A stretch of 64,000 bases of DNA, taken from NCBI GenBank assembly GCA_017937095.1, contig JAGBEG010000012.1, positions 1 through 64,000 of the forward strand, read 5' to 3'. The stretch comes from Roseburia sp. (GTDB lineage Bacteria > Bacillota > Clostridia > Lachnospirales > Lachnospiraceae). Position 1 is the first letter of the stretch. Every line of letters begins with the position of its first letter. The translations under genes and the position numbers were made by a program. Of this stretch, positions 1-64,000 are shown in pieces. Under the pieces are notes generated by a model, which worked only from the letters and a program-made list of their open reading frames with translations, was not told the origin of the DNA and did no database searches.

Positions 1-1494
1 GCTGCCGTTGCGCTCGGTGAGGGTGACGGTACGGGCTTCATCGTCGTATTCGTAGTGCATCTGCCCGCCGTCCGGGAAGCTCTGGTGGGTGATGCGGTAG
101 CTGTCGTCGTAGGTGTTTTCTACCGTCTTTGTGCCGCGCGGGTTCGTGATCTCTGTGATCCTGCCGTTCTTTCCGTATTCGTAGGTGTAGACTGCGCCAG
201 ATGGAACAGTGACGGTGGCAATTTTGTGTCTGTCGTAGGTGAGGTTTAAGGTTCTTCCGGTGTGGTCGGTGACAGTGGTGAGGTAGCCTTTCGCATCATA
301 GGCATAGGTGAGCGCAGCCCCGTTGTCGGTTGCCGCCTGCGCAAGCCGTCCTTCGGCGTCGTAGGTGAAGGTGATGCCTCTGCCGTTTGCATCCTGCTTG
401 CGGAGAAGGTTTCCGTCACTGTCAAAGCGCAGGGTATCGCCGCCAAGCGAACGCAGGAGATACTGCTTGTTTGTTTTTTCTGAAATGCCTGTTCCTGGTC
501 GTGTATCTGCTTCTCCTGCTTTGCTTTTTGCCCCATCTTCCGCCACAACCGCAGACTTTGCTCCATCTTTCGCCACAAACTCAGGCTTTGCCCCATCTTC
601 CGGCGCAATGTCAGGTCTTATGATTTCTTCTGCCTCTGCCGCGGACATTGCTCCTGTTTCCGCCTCCACTTCCACCAGCGTCTCAAGCGCAGCATTCCTG
701 CATAAATATGTTCCGTCCTTCTGCCGGTGAAATGTCTTTTTCTGCCCGTCCTGCATCCGGACAATCACCGTTCCGCCCTCTTTCGCGGTGAGCTTTATTT
801 CATAGTTGTGCAGGAAACAGCGTCCCAGGCTCCCTCTGGTGTGATCCTTAGAGTTGTAGTAACGGTGGAAGGACAGCGGTATTTCCCCGCGAATGGCGAG
901 GTCTTCATGGTCGTAGATGAAGTTTCCGGTGCTTAGGTTGACCGGATCTTTGCTATAGGCTACTGCTGCGACAGCAACACCGAGCATTTCAGCTTCGATC
1001 TCGGCAAGGCGCGCCGCAAGCTCCTCGGTGGTGTCCTCCCAGGAGTTTTTAATATCATTTAAACGGGCAGTGAAGTCGGCGTAGCTTAATCCGATGTCCC
1101 CGCCAACCAGCAGTCCCTGTAAGTCGGCGATTCGCTTTTCGACTGCGCCAAGCGTCTCGCCAAGGCTGTCCATGTGCCCCACAAGGCGGCTGTCGTATTC
1201 CGGGATATCGCTCTGGAGCTTCCCGATGATGGTCTGCAAGTGGCTGATTGTCTCGCTGTACTGTTCCTTGACAAGCGTTCCCTGCAGACGGCTTAGTGCG
1301 TCGCCAAGCCCGCCGTCCTTGTCACGTCCGTCGATTTCAGCGTAGATGGCGGCAATGTTTGACATGGAGGTTTCCATGTCGCGGCTCAGATTGATCGCTG
1401 CGTTTAAGAGACTGGTTCCTTCGGTCAATAATTCCTGTAAGTCTGCGGTGTCGAAGGCGCAGTCGTGGGTGAGATGTACTTTCGTGGATGCCAT
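1..1494 (-). CDS. RHS-repeat toxin-like protein, 5' part (runs off left edge)
   Basis: Open for 498 codons from the ATG at 1494 with no stop before base 1, so only the N-terminal part is present. Residues 1-175 are helical and coiled-coil-like, without signal peptide, as in LXG/WXG-type leaders. Around residues 180-240 is a DUF6531-like start (YSKDPVNLSTGNF, then FHRYYNS). Residues about 290-322 form a linker with a ten-residue repeat around DGAK. From about residue 335 come YD/RHS repeats (FTYDAEGRL, YEYGKNGRITEITNPRG). Such proteins form a shell enclosing a C-terminal toxin domain in polymorphic toxin systems; that end and any immunity gene lie outside. The start has an AAGGAT Shine-Dalgarno about 8 bases upstream. 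RHS family: certain from sequence. Toxin role: inferred from the family. Confidence 0.88.
   Translation of the reverse strand, partial: MASTKVHLTHDCAFDTADLQELLTEGTSLLNAAINLSRDMETSMSNIAAIYAEIDGRDKDGGLGDALSRLQGTLVKEQYSETISHLQTIIGKLQSDIPEYDSRLVGHMDSLGETLGAVEKRIADLQGLLVGGDIGLSYADFTARLNDIKNSWEDTTEELAARLAEIEAEMLGVAVAAVAYSKDPVNLSTGNFIYDHEDLAIRGEIPLSFHRYYNSKDHTRGSLGRCFLHNYEIKLTAKEGGTVIVRMQDGQKKTFHRQKDGTYLCRNAALETLVEVEAETGAMSAAEAEEIIRPDIAPEDGAKPEFVAKDGAKSAVVAEDGAKSKAGEADTRPGTGISEKTNKQYLLRSLGGDTLRFDSDGNLLRKQDANGRGITFTYDAEGRLAQAATDNGAALTYAYDAKGYLTTVTDHTGRTLNLTYDRHKIATVTVPSGAVYTYEYGKNGRITEITNPRGTKTVENTYDDSYRITHQSFPDGGQMHYEYDDEARTVTLTERNGS
531..620. repeat. 30-bp tandem repeat x3 inside the RHS gene linker
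   Basis: Three adjacent 30-base units at 531-560, 561-590 and 591-620 share a core of CCCCATCTTCCGCCACAA with a few changes. The period is a multiple of three, so each unit adds ten residues (variants of EDGAKPEFVA) to the linker between the DUF6531-like part and the first YD repeat. Copy-number change would lengthen or shorten the linker without a frameshift. Confidence 0.8.
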
Positions 1495-1562
1495 TGTCTT
1501 TTATCCTTTTGTGTTCAGATTTTTATTGTTTCATTTTTATTACGACTGTAAATATAGTTTTT

Positions 1563-1591
1563 ATTATAGTTTTCTATGTATGTAATTACAA
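1563..1591 (-). promoter_or_regulatory. Candidate sigma-A promoter of the RHS gene
   Basis: On the minus strand TTGTAA (1586-1591) and a perfect TATAAT (1563-1568) are 17 bases apart, about 70 bases upstream of the RHS start. Assigned by consensus and spacing only. Confidence 0.55.
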
Positions 1592-1627
1592 TAGGACAAA
1601 AGACTTACGTTTCTCTCCCTACCCTTC

Positions 1628-1656
1628 TTGACATTCCCACCTATATCCACTAAACT
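1628..1656 (+). promoter_or_regulatory. Candidate promoter of ybaK
   Basis: TTGACA (1628-1633), 17-base spacer, TAAACT (1651-1656), roughly 95 bases before the ybaK start. With the RHS promoter it makes 1495-1751 a divergent control region; nothing else was seen there. Confidence 0.5.
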
Positions 1657-1751
1657 ATTCCCGGACAGCGCATACCTCTGCCTTTCACGGTACATGTTAC
1701 TTTATAAAATAAGGAAATAAGAGCGAAATTTTTCAAAGAAACGAGGACCCC

Positions 1752-2240
1752 ATGGGAAAAGAAGTGAAGACGAATGCCATGCGCATTCTGGATAAAAATA
1801 AAATTCCATATGAAATTATCGTCTATGAATGCGACGAATTTATTGATGGTCTGCACACTGCCGAGTTGACTGGCGCTCCGGTCGAGCAGTCCTTTAAGAC
1901 CCTTGTAATGCAGGGAAAAAGCAAACAGTACTATGTGTTTGTCATTCCGATTGCAGAAGAGGTTGATCTAAAAGCTGCCGCACGCGCCGTCGGCGAGAAA
2001 TCCGTCGAAATGCTGCATGTCAAAGACATCACCGCCGTAACCGGATATGTCCGCGGCGGCTGCTCACCTCTCGGCATGAAAAAGCAATTTCCGACCATCG
2101 TACATGAAAGTGCCAGATGCTTTGATAAAATCTATATCAGCGGCGGACGCATCGGCACTACGATCACAGTAAATCCGGATGCACTGATCACTGTGACCCG
2201 GGGACAATATGCTGATGTCATACGGCACGGGGACAACTGA
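1752..2240 (+). CDS. ybaK: Cys-tRNA(Pro)/Cys-tRNA(Cys) deacylase, YbaK/EbsC family
   Basis: Trans-editing enzyme expected to hydrolyse Cys mischarged onto tRNA(Pro) in the cytosol. The 162-residue length is normal for the family. The YbaK fold signature is visible: the substrate-pocket segment around residue 50 (FKTLVMQGK), the glycine-rich RGGCSPLGMKK loop near residue 105 and the late ISGGRIGTTI strand. The start follows an ACGAGGA Shine-Dalgarno. Stand-alone gene, transcribed away from the RHS gene and convergent with the SseB-like gene; the 3' region carries a dispersed repeat and a hairpin. Confidence 0.9.
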   Translation: MGKEVKTNAMRILDKNKIPYEIIVYECDEFIDGLHTAELTGAPVEQSFKTLVMQGKSKQYYVFVIPIAEEVDLKAAARAVGEKSVEMLHVKDITAVTGYVRGGCSPLGMKKQFPTIVHESARCFDKIYISGGRIGTTITVNPDALITVTRGQYADVIRHGDN

Positions 2241-2265
2241 TTTCCTGAGCCGCCGGCTCTGCGCG

Positions 2266-2354
2266 GCATTCCCGGCAGGGCTTTTTGCTCTATAGTAATC
2301 CGCACTTTCACGCCTTACAACAGTACGGTATTTCTTATAGAAAAGTAAAAAGTA
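2266..2354. repeat. Short dispersed palindromic element, copy A (degenerate)
   Basis: About 85 bases matching 35797-35883: CCCGGCAGGGCTTTTT, then CTCTATAG, a middle with TTCACGC, then GGTATTTC.TATAG and AGTAAAAA. The terminal arms are imperfectly complementary here and perfectly so in copy B. Lies in the convergent gap after ybaK. A truncated relative may sit at 15650-15686 (TATAGTAACACGGTATTTCC). No coding capacity; small MITE-like or REP-like element. Confidence 0.6.
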
Positions 2355-2391
2355 CCACGCCAACCCAATATCGTTGGCATAGTACTTTTAC
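2345..2391 (-). terminator. Rho-independent terminator of the SseB-like gene
   Basis: Arms 2345-2355 and 2381-2391 pair with one bulge, and an inner GCCAAC/GTTGGC stem (2359-2364/2373-2378) closes the loop. Read on the minus strand the hairpin ends in ACTTTTTACTTTT, just beyond the stop at 2414. Confidence 0.7.
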
Positions 2392-2413
2392 TCTTATTAT
2401 TAACACGCAAATA

Positions 2414-3316
2414 TTAACTTGTCAGCTCGCCTTCCTCATAGCGCGCAAGATCCATGATCTTCTGCAGTTCTGCCCCCTCGACCGGCGCCTCACCAATCTC
2501 CTCGCGCTTGCCGCCCGGCAGAATCTGTCCAAGCATATGTACATCCTTTTCCTTCGTCATCTCGATTGTATAATACCCCGCCTTCTTCGTCTGCGGGTTA
2601 AAGGTGATGTACACGCGGTAGCAGAGCGTCGGAATCATTCCTTTTTCCGGTAAATCCACACGAATCAGTGTCAAATCCTCTGCGATATCAAGTGCCATGA
2701 CAGAGTAATCCGATTCCGTATAGGGATTCAGCTTCGCTTCCTTATAAGTTGCTGCAAAGATTTCATTCACGAAAGCCTCTCTCTCATCGCAAAGCTTCTC
2801 CACAAAGGTCTCTCCCTCTGTGAAAAGACGCTTCGGCATCACGCCGAACTCCACCTGCTTCTTCACGAACACATCGAACTGCTGCGGCGTCATCTTGATC
2901 TGCTTCATCTGAGGCGCTTTCTGATCCGCCTCATGAAGCTTCTCAATCAGCTCTATTTTAAGTACCAGGTTGTCCGAAAACGGATTGATGACCATTCCGT
3001 TCAGTTTTAACTCCGGCTTCACCACAATATTATTGCATGCCGGAAACGGCATCGCAAGAAGCGCCTGGCTCTTTGGCTCCGGCGGGATCTGCGCCTTGGA
3101 GGTATACGCCACAAAGAACTGCTCCCCATTATTATTCTTAAGGAAGCACGGCGTCGGCTGATCCGGCGCCTTTAACATTGCCGGAACAAACAGCTTCGTC
3201 GGGCGCAGCAGATTTAACACCGCACTAAGTTTCTCCTTGGTGCGCTCTGCGGCGTACTCCCTGATTGCTTCCTCCAATCTATCATTCGTAATCTCCATTG
3301 TCACTTTCTCATCCAT
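2414..3316 (-). CDS. SseB-family protein (300 aa)
   Basis: The first half matches the SseB N-terminal domain pattern: an N-terminal helix pair, LFVPAMLK, then a strand (FFVAYTSKAQIPP) followed by a conserved hydrophobic segment ending in NPFSDNLVLK. The second half is a typical clostridial extension with CYRVYITFNPQTKKAGYYTIE. The domain is named after a Salmonella secretion protein but is widespread in Firmicutes without a settled role, so no function is given. The start at 3316 has AAAGGAT at good distance; an in-frame ATG six codons later is less well supplied. Single gene with its own terminator; upstream lies the repeat-rich gap to glpK. Confidence 0.75.
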   Translation of the reverse strand: MDEKVTMEITNDRLEEAIREYAAERTKEKLSAVLNLLRPTKLFVPAMLKAPDQPTPCFLKNNNGEQFFVAYTSKAQIPPEPKSQALLAMPFPACNNIVVKPELKLNGMVINPFSDNLVLKIELIEKLHEADQKAPQMKQIKMTPQQFDVFVKKQVEFGVMPKRLFTEGETFVEKLCDEREAFVNEIFAATYKEAKLNPYTESDYSVMALDIAEDLTLIRVDLPEKGMIPTLCYRVYITFNPQTKKAGYYTIEMTKEKDVHMLGQILPGGKREEIGEAPVEGAELQKIMDLARYEEGELTS

Positions 3317-3343
3317 TTTACAAATATCCTTTCACATAATCGG

Positions 3344-3553
3344 CGGGTATAATGTCTAACGACATTATTCCATAGACGCACAGCGTCCATGGCATTCACC
3401 GTGGGCGACCGATGCCACTCCGCTTCGCTCCGGGCGGGTATAATGTCTAACGACATTAGACCATAGACGCACAGCGTCCATGGCATTCGCCGTGGGCGAC
3501 CGATGCCACTCCGCTTCGCTCCGGGCGGGTATAATGTCTAACGACATTATACC
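3344..3553. repeat. 91-bp tandem repeat, 2.3 copies, each starting with a palindrome
   Basis: Units begin at 3344, 3435 and 3526 (partial), period 91. Each opens with GGGTATAATGTC-TAAC-GACATTA; in the third copy this is a perfect 11-bp-arm palindrome, while the first two have decayed right arms. The remainder holds a GGACGCTGTGCGTC-like hairpin and TGGCAT...ATGCCA arms. The first two full units differ at very few positions, so the duplication is recent. No translation in either direction resembles a protein. Confidence 0.85.
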
Positions 3554-3561
3554 ATGTAATA

Positions 3562-3706
3562 AGCAGTGCACATTCGGGAGCATAGCTCCCTCATTCACGG
3601 GCTTCGCCCTATCAGTTCTCACCAGAACAAATCTCTCCGTGCAAGCACAGAGATTTGCTCTGCCTCGCCCTGGCACTGCTCATTGCCTACGCGGACATTA
3701 TACCAT
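3562..3706. repeat. Multi-hairpin dispersed repeat, copy 1
   Basis: About 145 bases, homologous to 45208-45350 in the same orientation. Outer arms GCAGTGC (3563-3569) and GCACTGC (3673-3679) enclose GGAGCATAGCTCC, GGGCTTCGCCC and a long stem CAGAACAAATCTCT / AGAGATTTGCTCTG (13 of 14 pairs). The block ATTCGGGAGCATAGCTCC is identical in both copies, whereas the long stem differs in sequence but stays paired. A 13-base direct repeat GACATTATACCAT lies at 3543-3555 and 3694-3706. Lies between the divergent SseB-like and glpK genes. Function unknown: structured RNA or mobile palindrome. Confidence 0.8.
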
Positions 3707-3846
3707 ACCCCACTCATAAAATGAACTGTTTTTATTTGATAATCAAGGCAGTTCTTTCTTCATTTTTGTCCATTATTGTTAATAAAAAGACAATCTTTCT
3801 CCCGTTTTTGTCAATTCTGCACATCTGTAAAAATCCCCATTATCAC

Positions 3847-3872
3847 TTTTACAATCCAAAGATTCTGTCTAA
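3847..3872. promoter_or_regulatory. Possible GACA-N12-TGTC-type operator upstream of glpK
   Basis: TTTTACAA (3847-3854), 10-base spacer, CTGTCTAA (3865-3872). This is a degenerate form of the perfect dyad TTAGACAA-N10-TTGTCTAA at 10914-10939. DhaS-type TetR operators are described with the same GACA-N12-TGTC geometry, and such a TetR gene is at 9540-10115. The rest of 3707-3966 shows AT-rich leader sequence and no clear -35/-10 pair. Confidence 0.3.
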
Positions 3873-3897
3873 AGACTTTCTTTTTGCTTGAAGTTAA

Positions 3898-5463
<1,566 letters not shown>

Positions 5464-5485
5464 TTTCATATGAGGGGGAAATATT

Positions 5486-6196
5486 ATGACACCATATATC
5501 GCAGAATTTGTCGGCACAATGATGCTCATCCTTTTAGGTGACGGCGTTGTTGCCAACGTGACCTTAAACAAATCCGGCATGAAGGGTGCCGGCTCCATTC
5601 AGATCACATTTGCATGGGGTCTTGCCGTACTCGTTCCTGCATTCATCTTCGGCGCGGCTTCCGGCGCACACTTTAATCCGGCGCTGACACTGGCTCTCGC
5701 AGTAGACGGAAGTCTTGCATGGAGCATGGTTCCGGGATACATCATTGCACAGATGGCAGGCGCATTCCTCGGTGCATGTCTCGTATTTATCCTGTTCAAG
5801 GAGCAGTTCGACGCGACAGAGGACGCCGGCACGAAGCTTGGCGTATTCTCCACCGGTCCTTCCGTTCCGAATCTGCCGCTTAACATCTTAAGCGAGGCTG
5901 TCGGAACCTTCGTACTCGTATTTGCAATCAAAGGTCTTGCACAGGTTCCTGACCTTGCAGACGGCACCGGAAAATTCCTGGTATTCGCCATCATCGTATC
6001 GGTAGGTATGTCCCTCGGCGGCCTTACCGGGTACGCGATCAACCCGGCGAGAGACTTGGGTCCGCGTCTTGCACATGCCGTACTTCCGATTAATGGAAAA
6101 GGCTCCTCCAATTTTGGATACGGTCTTATTGTTCCAATCATCGGACCTATCATCGGTGCAATCGTAGCCGTGCTTTTATACGGAGCAATTTTCTAA
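5486..6196 (+). CDS. glpF: Glycerol uptake facilitator (aquaglyceroporin)
   Basis: Membrane channel giving GlpK its substrate. At 236 residues it is a normal MIP-family protein with six hydrophobic spans. Both NPA boxes are present: HFNPALTLALA near residue 55 and the aquaglyceroporin form INPARDLGPRLAH near residue 183, whose aspartate after NPAR marks glycerol facilitators rather than water channels. Start after GAGGGGGAAATATT. Tightly linked behind glpK. Confidence 0.96.
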   Translation: MTPYIAEFVGTMMLILLGDGVVANVTLNKSGMKGAGSIQITFAWGLAVLVPAFIFGAASGAHFNPALTLALAVDGSLAWSMVPGYIIAQMAGAFLGACLVFILFKEQFDATEDAGTKLGVFSTGPSVPNLPLNILSEAVGTFVLVFAIKGLAQVPDLADGTGKFLVFAIIVSVGMSLGGLTGYAINPARDLGPRLAHAVLPINGKGSSNFGYGLIVPIIGPIIGAIVAVLLYGAIF

Positions 6197-6260
6197 TCAT
6201 GCAAACGTGATGCAGACTGCTGCATCCACAATCTAAATTCAATATCGAATGTCAGAGAAG

Positions 6261-6314
6261 AGAGCCAGGCAGCAAATACATCAGAAATGATGTCTTAACT
6301 GCATGGCTCTTTTA
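6261..6314 (+). promoter_or_regulatory. Candidate attenuator / antiterminator target inside the glp operon
   Basis: Outer stem AGAGCCA-gg-CAG (6261-6272) pairs with CTG-ca-TGGCTCT (6299-6310) around a symmetric 2x2 internal loop. It encloses ACATCA-GAAA-TGATGT (6278-6293), a six-pair stem on a GAAA tetraloop. The outer arm ends in TTTT and runs straight into AGGAGG for the next gene. Another hairpin, GATGCAG-ACTG-CTGCATC, lies at 6209-6226. GlpP is encoded nearby and in Bacillus acts on the glpD leader terminator, so this is a natural candidate target. Confidence 0.5.
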
Positions 6315-6326
6315 GGAGGAAAAATT

Positions 6327-7763
6327 ATGTATGATGTTGTAATCATCGGCGCAGGAGTTTCAGGCAGCGCCTGCGCACGCGAACTTTCCAGGTATAACCT
6401 GTCTGTCTGCGTCGTGGAAAAAGAAGAGGATGTCTGCTGCGGCACTTCCAAAGCGAACAGTGCCATCGTCCACTCGGGCATCGACTGCAAGCCCGGTACC
6501 TTAATGGCGGAAATGAATATCCGCGGAAATGAACTTATGGAACAGCTTTCGAAGGATCTGGACTTTGAATTTCGCAGAAACGGTTCCCTAATCTTATGCT
6601 TTGCCGAGGAAGACCGCCCGAAGCTGGAAGAACTCTACAATCAGGGCATTGCAAATAAAATCCCGGATATCCGTATCTTAAATTCCGATGAAGTACATGA
6701 GATGGAGCCAAATGTCTCCGATGAAGTCGTTGCCGCTATTTATTGCCCGACCGGAGGTATCGTATGTCCGTTCGGCTTAAATATCGCACTCGCAGAGAAT
6801 GCCGCTACAAACGGCGTAGAATTTCTTTTCAACACGGAAGTCACAGACATCACACGCAGGGAAGACGGCTACCAGCTTACGACAAATCAGGGCTATATTC
6901 TCACAAAATGTGTTGTAAATGCCGCCGGTGTTTACGCTGATGTCTTCCACAACATGGTAAGCGCGAAAAAAATTCATATCACACCGCGACGCGGTGAATA
7001 CTGCCTGCTCGACCGCTCGACAGGAGGTCTGGTAGACAAGACGATTTTCCAGCTTCCGGGCAAATACGGCAAGGGAATCCTCGTCACACCGACCGTCCAC
7101 GGCAACACCTTGATCGGCCCCACCGCGGACGATCACGACGACAAGGAAGCGACCAACACGACCGCCGCAGGACTCGACCACGTATGCACCGCTGCGAAAC
7201 GCTCCGTTCCGTCGGTTCCGGTGCGTCAGGTCATTACCTCCTTCTCCGGTAACCGTGCACATGAGGACAACCATGAATTTATCATCGAGGAGCTTTCCGA
7301 CGCGCCGTTCTTCGTAGACTGCGCGGGTATTGAGTCCCCGGGACTTACCAGCTCCCCGGCAATCGGCGAACGCGTTGCCGAAATCGTATCGAATCTTTTC
7401 CATGCGGCGAAAAACCCCGCATTTAAAGGCACAAGAAAAGGCATCTTGAATCCGAAGGAGCTTTCCGAGGAAGATTACGCCGCACTCATCAAAGAGCAGC
7501 CGGCTTACGGCAATATCATCTGCCGCTGCGAAATGATTACAGAAGGCGAAATCATTGACGCCATCCGCCGCCCCTTAGGTGCAAAATCCTTAGACGGCGT
7601 AAAACGCCGCACCAGAGCCGGCATGGGACGCTGTCAGGCAGGCTTCTGTTCCCCGCGTACCATGGAAATTCTCTCACGCGAACTCGGCGTCTCGCAGCTT
7701 GAAATCACCAAGAACGGCGGAGCATCCAACATGGTCGTCGGCTTAAGCAAAGATAGAACCTAA
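6327..7763 (+). CDS. glpA: GlpA-like FAD-dependent glycerol-3-phosphate dehydrogenase/oxidase
   Basis: Expected to oxidise glycerol 3-phosphate to dihydroxyacetone phosphate. The 478-residue product opens with the FAD-binding DVVIIGAGVSGSACAREL, continues as a DAO-fold oxidoreductase (IVHSGIDCKPGTLMAEMNI; late FAD segment SPGLTSSPAIGERV) and ends in a BFD-like [2Fe-2S] domain with CRCEMITEGE and GMGRCQAGFC. The start is placed at 6327 because AGGAGG sits 7 bases upstream; an in-frame ATG at 6303 would put the RBS inside the gene. Seven or so bases of leader separate it from the attenuator. An annotation as L-2-hydroxyglutarate oxidase-like protein is possible from the fold alone; operon context favours G3P. 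Confidence 0.85.
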   Translation: MYDVVIIGAGVSGSACARELSRYNLSVCVVEKEEDVCCGTSKANSAIVHSGIDCKPGTLMAEMNIRGNELMEQLSKDLDFEFRRNGSLILCFAEEDRPKLEELYNQGIANKIPDIRILNSDEVHEMEPNVSDEVVAAIYCPTGGIVCPFGLNIALAENAATNGVEFLFNTEVTDITRREDGYQLTTNQGYILTKCVVNAAGVYADVFHNMVSAKKIHITPRRGEYCLLDRSTGGLVDKTIFQLPGKYGKGILVTPTVHGNTLIGPTADDHDDKEATNTTAAGLDHVCTAAKRSVPSVPVRQVITSFSGNRAHEDNHEFIIEELSDAPFFVDCAGIESPGLTSSPAIGERVAEIVSNLFHAAKNPAFKGTRKGILNPKELSEEDYAALIKEQPAYGNIICRCEMITEGEIIDAIRRPLGAKSLDGVKRRTRAGMGRCQAGFCSPRTMEILSRELGVSQLEITKNGGASNMVVGLSKDRT

Positions 7764-7776
7764 GGAGGGGTATATT

Positions 7777-9048
7777 ATGAATTCCTATGATATTGTAATC
7801 ATCGGCGGCGGACCTGCCGGACTTGCCGCAGCAGTCTCCGCCAAAAAGAACGGCATCGACAGCATTTTAATCCTTGAGCGCGACCGTGAGCTCGGCGGTA
7901 TCTTAAACCAGTGCATCCACAACGGCTTCGGACTTCACACCTTCAAGGAAGAGCTGACCGGACCGGAATACGCAAAGCGCTTTATCGATCAGGTGACAGA
8001 GCTTGGCATCGAATATAAACTGAACACAATGGTAATGGACATTTCCACGGAAAAGGTCGTAACCGCAATGAACCGCACGGACGGGCTTTTCCATATCGAA
8101 GCGAAGGCAGTCATCCTTGCAATGGGCTGCAGGGAGCGTTCCCGCGGCGCATTAAATATCCCGGGCTACCGTCCCGCAGGTATCTATTCCGCCGGAACTG
8201 CACAGCGCCTTGTCAACATCGAGGGCTTTATGCCGGGGCGCAAGGTTGTCATCTTAGGCTCCGGTGATATCGGTCTTATCATGGCGCGCCGCATGACCTT
8301 AGAGGGCGCAGAAGTAAAGGTAGTCGCCGAGCTGATGCCATACTCCGGCGGTCTGAAGCGCAACATCGTCCAGTGCCTTGACGACTTCGGCATTCCTTTA
8401 AAGCTCAGCCACACGGTCGTAGATATCCGCGGAAAAGAGCGTCTTACCGGCATTACATTAGCACAGGTCGATGAACACAACAAACCGATTCCGGGTACAG
8501 AGGAGGATTACGAGTGCGACACACTGCTGCTCTCCTGCGGTCTGATTCCGGAAAATGAAATTTCCCGCGCTATCGGCGTAGACATCAACCCGGTTACCTC
8601 CGGACCTTCCGTAAATGAAAGTCTTGAGACGAACATCCCCGGTATCTTCGCCTGCGGCAACGTACTTCATGTGCATGACCTTGTAGATTATGTATCTGAG
8701 GAAGCGGCATCCGCCGGAAAAAACGCTGCAAAATACATTAAGGGCGGCATGAAGACTGCCGATGCCAGAAAGGAAATCACGATTCAGGCGACAGGCGGCG
8801 TCCGCTATACAGTTCCGAAGACAATTCATATCGCAAATATGGACGACGAGATTACTGTTCGCTTCCGCGTCGGCGGCGTCTATAAGAACTGCTACATCTC
8901 CGCTTACTTAAATGACGAGCGGATCATCCGCCGCAAGCGCCCAATCATGGCTCCGGGAGAAATGGAAGAAGTCAAGCTCAAAAAATCCGTTCTGGAAGCA
9001 AAGCATGACTTAAACGAAATCACGATCAAGATTGAAGAGGAGGCGTAA
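7777..9048 (+). CDS. FAD/NAD(P)-dependent oxidoreductase of the glycerol operon
   Basis: A 423-residue two-dinucleotide-fold flavoprotein. FAD motif at the N terminus (DIVIIGGGPAGLAAAVSA), a conserved LGGILNQCIHNGFG segment, the second nucleotide fold near residue 150 (VVILGSGDIGLIMARR) and a closing FAD motif (IPGIFACGNVLHVHDLVDYV). Proteins of this type occur between the GlpA-like enzyme and a DUF1667 protein in clostridial glp operons and probably carry electrons from G3P oxidation to an unknown acceptor; the exact acceptor cannot be read from sequence. Strong AAGGAGGGG RBS; 13 bases after the preceding gene and 6 before the next. Confidence 0.85.
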   Translation: MNSYDIVIIGGGPAGLAAAVSAKKNGIDSILILERDRELGGILNQCIHNGFGLHTFKEELTGPEYAKRFIDQVTELGIEYKLNTMVMDISTEKVVTAMNRTDGLFHIEAKAVILAMGCRERSRGALNIPGYRPAGIYSAGTAQRLVNIEGFMPGRKVVILGSGDIGLIMARRMTLEGAEVKVVAELMPYSGGLKRNIVQCLDDFGIPLKLSHTVVDIRGKERLTGITLAQVDEHNKPIPGTEEDYECDTLLLSCGLIPENEISRAIGVDINPVTSGPSVNESLETNIPGIFACGNVLHVHDLVDYVSEEAASAGKNAAKYIKGGMKTADARKEITIQATGGVRYTVPKTIHIANMDDEITVRFRVGGVYKNCYISAYLNDERIIRRKRPIMAPGEMEEVKLKKSVLEAKHDLNEITIKIEEEA

Positions 9049-9054
9049 GGAATC

Positions 9055-9414
9055 ATGGAAAAAAGAAATCTTACCTGCATCGGCTGCCCGCTGGGCTGTG
9101 CCCTTGAGGTCACAATGGATCAGACAACTGTCGTCTCCATCACCGGAAATACCTGTAAGCGCGGCGCAGATTATGCCGCAAAGGAAGTCACCCACCCAAC
9201 CAGAATCGTCACCAGCACGGTCTGCGTGCGCGGCGGCGCGATCCCGATGGTATCCGTAAAGACAGAACATGATATCCCAAAGGAGAAGATCATGGACATC
9301 ATGAAGTGCATCAACGCACTCACCGTGGACGCCCCGGTACACATCGGCGACGTACTTCTCTCCGATATCGCAGGCTGCGGCGTCAACCTGATTGCCACCA
9401 AAGAAGTACTGTAG
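9055..9414 (+). CDS. DUF1667 protein, cysteine-rich partner of the glp oxidoreductases
   Basis: 119 residues starting with a C-x2-C-x3-C cluster (CIGCPLGC), further cysteines at CKRG, VCVRG and GCGVN, and the family's HPTRIVTSTV segment. DUF1667 proteins form the third piece of the GlpA/FAD-oxidoreductase set in Firmicutes and are presumed electron-transfer subunits; the cysteine spacing suggests a metal or Fe-S site, which is inference. Last gene of the operon, followed by a terminator. Confidence 0.88.
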   Translation: MEKRNLTCIGCPLGCALEVTMDQTTVVSITGNTCKRGADYAAKEVTHPTRIVTSTVCVRGGAIPMVSVKTEHDIPKEKIMDIMKCINALTVDAPVHIGDVLLSDIAGCGVNLIATKEVL

Positions 9415-9422
9415 CCGGCTTC

Positions 9423-9447
9423 AAACAGAAGCTGCATTCTGTTTTTC
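9423..9447 (+). terminator. Terminator of the glp operon
   Basis: AAACAGAA (9423-9430), loop GCTGCA, TTCTGTTT (9437-9444), then further T residues, 8 bases after the DUF1667 stop. Confidence 0.7.
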
Positions 9448-9463
9448 TATCATAACACCCTAA

Positions 9464-9492
9464 AAAGCTCCGGGACAGATGCCCCGGAGCTT
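9464..9492 (-). terminator. Terminator of the tetR-type gene
   Basis: AAGCTCCGGG / CCCCGGAGCTT stem. On the minus strand it is followed by TTTTT, so it ends transcripts coming from 9540 and insulates the convergent glp operon. Confidence 0.75.
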
Positions 9493-9539
9493 CGTATGTA
9501 TGATCTTTTCATGTACCATACTTATGTATATTCATTTTG

Positions 9540-10115
9540 CTACATCACCGCTACCTTCGAAAGCGCAACCGGAAGGTTCGCTTCTCTCTCGCAGATCATC
9601 TGTATGATGAACTTCACATCACGCGCCACACGTTCCTCAGGCAGCTTCTTTCTGCCATAGACATAATCGATCATATAATAGCCGATAGAAGTCGCCAGAA
9701 AGTCTGTAACCGCCTCCAGCTCCTCCTCATGCTTTGCGAACATCTGCCCGTTCTCACACAGAAGCAGTCTGCGCACCTGCACTTCAAGCGCAGATTTTAC
9801 GCATTTTACGATTCTGGGCCATGCAAGCTCGCTTGCAAGCTTCTCGTAAAAGACGTGCTCGCGCTGCAGTACCCGCATCAGATCGCATGCCCATGCCTCC
9901 ATGCTGTCATAATTTTCCCCAGTGAGTTGCTCTTTAAAATCATTCTTCCCAATCCACTCCAACACGTCGTAAATGTCCTTGAAATGATAGTAAAAGCTCT
10001 GGCGGCTCATCATCGTCGCCTCCATGATATCCCCGATCGTAATTTTGGAAATCTCCTTGTGACGCATCAACTGTTTCACACAATCAGCAATCTTTCTTTT
10101 CGTCGCATAGCACAT
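9540..10115 (-). CDS. TetR-family regulator, DhaS-like
   Basis: 191 residues. The N-terminal HTH reads ISKITIGDIMEATMMSRQSFYYHFKDIYDVLEW, quoted here only by its ends: recognition-helix segment SRQSFYYHFKDIYD. This arrangement and the C-terminal domain resemble the TetR_C_8 group that includes DhaS, which responds to dihydroxyacetone-type signals. The start at 10115 has GGGGGA 8 bases upstream; a longer reading would overlap glpP and looks non-coding. Follows glpP by 35 bases, so the two are probably co-transcribed. A close paralogue lies at 17874-18440. A role in glp control is inferred from neighbours and dyads. Confidence 0.8.
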   Translation of the reverse strand: MCYATKRKIADCVKQLMRHKEISKITIGDIMEATMMSRQSFYYHFKDIYDVLEWIGKNDFKEQLTGENYDSMEAWACDLMRVLQREHVFYEKLASELAWPRIVKCVKSALEVQVRRLLLCENGQMFAKHEEELEAVTDFLATSIGYYMIDYVYGRKKLPEERVARDVKFIIQMICEREANLPVALSKVAVM

Positions 10116-10150
10116 AGCAATATCCCCCTTCTCCACATACCATATACCAC

Positions 10151-10717
10151 TTACATCTCCCATACGGACCGGTTCGTCGTCGAAATTGCGACAGCCCCCG
10201 CGTCCAATGCCTGTATGACATCTCCTTTTTCCGAAATAAGCCCCCCGGCAATAATCGGAACTGATGTCTTCTGCGAAATCTGCCGTATGATCCGCGGCAT
10301 GATTCCCGGCAGCACCTCGACCAGATCTGCGAAATCCGTTCCGTGATGACTCATGCTGCCTAGCGCCTTCGAGTCGATCACAAAAATCCGAAATACGGTA
10401 CAAAGCCCCAGTTCCTTTGCACATTTCACCATATCCGGCTTCGTTGAAATGATACCGTCCGCCTTTGTATAGCGTTTTACGAACTTGACGGATTCTTCTC
10501 TGACCGCAAGCCCCCCGATCAGATCCAGATGTACGATCACAAACTTTCCCGCAGACTTCAGACGTTCTACAATATCCGCAATCGTGACGATCTCCCCGTA
10601 TAATACGAACACGACCCGAATATCCTCCTTCTGAATGCAGGCTTCCACGCCCGCATCATCTTTTACTGCCGCGATCACCGGGTTTTCCATAATTGCATCA
10701 TAAAATTCCTGCTTCAT
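10151..10717 (-). CDS. glpP: Glycerol-3-phosphate-responsive antiterminator
   Basis: 188-residue cytosolic TIM-barrel regulator that, in Bacillus, binds G3P and glp leader RNA to allow read-through. Family features are clear: NPVIAAVKDD near the start, VFVLYGEI, HLDLIGGLA, ADGIISTKPDMVKCAKELGL, and the phosphate-binding end VPIIAGGLIS and AGAVAISTTNRSVW. The start at 10717 fits AGGAGG plus GAGGGG upstream; a longer in-frame reading from 10756 lacks an RBS. Transcribed towards the glp operon it should serve; candidate target at 6261-6314. Confidence 0.93.
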   Translation of the reverse strand: MKQEFYDAIMENPVIAAVKDDAGVEACIQKEDIRVVFVLYGEIVTIADIVERLKSAGKFVIVHLDLIGGLAVREESVKFVKRYTKADGIISTKPDMVKCAKELGLCTVFRIFVIDSKALGSMSHHGTDFADLVEVLPGIMPRIIRQISQKTSVPIIAGGLISEKGDVIQALDAGAVAISTTNRSVWEM

Positions 10718-10858
10718 AGTGCCCCTCTTCCCTCCTTGTATGTAAAAAAAGAGCACGACTATAAATTAACATTTCTGTTATTTACGGCCTGCTCTTATAC
10801 TCTCGGCTTATATATTATATTGTGGAAAACCGGAAAACATTTCTGAATCTTCTCTTTA

Positions 10859-10880
10859 TGACAATATTATATCTTTGTCA
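10859..10880. promoter_or_regulatory. Dyad TGACAA-N10-TTGTCA upstream of glpP
   Basis: Perfect six-base arms at 10859-10864 and 10875-10880. The right arm overlaps a minus-strand TTGACA that could be a -35 (17 bases to TAAAGA). Same geometry as the dyad at 10914; together a plausible paired operator for the TetR gene behind glpP. Confidence 0.5.
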
Positions 10881-10913
10881 AAAAGGAAACGCAACCTGAT
10901 TTTTTGTTTTCTC

Positions 10914-10939
10914 TTAGACAATTTGCTGCTTTTGTCTAA
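10914..10939. promoter_or_regulatory. Dyad TTAGACAA-N10-TTGTCTAA
   Basis: Perfect eight-base arms (10914-10921 and 10932-10939). The right arm overlaps the last codons of the kinase gene ending at 10936. No T-run follows on either strand, so it is more likely an operator than a terminator. Contains GACA-N12-TGTC. Confidence 0.5.
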
Positions 10940-12207
10940 ATCGGATTCTCAAGATATTCCACAAGCACCTGATAGAGCTTCTGCGGTTCCACCGGCTTTG
11001 CAATGTACGCATTCATCCCTGCCTCCCTGCACGCATCGATATCCTCCTGGGTATCTCTCGCGCTCATGGCTATAATCGGTATGATCTGTGCATCGCCCCG
11101 CGGTACCTTACGGATTCTCCTCGCCGCCTCGAATCCATCCATTTCCGGCATCAGAAGATCCATCAGAACCACATCGAAATAGTGCAGCCCCTTCTTCTCG
11201 AACAGTTCCACTGCCTCATGCCCGTTCTCCGCACATAAGACCTCCATTTTCTGGCTTTCCAGAATACGCTTTGCGATCTCTACATTCAGCGGATGATCCT
11301 CTGCCAACAGGACGCGTTTTCCATTCAAAGTCTCTCCGATACCATCTGTTTTACCGCCGCGCCCGCTCGCCTTTTCCGGCTGTATATCGGCAAGCGGGAT
11401 ATCCAGATGTACCTTGACCTCTGTTCCGCTTCCCAGCGCACTTTTCACCGCGATCGTGCCGCCCATCTGACTTACAATATTCTGTACAATGGCAAGTCCC
11501 AGTCCCGAACCATGCCGTTTCTCCGCTTCGCTGCGCTTTTCCTGTGTAAACGGTTCGAACAACAGCTTCTGGAACTCGCTGCTCATACCGATTCCGGTAT
11601 CTTCCACGACATAATCCGCCGAAAATATTCCCCCGTGCGTCGCATAATTGCAGATGCGGAAACTCACCTCTCCGCCCTTTGGCGTAAACTTTATGGCATT
11701 GTTGAGCAGATTAAAGAACATCTGCTCGAAGCGCATCGGATCTGCCATGATATTAAGGTTGATCTCATCGCCGGCCATGTGAAAGCTGATTTGCTTCTCA
11801 GCGCATACAGGCTCCATCATGTCGCTTATGGACTCCATAAAATCACTCAGCGAATACGCCCGCGGATGAAGACGGAACCGCCCCATTTCGATCATGGACA
11901 CGTCCACCAGATCATTTAACAGCCCCATCAGGAAGCGGCTTGCCGTATCGATCTTGCCCAGGCACTCCGCCATCTTTTCCGGATTGTCCGTCTCCTCCAT
12001 CCCAAGCGCCGTCATTCCCATGATCACATTCATCGGCGTCTTGATATCATTGCTGATGCGCGACAGGAAATCAGTCTTGGCGTCCGAAAGCTGCCGCCTC
12101 GCTTCCTCCTTTTCACGTTCCGCTTTATGTACAAGTACTGCACAGACAACTCCGACCGCCACGACCAGCACCAGAAAAATCACAAACAGGGTTACATTGT
12201 CGAACAC
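10936..12207 (-). CDS. Membrane hybrid histidine kinase lacking the phospho-acceptor His
   Basis: 423 residues: one N-terminal membrane helix (FVIFLVLVVAVGVVCAVLV), a short linker helix, HisKA, HATPase and a C-terminal receiver domain. The H-box reads FLSRISNDIKTPMN, with Asn (codon AAT, bases 12049-12051) where the family has His. The ATPase boxes look intact (FNLLNNAIKFTP, VEDTGIGM, GSGLGLAIV) and the receiver keeps its acidic pocket and Asp (LLAEDH, VVLMDLLMPEMDG). Start taken as GTG 12207, preceded by GGAGG at 8 bases, overlapping the CPBP gene by 16 bases. It may bind ATP without autophosphorylating, or be a trans-phosphorylated or scaffolding partner. Confidence 0.85.
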   Translation of the reverse strand: MFDNVTLFVIFLVLVVAVGVVCAVLVHKAEREKEEARRQLSDAKTDFLSRISNDIKTPMNVIMGMTALGMEETDNPEKMAECLGKIDTASRFLMGLLNDLVDVSMIEMGRFRLHPRAYSLSDFMESISDMMEPVCAEKQISFHMAGDEINLNIMADPMRFEQMFFNLLNNAIKFTPKGGEVSFRICNYATHGGIFSADYVVEDTGIGMSSEFQKLLFEPFTQEKRSEAEKRHGSGLGLAIVQNIVSQMGGTIAVKSALGSGTEVKVHLDIPLADIQPEKASGRGGKTDGIGETLNGKRVLLAEDHPLNVEIAKRILESQKMEVLCAENGHEAVELFEKKGLHYFDVVLMDLLMPEMDGFEAARRIRKVPRGDAQIIPIIAMSARDTQEDIDACREAGMNAYIAKPVEPQKLYQVLVEYLENPI

Positions 12208-13052
12208 GTGCTCTTCCTCCCGAAAAATACGATTCCCGCAAGGAGCACAACCGTCATGCCCCATCCGCTCTGTACCACAAATACAATGTCACGCACATAT
12301 CCAAATACGGCGTGGAACGCAGCGATTCCCCAGATGCTTCCTCTCTGGATAAAATAAAGTGCGGCAAAAATGCCGAACAGCAGCGCGTTGATGAACGCAA
12401 ACGAATTCTCTCCCATCCCGGAGGCATACGGCAGCGCGCTGACAACAGCGCTTACAAGCACCGCTGCAATCATCGGGTATCTGCGTCCAAGAGAGACCAT
12501 CAGGTAACTGCGGCAGAGCACTTCCTCCGCCATTCCCTGAACCAGATATCCAAGGAAGAACAGGACCGCCATCCCCGGTGCCACTCCGGCAAAAACACCG
12601 TCCATATGCGAACTGCCCGAGACAATCTGTACGACTGACGCGAGTACCGCAGCCGCCGCTCCTGCCGCAATGCCAACGCCGCATTCCTTCGGTATGCCGT
12701 CCCGCACAAAACCGATTGCGGACATGCTTCTCTTCTGAAAGCCCCGGCAGAACAGAATGACAAGAAGTATCATTGCCGCCGTTGCAAAAAGCTTTAAGAC
12801 CGCGTAACCATCCGACGCGGCGATCTGCACTGAGACATCGGCAAGCTTCTCCATATCTGACGCTGCCGCCGCAGCCTGATAGTCTGCATTCGTATAAAGC
12901 AGCGCCATCTCTCCCGGCAGCAGAATCAGCATCTCCCCGAATACAGCAATAATATAGACCGTGACAAATGCCAGCAATTCTACCAGCCAGTGCCGCCCCT
13001 TCTGCGCCCTTCTTGCTTCCTCCACGATGCCCGGGCATTTGATATCCTTCAT
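12192..13052 (-). CDS. CPBP-family intramembrane metalloprotease-like protein
   Basis: 286 residues with about eight hydrophobic segments. The CPBP/Abi motif EExxxR is present as MAEEVLCRSYL, followed by the second motif region FAFINALLFG and the His-bearing GIAAFHAVFGY. Family members are Rce1-like membrane proteases, often of unknown substrate. The start at 13052 follows AAAGGAGCGAGG; earlier Met codons lack an RBS. The 3' end overlaps the kinase gene by 16 bases, indicating translational coupling and possibly a sensory unit. Confidence 0.83.
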   Translation of the reverse strand: MKDIKCPGIVEEARRAQKGRHWLVELLAFVTVYIIAVFGEMLILLPGEMALLYTNADYQAAAAASDMEKLADVSVQIAASDGYAVLKLFATAAMILLVILFCRGFQKRSMSAIGFVRDGIPKECGVGIAAGAAAAVLASVVQIVSGSSHMDGVFAGVAPGMAVLFFLGYLVQGMAEEVLCRSYLMVSLGRRYPMIAAVLVSAVVSALPYASGMGENSFAFINALLFGIFAALYFIQRGSIWGIAAFHAVFGYVRDIVFVVQSGWGMTVVLLAGIVFFGRKSTCSTM

Positions 13053-13181
13053 GTTCCTCGCTCCTTTATCTGACGGCGGACAGGCATCCGCTGCCGCCGC
13101 CTTTCCTATGAATATTGTGTTCTCATTGTAGCATACAAAAAACACGGATGCAAAGCTTCCCCTTCGTATCGGGTACAGGTA

Positions 13182-13865
13182 TTATTCACAGCCTTCTGCG
13201 AGCGCCTCCTCGATTGCGGGCGCATACCACAGCCGGTATCCTTCTTCGTTCAGATGCGTCCCGTCTCCTCCCGTCTGTTCTCCTTCATTGTCATATGAGT
13301 ACCGCATCCTCAGCTCCTCTTCGCACGTGTCAATGATTCCCGCCTCATACATGTCGATCACGGAGATATGCCATTTGCCGCACATTTCCTTAACAAGTCC
13401 GTGCAGCTTTTCCTGTATCGCGATATCACGCGACGGCATCTTATGCGGACAAATATAAAACTTCCGGCTCGACGGGTACTTTTTCTGCAGATCATAGCAA
13501 ATCTTCTCAAATGCTCCGCAGAAGCAGGTCGTATCATATCCGCCGTCATAGCCTTCCGAAATCCGCCCGATATAGTGCTCCATGACAACCGGATACGCAT
13601 CGTTCGTCATCCCGTCGAGGCACACAAAATCCGGTTCCTCCGGCGACGCCAAAGCGATCTGCGCCGCGATATCCGGCACAAAAATTACCCCCGGAATCTT
13701 CTTTGCAATCCCCGGAATGACCGTCGCGCCGTCAATCGCATATTTGGTAAATTTCATCTGATTGCTCTTTGCCACGTAATCCAGCATACCGATTTTCATA
13801 CAATGCCCGCAAACCAGTGAATCGCCAAAGCCGTAAATCGTTTTTCCTCTCAGCTTCTCATGCAT
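13182..13865 (-). CDS. SGNH/GDSL-type hydrolase
   Basis: 227 residues with the SGNH blocks: block I YGFGDSLVCGH (Ser nucleophile), DGAT, block III DGMTND and block V GGDGTHLNEEGY with the Asp-x-x-His pair. Probably an esterase or deacylase acting on an acylated carbohydrate or lipid; no signal peptide is seen, so cytosolic. Start chosen at 13865, overlapping the glycosyltransferase stop by 8 bases, with GGTGGAAGAG upstream. Third gene of a PlsY-like / glycosyltransferase / hydrolase cluster. Confidence 0.82.
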   Translation of the reverse strand: MHEKLRGKTIYGFGDSLVCGHCMKIGMLDYVAKSNQMKFTKYAIDGATVIPGIAKKIPGVIFVPDIAAQIALASPEEPDFVCLDGMTNDAYPVVMEHYIGRISEGYDGGYDTTCFCGAFEKICYDLQKKYPSSRKFYICPHKMPSRDIAIQEKLHGLVKEMCGKWHISVIDMYEAGIIDTCEEELRMRYSYDNEGEQTGGDGTHLNEEGYRLWYAPAIEEALAEGCE

Positions 13866-14979
13866 TCTCTTCCACCTTCTCTTTGACAAACAAATAAATT
13901 TTCTGCGCACTGTCCTTCTCAATGACGCGGCTCTGCGCCTCGAGCAGCCGCTTCCTGCTTTCCGGCTCTCTAAGAAGCTTTAGTCCCGCCTTCACAAGTC
14001 CATGCTCCGTGTACGCCGTCACGCTCATTCCGTTTTTCCGGAAAAAACGTCGGTTCTTCGTCTCGCATCCCGGAATGGGCTTCGTGTGCACAATCGGAAT
14101 CCCCGCCACAGCCGCCTCCGTCGAGGTAAGTCCGCCGGGCTTTGTGTATACCACATCACACGCCTTTAAATACAGCGGCATATTATTCACACTTCCAAGT
14201 ACGGTAATCTGCGTACTGCCGCTGTAACGCTCCTGCAAATGCTCCTTCAGCTTCCGGTTATTGCCGCAGATCAAAAGCAGATGCTCCTTCTCCTCAAGCT
14301 TAGAAAGCAGCACAGACACCAGCTTTCCCATCGCCCCCGCGCCCATACTGCCGCCCGCCATCAGAATGTAGCGCTTCTTTGTATCAAGTCCAAGCTCCCT
14401 CTTCGCTTCCGCCTTTCCAAGTGTCCTGCCGCATGCCGCCGCAACCGGGATTCCCGCCGCATAGAGCTTTTCTTCCGGAATGCCGCGCCGCGCGACCTCC
14501 CGTGACAGGCTCTCGTGCGGAATCATATAATAATCACAATCCGTCTCTTCCCAAAATGGGATGCAGGTATAATCCGTCATGACCGCGACGGTCAGGGGCA
14601 GCTTCATCCCCTTCCGTTTCATGTAGGTAATCGTCTCCGCCGGGTACAGATGCGGCATCAGGATCACATCCGCCGGATGCTCCTTTAAGTAGGCGCGCAG
14701 ATACTTTGCCATCCTGCCATTCACATAGTAGACCGGAGATCTGCGGAACAGTCTGCTCACCAGCATCCCAAGCTTGTACACGAGCCCGAACACACCCGGC
14801 ACATTCTTCACTGTCTCCACGTAGACGTCCCCGACCCGTTTGGACACCTTCTCGCCCGCAAGCTTAAGGTAATCGAGTACGACCGCCTCATCGTCGTTTA
14901 ACCGGAATGCTTCCGCCATCGCCCGCGCCGCCGCGTTATGTCCTCCTCCCGTGTTGCAGGATAATATCAATGCTCTCAT
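13858..14979 (-). CDS. MGDG-synthase/UgtP-type glycosyltransferase (GT28)
   Basis: 373 residues. The N-terminal half has the MGDG_synth signature (ILSCNTGGGHNAAARAMAE) and the acceptor-side loop MTDYTCIPFW; the C-terminal half has the GT28 donor site (ILMAGGSMGAGAMGKL, then DVVYTKPGGLTSTEAAVAGIPIV). Such enzymes transfer glucose or galactose from a UDP-sugar to diacylglycerol at the inner membrane face, which fits the PlsY-like gene 19 bases upstream. Start ATG 14979 with GGAGG; a TTG just before it is not needed. Sugar and number of transfers cannot be read. Confidence 0.88.
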   Translation of the reverse strand: MRALILSCNTGGGHNAAARAMAEAFRLNDDEAVVLDYLKLAGEKVSKRVGDVYVETVKNVPGVFGLVYKLGMLVSRLFRRSPVYYVNGRMAKYLRAYLKEHPADVILMPHLYPAETITYMKRKGMKLPLTVAVMTDYTCIPFWEETDCDYYMIPHESLSREVARRGIPEEKLYAAGIPVAAACGRTLGKAEAKRELGLDTKKRYILMAGGSMGAGAMGKLVSVLLSKLEEKEHLLLICGNNRKLKEHLQERYSGSTQITVLGSVNNMPLYLKACDVVYTKPGGLTSTEAAVAGIPIVHTKPIPGCETKNRRFFRKNGMSVTAYTEHGLVKAGLKLLREPESRKRLLEAQSRVIEKDSAQKIYLFVKEKVEENA

Positions 14980-14998
14980 CAAAGTCCTCCATCTGCAC

Positions 14999-15622
14999 TC
15001 AGCGCAGCTTAAACATTCTCTTTGTATCTCTGGAATATGTGCCTATCGCTTCTTCCGGTCTGCCGCGCGTATGCCTGTAAATAACAATACCGGCAACAAT
15101 CAGATTTCCCAGAACAATCTGCGTCTTCTCAATCAGCAGAATACTTGCCGCCGCAAAACATGCATAAGTCACAACGCTCCGCATCCTGTGATCCTTAATC
15201 GGTAAAAGCAAGGAAAACAGCAGATAACACGCGATCAGGATCACAAGAGGTCTTATCTCCGGCAGAATCGCAATCATCACGCCGAACGACACCGCGATCG
15301 CTTTTCCGCCCCGCCCATGGTGAAAAACGGAGTAGGCATGTCCGAACACCGGGGAAGCCATCACAAGCGCAAAGGGCAGCCTGCCCGCCCCCAGCGTCCG
15401 CATACACAGCCACACCGGAAGAAAGCCCTTGAGCAGCTCAGCAAGCAGAACACACACGCCGCACCAGAAGCCTCCGTATTTAAACGCATTATAGGTGCCG
15501 GGATTTCCATCCTCCGACACCGTCCGGACATCAATATGCTTTATTGCCTTTGGAATACTGTACGCAAACAGAACGCTTCCCGAGAGATATCCTCCCAGTA
15601 TGAACCACACATAATTTTCCAT
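14999..15622 (-). CDS. PlsY-like acyl-phosphate:glycerol-3-phosphate acyltransferase
   Basis: 207-residue membrane protein with five to seven hydrophobic spans. PlsY motifs are recognisable but divergent: GSVLFAYSIPKAI (motif 1), DGNPGTYNAF in place of the usual GSGNPGATN (motif 2) and GHAYSVFHHGRGGKA (motif 3). Would acylate G3P to lysophosphatidate. Probably a second copy rather than the housekeeping PlsY, given the divergent motif 2 and its place in front of a glycolipid glycosyltransferase. RBS GAGGG is rather distant. Confidence 0.8.
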   Translation of the reverse strand: MENYVWFILGGYLSGSVLFAYSIPKAIKHIDVRTVSEDGNPGTYNAFKYGGFWCGVCVLLAELLKGFLPVWLCMRTLGAGRLPFALVMASPVFGHAYSVFHHGRGGKAIAVSFGVMIAILPEIRPLVILIACYLLFSLLLPIKDHRMRSVVTYACFAAASILLIEKTQIVLGNLIVAGIVIYRHTRGRPEEAIGTYSRDTKRMFKLR

Positions 15623-15681
15623 GACCCGCTCAACTCCCTCTATTACCCTTTATAGTAACACGGTATTTCCCATTGAGCAAG

Positions 15682-15733
15682 AAAAAGGCTTCCGCCAAAT
15701 GTTCCCTTTTGGTATCTACATTTGGCGAAAGCC
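15682..15733 (-). terminator. Terminator of the oleate hydratase gene
   Basis: Fifteen-pair stem, GGCTTCCGCCAAATG (15687-15701) with CATTTGGCGAAAGCC, one mismatch; on the minus strand it is followed by TTTTTC. The bases just left, 15650-15686, resemble part of the dispersed element at 2266 and 35797. Confidence 0.85.
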
Positions 15734-15757
15734 CTGTGTTTCATTTCTGCAGCCGGA

Positions 15758-17734
15758 TTACAACATGCCTTCTTTGATCACGTCGTGGTCACGCAGCACC
15801 TTTTCAATGACTGTGCCCTTTATCGCGCGAAGCAGCGGCTTCTTTAACGCGTTGAGCGGACCCGGAAGCTCGATTTCTAACGGAGACTTTCCGTCCATCA
15901 GCTTTACACTGCTGTCGAGCAGCTCGCGGATGTCATACACACTGCCCCATACCTCAGGCACGCCTCTGTCCACGCCGAGCAGTCCGTATACGGCTTCCAT
16001 CGCTGTTCTGACCGAATACTCCGTTGTAAACACCGTATCACGCGGCGTCTCTGCGAACTGTCCGAGGAATGCGAAGTTCACACAGCCATCCGGGATGACG
16101 TCTGGGCGGTCGCCCTTGGTGCGCGGCATGAAAAATGCTGTGATATACGGCATCATTGTCGGCACGCAGACAGCGCTGTGCTCTGCCAGCTCCGGAATCT
16201 GCTCTGTCGGAACGCCTATGTGGTACAGCCACTCTTCCGTGATTTCCTTACCGGTACATTCCTTCATCGGCTTCTTCACATAATCGCCCGGCACATCCGT
16301 AAACAGTCCGTATACCCATACGCAGACCTTATCCTTGTCCTGATCCTTGAACTGTCCCTGACGGTTGATTGTCCAGCTAAGCAGCCAGCTCGAATCCTGG
16401 CAGCTTACGATTCCTCCTGTTACGACCTTGCCGCTTCTCGGATCACGCTTGCAGATGTTGGTGATATACGGAATGATCTTATCGTCTAAGGTCGTCACTG
16501 TCGCGGACTCCCAGTTCGTCTTTGCCACGTCGGAGCAGAACTTCTCAGGATGACCGAAGGACGGATCCTGCTTTGCAATGTTCTTCCACAGATTCCAGCA
16601 GCCGCTTGTGCGCACCTCTGCGTCGCCGTTCGGCGCATGATTCTGATCGCCGTAAATCGTGCCCTCCGTACAGCTTCCGTTCGTGACGAAGACAAGATCG
16701 TTCTCTGTCAGCACGATTCCGTTCTCCACGCCGCCTACCTTACACTCGATAGCCTTTGCGACCTTGCGTCCGTTCGTAATCTCAAAGAGAACGTTCGTGA
16801 CCTCTGTGTTAAACTGAAAGTCAACTCCCGCCTCCTCCAAGTATCTCTGCATCGGCAGAATCAGCGAATCATACTGATTGTACTTGGTGAACTTGAGCGC
16901 TGAGAAATCCGGCAGCCCCGCAATATGATGGATGAATCTCTGGAAATAGAGCTTCATTTCAAGCGCACTGTGCCAGTTCTCAAATGCGAACATGGTTCTC
17001 CAGTAAAGCCAGAATGTCGAGTTAAATACCTCGTCGTCAAATACATCCTCAATCGTCTTATCGTAGAGATCCTCGTCCCTTGTCATGAACAGCTTCATGA
17101 TCTCCATGCAGCCCTTCTGGCTTAAGTTGAACTTGCCGTCCGTATGCGCATCTTTTCCGCGCTCTACAGTCGCACGGCATAAGGAGTAGTTCGGGTCCTC
17201 CTTGTTCAGCCAGTAATATTCATCCAGCACGGATACGCCCGGCGTCTCGATAGACGGAATGCTGCGGAACAGATCCCACAGACACTCAAAATGATTCTCC
17301 ATCTCGCGTCCGCCGCGCATCACGTAGCCCCTCGTCGGATCGTTGATACCGTCGCACGCGCCGCCTGCAATGTCCATCGCCTCTAAAATATGGATGTGAT
17401 CGCCCGGCATCTGTCCGTCGCGCACCAGAAAACAAGCTGCCGCAAGTGACGCAAGACCGCTTCCTACAATATAAGCATTCTTCTCGTCCACGCCTTCCGG
17501 CTTCTTCGGATGGGCAAACGCCTCATAATTTCCGTTCGTGTAGTAGATTCCCTTGCTGTTCTTCTCCTGCTTGCCGCGTTCCGTGTTGCGGTACTCCTTT
17601 TTCGCGGCTTCCTCGACCGCCTTTTTCTCCGCCTTTTTCTGCGACTTCTTATGACCCTTTGCCGCTGCCACCGCTACCCCGGCGCCTGCTGCAAGCGCTG
17701 CCGCTCCGATTGCAATACTCTGTTTCTTTCCCAT
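15758..17734 (-). CDS. ohyA: Oleate hydratase (myosin-cross-reactive antigen family)
   Basis: Hydrates the cis-9 double bond of oleate/linoleate to 10-hydroxy acids, an FAD-dependent detoxification reaction. 658 residues. FAD site YIVGSGLASLAAACFL, then GGACDG and the MRGGREMENHFECLWDL signature, with the late QFAETPRDTVFTTEYSVR segment. Unlike typical family members it starts with a hydrophobic stretch (IAIGAAALAAGAGVAVAAA) followed by a Lys-rich linker, suggesting membrane anchoring. Start 17734 with AAAGGCGG; a longer reading to 17773 lacks support. Downstream of a TetR gene that probably senses fatty acids. Confidence 0.92.
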   Translation of the reverse strand: MGKKQSIAIGAAALAAGAGVAVAAAKGHKKSQKKAEKKAVEEAAKKEYRNTERGKQEKNSKGIYYTNGNYEAFAHPKKPEGVDEKNAYIVGSGLASLAAACFLVRDGQMPGDHIHILEAMDIAGGACDGINDPTRGYVMRGGREMENHFECLWDLFRSIPSIETPGVSVLDEYYWLNKEDPNYSLCRATVERGKDAHTDGKFNLSQKGCMEIMKLFMTRDEDLYDKTIEDVFDDEVFNSTFWLYWRTMFAFENWHSALEMKLYFQRFIHHIAGLPDFSALKFTKYNQYDSLILPMQRYLEEAGVDFQFNTEVTNVLFEITNGRKVAKAIECKVGGVENGIVLTENDLVFVTNGSCTEGTIYGDQNHAPNGDAEVRTSGCWNLWKNIAKQDPSFGHPEKFCSDVAKTNWESATVTTLDDKIIPYITNICKRDPRSGKVVTGGIVSCQDSSWLLSWTINRQGQFKDQDKDKVCVWVYGLFTDVPGDYVKKPMKECTGKEITEEWLYHIGVPTEQIPELAEHSAVCVPTMMPYITAFFMPRTKGDRPDVIPDGCVNFAFLGQFAETPRDTVFTTEYSVRTAMEAVYGLLGVDRGVPEVWGSVYDIRELLDSSVKLMDGKSPLEIELPGPLNALKKPLLRAIKGTVIEKVLRDHDVIKEGML

Positions 17735-17822
17735 GCAAATTACCGCCTTTCTCTTGGACTGCTCTATAACCATTCCCCTCTGTTCCTTATCTTAGTATTT
17801 CCAATCTCACGCGCCAACTTAC

Positions 17823-17865
17823 AAAACGGGCGGCGTGATAAAAAACTTATCACACCGCCCGTTTT
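17823..17865 (-). terminator. Strong terminator behind the second tetR gene
   Basis: AAAACGGGCGG.GTGATAA / TTATCAC.CCGCCCGTTTT gives a nearly perfect 19-pair stem around AAAAC, followed by TTTTG on the minus strand. It separates the TetR gene from ohyA, so ohyA needs its own promoter in 17735-17822 or read-through. Confidence 0.85.
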
Positions 17866-17873
17866 GACAAAAT

Positions 17874-18440
17874 TCAGTCCTTTTTAAGCTGTTCAAAATT
17901 GTGAATCGAATGGGTAACATTTCCATGAAGCATAACGCTCATGCGCTCCACAATCACCTTGTAATCGTCCTTCATGCCCCGGTCGATCCAGTCGAGCATA
18001 ATACCCACGAAGCCGTATTTATAAAATTCCGCGATAAAACGCTTATCTTCCTCCGTCACCTTCGCCCCGGCGCATTTCTCCTCCACCACGCCGGCAATCA
18101 GGCTGTAGGTAAGCCCGAACAGATAATGTTCTATCTTCTCACGGCTCACGGAGCGGTAGACATTCATAATAAACGGCTTGTTCTCCATGACTGCCTCAAA
18201 AATCTGACCCAGTCCCTCCTGCCAGGTATCATAGGTCTTCTTATCCCGAAGCGCCTTTTTGCCGTCCTCCAGACATGCCCACTCCACAAGGTCATAAATA
18301 TCTTTGAAATGATAGTAAAATGTCATGCGGCTGATTCCGCAGTCCTCGGTCAGATCATTGATCGTAATCTTATCGAGCGGTTTGTGCAAAAGCTGCTTCT
18401 TAAGCGACGCCTCAAGCGCCAGCTTGGTCGTGTTGGACAT
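17874..18440 (-). CDS. TetR-family regulator beside oleate hydratase
   Basis: 188 residues. HTH near residues 20-45 with recognition region SRMTFYYHFKDIYDLVEW, almost the same as in the regulator at 9540-10115, and a similar TetR_C_8-like C-terminal half. By position a candidate repressor of itself and ohyA; the ligand (perhaps a fatty acid or acyl-CoA) is inference. Upstream lies the dyad CTGCAA-N6-TTGCAG. Confidence 0.85.
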   Translation of the reverse strand: MSNTTKLALEASLKKQLLHKPLDKITINDLTEDCGISRMTFYYHFKDIYDLVEWACLEDGKKALRDKKTYDTWQEGLGQIFEAVMENKPFIMNVYRSVSREKIEHYLFGLTYSLIAGVVEEKCAGAKVTEEDKRFIAEFYKYGFVGIMLDWIDRGMKDDYKVIVERMSVMLHGNVTHSIHNFEQLKKD

Positions 18441-18481
18441 CGTCTTCCCTCCATGTGTGCCTGCATCCGCAGGAAAGCAGT

Positions 18482-18499
18482 CTGCAATTACACTTGCAG
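18482..18499. promoter_or_regulatory. Dyad CTGCAA-N6-TTGCAG upstream of tetR
   Basis: Perfect six-base arms 42 bases before the TetR start, next to TATACTATA-rich sequence that could hold the -10. Candidate autoregulatory operator; different in sequence from the GACA-N12-TGTC dyads near glpP. Confidence 0.35.
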
Positions 18500-18532
18500 T
18501 CCATTTTATACTATATCCGGCGAAATCAAGCC

Positions 18533-19456
18533 TTATCTTAAGAAACCTGAAATGATCTGCTCCTCCGCTTCCTGTTCCGTAAGTCCGAGCGTCATCAGCT
18601 TCATCAACTGCTCGCCCGCAATCTTGCCGATTGCAGCCTCGTGAATCAGGCTCGCATCGGTGCAGGATGCCGCAAGCTCCGGCGTTGCAAGCACATACGC
18701 CTCATCCATCATGATAGAGTCGCACTCCGAATGTCCGCTGCAGACATTATTGCCGTTGAGACGGCTCGTAAAATGCTGTCTGCTCTTATCTCTTGCGACT
18801 GCACGGCTTACGATATTGCAGCTGCAGTTCTCGCCGTTTAAGTCCGCCGTAAAATTCGACACGGCATTCTGCTCCCCGGTCGTCATAATGCTCTCGTGAA
18901 TGTCAAGCTTTGCGCCCGCCGCCAAGTCTGCCGTCGTGATTCTTGTCGTATCGTCGATTCCTGCAATCTGGGAAGTCTCCATAATCATCTGCGCGCCCTC
19001 TTCGAGATGGACAACCGTGGTCGGATTCATCAGGCGCTTTCCTCTGGTTCCTTCCTCGCCCTCGCCGTAATGCTTCTCGATATAGCGCAGCTTCGCATTT
19101 TTCCCGACATAGAAGGTGTGGATACCGTCGTGCGCGCTGTCCGCGTCGCCGCAGTTGTGAATACCGCAGCCTGCAACGATTACCACATCGCTGCCTTCGC
19201 CCACGTAGAAATCGTTATACACCATATCCTTAAGGCCTGCCTGTGAGACGACGACCGGAATATGAACGCTCTCATGCACCGTGCCCGGCTTGATGATAAT
19301 GTCAATGCCCGGTTTATCCTCCTTGGTCACAATGTCAATATTTGCCGTGGTATTTCTCGCGGAAGTCGCTCCGTTGCTTCGGATGTTATACGCGCCTACC
19401 GGAAGCGCGTCAAGGTCTGCGACCTCCTTTAATATATTCTTCTGAATCGCATCCAT
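18533..19456 (-). CDS. SufB/SufD-family Fe-S assembly scaffold (short form)
   Basis: 307 residues, clearly shorter than classic SufB (about 470) and SufD (about 400): only the parallel beta-helix core. Core segments seen: GCGIHNCGDADSAHDGIHTFYVG, given here by its ends GCGIHNCG and HDGIHTFYVG, then LEEGAQMIMETSQ, SRAVARDKSRQHF and the late HSECDSIMMDEA with HEAAIGKIAGEQL. In the family the Cys and His in these late strands bind the nascent cluster. Start 19456 after AAAGGAGG; 4 bases after sufC. No sufS, sufU or sufD adjoins, so this is a two-gene SufBC-like minimal system. Confidence 0.85.
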   Translation of the reverse strand: MDAIQKNILKEVADLDALPVGAYNIRSNGATSARNTTANIDIVTKEDKPGIDIIIKPGTVHESVHIPVVVSQAGLKDMVYNDFYVGEGSDVVIVAGCGIHNCGDADSAHDGIHTFYVGKNAKLRYIEKHYGEGEEGTRGKRLMNPTTVVHLEEGAQMIMETSQIAGIDDTTRITTADLAAGAKLDIHESIMTTGEQNAVSNFTADLNGENCSCNIVSRAVARDKSRQHFTSRLNGNNVCSGHSECDSIMMDEAYVLATPELAASCTDASLIHEAAIGKIAGEQLMKLMTLGLTEQEAEEQIISGFLR

Positions 19457-19460
19457 CGTT

Positions 19461-20189
19461 CTACGCCTCCTTTCCTTTGTCAAGCAGTACCTGACAGGAG
19501 CCGCCGCCTGTATTCTTAAGAATGTTCGGAAGAATCTTCTCCCGGCTGTCGTACATCGCTACCTGTCCGTCCTTTAAGTATACAATCTTATCCGCAATGT
19601 CCAAAATGCGCTCCTGATGGCTGATGATAAGGATATTTCCGTCGGTCGCCTGCACCATCTTCTCGAAGACATGAATCAGCTTCTGGAAGCTCCACAAATC
19701 GATTCCCGCCTCCGGCTCGTCAAAAATACTAAGCTTTGCGCCCCGTGCGAGTGTCATGGCAATCTCGATCCGCTTTAACTCGCCGCCGGAGAGACTTCCG
19801 TCCAGATCACGGTTGATATATTCCTTCGCGCAGAGCCCCACCTCCGAGAGCACGTCGCACAGCTCGGAAACCTTCGCTTCCTTTCCCGCCGCAAGCGACA
19901 TTAAGTCCTTTACCGTAAGTCCCTTAAAGCGTACCGGCTGCTGAAATGCATAGCCGACGCCCTTATTCGCGCGCTCCGTGATATTGAGTCCGGTGATATC
20001 CTCTCCGTCGAGCAGGATCTTGCCGCCTGTCGGCGTTAAAATTCCTGCAATGATCTTGGCAAGCGTAGACTTTCCGCTGCCGTTGGGGCCTGTGATGACA
20101 ACAAAGTGGTCATCTATTTTAAGATTAATATCATATAGAAGTTCTTTCTCGTCTTCCGTCTGATAACTGATGTGTTGTAATTCAAGCAA
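19461..20189 (-). CDS. sufC: SufC-like Fe-S assembly ATPase
   Basis: 242 residues, an ABC-type ATPase without membrane partner. Walker A GPNGSGKSTLAK, Q-loop YAFQQPVRFKG, signature LSGGELKRIEIA, Walker B LSIFDEPEAGID with SufC-type PEAGIDLW, switch His in ISHQERIL. The start is taken as TTG 20189 (LELQHISYQ) behind AGGAGAGG; a longer reading from 20270 would cover two inverted repeats and has no RBS. Supplies ATP-driven movement to the SufB-like partner directly downstream. Confidence 0.87.
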   Translation of the reverse strand: MLELQHISYQTEDEKELLYDINLKIDDHFVVITGPNGSGKSTLAKIIAGILTPTGGKILLDGEDITGLNITERANKGVGYAFQQPVRFKGLTVKDLMSLAAGKEAKVSELCDVLSEVGLCAKEYINRDLDGSLSGGELKRIEIAMTLARGAKLSIFDEPEAGIDLWSFQKLIHVFEKMVQATDGNILIISHQERILDIADKIVYLKDGQVAMYDSREKILPNILKNTGGGSCQVLLDKGKEA

Positions 20190-20215
20190 TTCTTTCCTCT
20201 CCTTCTTTCGACATT

Positions 20216-20275
20216 GGTACGCGCACGCATTTGCGTACCGTTTGTATTTTATCATGTGCAAAAACAGCACATGAT
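20216..20275. promoter_or_regulatory. Two adjacent dyads upstream of the suf-like operon
   Basis: GGTACGC-N10-GCGTACC (20216-20239) and ATCATGTGC-N7-GCACATGAT (20251-20275), both with perfect arms, lie 27-86 bases before the sufC start. Neither is followed by a T-run, so they are not terminators of the upstream gene. Candidate operators; no matching regulator family assigned. Confidence 0.5.
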
Positions 20276-20419
20276 CGGCATTCGCCGTTTATCAATCCTG
20301 CAAGCAGTTTGACTCTCTTGCGCTCATTTTATCACATATACTGCCGGTTCGGATAGTTCCTTTTGCCATGAATTACATATTTTATGAAAATTTTATGAAA
20401 ATCGCCTCAAATGATTCTG

Positions 20420-21418
20420 CTAATTGCCCTGTGCAAAGACCGGCTCGATGTACTTCTTGATAAATTCGATCCTGTCCTTCGGCTTTTTCACAAGGAACGC
20501 CGTACTCGCAACTACAAGTCCTTTCCCCGGATTAACGTAAAGGATATTTCCTCCGTCTCCCATCGCGGCAAAACCGCTCTCCCCGTCCTCACCAAGCCAC
20601 CACAGATATCCGTAAGGCAGATTTTGCTTCTCCCAACGGCTGTGCTCTGTCGTGCTCTCTTTGATCCATTTTTCTGATACAAGCTGTTCGCCCTTCCACA
20701 CGCCGCCGTCTAAATACAGCCGTCCGATTTTTGCCATGTCCGCCGGGGAGAGCGCAAGCCCCCATCCTCCGGCGTTCACCCCTTTGGAATCCGCGACCCA
20801 GCCGCTGATATCCCTCACCTTAGAAAAGGCAAGCTGCTCCTCCTTGCTGTGAAAAATAATATTTCCCGCCACATGTATTCCGAGCGGTTCAAATAAATGC
20901 TCCGCCGCGAAATCAAGTACCGTCTGCCCGGTCGCATTTACAATGATTCCCGATAAAATATCCGGTCCGATCAAAGGCGCGTATCGGAATTTTTGCCCCG
21001 CCGCCTTACCGCCCAGCAGATCAAGTGAAAACGTCACCCAGTCGTCACTGGTAAAATATTTCCGGTATGGCGGAAAGTGATATTTGTACGGCGCAGTCAT
21101 CGTAAGAAGATGCCCGATTGTGATCTTTTGTATATTCTTTTCTCCTCTTTTTATCCTGTAATCCGGGAAGAAATCGAGTATCTTCTGCTCCACGCTTTGA
21201 ATATACCCTTTGTCGATGGCAATTCCGACCAGTACAGACAGAATGCTTTTCGTCACAGAATAAATATGTATCTGGTTCTCTGCCGTGCACCCGTTAAAAT
21301 AGTTTTCATAGACCAGCCTGCCGTCCTTTACTATCACTATGCCCGCCATATTTGCATAGCCGGCGCTTATGACTGCTTCCAGCTCTGCCAGTTTTTCAGA
21401 TTTGCAGTATTCACTCAT
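20420..21418 (-). CDS. Serine hydrolase, beta-lactamase/PBP-like (class C fold)
   Basis: 332 residues, no signal peptide. SxxK as SVTKS near residue 54, a Tyr at the YxN position region (FRYAPLIGPD) and the third motif region near GDGGN. Probably an esterase or peptidase of the Beta-lactamase (PF00144) family rather than a resistance enzyme, because it lacks an export signal. Start overlaps the MerR stop by 8 bases, so translation is coupled to the regulator. Confidence 0.8.
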   Translation of the reverse strand: MSEYCKSEKLAELEAVISAGYANMAGIVIVKDGRLVYENYFNGCTAENQIHIYSVTKSILSVLVGIAIDKGYIQSVEQKILDFFPDYRIKRGEKNIQKITIGHLLTMTAPYKYHFPPYRKYFTSDDWVTFSLDLLGGKAAGQKFRYAPLIGPDILSGIIVNATGQTVLDFAAEHLFEPLGIHVAGNIIFHSKEEQLAFSKVRDISGWVADSKGVNAGGWGLALSPADMAKIGRLYLDGGVWKGEQLVSEKWIKESTTEHSRWEKQNLPYGYLWWLGEDGESGFAAMGDGGNILYVNPGKGLVVASTAFLVKKPKDRIEFIKKYIEPVFAQGN

Positions 21419-22244
21419 GCGTCCTCTCCTTTTTGATTGGATAGTATACCTCGGTTATAAGCCCGCTTTCGTCCGCTGTCTGCGCGGGGTCGGTCACATA
21501 CACCTCATAGAGTGCGTCGCTTCCCACATAGCCTTCCCGCTCCGCCCACTCGCGCTGCTTTGCATACACGGAGGGCAGCTTTCTGTAAGAGCCGCGCACC
21601 ACGGTCTTTAAGCAGAGCCCCGGCGTAAAATCCCTTGTTCCGGTCACATACTCCCTCACCGGAACGGCAAATTCCGTGTCCAGACCAAGCGGCGTATACT
21701 CCGCGCTGTGGAACAGCACCATCGGCGGCGCCGCCACGGTCAGCTTACCGTCTGCAATTTTCTGAAATAATCTGCCAAAGCATTTTCCGTATGCCTCCGC
21801 AAACTCCTCCTCGCGCACCATTTCGCGCACTGACAGAAGATTCATTTCAGACACCTCTGTCAACTGTACGTCAATGTTCTCCAGATAAGACATGATCGAC
21901 TTGCCCTGTTTTAGGTTCTCCAGGTCCTCGTCGAGCTGTTCTATGTTCTTTTGCGCTTCCTCCATCTGCCTTTTTAATTCTTTCCGCTTATCTAAAAGTC
22001 CCGCATAGATTTTCTCATCACACGGCTCCTCAGATGTGAGAATCTCCTTGATTTCCTCTAAAGAGAAATGATAGGATTTGAGACGGTCAATAAAGAGCAT
22101 TGTCTTTAACTGGTCGATAGAATAATACCGGTAGCCGTTCTCCGGATTGATTTCACTCGGAAAAAGCAGCCCGATTTCTGCGTAATAGCGCAGTGTCTTT
22201 TTGGATACCTTGCATATATTGGAAAATTCTCCGATTGACAGCAT
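21411..22244 (-). CDS. MerR-family regulator with GyrI-like ligand domain
   Basis: 277 residues: N-terminal MerR HTH (SIGEFSNICKVSKKTLRYY, then GYRYYS), a dimerisation coiled coil around residues 80-115, and a C-terminal GyrI-like small-molecule domain (VVRGSYRKLPSVY, LYEVYVTDP). Similar to BmrR-type drug sensors. Start 22244 with AAAGGAGAG. Its own promoter at 22275-22305 has the long spacer typical for MerR control; the coupled hydrolase is the only obvious target here. Confidence 0.88.
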   Translation of the reverse strand: MLSIGEFSNICKVSKKTLRYYAEIGLLFPSEINPENGYRYYSIDQLKTMLFIDRLKSYHFSLEEIKEILTSEEPCDEKIYAGLLDKRKELKRQMEEAQKNIEQLDEDLENLKQGKSIMSYLENIDVQLTEVSEMNLLSVREMVREEEFAEAYGKCFGRLFQKIADGKLTVAAPPMVLFHSAEYTPLGLDTEFAVPVREYVTGTRDFTPGLCLKTVVRGSYRKLPSVYAKQREWAEREGYVGSDALYEVYVTDPAQTADESGLITEVYYPIKKERTHE

Positions 22245-22274
22245 CGCTTCTCTCCTTTGCATCTTGATGTGCTC

Positions 22275-22305
22275 AGTATAAACGATGCCCTAAGGGGAAA
22301 GTCAA
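22275..22305 (-). promoter_or_regulatory. MerR-type promoter with 19-base spacer
   Basis: On the minus strand TTGACT (22300-22305), 19 bases, TATACT (22275-22280). The spacer holds the dyad CCCCTTAGGG. Overlong spacers realigned by DNA distortion are the hallmark of MerR-regulated promoters. Confidence 0.7.
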
Positions 22306-22312
22306 CCGGATT

Positions 22313-23287
22313 TCATTCTTTTGTCTTCCCGGCAAGCGCTTCTATCTCGTCCGCCTTTGGCATGACGCGTAGCGCGCCCTTTCTCGTGGTAATGATGGAT
22401 GCCGCTGCATTCGCATACACAAGCATTTCCCGAAGTTGTCCGTCGCTCAACTCCTCAAGCCCCCATTTCAGCAAAAAATGAAGACAACTTCCCATAAACG
22501 TGTCCCCGGCTCCCGTCGTCTCGATCGTTGTCTCCTGTAAGAACGGCGCCGCCTCCACCATCCGCTTGCCATAATATGCCCTGCTTCCGTCACATCCCAT
22601 TGAAAGAAGAATCAACGGAATCCCGTACTCCTTTTGCAGAAGGCAAATCCCCGCGTTATAGTCCTCCTCCCCGGTAAACCACACCAGTTCATTATCCGAA
22701 ATCTTTAAGACGTCGCACTGCTGCATTCCAAAATGTACCTGCTCTCTCGCCGCATCGAGCGATTCCCAGAGCGGCTCTCTTAAATTCGGGTCAAAAGAGA
22801 GCAGCGCTCCATTCTCCTTCGCCACTGCGATCGCTTTCTTTGTCGCAGTCCGCGCCGGCTCGTGCGTCATCGAAAGCGTGCCAAAATGAAAGATTACAGT
22901 ATCTTTCAGCAATTTCTCCTGTACTTCCTCCGCCCGAAGCAACATATCCGCTCCCGGATCGCGGTAAAAGGAAAAATCCCTGTCTCCGTCCGCCCTTTTC
23001 TCCACAAACGCAAGCGTCGTATGCGCCGCCGCATCCGTCACAAGTCCGCTCTGGTCAATTCCGACCTCATCCAGCGCGGCGCTTAATCTGCGCCCGAAAA
23101 TGTCGTCTCCGACCTTTCCGATAAAAGCCGTCCTATGTCCAAGGCTTTGCAGCATCGCAAGCACATTACAGGGCGCTCCGCCCGGATTTGCCTCGAGCAG
23201 CGGATTCCCCTGTGCACTGACGCCATTCTCTGTAAAATCAATCAAAAGCTCGCCGAGAGCCACTACATCATATCTCTTTTCTGCCAT
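22313..23287 (-). CDS. PfkB-family carbohydrate kinase, probable fructokinase
   Basis: 324 residues. ALGELLIDF start, substrate loop NPGGAPCNVLAML and the C-terminal PfkB signature ETTGAGDTFMGSCLHF with catalytic Asp. Would phosphorylate the fructose left by sucrose phosphorylase and GH32. Last gene of the sucrose operon, 77 bases behind the LacI gene. Confidence 0.88.
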   Translation of the reverse strand: MAEKRYDVVALGELLIDFTENGVSAQGNPLLEANPGGAPCNVLAMLQSLGHRTAFIGKVGDDIFGRRLSAALDEVGIDQSGLVTDAAAHTTLAFVEKRADGDRDFSFYRDPGADMLLRAEEVQEKLLKDTVIFHFGTLSMTHEPARTATKKAIAVAKENGALLSFDPNLREPLWESLDAAREQVHFGMQQCDVLKISDNELVWFTGEEDYNAGICLLQKEYGIPLILLSMGCDGSRAYYGKRMVEAAPFLQETTIETTGAGDTFMGSCLHFLLKWGLEELSDGQLREMLVYANAAASIITTRKGALRVMPKADEIEALAGKTKE

Positions 23288-23364
23288 TGCCTTCCCCTCT
23301 TCCTTCCCTGTGCCGGATGCATCTGTCAGGTTGCTTTCATTCTGTCTGACCGTTTCCTGCCCAG

Positions 23365-24342
23365 TCAGGTCGTTCCGCGCTCTACCAGCGATACCGGCAA
23401 TGTCGTCCGGTTCGGCACAACCTCCCCCTCTCCGGCACTGATCAAAAACTCGACTGCCAGCTTCGCCATCTCCTTGACCGGCTGGCGCACCGTCGTAATC
23501 GGCGGCGTTGTAAGCGAAGCGATATTCACATCGTCAAATCCAACGATTTTAAGCTGCTCAGGCACGGAAATTCCAAGCTTTGCACACACCTGTAAAAGCT
23601 GCGCTGCAATCAGATCGCTGCTTGCAAAAATACCGTCCGTCTTCGGGTTCTCCTTAAGAAGCTTCTCCAGCACCTCATGATATTCCAGATTGTTGTACTG
23701 GTATGCCTCAGTGCCCGCCACCTGATACTCCACGCCGCTCTGACTGCACACCTCCGCAAACCCCGCGGCGCGGTCATCCGCAGGCATGGCAGTGCCGTGA
23801 ACACCGCTGATGTGCACCAGATGACAGCATCCGCGCTCAATCAGGTGCTTTGCCGCAAGCCGTCCGCCCTGCATATTATCGCACTCCACCGCCGCTGTTC
23901 CGTTCTCGATGTAACGCTCGATCGTCACAAGCGGAACATTTAATCCGGTAAATTCTTCTACGCCGACCGTTCCGCTGCAGAGAATAATTCCCGCCACGCG
24001 GTTGCTCGAACACATCTCCAGATACTCCCATTCCTTCTCGTTCTTCTCCTGTGAGTTAAACAGCAGAATCTTGTGTTTGTGCTGATACGCCTGGCTCTCC
24101 AGATTGCTGATCAATTCTGCAAAGTAGGGATGGCGGATGTGCGGCACGATCACGCCGATGGTGTTCGTAGACTGCTTTGAAAGCGAGCGCGCAACCTCAT
24201 TCGGATGGTAATTGAGCTTTTTCATCGCGTCATATACCTTCTGCCTCGTCTCCTCGCTGATATATCCTCTGTTGTTGAGCACGCGCGACACGGTACTGAC
24301 CGTAAGCCCCGTCTCCTTCGCCACATCCTTCAATGTTGCCAT
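23365..24342 (-). CDS. LacI-family repressor of the sucrose operon
   Basis: 325 residues: N-terminal LacI HTH (TLKDVAKETGLTVSTVSRVL, hinge ARSLSKQ) and a periplasmic-binding-like effector domain (TDGIFASSDLIAAQLL, VGFDDVNIASLTTPPITTV). Lies inside the operon between GH32 (5 bases away) and the kinase, so it is autoregulated. The perfect palindrome at 30711-30730 is its likely operator. Confidence 0.9.
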   Translation of the reverse strand: MATLKDVAKETGLTVSTVSRVLNNRGYISEETRQKVYDAMKKLNYHPNEVARSLSKQSTNTIGVIVPHIRHPYFAELISNLESQAYQHKHKILLFNSQEKNEKEWEYLEMCSSNRVAGIILCSGTVGVEEFTGLNVPLVTIERYIENGTAAVECDNMQGGRLAAKHLIERGCCHLVHISGVHGTAMPADDRAAGFAEVCSQSGVEYQVAGTEAYQYNNLEYHEVLEKLLKENPKTDGIFASSDLIAAQLLQVCAKLGISVPEQLKIVGFDDVNIASLTTPPITTVRQPVKEMAKLAVEFLISAGEGEVVPNRTTLPVSLVERGTT

Positions 24343-24347
24343 AGCTT

Positions 24348-25841
24348 CTACCTCCCGTCGGTATTTTCCAGTGCAAACGCTCCTATTATTGTATCACAAT
24401 CCGCCGTCACTTCAAAGATGACATCATCCACCAGAAAAGAGAAATCGCGGATATCTGCTCCCAACAAGCACGTTTCCTCTCCCACAGTAAATCTTCCGCC
24501 CGCTCTGTCATAGGAGCCTTTCGTCTCTCCCACCCGGAAATAATACACTTCCCCGTGCTTCTCCACAGCAAACGGCAGTTCCCCGCCGTCGGCAAAGACA
24601 CATTCTATCTCAAACGCTTCATCCGCATACTTTTTCACCACGGCATGTTCCTTTTTCCACTGTGCAAATTCCCGCACCGGCTTTTGTACCAAAAGCTTTT
24701 CACCGTCTCTTTCCAGCACACTAAGTTCTCTTGGAAGTCCCATCGCCCCGGTGTATAATCTGCCGCCGTTTGGCAGCCTGAGCCATGGAATCTGAACAAC
24801 GCGTCCCACAATTCCCGCATACGTCTGCGCAGCATAAGGGATTCCGTTCATATATGCCCGGTGGCGCACACCGTCCGTCCAAAAACGCCAGCCGTCGAAC
24901 GCTCCCCAGAAATAGTAACCGTCCGCACACCAGAACATCCAGTGCCCGTTCCCATGCCCGTCAAAAACTTCTATTAAATCCGGACACTCGAACGCACCGT
25001 CGAGCGTCAGCCTGTCGCTCTGCTCCCACTCTTCTAAATCCGCAGAGCGGAAAATACCAAAGTCGTTCTCCTCCAGCCAGAGCACCATGATATAGGCGCC
25101 GCTCTCTTGATGCCAGAATACCTTCGGATCGCGGTTCTCCCGGCACACGGTAGGCAGCCTTCCCGCATCCCCAAGCTTTTCGAGCGTCTCGCCGCCGTCT
25201 ACGCTGTACGCCGCGCGCTGCACGGATTCCTTTCCCTCACTCCACGGATTTGTTCCGCCTGCCGCCGTGTAGAAAAACAAAAGCGCGTCCGCAGGCAAGG
25301 AAAAGCATGCGCGCTCATTGACAATGCCGCTGCCGGAAAATATCGTGCCCGTCTCATCCGGGAAAAGTACGGCGTCTCTCTGTTCCCAGTGCAGCAAATC
25401 CCGGCTTACCGCATGTCCCCACGACATATTTTTCCAGCGGATGTCGAACAGATTATATTGAAAATAAAGATGGTAGACACCATCTTTATATACAAGCCCA
25501 TTTGGATCATTCATCCATCCCGTCTCCGGCGTAAAATGAATCGAAGGGTGCCGGAGGCTTCCGGCGCTCTCGCGCCAGGACGCGTTTTCTACCGCGTCAA
25601 AAAACGCCTCCGGCATATCTCCCTTCAGAATCAGGGTTTTGTCGGTAAATTTCTTTACCGGAAAACGGGCGTAATAATCGGCAGGATAAGAACCGTCTTT
25701 CTCGCTTCCCACCGGAATCTGAAATTCGAAAAGCTTCTCTGTCTCCCCGCCGGAAACATAGATTTCCAGTAAAACTGTCTCCTGTTCTTTTGCAATCGGC
25801 AGATACAGATAATCCTCTGTGATTCGAAGCTTCTTTTCCAT
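24348..25841 (-). CDS. GH32 beta-fructosidase (sucrose-6-phosphate hydrolase / invertase type)
   Basis: 497 residues, no signal peptide, so intracellular. A short N-terminal beta domain precedes the five-bladed propeller, which begins at WMNDPNG (nucleophile Asp) near residue 110. FSGSG, the RDPKVFW transition-state Asp and ECPDL acid/base Glu follow in order; a C-terminal beta-sandwich closes the protein. Splits sucrose, sucrose-6-P or short fructans; an ABC rather than PTS importer argues for unphosphorylated substrate. Confidence 0.9.
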   Translation of the reverse strand: MEKKLRITEDYLYLPIAKEQETVLLEIYVSGGETEKLFEFQIPVGSEKDGSYPADYYARFPVKKFTDKTLILKGDMPEAFFDAVENASWRESAGSLRHPSIHFTPETGWMNDPNGLVYKDGVYHLYFQYNLFDIRWKNMSWGHAVSRDLLHWEQRDAVLFPDETGTIFSGSGIVNERACFSLPADALLFFYTAAGGTNPWSEGKESVQRAAYSVDGGETLEKLGDAGRLPTVCRENRDPKVFWHQESGAYIMVLWLEENDFGIFRSADLEEWEQSDRLTLDGAFECPDLIEVFDGHGNGHWMFWCADGYYFWGAFDGWRFWTDGVRHRAYMNGIPYAAQTYAGIVGRVVQIPWLRLPNGGRLYTGAMGLPRELSVLERDGEKLLVQKPVREFAQWKKEHAVVKKYADEAFEIECVFADGGELPFAVEKHGEVYYFRVGETKGSYDRAGGRFTVGEETCLLGADIRDFSFLVDDVIFEVTADCDTIIGAFALENTDGR

Positions 25842-25909
25842 GTCAGACCCTCCATCTATCTCTTACATTTCTTACAATTCTTTATAATCCCTTATTATCT
25901 TCATTCCTT

Positions 25910-27367
25910 TTATGCTTCTTTGTCCTGCGTCCATACCTTACTTGTTCCATTCTCAGTATAGACAATCCTAAATTTCTTTTCCACAAAATTCGCAAAAAGT
26001 TCTGCGCGCTCCGCGCCGTGACTTCTTATGATATGAAGCTCATGCCCCCCGCAGTCCGCAAGCGCGAACGCGCCGTCAAACGCCGGATGCGTATTTCGAA
26101 ATTCCATCAGCGCGAGCAGCTTTTGCACTACCGGGCGCTCTACCTCCTCTGCAATCTCCTCCGTTGTGTAATAATGGCGGTTGATATTACGTCCTACTTT
26201 TGTCTCCTCCAACAGTTTTAAATCATTCTTCCCGGCTAACATTCCCACATAATATACCTGCGGGATTCCCGGTGCAAAGAATTGGACTGCGCGCGCCAGA
26301 AGATACGAGTCGTCGTCATCCCCGAGTGCGGAGTAATAAGAGCAGTTGATCTGATAAATATCGAGGTTATTGTACGCCGCCGTGTTATATATCTTTTTGA
26401 CATTCGCGCCATATCGGAAAATATCCTCTCTTGTCCGCTCAATCTCCTTCTCCGGCAGCAAATCCTTCACGTCTACAACCCCGATTCCGTCATGCGTGTC
26501 AAGCGTCGTAAACTGCTTTCGCGGACAGATGGCAAGCCAATGCTTTAAGTACTCCGTCCTGCCATAATAAATCGCATGTATTAACAGCATCGGCAGTGCA
26601 AAATCATAGACGTAATAATCTTTCTCTGCAATCTTCGTCTGCATCGTATAATGCTCGTGTATTTCCGGCAGAAGCGCCACCCCATAGGGCTTTACAATAT
26701 CCGCACATTCCTCCAGAAGCTCCCACACCTCCGGTTCAATAAAAAAGCAGCTCGTGCCCGCCTTCTTCGTCGCATAGGCGAACGCGTCAAGACGAATCAA
26801 CGCCGCGCCATGTTCGCACAACCCGGTCAGATTATCCCGGATAAATTTCTTTGCCGTCTCCGATTTACAGTTGATATCAATCTGCTCCTCGTCAAAGGTG
26901 CACCACACCTTTTCTGTTGTACCGTCCGCAAAGTTCGCATCCACATAAGGCGCGCGCGGCTTTCTCTTGTAGATTGCATCCACCTGTTCTTCTGTAGGCT
27001 CGCCGTTCTCCCAGAAATCCTTGTAGCGTATAAATAGCTCTCGGTATTCTGACGCATCCTTTTTTTCCAGAAAGTCTCTATAATATTCACTCTGCGCGGA
27101 AATATGGTTAATCATATAATCGAACATCAGATAGTAACGCTCCGCCAGCCGTCCGATATCCTCCCAGCCGCCAAACGCAGGCTCTACGCTGTGATAATTC
27201 ATCGGCGCGAACCCCCGGTCCCCGGAGGAGGGAAAAAACGGAAGAATATGAAGCCCGCCGACCGCCTTGCTAAAATAAGTGTCCAGCATCTTTTCCAGGT
27301 CCTTTAAGTTCTCCCCCATGGAATCCGCGTATGTAATCAGCATACATTTATTTTCCAGCTTCTTCAT
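25910..27367 (-). CDS. Sucrose phosphorylase (GH13_18)
   Basis: 485 residues, normal length. Converts sucrose and phosphate to glucose 1-phosphate and fructose. GH13 catalytic residues appear in order: nucleophile Asp in IRLDAFAYATKK, acid/base Glu in LLPEIHEHY and the third Asp in TTLDTHDGIGV, with the sucrose-phosphorylase start LITYADSMGENL and HILPFFPSSGDRGF. Cytosolic. 25 bases behind the MalG-type permease gene. Confidence 0.92.
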   Translation of the reverse strand: MKKLENKCMLITYADSMGENLKDLEKMLDTYFSKAVGGLHILPFFPSSGDRGFAPMNYHSVEPAFGGWEDIGRLAERYYLMFDYMINHISAQSEYYRDFLEKKDASEYRELFIRYKDFWENGEPTEEQVDAIYKRKPRAPYVDANFADGTTEKVWCTFDEEQIDINCKSETAKKFIRDNLTGLCEHGAALIRLDAFAYATKKAGTSCFFIEPEVWELLEECADIVKPYGVALLPEIHEHYTMQTKIAEKDYYVYDFALPMLLIHAIYYGRTEYLKHWLAICPRKQFTTLDTHDGIGVVDVKDLLPEKEIERTREDIFRYGANVKKIYNTAAYNNLDIYQINCSYYSALGDDDDSYLLARAVQFFAPGIPQVYYVGMLAGKNDLKLLEETKVGRNINRHYYTTEEIAEEVERPVVQKLLALMEFRNTHPAFDGAFALADCGGHELHIIRSHGAERAELFANFVEKKFRIVYTENGTSKVWTQDKEA

Positions 27368-27392
27368 GTCTTACCTCACTTTTATGCACATT

Positions 27393-28256
27393 TTAAGACT
27401 TTACCGCGCCTGCCACAACGCCGTCGATAATATGTCTCTGGAGAAACAGGTACAGAATCAGAAGCGGCGCAACCGTAAGCACAAGCGCAGCCATAATCAC
27501 ACCATAATCCGCCGAATATGTACCGTAAAAGGCATAGGTCGACAGCGGAAGCGTGTACAGTTCCTTCCTGCCGAGCACCAGAGACGGCAGCAGATAATCG
27601 TTCCAGAAGGCTAACACATTTAAAATCACAAGTGTCGCCGTGGTCGGTTTCAGCAGCGGAAATACCACCGCAAAAAATGTCTTCACCTTGGACGCCCCGT
27701 CCAAGTAAGCCGCCTCTTCCAGAGAAATCGGGATGCCGCTCTTGATAAAGCCCTGATATATGAACACGGACATACTCATCGCAAAACCCGTGTGCATGAA
27801 GACCAATGTCAGCCTGTGATTCAAAATGGAAAGTCCCGCCCCATAGATAGATACCAGCGGAATCATAATCGCCTGAAACGGAATAATCATCGACGCCGCC
27901 ATCATTGCAAAAAAGACCTTCGAGAACGTATTTTTCGCCCGTGTAAAGTAATAAGCTGTCATGGACGAAAAGACGATGACCAAAATCGTTGCAAGTCCCG
28001 TAATGAACAGGGAATTGCCGAACGCCTTCAAAAAGTCCATCTTGTCAAATGCTTTCACATAATTGTCCAGTGTGTAGCCCTTTTCAGTCAGTACGGAAAA
28101 AGGATTTTTGATGATATCCCTTTTCTTCTTGAAGGAGTTCAAAAGCACCAGCGCAAACGGAACCATATAGAGCAAAAATACTGCCACGACCGCAAGAAAT
28201 CCCGTCATGTCGAGCACCTTTTTTCTCGTTCCTCCAACCTTTGTGGTCTTTATCAT
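27393..28256 (-). CDS. Sugar ABC transporter permease, MalG type
   Basis: 287 residues, six hydrophobic spans. The cytoplasmic EAA loop reads LEEAAYLDGASKVKTFFAVV. The start ATG at 28256 overlaps the stop of the MalF-type gene by one base (TAATG) with AAGGAGGTGGAGG upstream; a longer reading is not needed. No ATPase gene is in the operon, so a shared MsmK-type ATPase elsewhere probably drives it. Confidence 0.9.
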   Translation of the reverse strand: MIKTTKVGGTRKKVLDMTGFLAVVAVFLLYMVPFALVLLNSFKKKRDIIKNPFSVLTEKGYTLDNYVKAFDKMDFLKAFGNSLFITGLATILVIVFSSMTAYYFTRAKNTFSKVFFAMMAASMIIPFQAIMIPLVSIYGAGLSILNHRLTLVFMHTGFAMSMSVFIYQGFIKSGIPISLEEAAYLDGASKVKTFFAVVFPLLKPTTATLVILNVLAFWNDYLLPSLVLGRKELYTLPLSTYAFYGTYSADYGVIMAALVLTVAPLLILYLFLQRHIIDGVVAGAVKS

Positions 28257-29134
28257 TACGCCTCCACCTCCTTTTTCTTGCCGAGATAGATCTGTACCCC
28301 GCTGATGCACGCCACAACCGCAAACAAAAACAGCGCCTCCGCCTGGCCTACACCGTAATTTCTGGATGTAAACGCCTTGTCATACACATACATTGCCACA
28401 AGCTTTGTCGTGCCATAAGGCTCTCCGCCCGTCAATGTCAGGTTCACATCGTATACCATAAACGCTCTTGAGAGTGTAAAAAACAGGCAGATAACAAACG
28501 AGGGAACCATCAGCGGAAGAATCACGCGCCGCATCCTCTGAAAACCCGTCGCTCCATCTATACTGGCCGCCTCCAAAACGTCAGTGGACAGCCCTGTAAA
28601 ACCGGCAATATAAATCAGCATCATATAACCGGATAATTGCCAAACCGTAACTACAACCAAAGACCAGAACGCCTTATCGGGATCCGACAGCCATGATGTG
28701 GAAAAAAGTCCCCATCCGGTCGTCTCCCCCAGATTCACAAGTACTCTCGAAAACACGAACTGCCAGATAAAACCAAGCACCACGCCGCCGATCAGATTCG
28801 GCGTAAAAAATCCTGCCCTGAAAAAATTCTGTCCCTTAAGTCCGTTCGTCAGTGCATATGCCAGCAGGAATGCAACCGCATTGACGAGCACAACGGAAAT
28901 CACCACATATTTTAACGTCAGTCCCATTGACGACCAGAACGCCGTGTCAGAAAACGCCGCCATGTAATTTGCTGCGCCGACCAGATGCTTCACCTTACTG
29001 ACACCGTCCCAGTCCGTCAGTGTCAGATAGAAGCCGTACAAAAACGGCAGTATGACAACTGCACCAAAAATCAGACAGCCCGGCAGTGCAAAGATACATA
29101 AATTTTTTATTTTCTCTCCCGTTTTTCTACCCAT
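28256..29134 (-). CDS. Sugar ABC transporter permease, MalF type
   Basis: 292 residues, six spans, EAA loop LEAASIDGATGFQRMRRVILP. Start 29134 (MGRKTGEKIKN) behind AAAGGGTG; upstream in-frame codons from 29188 reach into the spacer without RBS. Partner of the MalG-type permease and of the lipoprotein 66 bases upstream. Confidence 0.9.
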   Translation of the reverse strand: MGRKTGEKIKNLCIFALPGCLIFGAVVILPFLYGFYLTLTDWDGVSKVKHLVGAANYMAAFSDTAFWSSMGLTLKYVVISVVLVNAVAFLLAYALTNGLKGQNFFRAGFFTPNLIGGVVLGFIWQFVFSRVLVNLGETTGWGLFSTSWLSDPDKAFWSLVVVTVWQLSGYMMLIYIAGFTGLSTDVLEAASIDGATGFQRMRRVILPLMVPSFVICLFFTLSRAFMVYDVNLTLTGGEPYGTTKLVAMYVYDKAFTSRNYGVGQAEALFLFAVVACISGVQIYLGKKKEVEA

Positions 29135-29200
29135 TGCTTTCACCCTTTCCAATCGCTGCGGCAGAATCCCCTGCCGCAGCCAAAGCACTTTGCAATCTCT

Positions 29201-30574
29201 TTAATTCTGCGCCGTCCAGTAAGCGTCAATCTCTGCTGCCAGACCAGCCCTGTCACTCTCTCCCGCAATGTACTTCTGCATCGCTGCCCCAAGTACGCTC
29301 CAATGATCTGCCGGAGCCACAAAGCTTGAGGAGTACGTCTTCTCTTCTGCCATCTTTGCCTGAATATCCCTGCCCAGCGGATCTACCGGCTGGTTCGTGT
29401 TGTTGGAGCATGCAGGAATCACCGCTGCATCCTCTACTAACATTCTCTGTCCCGTCTCAGAAAACGCGATCCAATTTAAAAATTCCTTCGCCGCTGCAAT
29501 CTCTTCCTCGGTCGCCTGTTCCCCATCAATCATGACCTGTTTGGTCGCTGCTGCCTGAATCTCATTGTTTGCAAAATCAGAAGTATCATTGCCCAGCACA
29601 AACGGAAGGAAACCGTACTCATCGTCCGTCTCTGCACCTGCCTCAGCAAGATTCGGCCAAGCCCAGCAGCCGTTTGCCCAGATCGCCGCTTCCCCGTCTA
29701 CAAGGAAAATCGGGTCCTGATCGTAGAGTGCGCCAAGCGGATCGTCTCCGTTGATGTTGTACTCCAGCAGCAGATCCATCGTATCGACGAACTCATTATA
29801 GCGCTCGTAATCCGCTGCCTTTAAAGAACCGCTCTTCAACTGATCGATCACCTCTTCGCTGCCCTCTGTCGTTCCGTCATAGGCATCATAGATAAAGCCG
29901 AGCTGATGTGCTCCCAACGACCAGTCCTCTTTGGAGACAACGACCGGATTCTCCATCCCCGCCGCGCGCAGTGACTCGAGCAGACCCTTTAACGCATCAT
30001 AGGAATTGATGGATGACGGATCGAACTCCTCGCCCAGTGTCTCCTCGATAGCCGTCTTATTGTAGATCAGCCCTCTTCCCTCCACGCAGAACGGGAAGCT
30101 GTACGCCTTTCCACCGATATTTAAGACCTGTCCCTCGCACTGGGCAATCCATTTCTCATCCGATAAGTCCACTGCGTACTGCTCTGCCAACGCGATGACG
30201 TCTGTTCCGTCCAGCATCGCCATCGTCGGCGCCGTGCCGGAATTGTAAGCGCTTGTCACTTTGGTGTATGGCGACTCTCCGGTTCCGCAGGCTAAGATCT
30301 CGACCTCAATTCCTGTCTCCTCATAGAACGCATCCGCCATCTCCTCAAGCGCGGTCTGTACTTCGCCCTTGCTGTTTAAGAAGGTAATCTTCGTTCCCGA
30401 CAAGTCCACCTCTCCGTCGTCTGCCGTAGCAGCCGCTTCCGCACCGGACGCCGCGCTGCCTGCGTCTGTCTTGTCATTTCCGTTTCCTGCTGCGCTCTCA
30501 TCCCCACAGCCTGCAAGCATCCCCACTGTCATGGCAGCCATCATAAGAACTGCGATCGCTTTTTTTGTTTTCAT
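29201..30574 (-). CDS. Sugar-binding lipoprotein of the sucrose ABC transporter
   Basis: 457 residues. Signal peptide with lipobox LAGC at residues 19-22, then an acidic Ala/Gly-rich tether, then a family 1 extracellular solute-binding fold (GEVQTALEEMADAFYEETGI, YSFPFCVEGRGLIYNK). First gene of the operon, so its substrate is inferred from the downstream sucrose enzymes. Strong promoter/operator upstream. Confidence 0.9.
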   Translation of the reverse strand: MKTKKAIAVLMMAAMTVGMLAGCGDESAAGNGNDKTDAGSAASGAEAAATADDGEVDLSGTKITFLNSKGEVQTALEEMADAFYEETGIEVEILACGTGESPYTKVTSAYNSGTAPTMAMLDGTDVIALAEQYAVDLSDEKWIAQCEGQVLNIGGKAYSFPFCVEGRGLIYNKTAIEETLGEEFDPSSINSYDALKGLLESLRAAGMENPVVVSKEDWSLGAHQLGFIYDAYDGTTEGSEEVIDQLKSGSLKAADYERYNEFVDTMDLLLEYNINGDDPLGALYDQDPIFLVDGEAAIWANGCWAWPNLAEAGAETDDEYGFLPFVLGNDTSDFANNEIQAAATKQVMIDGEQATEEEIAAAKEFLNWIAFSETGQRMLVEDAAVIPACSNNTNQPVDPLGRDIQAKMAEEKTYSSSFVAPADHWSVLGAAMQKYIAGESDRAGLAAEIDAYWTAQN

Positions 30575-30689
30575 TTTTCTCCTCCGCTTTCTTTGAATGA
30601 AATGTAATATGTTACGAACCCCGTTTTCGTATCAAACCCATACAACCTGTTTCCTGTTCGTCCGTCAATGCTGTCTCTGTTGTAATTAC

Positions 30690-30730
30690 ACTTTAACACC
30701 CACTTTCGCATATGTCAACCGGTTGACATA
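30690..30730 (-). promoter_or_regulatory. Sucrose operon promoter overlapped by a perfect LacI-type operator
   Basis: TATGTCAACCGGTTGACATA at 30711-30730 is a perfect 20-base palindrome with central CG, the LacI/CcpA-family style. Its minus-strand TTGACA (30713-30718) serves as -35, with TAAAGT (30690-30695) 17 bases on. Repressor binding would block RNA polymerase directly. About 116 bases precede the lipoprotein start. Confidence 0.8.
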
Positions 30731-30844
30731 CTATTTGTACAAAACAGTCAATTTTTGCCTTATGTTTTTGTGCGTTTTTTCTGTTACTTTTGCCCTATTC
30801 AACGAATTTTATGGCATTTTTTCTTCATTTTCCTTGATTATATA

Positions 30845-30864
30845 TATGTCAACCGCTAATCATA
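30845..30864. promoter_or_regulatory. Second, degenerate LacI-type operator
   Basis: TATGTCAACCGCTAATCATA has an intact left half and matches 16 of 20 bases of the operator at 30711. The centres are 134 bases apart, which would allow repression by DNA looping. The rest of 30731-30948 holds AT-rich spacer and the next terminator. Confidence 0.5.
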
Positions 30865-30881
30865 TTCTGGGCTGTGAGCAA

Positions 30882-30925
30882 TATAAAAAGCCCTGTGTTT
30901 TCACATCATTTGAAAACACAAGGCT
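30882..30925 (-). terminator. Terminator of the Gld-like ABC operon
   Basis: AGCCCTGTGTTTTCA (30889-30903) pairs at 14 of 15 positions with TGAAAACACAAGGCT (30911-30925); TTTTTATA follows on the minus strand. It lies 24 bases after the DUF4340 stop and protects the sucrose promoter. Confidence 0.88.
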
Positions 30926-30948
30926 CTTATCAGGCTTGCTCTGTTCTC

Positions 30949-32484
30949 TTAATTCAGCACGATCGCATGAACCGCTTCTATTAAGTCAACCACGCCTGCA
31001 CGGCTGATATAGGAAACAGGTTCCCCGTCAACCACCGCCAGACAATTTTCTCCATCGCAGCGGTACAGTTCAATCTGAACCGTCGGATGATTTTCATTTT
31101 CCAGATAGACCGTCAGACTGATTTCTTCCTTGTCCGTGGGCTGCTCTTCCGTAAAGCTGTTTGCCTTCAGATTTTTCAGGGCATTCTGCAAATCTGAAAT
31201 TTCCAGTTCTTCCTCGGAATAATACCATGTGCGGACGTCATCCGTCTCCTCCGAGGTGAGCGTATACGTGTTGTCTTCCAGCGAAATATCGATCTGGTAA
31301 ATATCTGCAAAGTCTGCAGAAAGTACCTCCGGATGCCGAAGATCGTCGTAGGATGCCGCCATGAGATTTTTGTATTCCTCCGAGGATATCCGGTAAACAA
31401 TCTGCGATTCGCCGACCCTCGCATATGCCGTAATTTCTTCCTCCTCCGTGCTTTGTTCCGCTTCCGCTGCCGTCTCCGCTGCCCCTGACACGGCTGCTTC
31501 GCCCGCCGCTTCTTCCGTCGCAGCCGCCTCTTCTGCTCCTTCCGCGTCTGCTTCACTTTCCATTCTTTCCGCTTCCTTTTCTTCGGAAGCCGCTTTTTCC
31601 TCCGGATCACGGCTGACGTTTAAGACAAATGTCTCCGAGGTTTCTTCCCCTTCCTCATTCTCCAAACTGTAGTCCACAGTTACGGTCAATTCGGGTTCGT
31701 CAAGACCATACGACTTTAATTCCTCCTCCGTCGCATTGTATGTCGCGTAGTCCGTGAGATTCAGATTACTGATGTTGTCCAGATAGCTGTTTACCAGCGA
31801 CGTATCGAGCGGCAGATTGCTTCCGTCCTGCTGTGTGAAATAGATATCGTCAGCGCAATAGCTGTCCGTGCTGTTCTCCTCGTATGCAATGTCATAATTT
31901 TCCGTACCCGCAAACGTAATCTCCGTTGCGCCGCTGTCGAACGACGGCGTTTCATCATGATCGATCATGTCGCTTAACGTCACTGCGAAAGAATCCAGCG
32001 GATCGTTTGACACCAGATAGACGTTTCCATCCCCGATCGAGACATAGCGCTCGGAATCCATGCTGCTGTAATCGCCCAGCAGAATTTCATAGGATGCATC
32101 CTCCGTTGCAAGGTTAATCGTACAAACCGGATCGTCCAGTCCATACTGCCCGTAGTCTTCTACTTCTTCAATGATAAAAGATACGCCGAACGCCTCAAAC
32201 TGCTCCAAAAGCGCACCGATTTTTTCCTCATCTACCGGGAAAGCCTCGTCCTCATCATAGAGCCATGTTTCATCCCGGTGAAATGCGAGCGACTCTTCTT
32301 CGCCTTCTTCCGATTCGTATTCCCACGACAACGACTGCACGGAATCGGCGGACAATGCAAGAATGATTTCATCGCTGTTTTTGATCTGCTCTTTGTGTTC
32401 CTCAAAACGCATCACGCCAAACGTTGCAACGCAGGCTACAGCCAGAACTCCAAGTAATATATATATCCTTCTATACCGTTTCAT
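30949..32484 (-). CDS. DUF4340 membrane-anchored protein
   Basis: 511 residues: one N-terminal membrane helix (IYILLGVLAVACVATFGVM), then DUF4340-type extracytoplasmic beta-rich repeats (QYGLDDPVCTINLATED, DDIYFTQQDGSNLPLDTS, LKSYGLDEPELTVTV). Residues about 295-360 are a low-complexity Glu/Ala insertion. DUF4340 proteins regularly follow GldG-like proteins and ABC-2 permeases; function unknown, possibly part of a cell-surface export or gliding-type complex. Overlaps the GldG-like gene by 14 bases. Confidence 0.8.
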   Translation of the reverse strand: MKRYRRIYILLGVLAVACVATFGVMRFEEHKEQIKNSDEIILALSADSVQSLSWEYESEEGEEESLAFHRDETWLYDEDEAFPVDEEKIGALLEQFEAFGVSFIIEEVEDYGQYGLDDPVCTINLATEDASYEILLGDYSSMDSERYVSIGDGNVYLVSNDPLDSFAVTLSDMIDHDETPSFDSGATEITFAGTENYDIAYEENSTDSYCADDIYFTQQDGSNLPLDTSLVNSYLDNISNLNLTDYATYNATEEELKSYGLDEPELTVTVDYSLENEEGEETSETFVLNVSRDPEEKAASEEKEAERMESEADAEGAEEAAATEEAAGEAAVSGAAETAAEAEQSTEEEEITAYARVGESQIVYRISSEEYKNLMAASYDDLRHPEVLSADFADIYQIDISLEDNTYTLTSEETDDVRTWYYSEEELEISDLQNALKNLKANSFTEEQPTDKEEISLTVYLENENHPTVQIELYRCDGENCLAVVDGEPVSYISRAGVVDLIEAVHAIVLN

Positions 32485-33925
32485 TTTGCATCCTCCTTCT
32501 TGTGAGAATCACACAGATTCCAACGCCCAGATACAGAAGCGGAAATACGCCGATCATCATTACTTTTAACAGGGAGGACGTGGACTCGCTGATCGTCAGA
32601 TAGTTATAGTTCAGCGACTTGCTGCGAATCGCCATTGCCTCACTCTCTCCGATCAGGGACGACACGGCGTTCATTGCCATATCCACATTTGCGCCGGACG
32701 AGTACGCGTTATACATATCTTCCAGAAAACTCGACGACGCGAACCAGACGATCCTGCCGTCGCTTTCATTCTCTACAGAGACCGCAACGGCAAACGGTCC
32801 GTCGATATCCCCTTCTTCCTTCTCATAGGTGGCAAGATCATATCCGGCAATCTTGCTGAAGGAGGAACCGGATGTGGTAAGCAGCTCTGTCACCGTTTGG
32901 GCCGCGGATGTTCCGTCTACCGTCAGTCCCTGGGAAATCGGCATGATCGGATAATAATTTTCTTCTATCAAAGAATCCGTAATTTCACTGTCCGCCATAT
33001 CCGGCAGCAGCACATAGGGCGCCTGAAACGCGTAATAGTCTCTGTCCGTCTCCACGACAATGCCGTCGTTCGCCGTCACTCCGTAGTCCTCCAGCAGACC
33101 GTAGAGATTTTCCAGTGTTCCGTCCTCCGTCGGTCCCGCCATGACAAGAAGCTTCCCGCCGTCTGTGACATAATCCGCCAGCATTTCCTTTTCTTCTTCC
33201 GAAATGTCGCTGGTCGGCGCGTAGATCATGATACAGTCCGCTTCTTCCGGAATGGAATTCACCGTCAGAAGTGAAAGTGTATTGACCTCAATATTTTCCT
33301 TTTCGAGCTGCTCGGCAAAGGAAGAGGGAAGCTCTGCTTCTCCGTGCCCCTCTAACGCATAGATCTGAGGCAGTTCTTCATTGACAACATAATCGATCGC
33401 AGAAGTGATCGCGCCTTCTCCGTCAAAGGACGTGTTGTAAGAGTACGAGTACATATCCGCTTCCTGAATGTAAATATCGCTGTAGCTTATGAACCGGCTG
33501 CGTTCCCCGCATTCCACAACAAGGCTGTTATTTTGAACGGTTTCATCCGTGTACTGCTCCGCAAACGTCGGGAAAACATCCGGGTTCTTTTTGACAATTT
33601 CGATATGATCGGAAAGGCTGTCATATTTACTGAGCAGGTTTTCGATGACCTCGTCCTCTTCCCCAGACTGCACGATCCAGTAAATCGTCACATCCTGCTC
33701 CAGCGCGTTTACCACCACCTTTGTATTGCTGGTAATGGAATAAAGCTTTGTAGAGCTGATATCATATTTCGTCATAGAAGCGGGCAGTGCGGAAACAAAG
33801 ATATTTACCACAATCAAAAGCGCCAGTACGACGCCTGTAATCGCCAGTGAATAAGCGCCGCCGCGAAAAGCGATTTTGTTTTTCTGCGTCTTCTCCGAAG
33901 GCTTCAAGTATTTCCATACGTTCAT
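32471..33925 (-). CDS. GldG-family ABC system protein
   Basis: 484 residues with an N-terminal helix (YSLAITGVVLALLIVVNIFV), a large extracytoplasmic domain of the ABC-type uncharacterised (PF09822-like) family (QIYALEGHGEAELP, DGGKLLVMAGP) and a C-terminal helix (VMMIGVFPLLYLGVGICVI). In Bacteroidetes GldG works with GldA and GldF; clostridia have a similar unit of unknown cargo. Shares one base with the permease stop. Confidence 0.82.
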   Translation of the reverse strand: MNVWKYLKPSEKTQKNKIAFRGGAYSLAITGVVLALLIVVNIFVSALPASMTKYDISSTKLYSITSNTKVVVNALEQDVTIYWIVQSGEEDEVIENLLSKYDSLSDHIEIVKKNPDVFPTFAEQYTDETVQNNSLVVECGERSRFISYSDIYIQEADMYSYSYNTSFDGEGAITSAIDYVVNEELPQIYALEGHGEAELPSSFAEQLEKENIEVNTLSLLTVNSIPEEADCIMIYAPTSDISEEEKEMLADYVTDGGKLLVMAGPTEDGTLENLYGLLEDYGVTANDGIVVETDRDYYAFQAPYVLLPDMADSEITDSLIEENYYPIMPISQGLTVDGTSAAQTVTELLTTSGSSFSKIAGYDLATYEKEEGDIDGPFAVAVSVENESDGRIVWFASSSFLEDMYNAYSSGANVDMAMNAVSSLIGESEAMAIRSKSLNYNYLTISESTSSLLKVMMIGVFPLLYLGVGICVILTRRRMQNETV

Positions 33926-34788
33926 CAGTTATACCTCCTTTTTTCCAGAGACTGCACCGAAAGGAACAGGAAAAATGCAGCGACCGTAATGTAGTACACA
34001 ATGGCAGTCATATCGAAAACTCCGTTGACAAAACTGCTGAAACGTTCAAATAACGACAATTTTGTCATGATATTTGGAAGCAGACCTTCAAATTTTGTCG
34101 CGTCCGTCCAGTATGTAACCATGATTACGGCAAACAATACAAAACCTGTCCCGTATGCTAACGTATCATTCTTTGTAAGATGCCGTATCACAGCGCCCAG
34201 CGCGACGATTATCACGCATATGGCAGCCACTGACCCAAACGCCGTGGACGAGATGTATTCCGAAAGGCTGACACTGTAATAATTCAGCAGAATGACCGCA
34301 ATGCCGATGCCCGCAGCAAATCCCTGATTATCCGTGAGCGAAGAAATGAACACGCCGAGCGCGATCAGGGCGGCGCCCATGATAAAGAATGCCAGAATCG
34401 ACCCGTAGGAGGTCAGCAGATAAACGTCACCGAACTGCGAAAAAATCAATGGGTACAGGCAGATCAGGCAAAGCGGAATCAGATAAACGATAAGCAATGC
34501 CAGATATTTCCCGACAATCACCTGCGTCGTGGTGATGGGAAGCGAATACAAAAGCTGGTCTGTCTTCTGCTTCCTCTCCTCCGCAATGACACGCATTGTC
34601 AGAATGGGCACAATGACGACAAACACAAGGCTGCCAAAGCTTAGGACATACTCAAAATTACTGACCGCCGCCTGTATGTTGTATAGCATCGAACCAATTC
34701 CCACAAACGCGAGCAGAAACGCGCCGAACACATACGCCGTCAAAGAATGGAAATACATCCGGAGTTCATGCTTTAATACTGCTATCAT
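33925..34788 (-). CDS. ABC-2 type permease (GldF-like)
   Basis: 287 residues, six hydrophobic segments, opening with the ABC-2 pattern VLKHELRMYFHSLTAYVFGA and a cytosolic MRVIAEERKQKTDQLLYSLP loop. Membrane part of an exporter whose ATPase is the preceding gene (ATGA overlap, 4 bases). Confidence 0.87.
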   Translation of the reverse strand: MIAVLKHELRMYFHSLTAYVFGAFLLAFVGIGSMLYNIQAAVSNFEYVLSFGSLVFVVIVPILTMRVIAEERKQKTDQLLYSLPITTTQVIVGKYLALLIVYLIPLCLICLYPLIFSQFGDVYLLTSYGSILAFFIMGAALIALGVFISSLTDNQGFAAGIGIAVILLNYYSVSLSEYISSTAFGSVAAICVIIVALGAVIRHLTKNDTLAYGTGFVLFAVIMVTYWTDATKFEGLLPNIMTKLSLFERFSSFVNGVFDMTAIVYYITVAAFFLFLSVQSLEKRRYN

Positions 34789-35765
34789 TTATGAGCCACC
34801 TTCCTTTCCGTCGTCTTCCCTGCCGCATCATTGCTTTCAGTAAGCTCGATAAAGACATCCTCCAGATTCGCTTTCTTTAACGCCATTTCAAACAGCGCCT
34901 TCCCGCTCCCGGAAAATGCAAGAAAAACTGCACGGGAAATTTCATAGATATCGTCATGATCTGTTTTCAGATGCGCCTCAACAAATCCGTTTTCTTTTTC
35001 CTCTGCGCTTATGTCCGTAATATGACTGATCCCCGCCAGCATCCGTTTGATTTCTTCCGCTGCCGCATCGGTGGTAATACTGATCTCATTTGGCGCGAGC
35101 AGCCGTTTTTCCAGGTTCTCCGGTTCATCAAAGGCAATCAGCTTTCCCTTTGCAATAATTAATATCCGGTCGCAGATGGTCTGGACTTCGGAGAGGATAT
35201 GTGAACTGAAAATGACCGTATGCGTCTGTCCCAGTTCTTTGATGAGCGCACGGATTTCAATGATCTGTATCGGGTCAAGTCCGACCGTCGGCTCATCAAG
35301 AATAATGATTTTCGGGTTTCCAAGAAGTGCCTGCGCGATTCCGACTCTCTGTTTATAGCCCTTGGAGAGTGCAGAAATACGGCGGTTCTTTACGCTCTCA
35401 ATTTTCGTCTGCCGGATGACTTCCCCAATCTGCTCATTAAGCTCTGCTCCGTGCAGTCCTTTTGCTTCCCCCACGAACCTCAAATACTCCACAGGTGTTT
35501 CCGTCATGTACAGCGGCGGCTGTTCGGGAAGATACCCGATCAGCTTCTTCGCCTTGTCCGTTTCCTCAAAAATATCGTAACCGTCGATTTTGATACATCC
35601 GTTCATCGCCGATAAGCATCCGGTCATGATATTCATGGTGGTGGATTTTCCGGCGCCGTTCGGTCCTAAAAAACCATATACATGACCTTCGTCAATCTCA
35701 AAGGATAAATCATCGACAGCCATGAAATCACCATAGCATTTCGTCAGATGTTCTACTGCTATCAT
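34785..35765 (-). CDS. ABC transporter ATP-binding protein (GldA-like)
   Basis: 326 residues. Walker A GPNGAGKSTT, Q-loop YLPEQPPLY, signature LSKGYKQRVGIAQAL, Walker B IIILDEPTVGLD, switch His SSHIL, and a C-terminal extension of about 100 residues typical for ABC-2 drug/gliding-type ATPases. Start 35765 behind GAGGAGG. First gene of the four-gene unit. Confidence 0.9.
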   Translation of the reverse strand: MIAVEHLTKCYGDFMAVDDLSFEIDEGHVYGFLGPNGAGKSTTMNIMTGCLSAMNGCIKIDGYDIFEETDKAKKLIGYLPEQPPLYMTETPVEYLRFVGEAKGLHGAELNEQIGEVIRQTKIESVKNRRISALSKGYKQRVGIAQALLGNPKIIILDEPTVGLDPIQIIEIRALIKELGQTHTVIFSSHILSEVQTICDRILIIAKGKLIAFDEPENLEKRLLAPNEISITTDAAAEEIKRMLAGISHITDISAEEKENGFVEAHLKTDHDDIYEISRAVFLAFSGSGKALFEMALKKANLEDVFIELTESNDAAGKTTERKVAHK

Positions 35766-35796
35766 CGTCTGCCTCCTCATTTTTAATATAAAAGAA

Positions 35797-35883
35797 TCCC
35801 GCCCGGCAGGGCTTTTTTTACTCTATAGGAATCATCGCCTTCACGCTTTATGGCAACAAGGTATTTCCTATAGAGTAAAAAAA
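35797..35883. repeat. Short dispersed palindromic element, copy B (intact)
   Basis: Ends in perfect 19-base inverted repeats, TTTTTTTACTCTATAGGAA (35813-35831) and its complement (35865-35883), separated by 33 bases, and preceded by GCCCGGCAGGGC. Homologous to 2266-2354. The T7/A7 ends make both orientations look like factor-independent terminators. Confidence 0.75.
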
Positions 35884-35939
35884 CATCATTGCCCACAAAA
35901 GCAGCCTTACGCTGCGTCACTGTGGTATGCAATGATGTT
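35874..35939 (-). terminator. Terminator of the two-component operon
   Basis: AACATCATTGC (35882-35892) pairs with GCAATGATGTT (35929-35939); CCACA/TGTGG and a GCAG..CTGC top extend it. The minus-strand A/T run of the neighbouring element provides T7. A smaller hairpin TTAAGCC-ATGC-GGCTTAA is at 35943-35960. Confidence 0.75.
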
Positions 35940-36011
35940 ATTTTAAGCCATGCGGCTTAAGGCAAACTAAATTTTCCGGTGAACAAACTGTGAAATAGCA
36001 AACGCCGCTCT

Positions 36012-37241
36012 CTATTTCAATTCTACTTTAAATCCAATAAGCCCCTCCTTTTTATATACGGAAATATCTCCGTGATGATTTTTGGCAATCGCCCTGGCAA
36101 TAGACAAGCCTACGCCAAATCCGCCGTCGAAGGTTCTCGCTTTATCCGCACGGTAAAAGCGGTCAAACAGCTTCGGAAGCTCTATATTGTTCACGTCACA
36201 GTATGTATTTTCAACGACAATGACTGGATGACGTCTTTCATAAACCGAAACCTGTATTCTGCCTCCGGTATCACAATATTTCACGGCATTGTCCAAAAGT
36301 ATCGCCGCAAGCCGCCGGATCAGCCCCTCATCCCCTTGATAGATAATCAACGGTTGTACCTTGTAGAACAGATCTTTCCGGCGCTCCGCAGCCAGCGGCT
36401 CAAATTCCGATATGACGTCCGAGAGGACACTGCTTAAATCAAACCGGGAAATGGTAAGATTCGACTGGTCTTCATCCATTCTGGACAATGTAACCAACTG
36501 GTTGACAAGCATTCCCATTCGCTCGCCTTCGCTTCGGATGTCATCGAGCCACTCGTTTTTTCCGATCTCCGCTTCCACAATGTCCAGGTTTGTCAAGATT
36601 AACGTCAGCGGTGTCTTCAGCTCATGGTTGGCGTCAGTGATAAATTGCTTTTGCTTTTCGTAGCTTTCCGCCACAGGGCGAACCACCCATTTTGAAATCA
36701 AAACAAATAAAATCAGGATAATCAGACTGCTTCCAAACAAAATCAGCAGAGATGTAAGCAAAAAACGATTCGCAAACATACGGTTCATCGTTCCGTCTAC
36801 AAAAACAATCGCGGTTCCGGTCTCTGTCTCAAAGAATTTATATCTGTAATCAGATACCCAGCCCTTTTCCGTTCCGTCCTCCAGCGCAGCTTTCGTATAC
36901 TCCTGTGCCTGTGTTTCTGAGATTGAGAAGATGGAATCAACATTTACGTGTACAATCCGGTCGTCATCGCCGAGCCATACCGTAAAAAATCGGGTGCTGA
37001 ACCTCGTTTCCTCTGTAATGACGTCGGTATATGGAAATCCGCCCGCCGGCATCGGCCGGACAGACGGGTCAAACTCGGGAAACACGCCGTCATTGGATGC
37101 AATCGCATCCGTTAAGGCATCCATCGTGTGATTTAACTGTATATTGCTCATGACACATATGATTGCAAAAATAACAGAAAATACGATCACGCTCGAGGCG
37201 GCGCTGACAATGATAAATTTTTTCCGCAGACTGTAAATCAT
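36012..37241 (-). CDS. Sensor histidine kinase
   Basis: 409 residues: two membrane helices flanking an extracytoplasmic sensor region of about 130 residues, HisKA with intact H-box (FITDANHELKTPLTL), N-box (LAAILLDNAVKYCD) and G-box (GGFGVGLSIARAI). Start ATG 37241 overlaps the regulator stop by 4 bases (ATGA) with CTGGAGG upstream; a longer reading would run through the regulator gene. Signal unknown; the upstream-facing neighbour is the Gld-like ABC unit, suggesting an envelope signal. Confidence 0.9.
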   Translation of the reverse strand: MIYSLRKKFIIVSAASSVIVFSVIFAIICVMSNIQLNHTMDALTDAIASNDGVFPEFDPSVRPMPAGGFPYTDVITEETRFSTRFFTVWLGDDDRIVHVNVDSIFSISETQAQEYTKAALEDGTEKGWVSDYRYKFFETETGTAIVFVDGTMNRMFANRFLLTSLLILFGSSLIILILFVLISKWVVRPVAESYEKQKQFITDANHELKTPLTLILTNLDIVEAEIGKNEWLDDIRSEGERMGMLVNQLVTLSRMDEDQSNLTISRFDLSSVLSDVISEFEPLAAERRKDLFYKVQPLIIYQGDEGLIRRLAAILLDNAVKYCDTGGRIQVSVYERRHPVIVVENTYCDVNNIELPKLFDRFYRADKARTFDGGFGVGLSIARAIAKNHHGDISVYKKEGLIGFKVELK

Positions 37242-37912
37242 TGTATTTCCTCCAGAACATAGCCCGCATTCCGGACAAAGCGGATTTCCACAGGCGCACT
37301 GGTGGCGCTGATTTTCTTCCTCAGATTCGAGATATGCACCCACACTACGCTTGTATCTACATTGGAATCCCATCCCCAGATATGCGTCATAAACTGGTCT
37401 GTCGGAATCACGATACCAGGTTTTTGCATGAGCATTTCTATAATCTGAAATTCCTTCCCGCTCAGCGTCTGGGCTTGTCCGTTATAGACCAACTGATAGG
37501 TAGAACGGTTCAGCACGACATCGTTGTATGTCAGAAGATCCGGCACATAGTTATCTTTACGCCGCAACATTGCCCTGACCCTCGCCAGAAGCTCAGACGT
37601 GGCAAACGGTTTCGGCAGATAATCATCCGCTCCGGCGTCCAGCCCTTCTACGCGCTGCTCCACTTCGGTGCGCGCGGTCAGGAATAAGGCGGGCGTAGTT
37701 ATATTCATTTCCCGCAGTTTTTGCAGCACCTGTATGCCGTCAAGCCCCGGCATCATGATATCGAGTACAAGTCCGTCGTATTCTTCGGTTCTCGCATAGA
37801 AAAGCGCATCCTCTCCGTTTAAGACGCCGTCCGCAATAAATTTATTGCTCTCAAAAATATGCACCAGTGTTTTTAATAATCTCGGGTCATCTTCCGCGAT
37901 AAGAAGCCGCAT
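37238..37912 (-). CDS. OmpR-family response regulator
   Basis: 224 residues: receiver domain with acidic pair IAEDDPRLL, phospho-acceptor Asp in LVLDIMMPGLDG and Lys in DYLPKPF, then a winged-helix output domain (LSGKEFQIIEMLMQKPG, VDTSVVWVHISNLRKKI). Start 37912 behind GAGGTGAGACT. First gene of the pair. Confidence 0.93.
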   Translation of the reverse strand: MRLLIAEDDPRLLKTLVHIFESNKFIADGVLNGEDALFYARTEEYDGLVLDIMMPGLDGIQVLQKLREMNITTPALFLTARTEVEQRVEGLDAGADDYLPKPFATSELLARVRAMLRRKDNYVPDLLTYNDVVLNRSTYQLVYNGQAQTLSGKEFQIIEMLMQKPGIVIPTDQFMTHIWGWDSNVDTSVVWVHISNLRKKISATSAPVEIRFVRNAGYVLEEIQ

Positions 37913-38022
37913 AGTCTCACCTCTTTTTTTATAATAGTTTACCACATTTTCCTAAAGGCAGACTAAAAACTGCAAATACCATTTTTCCTGTAGTTAAACT
38001 CGTCTATTTCTTCCCTTCTAAT

Positions 38023-39501
38023 TCACGCCTGCTTAAGCTTGTACTGCAACAGAGCCACACATTCACAGTGTTTTGTCCAGGGAAACATGTCCACCGGCTG
38101 GCACTCCACCGCCTCATATCCATGCTTCGTCAGATATTTAAGATCTCTTGAAAGCGTCTCCGGGTTGCAGGAAACGTACACCACACGTTTCGGGGACAGC
38201 TTCACGACCGAGGATAAAAACGCCTCGTCACTTCCGGCGCGCGGCGGGTCCATAAATACAACGTCTACGTCCGCACCGTTTCTCTTTCCATCACCCTTTG
38301 TCCGGGCATTTCCACGCGTTTCTTCTATCCTCCCGTACTCTGCCATTTCCACCATGAATTTCCCGGCGTCTGCATTATAGAACTGTATGTTCTCAATGCG
38401 GTTGCGCTTCGCGTTGGTGACCGCATCGCGCACCGCATCGCGGTTCAGTTCCACGCTGATGACTTCCTTCGCGCCGGACGCCGCGATAATACCGATTGTT
38501 CCGATTCCGCAATAAGCATCCACGATCCTCTCTTTTCCGGTAAGCCCTGCATATTCAATCGCTTTCCCGTAAAGCGCCTCGGTCTGTACCGGGTTCACCT
38601 GATAAAAAGACTTCGGTGAAATGCGGAAGGTACAGCCGCAGAGTGTGTCCTCGATATAGCCTTTTCCGTAAATGACTGTCTCCTTCTCCCCGAGCACCAT
38701 GCTCGTCTTCTTGTCATTCACGTTTACGATGATTGTAGTAATTTCCGGATGCAGCTTGCGCAATGCCTTCACAAAATTATTTTTTGACGGCAGAATCGGC
38801 GAACCGAGCACCAGCACGACCATGACTTCCCCGCTGTGGAATCCGCGGCGCACAAGCACGTGGCGAAGCAGACCATATCCCGTATCTTCGTCATAGGTCT
38901 TGATTTTAAAGGAATGCAGTAACCCACGGATGTCCCTGATGATTGCATCCGATAATTCATCCTCAATCTGACAGGCATCGATATTTACGACTTCATGGGT
39001 TCCCGCCTTATAAACTCCCGAAATGATTCCTCCGCGCGCCGCACTCCCCGCCTGTCTGCTGCGGTCCGCGTTTGTCCTGCGCTTTCCGTTTCCTCCGCGT
39101 TTTCTGTCAATATCAAACACCGCATGTACCTTATTCCGGTAATGATACGGCTCGTCCATCCCGATGATCGGGTGCACTTTGCAGAACTGCCCGACATTCT
39201 TCTGGACAAACGCCTGCTTTTCCTTAAGCTGCTGCTCGTAGGGCATTCCCTGATAATCGCAGCCGCCGCACTTTTTTGCGTAAGGGCAGGCGTCCGCCGC
39301 CCGTGTTGCATCCGTTTTGGGAAGCTTTGGGGAATTTCCTTTTTTGTCCTGTCTTTGCGATTTCTGGTCTGCCATGCTCCGCTTCTGTAAATTTTGCTTT
39401 TCTCTATTTTGATTTCGCGCTTCTCCCACTTTCCTCTTCTGATTTTGCTTTTCTCCGTTTTGTTGCTGTCTCTTTCTTCTCTCATCCATACCGTCTCTCA
39501 T
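38023..39501 (-). CDS. rlmD: 23S rRNA m5U methyltransferase, RlmD family
   Basis: 492 residues. A Lys/Gln-rich tail of about 70 residues replaces a clear TRAM domain, then the Fe-S cysteines (CPYAKKCGGC and a later DACQ), the SAM site (DAYCGIGTIGI), FMDPPRAG and the catalytic Cys in VYVSCNPETLSRDL. A basic insertion (ETRGNARTKGDGKRNG) sits before FMDPPRAG. Start 39501 with AAAGGA. Modifies U1939-type or U747-type uridine; which one cannot be told. Confidence 0.88.
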   Translation of the reverse strand: MRDGMDERRKRQQQNGEKQNQKRKVGEARNQNREKQNLQKRSMADQKSQRQDKKGNSPKLPKTDATRAADACPYAKKCGGCDYQGMPYEQQLKEKQAFVQKNVGQFCKVHPIIGMDEPYHYRNKVHAVFDIDRKRGGNGKRRTNADRSRQAGSAARGGIISGVYKAGTHEVVNIDACQIEDELSDAIIRDIRGLLHSFKIKTYDEDTGYGLLRHVLVRRGFHSGEVMVVLVLGSPILPSKNNFVKALRKLHPEITTIIVNVNDKKTSMVLGEKETVIYGKGYIEDTLCGCTFRISPKSFYQVNPVQTEALYGKAIEYAGLTGKERIVDAYCGIGTIGIIAASGAKEVISVELNRDAVRDAVTNAKRNRIENIQFYNADAGKFMVEMAEYGRIEETRGNARTKGDGKRNGADVDVVFMDPPRAGSDEAFLSSVVKLSPKRVVYVSCNPETLSRDLKYLTKHGYEAVECQPVDMFPWTKHCECVALLQYKLKQA

Positions 39502-39600
39502 ACACACATTTCCTTTACTGCAATATACACTTCATTTTTTGTAAATCTCAACCTTTTCAAGTTCAGACCGGTAGCCTATGTTACAGTTCCAAAACTATTC

Positions 39601-40557
39601 TTATAACATTTTGGAAAATGCCATATGCTTTATATAACATTCCATAAAATGATAATCTGGGACATAATCCAATTCACTTATCTGTATAGCCGGTAAAAAT
39701 ACTTTCAGATCCTTACAATTATTTAAACGAATTTGCCTGCCATAATTCCACTTAAAACTATTTTGATTAATAACAGTAGCTATAAACAATCCAATATATT
39801 GATTCATTTCGAATTTAGGTGATAATACTGTTACATCACTTGTAGCACAAAAAGGAACTGCCTGATAATATGTTGAACAATTAACTTTACCAATCGTAAG
39901 TTTATTACCGCTAAACATAGGTTTCAAGTTCGTCATATTTCCTATACCATTATTCGTATCACTTGACGATACATATGGTACGTTTCCAAATCCATAATCG
40001 GATGAAGGCACATAATCTCCTGGTTCCATTTCAAATAGATCAGGATAAAGATTAAATTCATGCCAGCGGACAGAAAATAAATCTACTCTTGTATTTATTT
40101 TGCGTTGTTTATAAAATGTCAAATCCTTAATTTGAATATTATCAACCCAATCAGGAATATCCGTAATGTCAGGTATCAATATTTTACATAATGTTTTATC
40201 TGCCTGCCTTCCCCAATTGTACTTGTATCTATTGGCTATTAAGCATGTACAATAAAATAGCATTTCATTTTTTGTCATTCTATTAATGGGCTCTAATGCC
40301 GCAACATGATATGCTGTATAATATGGTTCTTCTTGGTAATATGAATACATTGTAGAACTGCTCGACAATGCAACGCTGATCGTATTTGCCGGTAACGGAT
40401 TCTTTCCCTCAACCGCTTTAACTCTGGCTACAACTCCATTGTTATTTCTATTCCGGGAAACAAAATTAATTCCATCAGGAGCTTCCTCTAGTTTGTTCAA
40501 TTCCAAATCTGTTCCACTGATTATCTTAAATAATTTTGTAACTGGAACATTACTCAC
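39601..40557 (-). CDS. Specificity subunit of a BcgI-like type IIB RM system
   Basis: 318 residues in two similar target-recognition halves, each ending in a conserved stretch (YKYNWGRQADKTLCKILIP and FKWNYGRQIRLNNCKDLKV). Such repeated NWGRQ/NYGRQ halves are typical for S subunits that read a bipartite site. GTG 40557 has AGGAGG 9 bases upstream and overlaps the RM gene by 8 bases. AT-rich like its partner. No similar S gene or recombinase is nearby. Confidence 0.8.
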   Translation of the reverse strand: MSNVPVTKLFKIISGTDLELNKLEEAPDGINFVSRNRNNNGVVARVKAVEGKNPLPANTISVALSSSSTMYSYYQEEPYYTAYHVAALEPINRMTKNEMLFYCTCLIANRYKYNWGRQADKTLCKILIPDITDIPDWVDNIQIKDLTFYKQRKINTRVDLFSVRWHEFNLYPDLFEMEPGDYVPSSDYGFGNVPYVSSSDTNNGIGNMTNLKPMFSGNKLTIGKVNCSTYYQAVPFCATSDVTVLSPKFEMNQYIGLFIATVINQNSFKWNYGRQIRLNNCKDLKVFLPAIQISELDYVPDYHFMECYIKHMAFSKML

Positions 40558-42664
40558 TATCTTCATCCTCCTCTTGAAATTCATCGATTTCCAGTTGTTT
40601 TAACTGAAATAACATATACTTTTTTACTTCTTTTTCAAAATCATCTTGAGTCAATAATGTATAATCCGTCTCAACAAAATACTCCCATAACCATTCATCA
40701 TTACACGTTTCAGATTCTGAATCAAAGTTTAATTTACGCCAAATTCCAAATTCGTCATCAACCTGTTTACTATTAAATGACTCTAACCACAATTTGACAC
40801 ATTCATTTGGAAGATATTTGTTTTTTTTATGTTTTTTGTCTGCAATTCTACCTAAAGTTTTATGCCAAATATAGCCGTCTTCTTTCCAATTTCCAAAATA
40901 AACTTTTTTATTAAAATCATGTGGTTTTCCTGTCTCAAATACCATTATACAGGTTATTGTGCCTGCAATACCCTTAAATAAATCAATATTCATGCTCATA
41001 ACTCCTAATAACGTATTTTCTTTTAATATCATATTTCTATACGGAGCATAATCATCTGCATGAGCACATGAAGTTGGGACTATCACAACAACCCTCTTAC
41101 CTTTTTTTACAAATTTGCAAAGATTATAAACAAAATCCATAATATTATATGATGACTCGCTATATGGCGGGTTCATCATACCCACCGTTGCGCCAAGATT
41201 CATAATCTCATCTTTAAGCTTCATGCAATCACCATGCAATATGTTAGACTTTCCATCTCCTCTCAAAATCATGTTTGAGCATCCTAGTACATACATTGTT
41301 GGGTCACTTTCGCATCCTACTAACTGATGTTTTCTTATATACTCTTTTACATCTCTTTTTGTAAATTGTTCTGTTCCATATAAAGCTTTATTATTAACTT
41401 TGATATATCTTATTTCTCTGTCTGTTATTTTTTCTTCTGTAATTAAATTATCAAAAAATAAGTCTATGTCCTTTTGATTCATTCCATCTGCAATTTTAAA
41501 TAATTTATTCATTGCAGATATTAAGAATCCGCCTGTCCCAAGACACGGGTCTAACACAATATCATCAACTTTTAAATCAGCCAATTCACAGAAAAGGTCT
41601 GTAACTACTGAAGGTGTCAATTTAATACCATTGTTCGCTCCATTTTTTGTATACCGCAAAAACTCATGATAAAATTTTCCGATAATATCTATGCTGAAAT
41701 CACCATTCATGCAAGGATAAATCGTTTCATGCAACTTCTCCAACACCATTCTAAGTTTTTTTGCATTATCATTTAGCAAATCCTGCTGATTAAATGTATC
41801 AGCGAATTTGTCTCTCAAAACCTGCTTTTTATATTCGTCAGGTATATCTCCCGCATTAATAATACGATTAATTGCAGATTTTAAATTTTCCTGCAATGCT
41901 TTTGCCGTAATTTCCTTATTCTTATATGTAGTTTGGAATGTCTTGTCGCGCAAAGCTAATAATAATCCTGATACAAGCAATGCCCGCACCATAGTATTAA
42001 CCCCTGCACTATCCAACATAATATTTAATTCTGTTGCAGAAATTGTCGCCTTTTCTTCGTTAAATTCCTTTATTATATTATTTGATTCGTTTTGTACGAA
42101 ATTAAGATAATATTCATAAGGATACAATTTATCTAATTTCATATCGTAAAATGGTCCGTAACAAATTCTATTACCCTTATCATCTTCACCAAACTGTAAT
42201 AATTGACCTTTTTTCCAGAAATAGGTACAAATATTCAATTCATCGCTATTTTGCAAACCTGATACACCGATTGCAATCACATCATAATTTTTAGATAAAA
42301 ATTTTGCATAATGAACTGCTCCATCCACAGCATATTTTCCAATTATATCGCCTCTAATCTGCAAATATTTTTTATCTCTTAATGAAGAACTTATTAATAA
42401 ACTGGTTTTTTTCTCAGGCTTGCATTCAATCACTATTGCTAAATTTGAGTTATTATTTATTATTATAAATTCAGGTTTTCCATCGTCCGCTCTATCCGTC
42501 CAGATTAAATCCTTTTTATCCTTGGCATGACATTTACTGGAATGCTTTAATAAATCCATTAATTCAGGATTCTTTTTGTAATCATCCTGAGCATACATAC
42601 ACAATCCGTTTTTATCTGCCGTCTGGCAGTCCGCCGGGTCCGGATATTTGCAGCCGTTCACCAA
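40550..42664 (-). CDS. BcgI-like restriction-modification subunit (nuclease + N6-adenine methylase)
   Basis: About 704 residues. N-terminal part with a Cys pattern (NGCKYPDPADC, NGLC) and a PD-(D/E)xK-like nuclease site (GKPEFIII, then VIECKPEKK). The methylase has motif I LDPCLGTGGFLI and motif IV MMNPPYS. Size and the separate S subunit match BcgIA/BcgIB, which cut on both sides of their site. G+C is far below the neighbours, indicating transfer. The 5' end is unclear: the frame is open upstream to about 42720 but has no ATG; the only good RBS (GGGAGG, 42711-42716) serves a GTG at 42702 in another frame that stops at 42658. Start here is TTG 42664 or GTG 42661. Confidence 0.8.
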   Translation of the reverse strand: MVNGCKYPDPADCQTADKNGLCMYAQDDYKKNPELMDLLKHSSKCHAKDKKDLIWTDRADDGKPEFIIINNNSNLAIVIECKPEKKTSLLISSSLRDKKYLQIRGDIIGKYAVDGAVHYAKFLSKNYDVIAIGVSGLQNSDELNICTYFWKKGQLLQFGEDDKGNRICYGPFYDMKLDKLYPYEYYLNFVQNESNNIIKEFNEEKATISATELNIMLDSAGVNTMVRALLVSGLLLALRDKTFQTTYKNKEITAKALQENLKSAINRIINAGDIPDEYKKQVLRDKFADTFNQQDLLNDNAKKLRMVLEKLHETIYPCMNGDFSIDIIGKFYHEFLRYTKNGANNGIKLTPSVVTDLFCELADLKVDDIVLDPCLGTGGFLISAMNKLFKIADGMNQKDIDLFFDNLITEEKITDREIRYIKVNNKALYGTEQFTKRDVKEYIRKHQLVGCESDPTMYVLGCSNMILRGDGKSNILHGDCMKLKDEIMNLGATVGMMNPPYSESSYNIMDFVYNLCKFVKKGKRVVVIVPTSCAHADDYAPYRNMILKENTLLGVMSMNIDLFKGIAGTITCIMVFETGKPHDFNKKVYFGNWKEDGYIWHKTLGRIADKKHKKNKYLPNECVKLWLESFNSKQVDDEFGIWRKLNFDSESETCNDEWLWEYFVETDYTLLTQDDFEKEVKKYMLFQLKQLEIDEFQEEDEDSE

Positions 42665-42785
42665 AAGCTTTCGTGTCTGCTCAACAATTTTTGTTCTGCC
42701 ACCGTTCTTTCCTCCCTTTTTTCATATGCATTCACTGATTGACTATACCACTCGTATGAAACAATGACAGCATACGGTCTACTTT

Positions 42786-42813
42786 GCTTTATTGCTTTAT
42801 TGCTTTATTGCTT
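42786..42813. repeat. Octamer tandem repeat (GCTTTATT, 3.5 copies) upstream of the RM genes
   Basis: Units at 42786-42793, 42794-42801, 42802-42809 and a half unit. It lies about 120 bases upstream of the RM gene in the 248-base AT-rich gap to rlmI. Unit length 8 is prone to slipped-strand change, as in phase-variable promoters or leaders. Nothing else was recognised in the gap. Confidence 0.8.
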
Positions 42814-42912
42814 AAGACCTACTATTTTTTGTGTCATTCCTATGCTCGCATTTTATTTCTTAAATTATATCAATAATAATTATTTTTTCAAATATATAAT
42901 ATCATCCAGTAT

Positions 42913-44112
42913 TTACCGCTCCTCTACCACCTGAAAAATATAAAACTTCAAATAATAACTCTCATCCGCCGACCACAGAATCGGATGATCCGCCGCCTGC
43001 GTGCGGTATTCCACCTGTCTGAGCCGTTTATGGACATTCTGCGCCGCCTGATGAATCGTCTTGGTAAAAAGCTCATAATCCATAAAATGCGAGCAGGAAC
43101 AGGTCGCCAGATAGCCGCCGTTTTTCACCAGCTTCATCCCGCGAAGGTTAATCTCACGATAGCCCTTCACCGCATTCTTAATCGAGCTTCGCGACTTCGT
43201 AAATGCAGGAGGATCTAAGATTACCACGTCGAACTTTTCTCCCTCATGCTCCAGCTTCGGAAGCAGTTCAAAAACATCCTCACACTGAAAATGCACGATA
43301 TCGGAAAGCCCGTTTAACGCCGCATTCTCCCGCGCCTGCTGCACCGCAAGCTCAGACGCGTCCACACCGAGCACCTCCGACGCGCCCGCGATTCCCGCAT
43401 TGAGCGCGAACGATCCCGTATGCGTAAAGCAGTCCAAAACGCGCGCACCCTTGCATAATTTCTGGATTGCCAGACGGTTATATTTCTGGTCAAGGAAAAA
43501 TCCGGTCTTCTGTCCGTCCTTCACGTCAACGATATATTTCACGCCGTTCTCCACAATCGGAACCTTCGTGTCGAACTCCTCGCCGATAAAGCCCTTGACG
43601 CGCTCCATCCCCTCATTTAAGCGCACCTTCGCATCGCTGCGCTCATAGACGCCGCGAATCGTGATGCCGTCCTCCGCCATAAGCTTTTTCAGACTCTCAA
43701 TGATCGTAAGCTTGAAGCAGTCAATTCCAAGCGCCAGCGACTCCACGACCAGCACATCCGAAAACTTATCTACTACAATTCCCGGAAGAAAATCCGCTTC
43801 CCCGAAAATCACGCGGCAACTGCTTGTATCCACAGTCTTTTTCCGGTACTCCCATGCATCCCGCACCCTGCCGAGCAGAAATTCATCGTCGACCTCCTGT
43901 TCCACATGACGCGTCATCAGCCGGATACAAATCTTAGAATGTCGGTTGATAAAGCCTTTTCCCATCGGATAGCCGTCGAAATCCCGAACGATTACAATAT
44001 CGCCGTCCGCAAACTCTCCCATGACCGTGTCAATCTCGTTATCAAAAATCCACATGCCGCCCGCCTTGATGGTACGGCCCTCTCCCTTTTTCAATGTCAC
44101 AACTGCACTCAT
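42913..44112 (-). CDS. rlmI: 23S rRNA m5C1962 methyltransferase, RlmI family
   Basis: 399 residues. N-terminal PUA domain (VTLKKGEGRTIKAGGMWIF, DGDIVIVRDFDG), an EEHEE-like middle domain (FGEADFLPGIVVDKF), then a Rossmann methylase with DGQKTGFFLDQKYNR, SAM site VLDCFTHTGSFAL, DPPAFTKSR and the catalytic TCSCSHFM. Length matches E. coli RlmI. Stand-alone gene. Confidence 0.9.
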   Translation of the reverse strand: MSAVVTLKKGEGRTIKAGGMWIFDNEIDTVMGEFADGDIVIVRDFDGYPMGKGFINRHSKICIRLMTRHVEQEVDDEFLLGRVRDAWEYRKKTVDTSSCRVIFGEADFLPGIVVDKFSDVLVVESLALGIDCFKLTIIESLKKLMAEDGITIRGVYERSDAKVRLNEGMERVKGFIGEEFDTKVPIVENGVKYIVDVKDGQKTGFFLDQKYNRLAIQKLCKGARVLDCFTHTGSFALNAGIAGASEVLGVDASELAVQQARENAALNGLSDIVHFQCEDVFELLPKLEHEGEKFDVVILDPPAFTKSRSSIKNAVKGYREINLRGMKLVKNGGYLATCSCSHFMDYELFTKTIHQAAQNVHKRLRQVEYRTQAADHPILWSADESYYLKFYIFQVVEER

Positions 44113-44216
44113 ATTTAACCTCCATATATATGCGCCTGACGTTCCGGCAGAGCCCGGACGCCTGCATTTTTCTCACCTTCCGCGTTTGGCAAAGCATATC
44201 CCTGCTTCCACACCCC

Positions 44217-45149
44217 TCACGACACCCGGTCGGGTCTGTTTACAATATAAATTCCGATGCACACCAGAAGCAGCGCCACAATGCACATCACGCCAAGGCT
44301 GTCATTCTCCCCGAGCAGAAGCGCTGATAAGATAACGCCGAACACCGGGTTCATGAACCCAAATACCGCAACACGCGATATCGGATTATATTTTAGCAAA
44401 ATCCCCCACAGGGAATACGCCACCGCAGATAAAAAAGCCAGATAAATAAGCATCAGGACGCCGCTTCCCGTCCACACAGTCAGTCTGCCGCCCGCCGCAA
44501 ATCCGCAGGCAATCATAATGATACCGCCGATGCAGAACTGCCAGCCGCTCAGTACGACCGGATTCTCCTCCTTCGAATATCGTTTCAGATACACTGAGGA
44601 AAATGCATAGGCGATTGTCGAGAGAAAAATAAATCCTTCTCCCAAAAAAGAAAAGCCCAGATCCACGCCGCTCCCCGTCAGATTCACAAGCACTACGCCC
44701 GCAAAGCCGATGATGCTTCCGATGATTTTCTTTGCATTTAACGGCTCCTGATGAAAGAGCAGACTCGCGACCAGAATTGCAATAAATACGTTGACGCCCT
44801 CGATAATGGACGCTTTTACTCCTGTCGTATGGGCAAGCCCCACATAGAAAAAGAGATACTGCGCGACCGTCTGCAGCATACTAAGCCGTACAATTTTTCC
44901 CCATGACGCACGCTTTGGAACAAGCAGCGTCCGGCCTGCCACGCTGCCGATCAAAATCGCAAGGATTCCCGCAAGTGTAAAACGACAGCCTGCAAACAAA
45001 ATCTGCGCCGCCACATCCTCCGATGCAATGGCAAACATTTTATATCCAAGCTTGATACAGGGAAACGCGCTTCCCCAAAGGGCGCAGCAGAGCAGCGCGC
45101 CCAGCCATACTACAATCGTTTTCTGCATAAATTGTTCTTTTGCACTCAT
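44217..45149 (-). CDS. EamA/DMT-family transporter
   Basis: 310 residues with ten hydrophobic spans in two EamA halves (ALLCCALWGSAFPCIKLGYK; later FVLSGWQFCIGG-type segment and YNPISRVAVFGFMNPVFGVI). Probable metabolite or amino-acid exporter; substrate unknown. Start 45149 gives GGAG at 7 bases; the ATG at 45155 sits right on the RBS. Faces the GT2 gene across a gap of 422 bases. Confidence 0.85.
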   Translation of the reverse strand: MSAKEQFMQKTIVVWLGALLCCALWGSAFPCIKLGYKMFAIASEDVAAQILFAGCRFTLAGILAILIGSVAGRTLLVPKRASWGKIVRLSMLQTVAQYLFFYVGLAHTTGVKASIIEGVNVFIAILVASLLFHQEPLNAKKIIGSIIGFAGVVLVNLTGSGVDLGFSFLGEGFIFLSTIAYAFSSVYLKRYSKEENPVVLSGWQFCIGGIIMIACGFAAGGRLTVWTGSGVLMLIYLAFLSAVAYSLWGILLKYNPISRVAVFGFMNPVFGVILSALLLGENDSLGVMCIVALLLVCIGIYIVNRPDRVS

Positions 45150-45207
45150 TTTCATACTCCAGATTCATTCTATGATTACGCCAGCACGAATCACACACCT
45201 TTACTCA

Positions 45208-45350
45208 CAGTGCAGATTCGGGAGCATAGCTCCCTCATCCGCGGGCTTCGCCCTATCAGTCCGCAACGGAATAAATATCCTCGTGCAGGCACGGATATTT
45301 ATTTCTTTACGGACTGGCACTGCTCATTGCCAACGCGTACATTTTAGCAC
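45208..45350. repeat. Multi-hairpin dispersed repeat, copy 2
   Basis: Homologue of 3562-3706. GGAGCATAGCTCC and GGGCTTCGCCC are unchanged. The long stem is CGGAATAAATATCC / GGATATTTATTTC here against CAGAACAAATCTCT / AGAGATTTGCTCTG in copy 1: both arms changed together. An extra CAGTCCG / CGGACTG stem (7 pairs) exists only here. The right end ACGCGTACATT matches ACGCGGACATT of copy 1. Also placed between divergent genes. Confidence 0.8.
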
Positions 45351-45410
45351 AGAAGCGCTCTGCTTTCCATGAGAAATATATTTTTGACGCAGCCGCATGG
45401 CATTTCCTAT

Positions 45411-45439
45411 TTGCCAGCCACCTGTTCGTGCGGTATACT
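45411..45439 (+). promoter_or_regulatory. Candidate promoter of the GT2 gene
   Basis: TTGCCA (45411-45416), 17 bases, TATACT (45434-45439), giving a leader of about 125 bases before the start at 45572. Between repeat copy 2 and this promoter nothing else was seen. Confidence 0.55.
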
Positions 45440-45571
45440 ATACAGAGAAAGACAGACAGCCCAATGCCTGAAAACAGTCCGATTGTTTACCGCAAAACCG
45501 GCTTGTGCCAGCCCTGTCATACACCGCACTGCGGGTTTATGAACGACATATCACATACAAAGGAGATTCTT

Positions 45572-46639
45572 ATGGCAACGATCAGCCTGTGCATGATTGT
45601 AAAAAACGAAGAGGCAGTTCTCGAACGATGCCTTGACAGCATTGCAGACCTTATGGACGAGATCATCATCGTCGATACCGGCTCCACAGACCGCACCAGG
45701 GAGCTTGCAGCAAAATACACCTCCAAAATTTACGATTTCAAATGGACGAGCGATTTTTCCGCCGCGCGGAATTTTTCCTTTTCCAAAGCGACGATGGAAT
45801 ATATCTATACGGCAGACGCAGATGAGGTTTTAGATGAAGTCAACCGTGAGCGTTTCCGCCGCCTGAAGGCAGCGCTGCTCCCGGAACTTGAGATTGTTCA
45901 GATGAAGTATGTCACAGAAACAGAATTTGACACGGTCTTAAATTCCAAAAAGGAATACCGTCCGAAGCTCTTTAAGCGGCTTCGCACCTTTACCTGGGTC
46001 GACCCGATCCATGAGACTGTCCGCTTAAATCCTGTCATTTTTGACAGCGATATCGAGATTTTACACCGCCCGCAGTCTCTGCACAGCAAGCGCGATTTCT
46101 CGATTTTCATAAAGGCGTTCCAGCATGACGGACAGTTTTCACCGAAAATTCGTACAATGTACGCGAAAGAGCTGTTAAAGACCGGGGACAAGAAAGACTT
46201 CATGGATGCGAAACCGATTTTCCGTATCATCTTAGACAACGATCTCTCGGATGACGCCAGAAAGGAAGCGTCCTGCGTGCTCGCAAGAGTGTATCGGCTC
46301 GAAGACAATAAGAACGAATTTTTCAAGCTGACGATGAAGGACATGCTCACAACTCCGTGCGCAGAAATCTGCTATGAGCTCGGCACTTATTTTGCATCAC
46401 AGCGCGATTACGCAGAGGCTGTGCTCTGGTACTATAACGCCGCCTATGAGACGGAAAGCATCTTGGACATCCACACCAGCGGCGATCTGCCGCTGCTCGG
46501 GCTTGTGGAATGCTACGAGATGCTGCTTGCTGACGAAAAGGCAAAGACGCCGTCCAACACGGCGCTCATCATCCAGTACGAAATGATGCTCGATAAATAC
46601 CGTGAGGCGTCCCGCGACTGGAAGATGCCGGAGGAATAA
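45572..46639 (+). CDS. Family 2 glycosyltransferase with C-terminal helical repeat domain
   Basis: 355 residues. GT-A fold start SLCMIVKNEEAVLERCLDS, donor site IIIVDTGSTDRT and metal-binding YTADADEVLDE, followed by a DPIHETVRL acceptor loop; residues about 210-345 are helical TPR-like. This layout resembles peptide- or protein-modifying GT2 enzymes. Start 45572 behind AGGAG; in-frame codons from 45428 precede the RBS and are leader. Confidence 0.85.
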   Translation: MATISLCMIVKNEEAVLERCLDSIADLMDEIIIVDTGSTDRTRELAAKYTSKIYDFKWTSDFSAARNFSFSKATMEYIYTADADEVLDEVNRERFRRLKAALLPELEIVQMKYVTETEFDTVLNSKKEYRPKLFKRLRTFTWVDPIHETVRLNPVIFDSDIEILHRPQSLHSKRDFSIFIKAFQHDGQFSPKIRTMYAKELLKTGDKKDFMDAKPIFRIILDNDLSDDARKEASCVLARVYRLEDNKNEFFKLTMKDMLTTPCAEICYELGTYFASQRDYAEAVLWYYNAAYETESILDIHTSGDLPLLGLVECYEMLLADEKAKTPSNTALIIQYEMMLDKYREASRDWKMPEE

Positions 46640-46646
46640 ACGAAAA

Positions 46647-46702
46647 GGATATCATATGGAACTTTCCCTCGCAGGTCTCATTCCATATGATATCCCTTTT
46701 TA
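46647..46702. terminator. Bidirectional terminator between convergent genes
   Basis: Perfect 15-pair stem GGATATCATATGGAA (46647-46661) with 46681-46695, followed by CTTTTTAT on the plus strand and CCTTTTCG on the minus strand. Serves the GT2 gene and the facing membrane-protein gene. Confidence 0.88.
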
Positions 46703-47602
46703 TAATTCCCAGAAATAGATTTCTGTCGGCAGCCACGACGCAATTTCAATCGCCACAACAGACCCTATGACAAAAGATACCACATTTGCAAGAATCGTAT
46801 ACCCCACAATTCTTCCAATCGACTTCTTCTCTTTCCCAATACGATTAAGCGTCAGGCAGTAAACCACCGTCTCGAAAACCATAATCAGGATTTCCGTCGG
46901 TATATAAAAAAAGACATATCCCCACTGCCCCATCGGTTTCAAAATCCAATAGATCACATAATTAAGCACAAGCTGTGTCAGAATATTCACGATTGCGATA
47001 CAGCCAAGCTGCATCTTCTCCCGAAATCTAAACGCCGCGGCTATTCCCATTTCAAGCGCCAGTGTCACCAGAAGGCGAATCAGAAACTTAATTCCTATTT
47101 TCACATAATTTTCCATCCGCATCTGAGACGTGTCCGTTTTTTCAACTGACATTTCATCCCCGTTAATCTTTACCGTGTAATAGCTGTCAAAGGCATATCG
47201 GCTGTATGTCCTGCCATCCGTAAGCAGCCTGTCCTCCTCCGGGAAATAGACAAGAATCTTAAACTGATAAGGCGGATAGTACCCCCACTCAAACTGGTTC
47301 GTCCCGGAACACTCCCTCATATATTGCATAAAATGATAGCCGTTTGCATCCTCATACTCATAAAACTTCCGAAACGCCACATTCTCCGGTTCATCCCCCG
47401 CCGGCACATCATCTTCTGTCGCAAAGCTGTATGGACCTAAATACTTATCCTTCGCAAGAAGCGTTACATAATACGTCTCATCCTCCACTCCCTCGAAGTC
47501 AATCACGACCGACGGCTTGGGGCCGGTGTCCGCCAGAACCGGAATCGCCCACGCCAGACAAAGCATAACTGTGCATAAAAATATCCCTAATTTCTTTTTC
47601 AT
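46700..47602 (-). CDS. Membrane protein of unknown function with signal peptide
   Basis: 300 residues. Signal peptide (KLGIFLCTVMLCLAWAIPVLA), an extracytoplasmic region of about 150 residues with YYVTLLAKDKYLGPYSF and many Tyr and Asp/Glu, then four hydrophobic segments from about residue 170. Family not recognised; similar 'signal + sensor region + four helices' proteins are common in Lachnospiraceae. Start 47602 behind TTAGGAGG. Alone on its strand. Confidence 0.7.
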   Translation of the reverse strand: MKKKLGIFLCTVMLCLAWAIPVLADTGPKPSVVIDFEGVEDETYYVTLLAKDKYLGPYSFATEDDVPAGDEPENVAFRKFYEYEDANGYHFMQYMRECSGTNQFEWGYYPPYQFKILVYFPEEDRLLTDGRTYSRYAFDSYYTVKINGDEMSVEKTDTSQMRMENYVKIGIKFLIRLLVTLALEMGIAAAFRFREKMQLGCIAIVNILTQLVLNYVIYWILKPMGQWGYVFFYIPTEILIMVFETVVYCLTLNRIGKEKKSIGRIVGYTILANVVSFVIGSVVAIEIASWLPTEIYFWEL

Positions 47603-47727
47603 ATACTGTCCTCCTAAGGAAAATTCTAACAAAAATATCCCAGGCACGCAACTTTCCAAGATACCTTTACAGAAAAGCAGCAAAAACGTATAATTTTCTT
47701 AATGATACTATTTGAAGGAGGAACACC

Positions 47728-47901
47728 ATGCTTACCTGTGATTACATTGTGGAGAAAATTGACGGCGACTATGCGCATCTGCGCCGTGTGGACATGCCGG
47801 ACGAGGAGTTAAAGCTCGTCGCAAGGGCTCTGCTTCCGGCAGAGATTACCGAGGGCTGCACCCTCCATTATGAAATGATGCAGTATACCATAGGCGCGTA
47901 A
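47728..47901 (+). CDS. DUF3006-like small protein (57 aa)
   Basis: Short gene with an excellent GAAGGAGG RBS. The product has the DUF3006 pattern: IVEKIDGDYAHLRRVD strand pair, then ARALLPAEITEGCTLHYE. Such proteins are single small beta domains of unknown role. 162 bases upstream of the CoA-transferase start, with a hairpin between, so it may form its leader gene. Confidence 0.75.
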   Translation: MLTCDYIVEKIDGDYAHLRRVDMPDEELKLVARALLPAEITEGCTLHYEMMQYTIGA

Positions 47902-47922
47902 CATCCATGGCTTTCACCGGGG

Positions 47923-47956
47923 CGTAACAGTTCAGCCTTCCGGTTGAACTGTTACG
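47923..47956 (+). promoter_or_regulatory. Long hairpin between the small gene and the CoA-transferase
   Basis: CGTAACAGTTCA (47923-47934) pairs with TGAACTGTTACG (47945-47956), extended inwards by a few pairs. No T-run follows, so either a weak terminator of the small gene or an operator-like palindrome. Confidence 0.5.
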
Positions 47957-47985
47957 TCGGGGCAACTATTTCCCGCTTCCGGGGC

Positions 47986-48014
47986 TTGTAAAATGTGCGA
48001 TAACGTGATAGGAT
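47986..48014 (+). promoter_or_regulatory. Candidate promoter of the CoA-transferase gene
   Basis: TTGTAA, 17 bases, TAGGAT; about 50 bases before the start codon. Confidence 0.45.
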
Positions 48015-48063
48015 GAAACTATGGTAAAAATTTAACAATCTTTTTACGTGGGAGGTATTTGTG

Positions 48064-49404
48064 ATGGATTTCAAAGAGGAATACAAACAAAAGCTCGTCT
48101 CCGCAGATGAGGCGGTAAAGCTCATCAAATCCGGGGACTGGGTTGATTACGGCTGGTGTACGAACACGGTTGACGCCCTCGATAAGGCATTGGCGAAGCG
48201 CACCGACGAGTTAAAGGACGTCAAGCTGCGCGGCGGCATCCTGATGAAGCCGCTTGCAGTTTTCGAGCGTGAAGATGCCGGCGAGCACTTCTGCTGGAAC
48301 TCCTGGCATATGTCGGGAATCGAGCGCAAGCTTGCAAGCCGCGGCTGTGCTTACTATGCACCGATTCGTTATTCCGAGCTTCCGCGCTATTACCGCGACA
48401 TCGACTGCCCGGATGACGTCGCAATGTTCCAGGTTGCACCGATGGATGCTCACGGCTACTTCAACTTCGGTCCAAGTGCCTCCCATCTCGGCGCTATGTG
48501 CGAGCGCGCAAAGCACATCATTGTAGAAGTAAATGAAAATATGCCCCGCTGTCTCGGCGGCACGGAGTGCGGCATACATATTTCCGACGTCACCTACATC
48601 GTAGAGGGCGAGAATCCGCCAATCGGCGAGCTTGGCGCAGGCGGTCCTGCCACCGACGTTGACAAGGCTGTTGCAAAGCTGATCGTTGACGAGATTCCGA
48701 ACGGAGCCTGTTTGCAGCTCGGTATCGGCGGTATGCCAAATGCAGTCGGTTCCCTGATTGCAGAGTCCGACTTAAAGGATCTGGGCGTTCACACAGAAAT
48801 GTATGTAGATGCGTTCGTTGACATCGCAAAAGCAGGCAAGATCAACGGTTCTAAGAAGAATATCGACCGCTATCGTCAGACCTACGCATTCGGCGCCGGA
48901 ACCAAGAAGATGTATGATTATCTCGACGACAACCCCGAGCTTATGAGCGCGCCTGTCGATTACACCAACGATATCCGCTCGATTTCTGCATTGGATAACT
49001 TTATTTCCATCAACAACGCTGTGGACATCGACCTCTTCGGACAGGTCAACGCGGAGTCTGCAGGCACGAAGCAGATCAGCGGCGCAGGCGGACAGCTCGA
49101 CTTCGTGCTCGGCGCGTACCTTTCCAACGGCGGCAAGAGTTTCATCTGCCTGTCCTCCACCTTCAAGTCGAAGGATGGCACGGTACAGTCCCGCATCCGT
49201 CCGACGCTCGCCAACGGCTCCGTTGTCACCGACGCACGTCCAAACGTACATTATGTCGTTACAGAGTACGGCAAGGTCAACTTAAAGGGCTTATCCGCAT
49301 GGCAGAGAGCAGAGTCTCTGATTTCCATTGCGCACCCGGATTTCCGTGATGAGCTTATCAAGGAAGCAGAGAAGATGAACATCTGGAGAAGAAGCAACAA
49401 ATAA
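48064..49404 (+). CDS. but: Butyryl-CoA:acetate CoA-transferase
   Basis: 446 residues, the usual Roseburia/Faecalibacterium But length. Transfers CoA from butyryl-CoA to acetate, the last step of butyrate formation in gut Firmicutes. Near-diagnostic stretches: [58 protein letters not shown], the active-site Glu region [19 protein letters not shown] and the end [18 protein letters not shown]. The distinction from 4-hydroxybutyrate CoA-transferases rests on these segments. Start ATG 48064 has GGGAGG at 8 bases; the GTG just before is not needed. Own promoter and terminator. Confidence 0.9.
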
Positions 49405-49435
49405 GCGGTTACAGTAACTATATAGCTGCAAAAAG

Positions 49436-49482
49436 AGGCGGTCGCACCGGTACATATCATACCGCGCGGCCGCCTTTTTTTC
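49436..49482 (+). terminator. Terminator of the CoA-transferase gene
   Basis: AGGCGGTCGC...TACCGCGCGGCCGCCT stem with a CATATCA-type loop followed by T7. Confidence 0.88.
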
Positions 49483-49490
49483 CTTGTTCA

Positions 49491-49578
49491 GATTCTCTTG
49501 CCCCGCTGTCTGGATTCTCTTATTCCGCTATTGGGATTCTCTTGTTGCACTGTTGGGATTCTCTTGTTCTGCTGTCCC
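49491..49578. repeat. 22-bp tandem repeat, four copies
   Basis: Units start at 49491, 49513, 49535 and 49557, each opening GATTCTCTT and then varying (GCCCCGCTGTCTG, ATTCCGCTATTGG, GTTGCACTGTTGG, GTTCTGCTGTCCC). No spacers, so not CRISPR; period 22 does not keep a reading frame. Between the CoA-transferase terminator and the 3' end of the next minus-strand gene. Confidence 0.85.
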
Positions 49579-49616
49579 TCCCGCCTGCGTTTTACGCACT
49601 GACACTGGAAGCCCGT

Positions 49617-50648
49617 CTACTCCTCTTCCCAGCCATTCTCATGCCGTCCGAATTTTTGTCCGACCTTGACCGGCGCATGGAGAAATACAAGCGTATCCGG
49701 GCTGATATTGCAGACGGTGTTTAACGTGCATACGACGACATTGTCCGGGTTATTCACATATTCGTCCGATTCATCCCCGACAAAGAAGCGCCATCCGCTG
49801 TCAGGCTGACCGGGACACGGTTCGTCAAGGTACATATAATCAATCCGCCCCTCATCCAGCGCTTTTCTCGTGATAAAGCATCCCATACTTCCCAGCTTGC
49901 TATCCAGCAGAACCGCCCCTTCTCTTTTCTGCGGAATATACCATTGATTTCGCTGCCATGCGCCGCCTTCCTCCAGCAGATGGCCTGTCAGGTTCCGGTT
50001 GATCTCAAGAAATCCGCTGACATCCGGTTCATATTTTCTCATGTGATACAGCGCCCCGCATAGACAGCTCACCGCATACTCCCCATAGGAATGATAAAAG
50101 ACCTGTGCCTGCCGCACCCATATATCCGTGATCTCCCAAAATTCTTCCTCGGAAATCATTCCACAGGCAACCGCGCTTCTGCACAGTCCGATCCGTTCAT
50201 TAATGTCCCACGCATAGAATCCCTTCTCCTTCACGATCGGATAAAAGTACTCCGCCAACTGTTTACAGTGAAGAAAACGCTCCCGTCCCTCCTCGTTCAG
50301 CTCACTTACATCAAACAAAGGTACATGATTCCAAAAAGTCATAAACTGCTCGTACTCCCTGCTTCCCGAATATCCCTGGTAACATGCCCGCAGCAGCGTT
50401 TCTTTGTCTTCGACTCCGAACATCCGCATCATATGCTCCCGCACCTGTGCGCTCTCCTCTTCGCTGCCGCAGTGATATAACGTTTCATACCCCATATGTA
50501 CCGGGATTCCGGGAACTTTTCTGCAAGCGGAGATCCCCGAAAGCAGTAATGTAAATTCTTCTCTGCTCACCGCTTTTGCATCTTTCGCTGCGGGTGCTTT
50601 TTCATACTTATCTTTTAACGCAACAATTTCATTTGCAAGTTTTTCCAT
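49617..50648 (-). CDS. DUF1266-DUF2185 fusion protein
   Basis: 343 residues. The middle resembles DUF1266 (AWDINERIGLCRSAVACGMISEEEFWEI region, seen by AWDINERIGLCRSAVACG and CLCGALYHMRKYE). From about residue 250 it resembles DUF2185/immunity-protein domains (GSMGCFITRKALDEG, then DSGWRFFVGDESDEYVNNP). DUF2185 proteins are often immunity-like in toxin loci, but no toxin gene adjoins. Start 50648; longer readings lack an RBS. Probably cytosolic; function unknown. Confidence 0.75.
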   Translation of the reverse strand: MEKLANEIVALKDKYEKAPAAKDAKAVSREEFTLLLSGISACRKVPGIPVHMGYETLYHCGSEEESAQVREHMMRMFGVEDKETLLRACYQGYSGSREYEQFMTFWNHVPLFDVSELNEEGRERFLHCKQLAEYFYPIVKEKGFYAWDINERIGLCRSAVACGMISEEEFWEITDIWVRQAQVFYHSYGEYAVSCLCGALYHMRKYEPDVSGFLEINRNLTGHLLEEGGAWQRNQWYIPQKREGAVLLDSKLGSMGCFITRKALDEGRIDYMYLDEPCPGQPDSGWRFFVGDESDEYVNNPDNVVVCTLNTVCNISPDTLVFLHAPVKVGQKFGRHENGWEEE

Positions 50649-50695
50649 ATACTGACCCCTTTCTGTTGTTGGACACATTACAGCAAATCAACGCT

Positions 50696-52084
50696 TTACT
50701 CATTTGCGCCCTGCTGCTCCGTTTCCGAATCTCCCGCTTCCAGTCCATCCGCCGAATAACGGTTCGATGCATTCCACAGAATCCATTCCTCATAGCCTGC
50801 GTCATACACCGCCTGTATCTGCTGCCGGATTTCTTCTCCCTCATAAGAAATATGCCCCGGAACCCACGTTGCCGTAAAGCTCTGCAGCCACGGGCGCACC
50901 ACCGCCCGGTCCGCATCTCCCACAGTCGCCAATTCCCTGCCAGACCCCTGCAATGCCGCCAGCACCGTCTCATAGGGGTGCGCATCCGGCACATCCAGAC
51001 CGAACACCCCGTTTGCGTAATGAGAAGGGTACACCATCGGACTTAAGACATCCACGATCCCGCCTATGGTCTGATAATTTTGTCCTACACGCTCCACATC
51101 CGTTTCACTGCCGATAATTGTTCCGAAGACATCCGCACCGAACGGGATATTTTCCTGCGCAAACCGCTCCGCGGCATAGGAGAGAAATCCTGTAATCGCC
51201 TGTTCCTTTGTATATGTATTCAAATCTACGCCATAATCCGCAGCGTCGGCATCCGCTCCGATCGGGAACCGTACATAATCAAATTGAATCTCATCAAAGC
51301 CCAATTTGGAGGCGGCAACCGCCACATCCACAATATATTCCCACGTCTCCTGCCGATAAGGGTTTACAAATGCCAGTCCATTCGCGTCCGTTACCAAAGT
51401 TCCGTCCGGTTTCTTTAGCGCCAGCTCCGGTTTTGCCGTAGCAAGGTAAGGGTCTTTAAAACATACAACTCTTGCAATGGTATAAATATGGTGTTCCTTT
51501 AGCTTCGCCATAAGCCCTTCCATATCGGGAATATAGTTGATGCAGGCGCCCATATCTTTCGCGCTGTCCAGATTCATTTTGTAAGTGATATTGCCGTCAT
51601 CGTTTTTTACGTCAATGACCATCGCGTTTAGCTCCGTCTCATCTACAAGTGTGATAAGATTGTCCATAGAAGCACTTCCCGCCATCGGTCCGGTCACATA
51701 GATTCCTCTGACCTTTTTATGGTTCGTCTTCCAATCGTTCCCGGATGTCTTCTCCTCCGCGTCCTGCCCCTGCGCTCCTTCTGCGTTTTCTTCCTTCAAC
51801 ACCTGTTCTTCGTCCGATGCTTCTTCCGTCTTCCGTTCTTCATCCGATGTTTCTTCTGTCTTTTGTCCTTCGTCCGACGTCCCCGTTCCTTCGTCCGATG
51901 CTTCTTCGCCCGGCGCTCCCGCGCCTGTCTGCCCTTCGGTACTGCCTTCCCCCGACAGCTCCGAACCGCCCTCCTCCATCGTCTCCGCAAGCGGTCCGTC
52001 CGGCGCCGCACAGGCTCCCAGCATGGTCCCTGTCACCATAAAAGCCACCAAAAACGCTATTCCTGCATATCTCTTCTTTTTCAT
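50696..52084 (-). CDS. DUF4015 putative glycoside hydrolase lipoprotein
   Basis: 462 residues. Lipoprotein signal with LGAC, an acidic linker of about 100 residues with repeats of SDEExKTEE type, then a TIM-barrel DUF4015 domain: VRGIYVTGPMAGS, LNAMVIDVKNDDGNITY, IARVVCFKDPYLA, GFDEIQFDYVRFP (likely catalytic acids) and VLSPMVYPSHY. Anchored outside the membrane; substrate unknown, perhaps a wall polysaccharide. Start 52084 behind AAGGGAG. Upstream of the DUF1266 gene by 47 bases. Confidence 0.85.
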   Translation of the reverse strand: MKKKRYAGIAFLVAFMVTGTMLGACAAPDGPLAETMEEGGSELSGEGSTEGQTGAGAPGEEASDEGTGTSDEGQKTEETSDEERKTEEASDEEQVLKEENAEGAQGQDAEEKTSGNDWKTNHKKVRGIYVTGPMAGSASMDNLITLVDETELNAMVIDVKNDDGNITYKMNLDSAKDMGACINYIPDMEGLMAKLKEHHIYTIARVVCFKDPYLATAKPELALKKPDGTLVTDANGLAFVNPYRQETWEYIVDVAVAASKLGFDEIQFDYVRFPIGADADAADYGVDLNTYTKEQAITGFLSYAAERFAQENIPFGADVFGTIIGSETDVERVGQNYQTIGGIVDVLSPMVYPSHYANGVFGLDVPDAHPYETVLAALQGSGRELATVGDADRAVVRPWLQSFTATWVPGHISYEGEEIRQQIQAVYDAGYEEWILWNASNRYSADGLEAGDSETEQQGANE

Positions 52085-52118
52085 AACTCCCTTGTTCTCC
52101 TGCCTCTCTGCCAAAATG

Positions 52119-52285
52119 TTAAAAAGCTTCCGCAGTTATATGTTCTAACGCCTGTTCTACCGTATCAAACATCAAAAACCATGGAAATTCCCCCGTCGTT
52201 TCCTTTGCATTCTCTAAGTATTATCCAACGCCATCCAGGCGTTCTTCGGCTTCTTATCCAGAAAATCCTTGTAATCTGTCTTCAT
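52119..52285 (-). pseudogene. Frameshifted small gene (about 55 codons)
   Basis: From ATG 52285 the minus strand reads MKTDYKDFLDKKPKNAWMAL then DNT and a TAG at 52214-52216. One base out of frame the sequence continues as ENAKETTGEFPWFLMFDTVE and QALEHITAEAF to a TAA at 52119-52121. Both parts have coding-like composition and join at about 52215-52225, so a single-base change broke one short gene, unless the sequence has an error. Family not recognised. Confidence 0.55.
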
Positions 52286-52366
52286 CTTACTACCTGATTT
52301 TATGACGCCTTTCTCATACATTATACGTTAAAAAGAGATATTTTCCAACTACAAGAAGGGTTGCAA

Positions 52367-52456
52367 ATGGTTACATATGCGGATTTAATCCAATTCTGTA
52401 TACTCATTGTTGCCCTTGTTGGTCTGTGTTATCAGATTTTCAAAGGTAGAAAATAA
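52367..52456 (+). CDS. Putative holin-like toxin mini-protein (29 aa)
   Basis: MVTYADLIQFCILIVALVGL followed by CYQIFKGRK: one hydrophobic helix with a short basic tail. This matches the Hol-Tox-type mini-proteins of Firmicutes (consensus start MxTYxxLFQF). AAGGG RBS; the stop codon runs into a perfect terminator. Such genes are often type I toxins with an antisense RNA; the antisense was not identified here. Easily missed because of its length. Confidence 0.72.
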   Translation: MVTYADLIQFCILIVALVGLCYQIFKGRK

Positions 52457-52485
52457 GCCGCCATTACTCCCAATAATGGCGGCTT
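52455..52485. terminator. Terminator hairpin behind the mini-toxin gene
   Basis: AAGCCGCCATTA (52455-52466), 7-base loop, TAATGGCGGCTT (52474-52485), 12 perfect pairs. T-rich continuation is better on the minus strand (TTATTTTC), so it may also end an antisense transcript. The rest, 52486-52644, is AT-rich with no gene seen. Confidence 0.7.
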
Positions 52486-52644
52486 AAGTAATTAAGTTGT
52501 AATATTATTCGGGCAAACCGCTTCCAGTTTCCCTTCTTCTATTTTTAATATAAGCAAATATTGTAAAAATGTCAAGCAGTATCCGAAGCGTCGGAATATC
52601 GTTAATGGCATTCATTTATCCACGATCTCAAGAATATCTCAAAT

Positions 52645-53079
52645 CTATATCCACTGAATAAATGCCGTCTTATCGTTTCTGTTATAGCCCGCCTGCTCAT
52701 AAAAGCGGAGCGTGCCCTCCTCCTTCGAGCCGGTGAGAAGCATCATCTTATAGCAATTTTCCTTTTCTGCAAGCTCCTTTGCATAATTAAGGCAGGCGGT
52801 CGCCAGTCCCTTGCCGCGATATGCTTCATCTGTAATCACATTTTCCACAAACGCATACGGACGCTGACCGCGGGTAAGGTTCGGAATGATGACGCAGACA
52901 CAGGAAGAAACAATCTGCCCGTCCTCCTCCGCGACAATAATATGATGGTTCTTATCCACCAGAATGCTCTGCCACAGCTCTGATAATTCCTGCGTAAATT
53001 CCGGCATCGGGTTATCGTGTAACTGCATGTAAAGCTGTAACAAATCATGTAAATCCTCTTCAACGACTTCTCTTATCAT
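52645..53079 (-). CDS. GNAT-family N-acetyltransferase
   Basis: 144 residues. Acetyl-CoA site in ENVITDEAYRGKGLATACL (Q/RxxGxG/A as RGKGLA), strand KMMLLTGS and FYEQAGY end. Substrate unknown. Single gene with AGGAAG-type RBS. Confidence 0.85.
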   Translation of the reverse strand: MIREVVEEDLHDLLQLYMQLHDNPMPEFTQELSELWQSILVDKNHHIIVAEEDGQIVSSCVCVIIPNLTRGQRPYAFVENVITDEAYRGKGLATACLNYAKELAEKENCYKMMLLTGSKEEGTLRFYEQAGYNRNDKTAFIQWI

Positions 53080-53163
53080 CCCGACTTCCTCCCCGCATAT
53101 TTCTTTTTTTCAAAATCGCATTTTCTATCTGTTTATTCTATAACAAAATTATGTCTTCTAAGA

Positions 53164-53598
53164 CTACAATCGTTTTGTAAAACAAATAATTCTGTTTGCC
53201 TCTGAAAATCCCATTTTTAAGTGAAATGCCAGACTCACATCGTTATCTAATTCACAATCACTTGCAAATTCGACACAGCCTTTTTCTTTCGCCCATTCTT
53301 CGCATTTTGCCAGCAGATCTTTTGCATAGCCCTTGTGTCGAAATTCCTGTTCTACAAATATCCCTTCCAGATAACCCACAGGGCTGCTATCTGTACCCTC
53401 GACATAGTCATGCCGTAACTGGCATTGCGCAAAGCCAACTGCCTGATTGTCAATGGACAGCAGAAATATCGCGCTTTCTTCCCGCGCTAACGTGTCCTCA
53501 AAATCTTTTACCAGTTCATCTACCGTATGGCTCTTCCACATTTTTACTGCCATCTGCGCAATCACTGATGCATGTTTAAATTCTGCTTTTTCTATCAT
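53164..53598 (-). CDS. Aminoglycoside 6'-N-acetyltransferase-like protein (AAC(6')-I type)
   Basis: 144 residues, the usual AAC(6')-I size. Characteristic parts: MAVKMWKSHTVDEL-like start (IAQMAVKMWKSHTVDEL), FAQCQLRHDYVEGTDSSPVG, YLEGIFVEQEFRHKGYAKDL with the CoA loop, and FASDCELDNDVSLAFHLKMG ending in NRIICFTKRL. This combination is typical for AAC(6') enzymes that acetylate kanamycin/tobramycin-like drugs. Activity and clinical relevance cannot be judged; many such chromosomal enzymes are intrinsic. Confidence 0.8.
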   Translation of the reverse strand: MIEKAEFKHASVIAQMAVKMWKSHTVDELVKDFEDTLAREESAIFLLSIDNQAVGFAQCQLRHDYVEGTDSSPVGYLEGIFVEQEFRHKGYAKDLLAKCEEWAKEKGCVEFASDCELDNDVSLAFHLKMGFSEANRIICFTKRL

Positions 53599-53757
53599 AT
53601 CCTGTTTTCTCCAATGCGGTAATTCTTCCCAACGCTTCCGCCTCTGCCTTTTTATATCACTATTTATTTTATCATATCACCTTTTCTTAACATATGGAAT
53701 TTCTAAATCTATTGCTTCGGGCTAATCATATTTAATTAAGAACGTTGTTGCTTTCTA

Positions 53758-53787
53758 TCGCACGATTTTATTTCTATTTTCGTACGA
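53758..53787. promoter_or_regulatory. Paired TCGTACGA-type sites 22 bases apart
   Basis: TCGCACGA (53758-53765) and TCGTACGA (53780-53787), each followed by TTT, spaced by two helical turns, upstream of the AAC(6')-like gene. Possible operator pair. The rest of 53599-53833 is AT-rich with TATGATA-type -10 candidates. Confidence 0.3.
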
Positions 53788-53833
53788 TTTGGATATGATA
53801 TAATTTAATCTAATCAGGCATTTCATACGTACT

Positions 53834-54433
53834 TTACATTTTCGGCATTGGCGCATCATAGCAGCCCAGTTTATGAAAATTATACCATTCAACGATTTTT
53901 TCTTCCGATGCAATATTTAAGGCAAGCAATACTTCCCTTGCAAATTCCAATGCCGCGGTTCCGTTCGCAGTAATCATTTTCCCGTCTCTTACAGCCTGTG
54001 CCATCCTGTAATTTTCTGCTCCCTCATACGCCGTTCCCGCCCATTGTTCCATATCATGCAAATCATTAGCAGTATGCTTTACCCGATTTAGTACACCAAG
54101 CGTTCCTAAAAAGGCTGCTGCATCGCAGATGCCACCCAGAACTTTTCCTTTATCAACGCAGTTTTCTACCAAAGCTTTTATCTGTTTCGCATTTTCATTT
54201 CTCCATGTCATTCCCCCAATCAAAATCAAGGCTTCGAAATCGGCAGGAATGGAGTAAATGTCATAATCGGGCACAATATGAAATCCACCAATGGATGAAA
54301 TCATCTCTTTTGTGAGAGATACGGTTTTTACCTCATACTTATCTTGCCCTAACATATTAATTGCGGACGACAGATAGGCCGCTTCCCAATCTGCGTATTG
54401 TTCTAAAACAACGAACAAAATTATTCTTTTCAT
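53834..54433 (-). CDS. DJ-1/PfpI-family protein
   Basis: 199 residues. Nucleophile elbow VLGGICDAAAFLG with Cys near residue 98, and the family strand EALILIGGMTW. Often annotated as glutamine amidotransferase-like; actual role may be glyoxalase, chaperone or peptidase-like. 12 bases after the acetyltransferase gene, so co-transcribed. Confidence 0.87.
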   Translation of the reverse strand: MKRIILFVVLEQYADWEAAYLSSAINMLGQDKYEVKTVSLTKEMISSIGGFHIVPDYDIYSIPADFEALILIGGMTWRNENAKQIKALVENCVDKGKVLGGICDAAAFLGTLGVLNRVKHTANDLHDMEQWAGTAYEGAENYRMAQAVRDGKMITANGTAALEFAREVLLALNIASEEKIVEWYNFHKLGCYDAPMPKM

Positions 54434-54445
54434 AACGCTTCCCCC

Positions 54446-55012
54446 CTATCCCGCACAAATACACCAATAATCCCCATAAACCGTTCCGTCATGTCCCACG
54501 ACCTTCTGTGCGGATTTTTCAAAGCCCATCTTCTTCAATGCAGTGATTCTTTCCACCGCATAAATCGGCGCTTTTGTTGCGATCATCTTACATTCAAAAA
54601 GCCCATAAGCAGGTTCTATGATGACAGAAAGAATCTCACAGAGAACCTCCTCACACTCATATTTACTTCCGACGTCCAGTCTTAAAATTCCGCAGTCATG
54701 AAAGAAATCCTCCGACACACGGTGGAACAATTCGATTGTCCCGATTGCCGTATCGCTGTCTTTCTCAACAATCGCAAACCTCACAAAGCCCCTGTTCTCA
54801 TACTCCATAAGCCAATACCGGATTGCCTCCCGCATCCCCTCTGCCGTAGGATAATAAAAATTGTCTCCGTGACAGTTATCGCTGTTGAAAAACGGGAGCG
54901 CAAATTTATCGCCGTAAACCTTCCGCAAATCCTCTGCGTCGCTCTCCGCCACCAGCCGCAGCCGATAATTTTCATTTTCCAGTGTCGGGCATGTCTCATA
55001 TACGTTACTCAT
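54446..55012 (-). CDS. GNAT-family N-acetyltransferase (RimJ/RimL-like)
   Basis: 188 residues. LENENYRLRLVAESDAEDL start as in RimL-type proteins, FVRFAIVEKDSDTAIGTIEL, GILRLDVGSKYECEEV and MIATKAPIYAVERITALKKMGF. The glycine-rich CoA loop is poor (KYECEE where QxxGxG is expected), so acetyl-CoA binding may differ. Target unknown. Confidence 0.78.
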   Translation of the reverse strand: MSNVYETCPTLENENYRLRLVAESDAEDLRKVYGDKFALPFFNSDNCHGDNFYYPTAEGMREAIRYWLMEYENRGFVRFAIVEKDSDTAIGTIELFHRVSEDFFHDCGILRLDVGSKYECEEVLCEILSVIIEPAYGLFECKMIATKAPIYAVERITALKKMGFEKSAQKVVGHDGTVYGDYWCICAG

Positions 55013-55068
55013 ATTTTCCTCCTTATGTGTACACTTTTGTAGTTTCGCTAAATATGCTATATGATTTT

Positions 55069-55983
55069 TCAGCCTTTCTCCTCATATTCTTCGATTACCA
55101 TATTACAGGTTTCTAACATACGTTCTACCAGACGCATCGGTTCTAACACTCTTACATCGCTTCCGAGAGATAACAGGAACCCATACCAGAACGTCTCGCC
55201 CTCCGGCACGGTAAAGCAGTATTCAAAGTCGCCGTTTTCGTATTCCTTTATAAACGTACCGTTTAAGTATTCTTTGCACTTTGCCTTTACCTTCTGTTTT
55301 CCCCGGAGCCTGACTGTAATCAGCTTCTCTGCATTCTTTTCACCAATGTGTTCTTCCCACGAAGTATGCTCCTTCACGCAGTCCTTGTCCGTAATCACGA
55401 TATGTTCCATGCGGATCAATTTGAACATACAGTAATCCTGATACTTTTCATAATATCCGATCAGATACCAGCCGTACCATTTGTAAATGATGCCCGCCGG
55501 TTCCACCAGCCGCTCCTTCACTTCGTTTGCCTGATTCGTGTATGTAAACCGTACCTGTTTCTTTTGTCTGATTGCCTCCTCCAACAGCCGAATCCACCCA
55601 TTGATTTCCTGATTTTCTCCCGCAACACCAAAATCCACATTCACAATCCCCGGCTTTGCATCTGCCAGAAATTCCATCTTATCAAGGGTGCGCTCTATGC
55701 CTTTATTGGCGTGCGCACTCGCGAGACTTTTTAGGGCAGCCACGATAAAATCATAATCCTCGCTGCTTGCGGGCTGTTTTTCCATGACATAGGTATCTAA
55801 AATCTCATAGCCGCCCTCTGCGCCGCAAGTCGATACAATTGGGATTCCCGCCTGCCCTAAAGCGTCGATATCGCGCATGATGGTTCGCGGCGAGACCTCA
55901 AAGTGCTCCGCCAGCTTCTGCGCGGATGTTCTCCCATGATTCAGTAAATAAATGGTGATAGCCATAAGACGGTCAATCTTCAT
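55069..55983 (-). CDS. YafY-family HTH/WYL regulator
   Basis: 304 residues: N-terminal winged helix (LAEHFEVSPRTIMRDIDAL), a WYL domain (RFTYTNQANEVKERLVEPAG, then WYLIGYYEKYQDYCMFKL) and a WCX-type C-terminal part. Ligand unknown. Start 55983 behind GGGAGG. Neighbouring GNAT/DJ-1 genes on the same strand are possible targets. Confidence 0.88.
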   Translation of the reverse strand: MKIDRLMAITIYLLNHGRTSAQKLAEHFEVSPRTIMRDIDALGQAGIPIVSTCGAEGGYEILDTYVMEKQPASSEDYDFIVAALKSLASAHANKGIERTLDKMEFLADAKPGIVNVDFGVAGENQEINGWIRLLEEAIRQKKQVRFTYTNQANEVKERLVEPAGIIYKWYGWYLIGYYEKYQDYCMFKLIRMEHIVITDKDCVKEHTSWEEHIGEKNAEKLITVRLRGKQKVKAKCKEYLNGTFIKEYENGDFEYCFTVPEGETFWYGFLLSLGSDVRVLEPMRLVERMLETCNMVIEEYEEKG

Positions 55984-56011
55984 GTGTCCTCCCTTCGGTT
56001 TCCAGCATAAC

Positions 56012-56047
56012 AAAAGAACTATGACAACATTATGTCATAGTTCTTTT
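56012..56047 (-). terminator. Terminator of the rhamnosidase operon
   Basis: AAAAGAACTATGACA / TGTCATAGTTCTTTT, 15 perfect pairs with loop ACATTA. It lies downstream of the rhamnosidase stop on the minus strand and 29 bases before the WYL regulator start, so it could double as an operator. Confidence 0.75.
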
Positions 56048-56117
56048 ACTTTAACAATCTTTCTATGTTTCACATATATTCTCCGGTCTTGCTCTATGTT
56101 CCGGCTCATCCCGTTCC

Positions 56118-58652
56118 CTAAAAATTGTAGCGCCCCGCCGAAACCTTTTCTGTCCTTCCATCCGGCAGGATAATATCTGCCTGCGTATTCGCCGGAATCT
56201 GTATCTCATAGGTGACGGTATCGCCGTCGTATTTCCAGCCGCTCACAATCTCACCGAGCGGCGAATCATAGACGGCTCTTGCATATTTCAACGCGGGGGA
56301 CGGCTGCGGTCTGATCGTGATTCTGCCGTTTTCCACATGAATCCCGCAGACCCCCGAAAACAGCCAGCCTGTAACCGCACCCTTAGAGTAATGGTTGAGG
56401 GACGCGGACGGCTCTCCCTTTTCATTGATTCCGTCCCAGTTCTCCCATATGGTGGTCGCACCTTTTTTTACCTGATACAGCCAGCCCGGCATCGTATCCT
56501 GCAGCAGGACTCTGTATGCCGTTTCCGTATATCCGCAATCAGCCAGAACCTTACAGAGCGACGGCGTGGACAGAAAGCCCGTATTCAGATGATAATTTTT
56601 TTCTATCACCAGTTGATTCAGATCCTGCGCCGCCTGTTTCTTTTCATCCTCCTCCAGAAGGTCAAATATAAGCGCGCGGACATATTCCGCCTGTCGGTCG
56701 GACACGATTCTGCCGTTTTCCAATGCAATATGCCGATATGCCATCCGCGCTTTTCCGGCGGTATCGGCATACCTCTTCGCATCCTCCGTTTTTCCGAGAA
56801 TCTCTGCAATTTCCGCAAGCATCCTTCCCGACTGCGCATAATACGCGGTCGCGACCTTTCCCTGCGGAGTGCGCATCGCAGACGTGCTTTCCACATCCGG
56901 CTCGCACCACTCGCCGTAATCGATTCCCGTCTCTATCGTGTAGTTCCGGTACGGATTCCGTTTCAGGCGTTTGACGGGATTTAGCGGTCTTTGCTTTGCC
57001 CGTTTCTCCAAAAAGGCGTACCATTTCTGCATCATCTCATAGTTTTCTTCCAGTATGCGCCTGTCCTGATATCTCTTATACAGCACATACGGAACGATGA
57101 TACACGCATCTCCCCATCCCACAGAGCCAGCCAGAAGCTTTGAGAAATAGCCCGGTTCATTGTTGCGCGGCGCGATATTGGCTATCTTTCCGTCCGGATA
57201 CTGCGCGAGGCGGCATTCCGCCAGCCATTTGCGGATGACGGGATAGCAGTCCGCCAGATAGATTCCGGTATCGGCAAACACCCCCATGTCTCCGGTCCAT
57301 GCCGCCCGCTCCCTCGTCGGGCAATCCGTCGGCACATCGCAGAAATTCGATTTCTGGCTCCAGATACTATTCTGCACCAGCTTATTGACATCTTCGTTTG
57401 AACAGGTAAAACTTCCCGTCTGCTCCATGTCCGAATAGACCGCAATCGAGGTAAATTCCGCGTCCGTCAGATCTACATCGCCTTCCACCTTCGCATAGCG
57501 GAAACCCCAGATGGTAAATCTGGACTTATAATGATTTTCCCCTTCCTTACAAATATAGGTCACCCGCTGGTTCGTACCGCCCTCCTTATGACGTTTGCGG
57601 TCCTGAAAATTCTCCTGTGTAAAATTTCCGTTCTCGTCAAGCGTTTCCCCGTGGCTTAGGATCAATTTCTGTCCCGCATGGGCAAAAACGGTGAACTCCA
57701 CATAGCCCGCGAGATTCTGTCCGTAATCAATGACCGTCTCACCGTTTGGCGTTTTTATGATCCTGCCCCGAAAACGCTCCGCCTCGGTAACCGGCACGCA
57801 GTTCGCACAGACGAGTTTCTCCGTGCCAAAGTCTTCGATCTTCACCGCATGGTAATCCGCAATTTCTTCCATACGGGCGTCGATGACCTCTCCCTGCTGC
57901 ATATCATTTTCACGAATCGGACCGGATTGTGACGCCTGCCAGTTTTCATCGGAAATACAGACGATCGCACCGTCCACCTCCAATTGAAAGAAAAGCGCCA
58001 CATCCTCCCCGTACAGGTTTCTGTTTCCGTCCACGCCGGAAACGCTTCTGTACCATCCATCCCCCAGAATAACGGAAACCTCGTTATAGCCTTCCTCTAA
58101 CAGGTCCGTTACATCATAAGTCTGATAGGCAAGCCTTTTGTCATAATCATATGAACCCGGCGCCAGGACAAAATTCCCCACTCTCCTGCCGTTGAGATAC
58201 GCTTCATATAATCCGTGACAGGTAATGTAGAGCCTTGCACATTTTCCCTTCCGTGCCTGAAAGGATGTCCTAAGATAGCTTGCCGGCCTATGCGCCTGCG
58301 GGTCGCAGGTCAGCTCCGGGTTGATCCATTTCGCCTTAAAAAGCGACCGATCCGTGATGCCGATTTCAAAAACGGCTGTCTCGCTCCATTCTCCCGGAAT
58401 ATCATTTTCATCCCACAGGCGCACTTTCCATACGACCTGCTGCTTACTTTCCGCAGGCTTTTCCAAAACGGCGCTCATTCGGTCCGTCCGTACTTTTCCG
58501 CTGTTCCAGAAGCCCATCCCGCCGCTTGCCGCCTCGATTTCATAGGCAGTCTGCTTTTTTCCGTCCGTACAGTTCCATGAAAGATACGGATTTACAATAT
58601 CGATTCCAATGGGATTTCTCATATGTTCTGTTTTCAAATTGATTGCCCGCAT
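56118..58652 (-). CDS. Alpha-L-rhamnosidase (GH78)
   Basis: 844 residues, no signal peptide. Two beta-sandwich domains (YLRTSFQARKGKCARLYIT; LILSHGETLDENGNF) precede the (alpha/alpha)6 barrel, whose catalytic block is CDVPTDCPTRERAAWTGDM, followed by the GH78 end TTIWENWDGI and HYSKGAVTGWLF. Releases rhamnose from glycosides such as plant flavonoids or pectin fragments. Last gene of the operon. Confidence 0.92.
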   Translation of the reverse strand: MRAINLKTEHMRNPIGIDIVNPYLSWNCTDGKKQTAYEIEAASGGMGFWNSGKVRTDRMSAVLEKPAESKQQVVWKVRLWDENDIPGEWSETAVFEIGITDRSLFKAKWINPELTCDPQAHRPASYLRTSFQARKGKCARLYITCHGLYEAYLNGRRVGNFVLAPGSYDYDKRLAYQTYDVTDLLEEGYNEVSVILGDGWYRSVSGVDGNRNLYGEDVALFFQLEVDGAIVCISDENWQASQSGPIRENDMQQGEVIDARMEEIADYHAVKIEDFGTEKLVCANCVPVTEAERFRGRIIKTPNGETVIDYGQNLAGYVEFTVFAHAGQKLILSHGETLDENGNFTQENFQDRKRHKEGGTNQRVTYICKEGENHYKSRFTIWGFRYAKVEGDVDLTDAEFTSIAVYSDMEQTGSFTCSNEDVNKLVQNSIWSQKSNFCDVPTDCPTRERAAWTGDMGVFADTGIYLADCYPVIRKWLAECRLAQYPDGKIANIAPRNNEPGYFSKLLAGSVGWGDACIIVPYVLYKRYQDRRILEENYEMMQKWYAFLEKRAKQRPLNPVKRLKRNPYRNYTIETGIDYGEWCEPDVESTSAMRTPQGKVATAYYAQSGRMLAEIAEILGKTEDAKRYADTAGKARMAYRHIALENGRIVSDRQAEYVRALIFDLLEEDEKKQAAQDLNQLVIEKNYHLNTGFLSTPSLCKVLADCGYTETAYRVLLQDTMPGWLYQVKKGATTIWENWDGINEKGEPSASLNHYSKGAVTGWLFSGVCGIHVENGRITIRPQPSPALKYARAVYDSPLGEIVSGWKYDGDTVTYEIQIPANTQADIILPDGRTEKVSAGRYNF

Positions 58653-58672
58653 ACTGTTTTTCCCTTTCCATA

Positions 58673-59521
58673 CTATACGTATCGGTTCATAAACTCCGCC
58701 GAAAGCTCCAATGACTTCACCGGGGATTTCTCCACCCAGTTCTTATGGCTCTCTAAAATCACCGCATCCACGCCGTTCTTTTTCGCCTGCTCCACCATAG
58801 CGGTCAGATTCATGTTGCCGTAGCCAAGCTCCATGCTGTCTGACTGTAAGATCGGCGTCATAGACGCGCCGCAAATCCTCGTCCCCCGGTCATTGATATG
58901 ATAGAGTTTCATACGCTCCCCGAGCTGCTTCATCAGATCGAGTGCATCCACGCCCGCCTCTGTGGGCCAATAGGAATCGAGTTCAAAATTCACACATGAA
59001 GGATCCGTCTCTTCCAAAAGCATCCGGTATGCCGTCTTTTGCGGCTCCACCTTGCGGAACTCACTGTTGTGATTATGATAGAGCAGCTTTACTCCCCCTT
59101 CCCAAAGACGCCTGCCGGCTTCATTCAAATTCTGCGCCAGCTCTGCAACCGCCGTCCGGTCGGAATAATCAAAGCGGTACATTCCGGTAACTACAACATA
59201 TTCCGTGCCATACATCTGCGCCTCTGCGATGACAACGTCCGGGTCGCGCCGGATGCTGCCGAGATCCTCATGGACGCTGACCACGCAAAGTCCGGCATCC
59301 CGCACGAGCGCTGCCCAATCCAGCTTTCCGCCCTTCCCCACAGGCATTCCTGCCATCTTTGTCAGCATACGTACTACAAAAGGTGTCTGTTTGATCATAA
59401 ACCCGTTCAATTCAATTCCTTCGTAACCCGCGTTTTTTATTGCGCGCAGCGTCTCCGCCGCCCTTTTCTCCGTTCCGGTCACGGTTCCCAGCATAATCTG
59501 CTGTACTGCTTTTATCGGCAT
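58673..59521 (-). CDS. Sugar phosphate isomerase/epimerase (AP-endonuclease-2-like TIM barrel)
   Basis: 282 residues. Metal ligands appear as YEGIELNGF, LLYHNHNSEF, NFELDSYW and LYHINDRG, VDAVILESHKN. Member of the xylose-isomerase-like family; in this operon perhaps an isomerase or a keto-glycoside-processing enzyme. 20 bases before the rhamnosidase. Confidence 0.83.
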   Translation of the reverse strand: MPIKAVQQIMLGTVTGTEKRAAETLRAIKNAGYEGIELNGFMIKQTPFVVRMLTKMAGMPVGKGGKLDWAALVRDAGLCVVSVHEDLGSIRRDPDVVIAEAQMYGTEYVVVTGMYRFDYSDRTAVAELAQNLNEAGRRLWEGGVKLLYHNHNSEFRKVEPQKTAYRMLLEETDPSCVNFELDSYWPTEAGVDALDLMKQLGERMKLYHINDRGTRICGASMTPILQSDSMELGYGNMNLTAMVEQAKKNGVDAVILESHKNWVEKSPVKSLELSAEFMNRYV

Positions 59522-59550
59522 TTTCGCACCTCTCTTCCGCTCATTTCCTG

Positions 59551-61908
59551 TTACGCTTCTGTCCTTTTTATTTTCTGCAATGCACTGTTCAATTCCCGGA
59601 TCTGTTCTGCGGAAACCGCATCCCCTGCCTGTTTTAAGAGGCTTTGCAGTGTCATGCGTCCCATCATCCGCTGCAACGCGGGATTGTCCTTCACACTGTC
59701 CGCCACATCGCCTCTCGATGATGCCGCCTTAGCCATCACCTTCTGCACCAGTGCATTCGCCTCCGGGTTCTGCGCCAGCTCCGCCATCGTATCGGAAACA
59801 GAATAGCAGTCCGGGTTGAACTCCTCTTTGTCAAACCAATTAACTACATTTCCCTGTTTGTTATAAATATAGTCCGGGTTCTCCTCCTGTACCTTCCGCA
59901 CACAGATTGCGGTGATGCCTCCCGCGTCCTTCCGGCTTTCTCCTTCCGTCTCAGTCCGTCCGCTGCCGCAGTTCGGCTTTGACGCCGGACTGTTCAAAGC
60001 TTCTCCCCCGGCGATTCTTGCCTCGATGCGGTGCTCTCCCGCAATCGGCACCATAAAGCGGAACACATAATTCCCCTGCTTCGTCTCAAATTCCTTTCCG
60101 TCCACAAGAAGCGTTACCTCCGGCTGATTGGAGTAAACTTTGATCTCCGTGACCGCCTCCGTGCGGTCTGTACGCCGGCTTCCGCAGATATGTACGAAGG
60201 CATCCTTCTGATTCCAGTGCGCCTTATACAGATAAAACGCGTCTTTCTTTAACTTCCGGTCAAAAGTCACCAGACCTTTCTGGTTCTCGCCGTGCTTTCC
60301 GCCTTCATCCCGCCCGTCAGCGGCAAAATCGAACAGATTCCACACATGGGTCGCCCAGAGCCACGGTCTTTTTTCAATCATATCAATCATGTGCTCATGA
60401 TAGACGGTCTGGTAGCTCTCGGTATAGTCTCCCCGCTCCGGCTCTGCCGCCTGATACTGCGGGTTCGCATCCGCGCCGTACTCGGAAAGACCGATACAGC
60501 GTGCGGGGTATTTTGCATGATACTCGTCAAAGAACTGCTCATTTTGTTCCAGCTCTCCCAGATACCATCCGAAATACAGGTTGTAACTGCTTACATCCGG
60601 AACTTCCAAAAGCGGGCTGTCCGTTTCGAGCATAAACACATTCGCCATCGTGGTAAGACGGGTCGCATCCAGACGATGGCACAAAGCATTTAACAGACGG
60701 TGATTTTCCAGCAAGTCCTCATCCACCGCGCTTGCCGCCGTAATCTCATTGGAAAGTCCCCACACCACAATACTTGGATGGTTGTAGTTCTGTGCGACCA
60801 GTTCTTCCATCTGGGAGAGCGTATTTTCCCTTCCGTTTTTCATATGCATAGTGATATACGGAATCTCTGCCCACACGATGATGCCTTCCTCATCACAGAG
60901 GTCATAAAATTCCTGCGCGTGCTGATAATGAGCGAGACGCAGGGTATTCGCTCCGATTTCTTTTACAAGCTCCATATCCTTCCGGTGCATTTCCACAGTG
61001 AGGGCGTTTCCCGCTCCTTTGCGGTCCTGATGCCGGCTGACACCGCGCAGCGGATAGAGGCGTCCGTTTAACAGAAAGCCCTTCTGCGGATCGACTGCAA
61101 AGCTCCGGCAGCCGAAACGCGTCTCAACGGCATCGCCGCTTTCCAGCTCCGCCCGCGCAGTGTAGAGATACGGATCGTTCACACCGTCCCAGAGATGCAC
61201 ATCCGCTATCGCAAATTCCGCTTTCCCGTAACCATCCTCCAGCACGGCGTTTTTTGTCTGTCCTGCCACCGTAAGCTTTACATTCTCCGCCGGTCCACTG
61301 ACCCAGACCTCCACTGTCACGACCGCGTCACCTTTCCCTGTGTCAGCCGTTCCGCCATGCCCCGCCGCTTTTTCTTTGGTATTTTCCCGAAGCGTCACCT
61401 TCGGAGTCACTTTTATCCCCTTTGTACCGCAGTAATCCATATCAAAATGCGCCTCCGGCACAACGATAAGCTTCACGTCACGATATAGTCCGCCATAAAA
61501 AGTGAAATCTGCCGACTGCGGGTAAACGCGGTCATTGCCGGAGTTGTCCACAGATACCGCCAGTACATTTTCCTCTTTTACATGATCCGTAATATCCACA
61601 CGAAACGCAGAGTAACCGCCTTCGTGATGCGCCAGTTTCTCCCCGTTCAGATAGACCTCCGCCGTCATGGCGGCGCCGTCAAATTCCAGATATGCCCTTT
61701 CCCCGTCAGACAATTCCAGACAGGAAAGCCTGCGGACATACCAGCAGGTTCCCCTGTAATAATCATTTCCGCCGTCCTGACCGTCGACGGCATTCCATGT
61801 ATGCGGCAGCGTGACCGGCTCTCCTTTTGCACGCGCCGCTTCGTCTGCGTTATGTGCAGACCGTACAAATGTCCAGTCTGCATCAAGCAATGTAGTTTTT
61901 CGATTCAT
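59551..61908 (-). CDS. GH2 glycoside hydrolase (beta-galactosidase-like)
   Basis: 785 residues, no signal peptide. GH2 sugar-binding domain (TLPHTWNAVDGQDGGNDYYR), immunoglobulin-like domain, TIM barrel with acid/base WGLSNEITA and nucleophile GLSEYGAD. A C-terminal extension of about 110 residues (SDTMAELAQNPEANALVQKV, helical) is unusual for the family. Intracellular, so it acts on imported oligosaccharide. Specificity could be galactosidase, glucuronidase or other. Confidence 0.88.
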   Translation of the reverse strand: MNRKTTLLDADWTFVRSAHNADEAARAKGEPVTLPHTWNAVDGQDGGNDYYRGTCWYVRRLSCLELSDGERAYLEFDGAAMTAEVYLNGEKLAHHEGGYSAFRVDITDHVKEENVLAVSVDNSGNDRVYPQSADFTFYGGLYRDVKLIVVPEAHFDMDYCGTKGIKVTPKVTLRENTKEKAAGHGGTADTGKGDAVVTVEVWVSGPAENVKLTVAGQTKNAVLEDGYGKAEFAIADVHLWDGVNDPYLYTARAELESGDAVETRFGCRSFAVDPQKGFLLNGRLYPLRGVSRHQDRKGAGNALTVEMHRKDMELVKEIGANTLRLAHYQHAQEFYDLCDEEGIIVWAEIPYITMHMKNGRENTLSQMEELVAQNYNHPSIVVWGLSNEITAASAVDEDLLENHRLLNALCHRLDATRLTTMANVFMLETDSPLLEVPDVSSYNLYFGWYLGELEQNEQFFDEYHAKYPARCIGLSEYGADANPQYQAAEPERGDYTESYQTVYHEHMIDMIEKRPWLWATHVWNLFDFAADGRDEGGKHGENQKGLVTFDRKLKKDAFYLYKAHWNQKDAFVHICGSRRTDRTEAVTEIKVYSNQPEVTLLVDGKEFETKQGNYVFRFMVPIAGEHRIEARIAGGEALNSPASKPNCGSGRTETEGESRKDAGGITAICVRKVQEENPDYIYNKQGNVVNWFDKEEFNPDCYSVSDTMAELAQNPEANALVQKVMAKAASSRGDVADSVKDNPALQRMMGRMTLQSLLKQAGDAVSAEQIRELNSALQKIKRTEA

Positions 61909-61928
61909 TGTAGTTTCTCCCTCGTATC

Positions 61929-63419
61929 TTATTTGTAATCATTTAAGAACTCCGCCCTTGCAAGCTTCTTTTTCTCGCTGATGCTCCTTTGTACCTCCAC
62001 CATCTTTTCCTTAGACAACGGACTGTACCGCATTGCGCAGAGCGTGCATACCCAGCCGATGATCGGCAGACCGAAGTAAAGCGACATCGTCAGCCAGAAA
62101 ATCTGCGGCGTAGAAGGGTCCGTAGGCTGCGGCATGGTATTGGTATAGCCGATCAGCGCCACCGCTCCGGTCGCAATCAGCGCACTGAGAGAAGATACCA
62201 GCTTGTCCACAAAACTGTAGGTCGCTGTCACTGCCGCCGGAAGATATTTGCCGCTCCGGTCCAGTTCATAATCAATGATATCCGCCATCATTGCGTTGCT
62301 GGACATGGTAATGCACATCTTAGACCCGTTCAGCAGCAGCGTCAGGATCACATAGCCGACCATCGCAGGAACCGCTGTGGCAATCAGCGTCGGATCAATG
62401 AAGATAAACAATACGACCGTCACTGCGGCAACCGTCATCGCCACATAGGTCCATGTCACCATAGACTCCCTGTTTCCGTGCTTTCCGGCATACTTACCCC
62501 CTATTACCGCGAAAATAATGGACGGCAGCATACCGATTACACTTAAGATCGTGCCAAGCTGCATATCTCCGATAATGATTCCGAAAAGCATTGTAGTAAT
62601 GATGGTCTGGCTCGCAGTCTGGCTTGCGATCTTGTCGGACGCAGCCGCAACAATATAGGTCTGCAGCGCCTTGTTGGATTTTAACAATGCCCACATATCC
62701 TTAAACTTCACAGGTTTCTGTCTGCTCGCAGCGCTGATGCCGTTAAAATTCTCAGGCTTGTCAAAAGCGAATACCCCAATACAGCACATGACATAAGAAA
62801 GCGCGGATACGCTCAAGCAGACCTTGCATGCCGCCGCCAGCATTCCCAGATTATATTCATTGCCAAAACGCGGAAGCAGGATGACCGTCAGCGCAATATT
62901 AAGTATCATCGGAATCAGGTAGTTGAATACGGTATTCCACACTCCGACCATCGGACGCTGCTTCGGGTCGTTTGTCAGAACAGGCGCTATGATCTGCCCG
63001 GTCACATTGCAGAGCGTATAACCGATGATATACAGCAGATAAAGAATTACGAACGTCAATATTCCAAAGCCTTTTCCGCTCGCCCAGCAATACATGATAT
63101 AGACTGCCAGCGCCTCAATCGCCCAGCCGATTCCCATCAGAATCCGTATTTTACCGAATCTGGTATTCGTCTTGTCAATCAGTATGGCAATGATCGGGTC
63201 CGTGACCCCGTCAAAAATTCTTGTTGCCGTTAAGATGATCCCGACTACCGCCGTCGCAATTCCATAGCCTGCATTGGCGATATAGCTTGCCAGCCCCAGC
63301 AGGATATAAAAACTCGTGCCGATTCCCGCATTAAACGAACACAGAATAATCTGCCATGTCTTCGCCCGGCGGTAGGATACGCCGTCGTTCTCATTTTGAT
63401 TTACGTTTGTCTTTGACAT
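61929..63419 (-). CDS. GPH/MelB-type sugar:cation symporter
   Basis: 496 residues, twelve hydrophobic spans. GPH signatures: GIGTSFYILLGLASYIANAG, TRIFDGVTDPIIAILIDKTN, RFGKIRILMGI and MMADIIDYELDRSGKYLPA. Would import the rhamnose- or galactose-containing glycoside used by the three enzymes behind it. First gene of the operon; 21 bases before GH2. Confidence 0.9.
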   Translation of the reverse strand: MSKTNVNQNENDGVSYRRAKTWQIILCSFNAGIGTSFYILLGLASYIANAGYGIATAVVGIILTATRIFDGVTDPIIAILIDKTNTRFGKIRILMGIGWAIEALAVYIMYCWASGKGFGILTFVILYLLYIIGYTLCNVTGQIIAPVLTNDPKQRPMVGVWNTVFNYLIPMILNIALTVILLPRFGNEYNLGMLAAACKVCLSVSALSYVMCCIGVFAFDKPENFNGISAASRQKPVKFKDMWALLKSNKALQTYIVAAASDKIASQTASQTIITTMLFGIIIGDMQLGTILSVIGMLPSIIFAVIGGKYAGKHGNRESMVTWTYVAMTVAAVTVVLFIFIDPTLIATAVPAMVGYVILTLLLNGSKMCITMSSNAMMADIIDYELDRSGKYLPAAVTATYSFVDKLVSSLSALIATGAVALIGYTNTMPQPTDPSTPQIFWLTMSLYFGLPIIGWVCTLCAMRYSPLSKEKMVEVQRSISEKKKLARAEFLNDYK

Positions 63420-63714
63420 AAAAAACCTCCTCCTGATATTTATGAGATACTGCGGTGTGCCAGTTCCTTGCAGTACTCCTCTACCGTTTTTTACATGCCC
63501 TAATTCTATCCGGTATTTCTTTTTTCTGCGTTTACATTTTCGTTCTGATGTTATAAAATTAATCTATATATTTGATATATCATTTATTTTCAAACATAAA
63601 CACTAATTTTTAAACGCATTATCTTGTCTCCTGCGCTATAGTTGAATCAGAAAACATCTGACACCGGCATACCATATCATCAGCGCCGGTGCAGGGAAAC
63701 GGAGGCATTACAAT
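63420..63714. promoter_or_regulatory. Divergent control region between the symporter and GH1 genes
   Basis: AT-rich stretch at 63535-63620 with TTGATATATCA-like symmetry, a TATAGT (63637-63642) as -10 candidate for GH1, and CACCGGC...GCCGGTG arms (about 63662-63691) in the GH1 leader. No regulator gene for either operon is in the window. Confidence 0.35.
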
Positions 63715-64000
63715 ATGGAGAAATTTTCATCTGATTTTATGCTCGGCGCAGCGACTGCCGCCCATCAGGTAGAGGGCAATAACACGAACAGCGACTGCTG
63801 GGCGATGGAGCAAATGGAGCACACCAGCTATCTTGAGCCGTCTCTGGACGCGGTGGACCATTATCACCGCTACGAAGAAGACATCCGGCTTCTTGCCGAT
63901 GCAGGCTTAAACGCCTACCGCTTTTCTATCGAATGGGCGAGAATTGAGCCGCAGGAGGGACAATTCGATCAAACGGAGACAGAGCACTACCGGGATGTTA
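63715..64000 (+). CDS. GH1 beta-glucosidase/6-phospho-beta-glucosidase, 5' part
   Basis: First 95 codons only; the window ends inside the gene. MLGAATAAHQVEGNN is the GH1 N-terminal signature, with LLADAGLNAYRFSIEWARIE holding the first conserved barrel strands. GGAGG stands 9 bases before the ATG. Whether it prefers phosphorylated substrates depends on C-terminal residues outside the window. Confidence 0.88.
   Translation, partial: MEKFSSDFMLGAATAAHQVEGNNTNSDCWAMEQMEHTSYLEPSLDAVDHYHRYEEDIRLLADAGLNAYRFSIEWARIEPQEGQFDQTETEHYRDV

Follow-up and report, generated by a model that had tools for sequence, protein, structure and literature searches.

Clostridiales-1 RNA (RF01699) is the Rfam family nearest to the element described here. 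A 2010 table answers 'probably' to the question of whether it is an RNA and 'probably not' to that of a cis-regulatory role (PMC2864571). ERIC, NEMIS/Correia and RUP are described as dispersed, intergenic elements of ~100-150 bp that are co-transcribed with their neighbours, and action through RNA structure has been proposed for ERIC and other MITEs (PMC2229807). REP elements are 20-40 bp long and often tied to Y1 transposases (PMC3733652). In comparison, the element analyzed here (the R1 element, after its covariance model) resembles ERIC, NEMIS and RUP in being about 100-150 bp long, dispersed and intergenic, and it resembles REP elements and REPtrons in being palindromic, chromosomal, non-coding and present in many copies. 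Unlike ERIC, NEMIS and RUP, it shows no general target duplication, is placed exactly and in sense behind a -10 box, and has variable, covarying stems. Unlike the 20-40 bp REP elements, it is ~130 nt long with a multibranched fold. Dispersal and absence from orthologous sites in relatives, two features expected of a bacterial MITE, were both found for the R1 element. In the literature on Clostridiales-1/RF01699 and on Lachnospiraceae repeats, MITEs and structured RNAs, no description of the R1 element was found among the matches listed, and this large family of ~130-base elements is apparently undescribed.

The window, that is, the whole stretch of 64,000 nucleotides of Roseburia sp. DNA that was analyzed, contains two copies. 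The first-pass annotation had placed them at 3562..3706 and 45208-45350, and both were found there. The hairpins GGAGCATAGCTCC and GGGCTTCGCCC are each present in copy 1 and copy 2, and the long stem varies in both arms between the copies yet remains paired, as had been claimed. The copies are 80% identical (E 2.2e-31, BLAST in their own genome) and scored 156.5 bits (copy 1) and 152.6 bits (copy 2) with the R1 model. The functional strand of the element is the minus strand of the window, and all of the window features located below lie on that strand.

Copy 1 was delimited to 3563..3696 by BLAST, folding and R1, and is predicted to form the 5' leader of the downstream gene. That gene (2414..3316) is co-oriented with the element and encodes an SseB N-terminal domain (Pfam PF07179, E 4.4e-15). 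Its extended -10 sequence, TATGGTATAAT, was read at 3697..3707, and the element begins directly behind it; the TATAAT hexamer at 3702-3697 adjoins the 5' end of copy 1 at 3696. Alignment, folding and covariation define the closing stem P1, in which the 5' arm GCAGTGC (3673..3679) pairs with the 3' arm GCACTGC (3563..3569). Within it lies P2, a long variable hairpin at 3611..3672 with a G(CUUG)C-type apex at 3639-3648, identified by folding, covariation and an arm-duplex test. The small hairpin P3, GGGCGAAGCCC (3599..3609, alignment A1), has a conserved UGAUA just 5' of it, and P4 (3576..3590, alignment and covariation) is a hairpin, GGGAGCTATGCTCCC, atop an internal loop read by eye as GA/GA. 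Copy 2 occupies 45208..45340 (BLAST, folding and R1) behind a -10 box, TAAAAT, read at 45341..45346, and is followed by a co-oriented EamA-family transporter gene (44217..45155; Pfam PF00892, E 2.5e-32).

The stretch between copy 1 and the SseB-domain gene (3346..3553) holds a tandem array with a period of 91 that belongs to another hairpin family, and GGTATAATGTCGTTAGACATTATACC occurs in it three times with 0-1 mismatches, compared to 0 occurrences expected. The core of this array, TATAATGTCGTTAGACATTATACC, was also seen directly behind a -10 box in a sister-species locus (L271) and is present in a Roseburia locus (L198). It may represent a second family with a like placement.

The element had been described as a two-copy element. 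Instead, about 30 copies were detected in the 3.9 Mb genome. BLAST with copy 1 against its own genome returned 52 pieces at E<=10, copy 2 among them. A covariance model, R1, was then built from 21 aligned near-complete copies of the same genome and gave 53 matches at E<=1, with 30 below 1e-9. These 30 strong matches comprise 28 that span the model, including the 21 used to build it, and two partial copies that lie beside another; part of the weaker matches are palindromic shadows on the opposite strand. The identity among copies at different loci reaches 95%, with a median of 75% over 210 pairs, and proliferated subfamilies are present among the copies.

A search of Lachnospiraceae genomes with the covariance model, a check named in the annotation, revealed a dispersed family with matches in at least 87 of 200 genomes. 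At most 14 candidates were scored per genome in this survey, and at most 10 in the survey of the class, so presence is a lower bound in both. Within the genus, 13 of 24 genomes have matches (40 in the genome under study, 22 in the sister genome G020, 8 in G004 and at most 4 in the others). In the class, at least 9 of 291 genomes matched at E<=1e-4; four belong to the same family, including the genome under study, and five weaker ones lie outside it. Three of these five outside matches (L300, L301 and L302) also begin behind TATAAT, as judged by eye. Hungatella, Enterocloster, Roseburia, Blautia, Lachnoclostridium, Eisenbergiella, Hespellia and others are carriers named among the matches listed, where the named matches fall in Lachnospiraceae and one title reads Muribaculaceae MAG (L192). 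The family pattern had no match in 2.9 million viral contigs, and BLAST with copy 1 had none among plasmids or in phage records; dissemination on such vehicles was rejected on these grounds, and the absence is unexpected for a freely moving element.

Two loci deserve separate mention. A distant relative in another Clostridia family (L298, 1440-1735) is flanked by a ~60-base direct repeat that, by eye, takes in the beginning of the gene behind it, giving the appearance of a leader duplicated by insertion. In two different genera (L093 and L094), the element occupies the same site, behind the same upstream gene and ahead of a gene that, judged by eye from the beginning of its protein, resembles ilvD, which suggests one site occupied long ago or repeatedly.

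Folding of the minus strand was far better than that of shuffled sequences, with z-scores of -5.4 (copy 1) and -6.3 (copy 2), and 0 of 200 shuffles were as good. The 5' part of the consensus on this strand reads CRCGNNRG-CAAUGAGCAGUGC (P1 5' arm), followed by P2 with its G(CUUG)C-type apex. The 3' part consists of the UGAUAGGGCGAA hairpin P3, P4 over the GA/GA loop, and GCACUGC (P1 3' arm), often with GGAGUA; GG directly follows the closing stem in 96 of 138 copies. A further 86 copies, 84 of them distinct, were taken from family members and aligned by fitting to the R1 model, which biases the alignment toward the structure; 95.5% of its cells were paired and both sides had changed at 26 of 32 pairs. 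The excess of covariation that the annotation had proposed to look for in a wider alignment was present, with a score of 0.640 compared to 0.044-0.076 for slid controls, in which pairing was only 35-48%, and 0.151 for shuffles. An alignment-free comparison of the P2 arms gave a duplex energy of -32.0 kcal/mol within a copy versus -10.5 across copies (142 copies), and only 8 of 1136 cross-copy arm pairs were equally stable. Furthermore, of 138 copies, 123 fold better as the sense strand than as the complement, and G-U pairs are more numerous in the sense strand (227/6302 versus 95/6047). An architectural DNA site, which had been listed as a possible function, is disfavoured because one strand is preferred.

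The changes in the stems had been taken as direct covariation evidence for selection on structure. Conservation at the level of structure was borne out, whereas the claim of direct evidence for selection proved too strong when four orthologous copies were compared between the genome under study (G000) and its sister G020. At one locus (L054/L264) six pairs had changed on both sides, all of them in the single hairpin P2, and the remainder of the element was nearly identical. Four such pair changes were found at L058/L267 and none at L043/L277 or L050/L260, while the pairs of the G000 fold that are broken in G020 numbered 3 at L043, 8 at L050, 2 at L054 and 5 at L058. At L050 one short hairpin differs in length between the two genomes. 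The pattern at L054/L264 looks like whole-hairpin replacement, and the covariation in P2 need not have arisen by stepwise compensation; DNA-level events, either conversion of the whole hairpin or repair templated by a hairpin, could also produce it.

At Rfam gathering thresholds there was no match in the window, and the claim that the element belongs to no known family holds at that level. Clostridiales-1 RNA matched end to end but below its threshold of 48, with 24.9 bits in the window, a best score of 34.7 in 15 loci of the same genome and a best score of 44.3 in 20 family loci. MicroRNA models of Rfam scored up to 38 bits on these same hairpins, indicating that sub-threshold Rfam scores are inflated, and the link to Clostridiales-1 was therefore handled cautiously. 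Both families are multi-copy in the genus, Clostridiales-1 being over its cut-off in 14 of 40 relatives with up to 19 matches per genome, and they share a closing stem, a long hairpin with a CUUG-type apex and a GA/GA hairpin. However, the order of the short hairpins, as read by eye, appears to differ, the GA/GA hairpin being last in the R1 family and second in Clostridiales-1, and CAAUGAGCAGUGC and UGAUAGGGCGAA are characteristic of the R1 family. The one over-threshold Clostridiales-1 copy of the genome under study (C14:152227) is not among its 53 R1 matches. When 12 Clostridiales-1 copies were inspected by eye, seven were at a stop codon, one was behind a terminator, two were behind -10-like sites and two were unclear. 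The two families were treated as branches of one kind of element, and the R1 family was not filed as Clostridiales-1.

The position of the element relative to transcription signals is exact. In 108 of the 143 distinct upstream flanks a TATAAT-like -10 box lies 8-13 nt ahead of CAATGAG, at a distance of exactly 11 in 92 of them, and 81 of the 108 have the TG of an extended -10. Exact TATAAT occurred 75 times at distance 11 and only 3 times more than 12 bases upstream when 80 bases were examined. A -35 signal, defined as four or more matching bases out of the six of TTGACA, was present at a spacer of 16-18 in 52 of the 108 flanks; three control spacers gave 13, 18 and 12. This signal lies outside the element, and the stretch from the -35 to the extended -10 is not conserved; judged from their sequences, the -10 and -35 sites look like promoters of the host rather than the element's own. 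That most copies start behind a -10 hexamer, largely at one exact distance, and that the -35 lies outside the element are new here. We know of no MITE with an exact sense placement behind a -10 box.

Promoters are not the only sites. When 148 flanks were classed (165 were found and near-duplicates dropped, with 10 loci missed by the search expression), 99 had a -10 box, 10 a T-run and 25 a stop codon only, and 14 had none by these rules, several of the latter with a weak -10. One copy (L095) lies directly behind a tRNA (64.5 bits). Two (L149 and L128) lie behind a SAM riboswitch (74.0 and 71.4 bits) and its terminator, with the next gene read as metK, and another (L085) behind a T-box-like leader (76.3 bits, under the threshold of 93). 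A T-run of at least 5 within 30 bases after the closing stem was found in only 5 of 138 copies.

Both window copies sit between divergently transcribed genes, as had been noted, but this setting is not a rule of the family; the rule is a co-oriented gene downstream. By a crude ORF caller, the nearest downstream ORF was co-oriented in 46 of 55 copies (one more had no ORF) and, in a second count, in 53 of 65 (15 more of 80 had none), and the nearest upstream ORF was co-oriented rather than opposite by 39 to 16 and 58 to 19. Of the opposite calls, at least three concern short ORFs that lie ahead of a sense gene, as judged by Pfam for L047 and L056 and by eye for L094. Candidate downstream genes of the same genome were sought on the sense strand only; 20 of the 23 were scanned with Pfam, and all 20 had matches. 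These genes are diverse (ArgS, UvrD, MutS, TruA, AddB, anaerobic NTP reductase, EPSP synthase, SpoVA and others); no shared pathway or functional theme was found among the 20, and the pattern is not that of a pathway-specific leader or riboswitch.

Presence and absence of the element were compared between species. At the sseB locus there was no R1 match at E<=1 in 20 congeneric loci (L221-L240 without L229, plus L242), and several of the ten that were read carry -10-like sites and a TTCATT-like -35 at the equivalent place. The EamA locus of six congeners had no strong R1 match. Weak matches were seen there in L247 (12.5 bits, E 0.21, at a -10-like site) and L246 (20.1 bits, on the other strand), and L245 has the sequence CAATGAGCACTGCG, by eye a likely scar; these three signals may be remnants of older elements.

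The comparison with G020 covered 23 orthologous loci from a joined query and the sseB locus, 24 in all, by BLAST, alignments and R1, with remnants recognized partly by eye. The element is full length in both species at six (L258, L260, L264, L267, L277 and L272, the last with only 40 bits) and truncated or reduced to a remnant in G020 at another six (L263, L265, L274, L276, L279 and L280). Possible remnants were noted by eye at two (L259 and L269), the element is absent from G020 at nine (L221, L261, L262, L266, L270, L271, L273, L275 and L278), and L268 is not comparable. The clearest empty sites with the promoter in place are L262, L270 and L261. At L262, GTATGGTATAAT precedes the leader in the empty site and the element in the filled one, and at L270 the empty leader begins CGCGT, a possible small remnant. 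At L271 the place of the element behind its -10 is taken by the other hairpin family, L273 represents a stop-codon site without the element, and remnants such as GCAATGAGCCGTG-CAGCGGAG at L279 fit loss of the hairpin part by deletion. Many outgroups back the direction of change at the sseB locus only, and absence from the sister species at many loci could reflect loss rather than non-insertion.

Parts of the element are also repeated next to it. Such repeats were found downstream in 44 of 142 distinct loci and upstream in one, amounting to 68 downstream partial copies versus 1 upstream; a looser search found repeats in 58 of 157 loci, with any upstream match in three. Forty-four of the 68 downstream copies end at the 3' end of the element and have scattered starts. 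The other 24 stop before that end, which disfavours simple 5'-truncated reinsertion; such reinsertion and biased tandem duplication are both possible origins of the partial copies.

With the family, its structure, strand bias and position, its presence in one species and absence from another, the near-identity of copies from unrelated loci and internal deletions all read from sequence comparison, the reading we prefer, with somewhat better than even confidence, is that of a dispersed, non-autonomous, mobile-like structured RNA element at transcript starts, comparable in kind to ERIC and other bacterial MITEs, that becomes a 5' leader. The REP-like or mobile character that had been suggested is supported by the dispersal and by the presence and absence between species, which we infer to reflect transposition-like insertion. 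Copies would be gained in sense, placed exactly behind the -10 box of a host gene (at or close to +1) or alternatively right behind a stop codon, a leader terminator or the 3' end of a tRNA, upstream of a gene. The element would then be transcribed from the captured -10 as a 5' leader, or as an intercistronic part of an mRNA, and would fold into the long, variable P2 and two short hairpins, closed by the stem P1; the RNA may protect or insulate the 5' end of the transcript. The most likely route would be a putative insertion into DNA melted by RNA polymerase. Polymerase-opened DNA would explain the promoter and terminator sites, but not obviously the stop-codon sites. The fuller proposal, in which transposon-like targeting of promoter-melted DNA and of terminator or transcript-end sites always runs along transcription, the RNA begins at the captured +1 and the downstream flank gathers truncated copies, is considered unlikely as a whole. 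No target-site duplication was evident, since a 14-mer test equalled its control, and a flanking repeat was found in 0 of 152 loci in a search that would miss repeats under about 15 bp. A longer autonomous form with an insert was not found in the fetched loci.

The possibility was considered that the element belongs to the host as a cis-acting leader RNA (a 5' stabilizer, a processing site or an antitermination-like device), which gene conversion has spread and selection has retained, so that its position reflects its function. This is a serious, if less likely, alternative. The mostly sense orientation, the near-zero spacing to a -10, terminator or stop, the strong structural conservation, the copies behind the SAM riboswitch and the sub-threshold T-box match, and the absence of matches from viral contigs, plasmids and phages are all in its favour. 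One of the four orthologous copies (L050/L260) is moreover 97% identical over ungapped columns where the locus is 88% identical. However, the other three pairs (91, 85 and 85%) are little or not above their flanks (84-89%), the 20 downstream genes have no functional theme, the subfamilies have proliferated, and turnover is fast, only six of 24 loci, one of them weak, being full length in both sister species. Multi-copy, independent genes for trans-acting small RNAs, one form of the small RNA suggested by the annotation, would account for the -10 ahead of most copies and the compact stable fold. This reading is very improbable, because the element lies in leaders and between operon genes, often with no promoter directly ahead (25 flanks with a stop codon only), ahead of genes that share no theme, and is so rarely followed by a T-run.

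Two further explanations invoke a known type of mover. A retro-mobilized, SINE-like element, whose RNA is reverse-transcribed and inserted at transcription sites, would make the downstream partial copies 5'-truncated inserts, in agreement with their excess on the downstream side and with the 44 that reach the 3' end from scattered starts, and three RVT_1 matches were present in G020. Nevertheless this origin is improbable: the 24 copies that fall short of the 3' end do not fit, tandem duplication and decay could also yield partial copies, the congener G016 has 15 RVT_1 matches but no element copies, and the genome under study, the most copy-rich of 24, has none. In that assembly, which is 94.6% complete, 0 matches were found to RVT_1 (PF00078) and Y1_Tnp (PF01797), the two families searched. 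The second explanation is a REP/IS200-IS605-type palindrome that a Y1 (RAYT-like) transposase mobilizes in single-stranded form. It accords with the multi-hairpin palindromic anatomy, the preference for one strand, the chromosomal dispersal and three Y1_Tnp matches in G020, but is most unlikely, given that no resident Y1 transposase was found in G000, that G003 has 8 Y1_Tnp matches and no element copies, and that no short motif common to the promoter, terminator and stop-codon junctions was visible in 148 flanks.

If the preferred reading of a dispersed, mobile-like element is true, Clostridiales-1 RNA would gain a setting, grouped with the R1 family as a dispersed element of leaders and gene ends, and the exact placement behind a -10 makes transcription-site-targeted insertion in bacteria testable. 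Many Lachnospiraceae leaders bear a ~130-nt fold that has no Rfam family, and such leader folds may alter the expression of housekeeping genes between strains.

Ten of the 15 RVT_1 matches in G016 have identical scores (139.9 bits, 466 aa). At five loci (L051, L057, L104, L062 and L079) a second -10-like site was seen within ~20 bases of the 3' end of the element, and at L051 and L057 that end also lengthens the closing stem.
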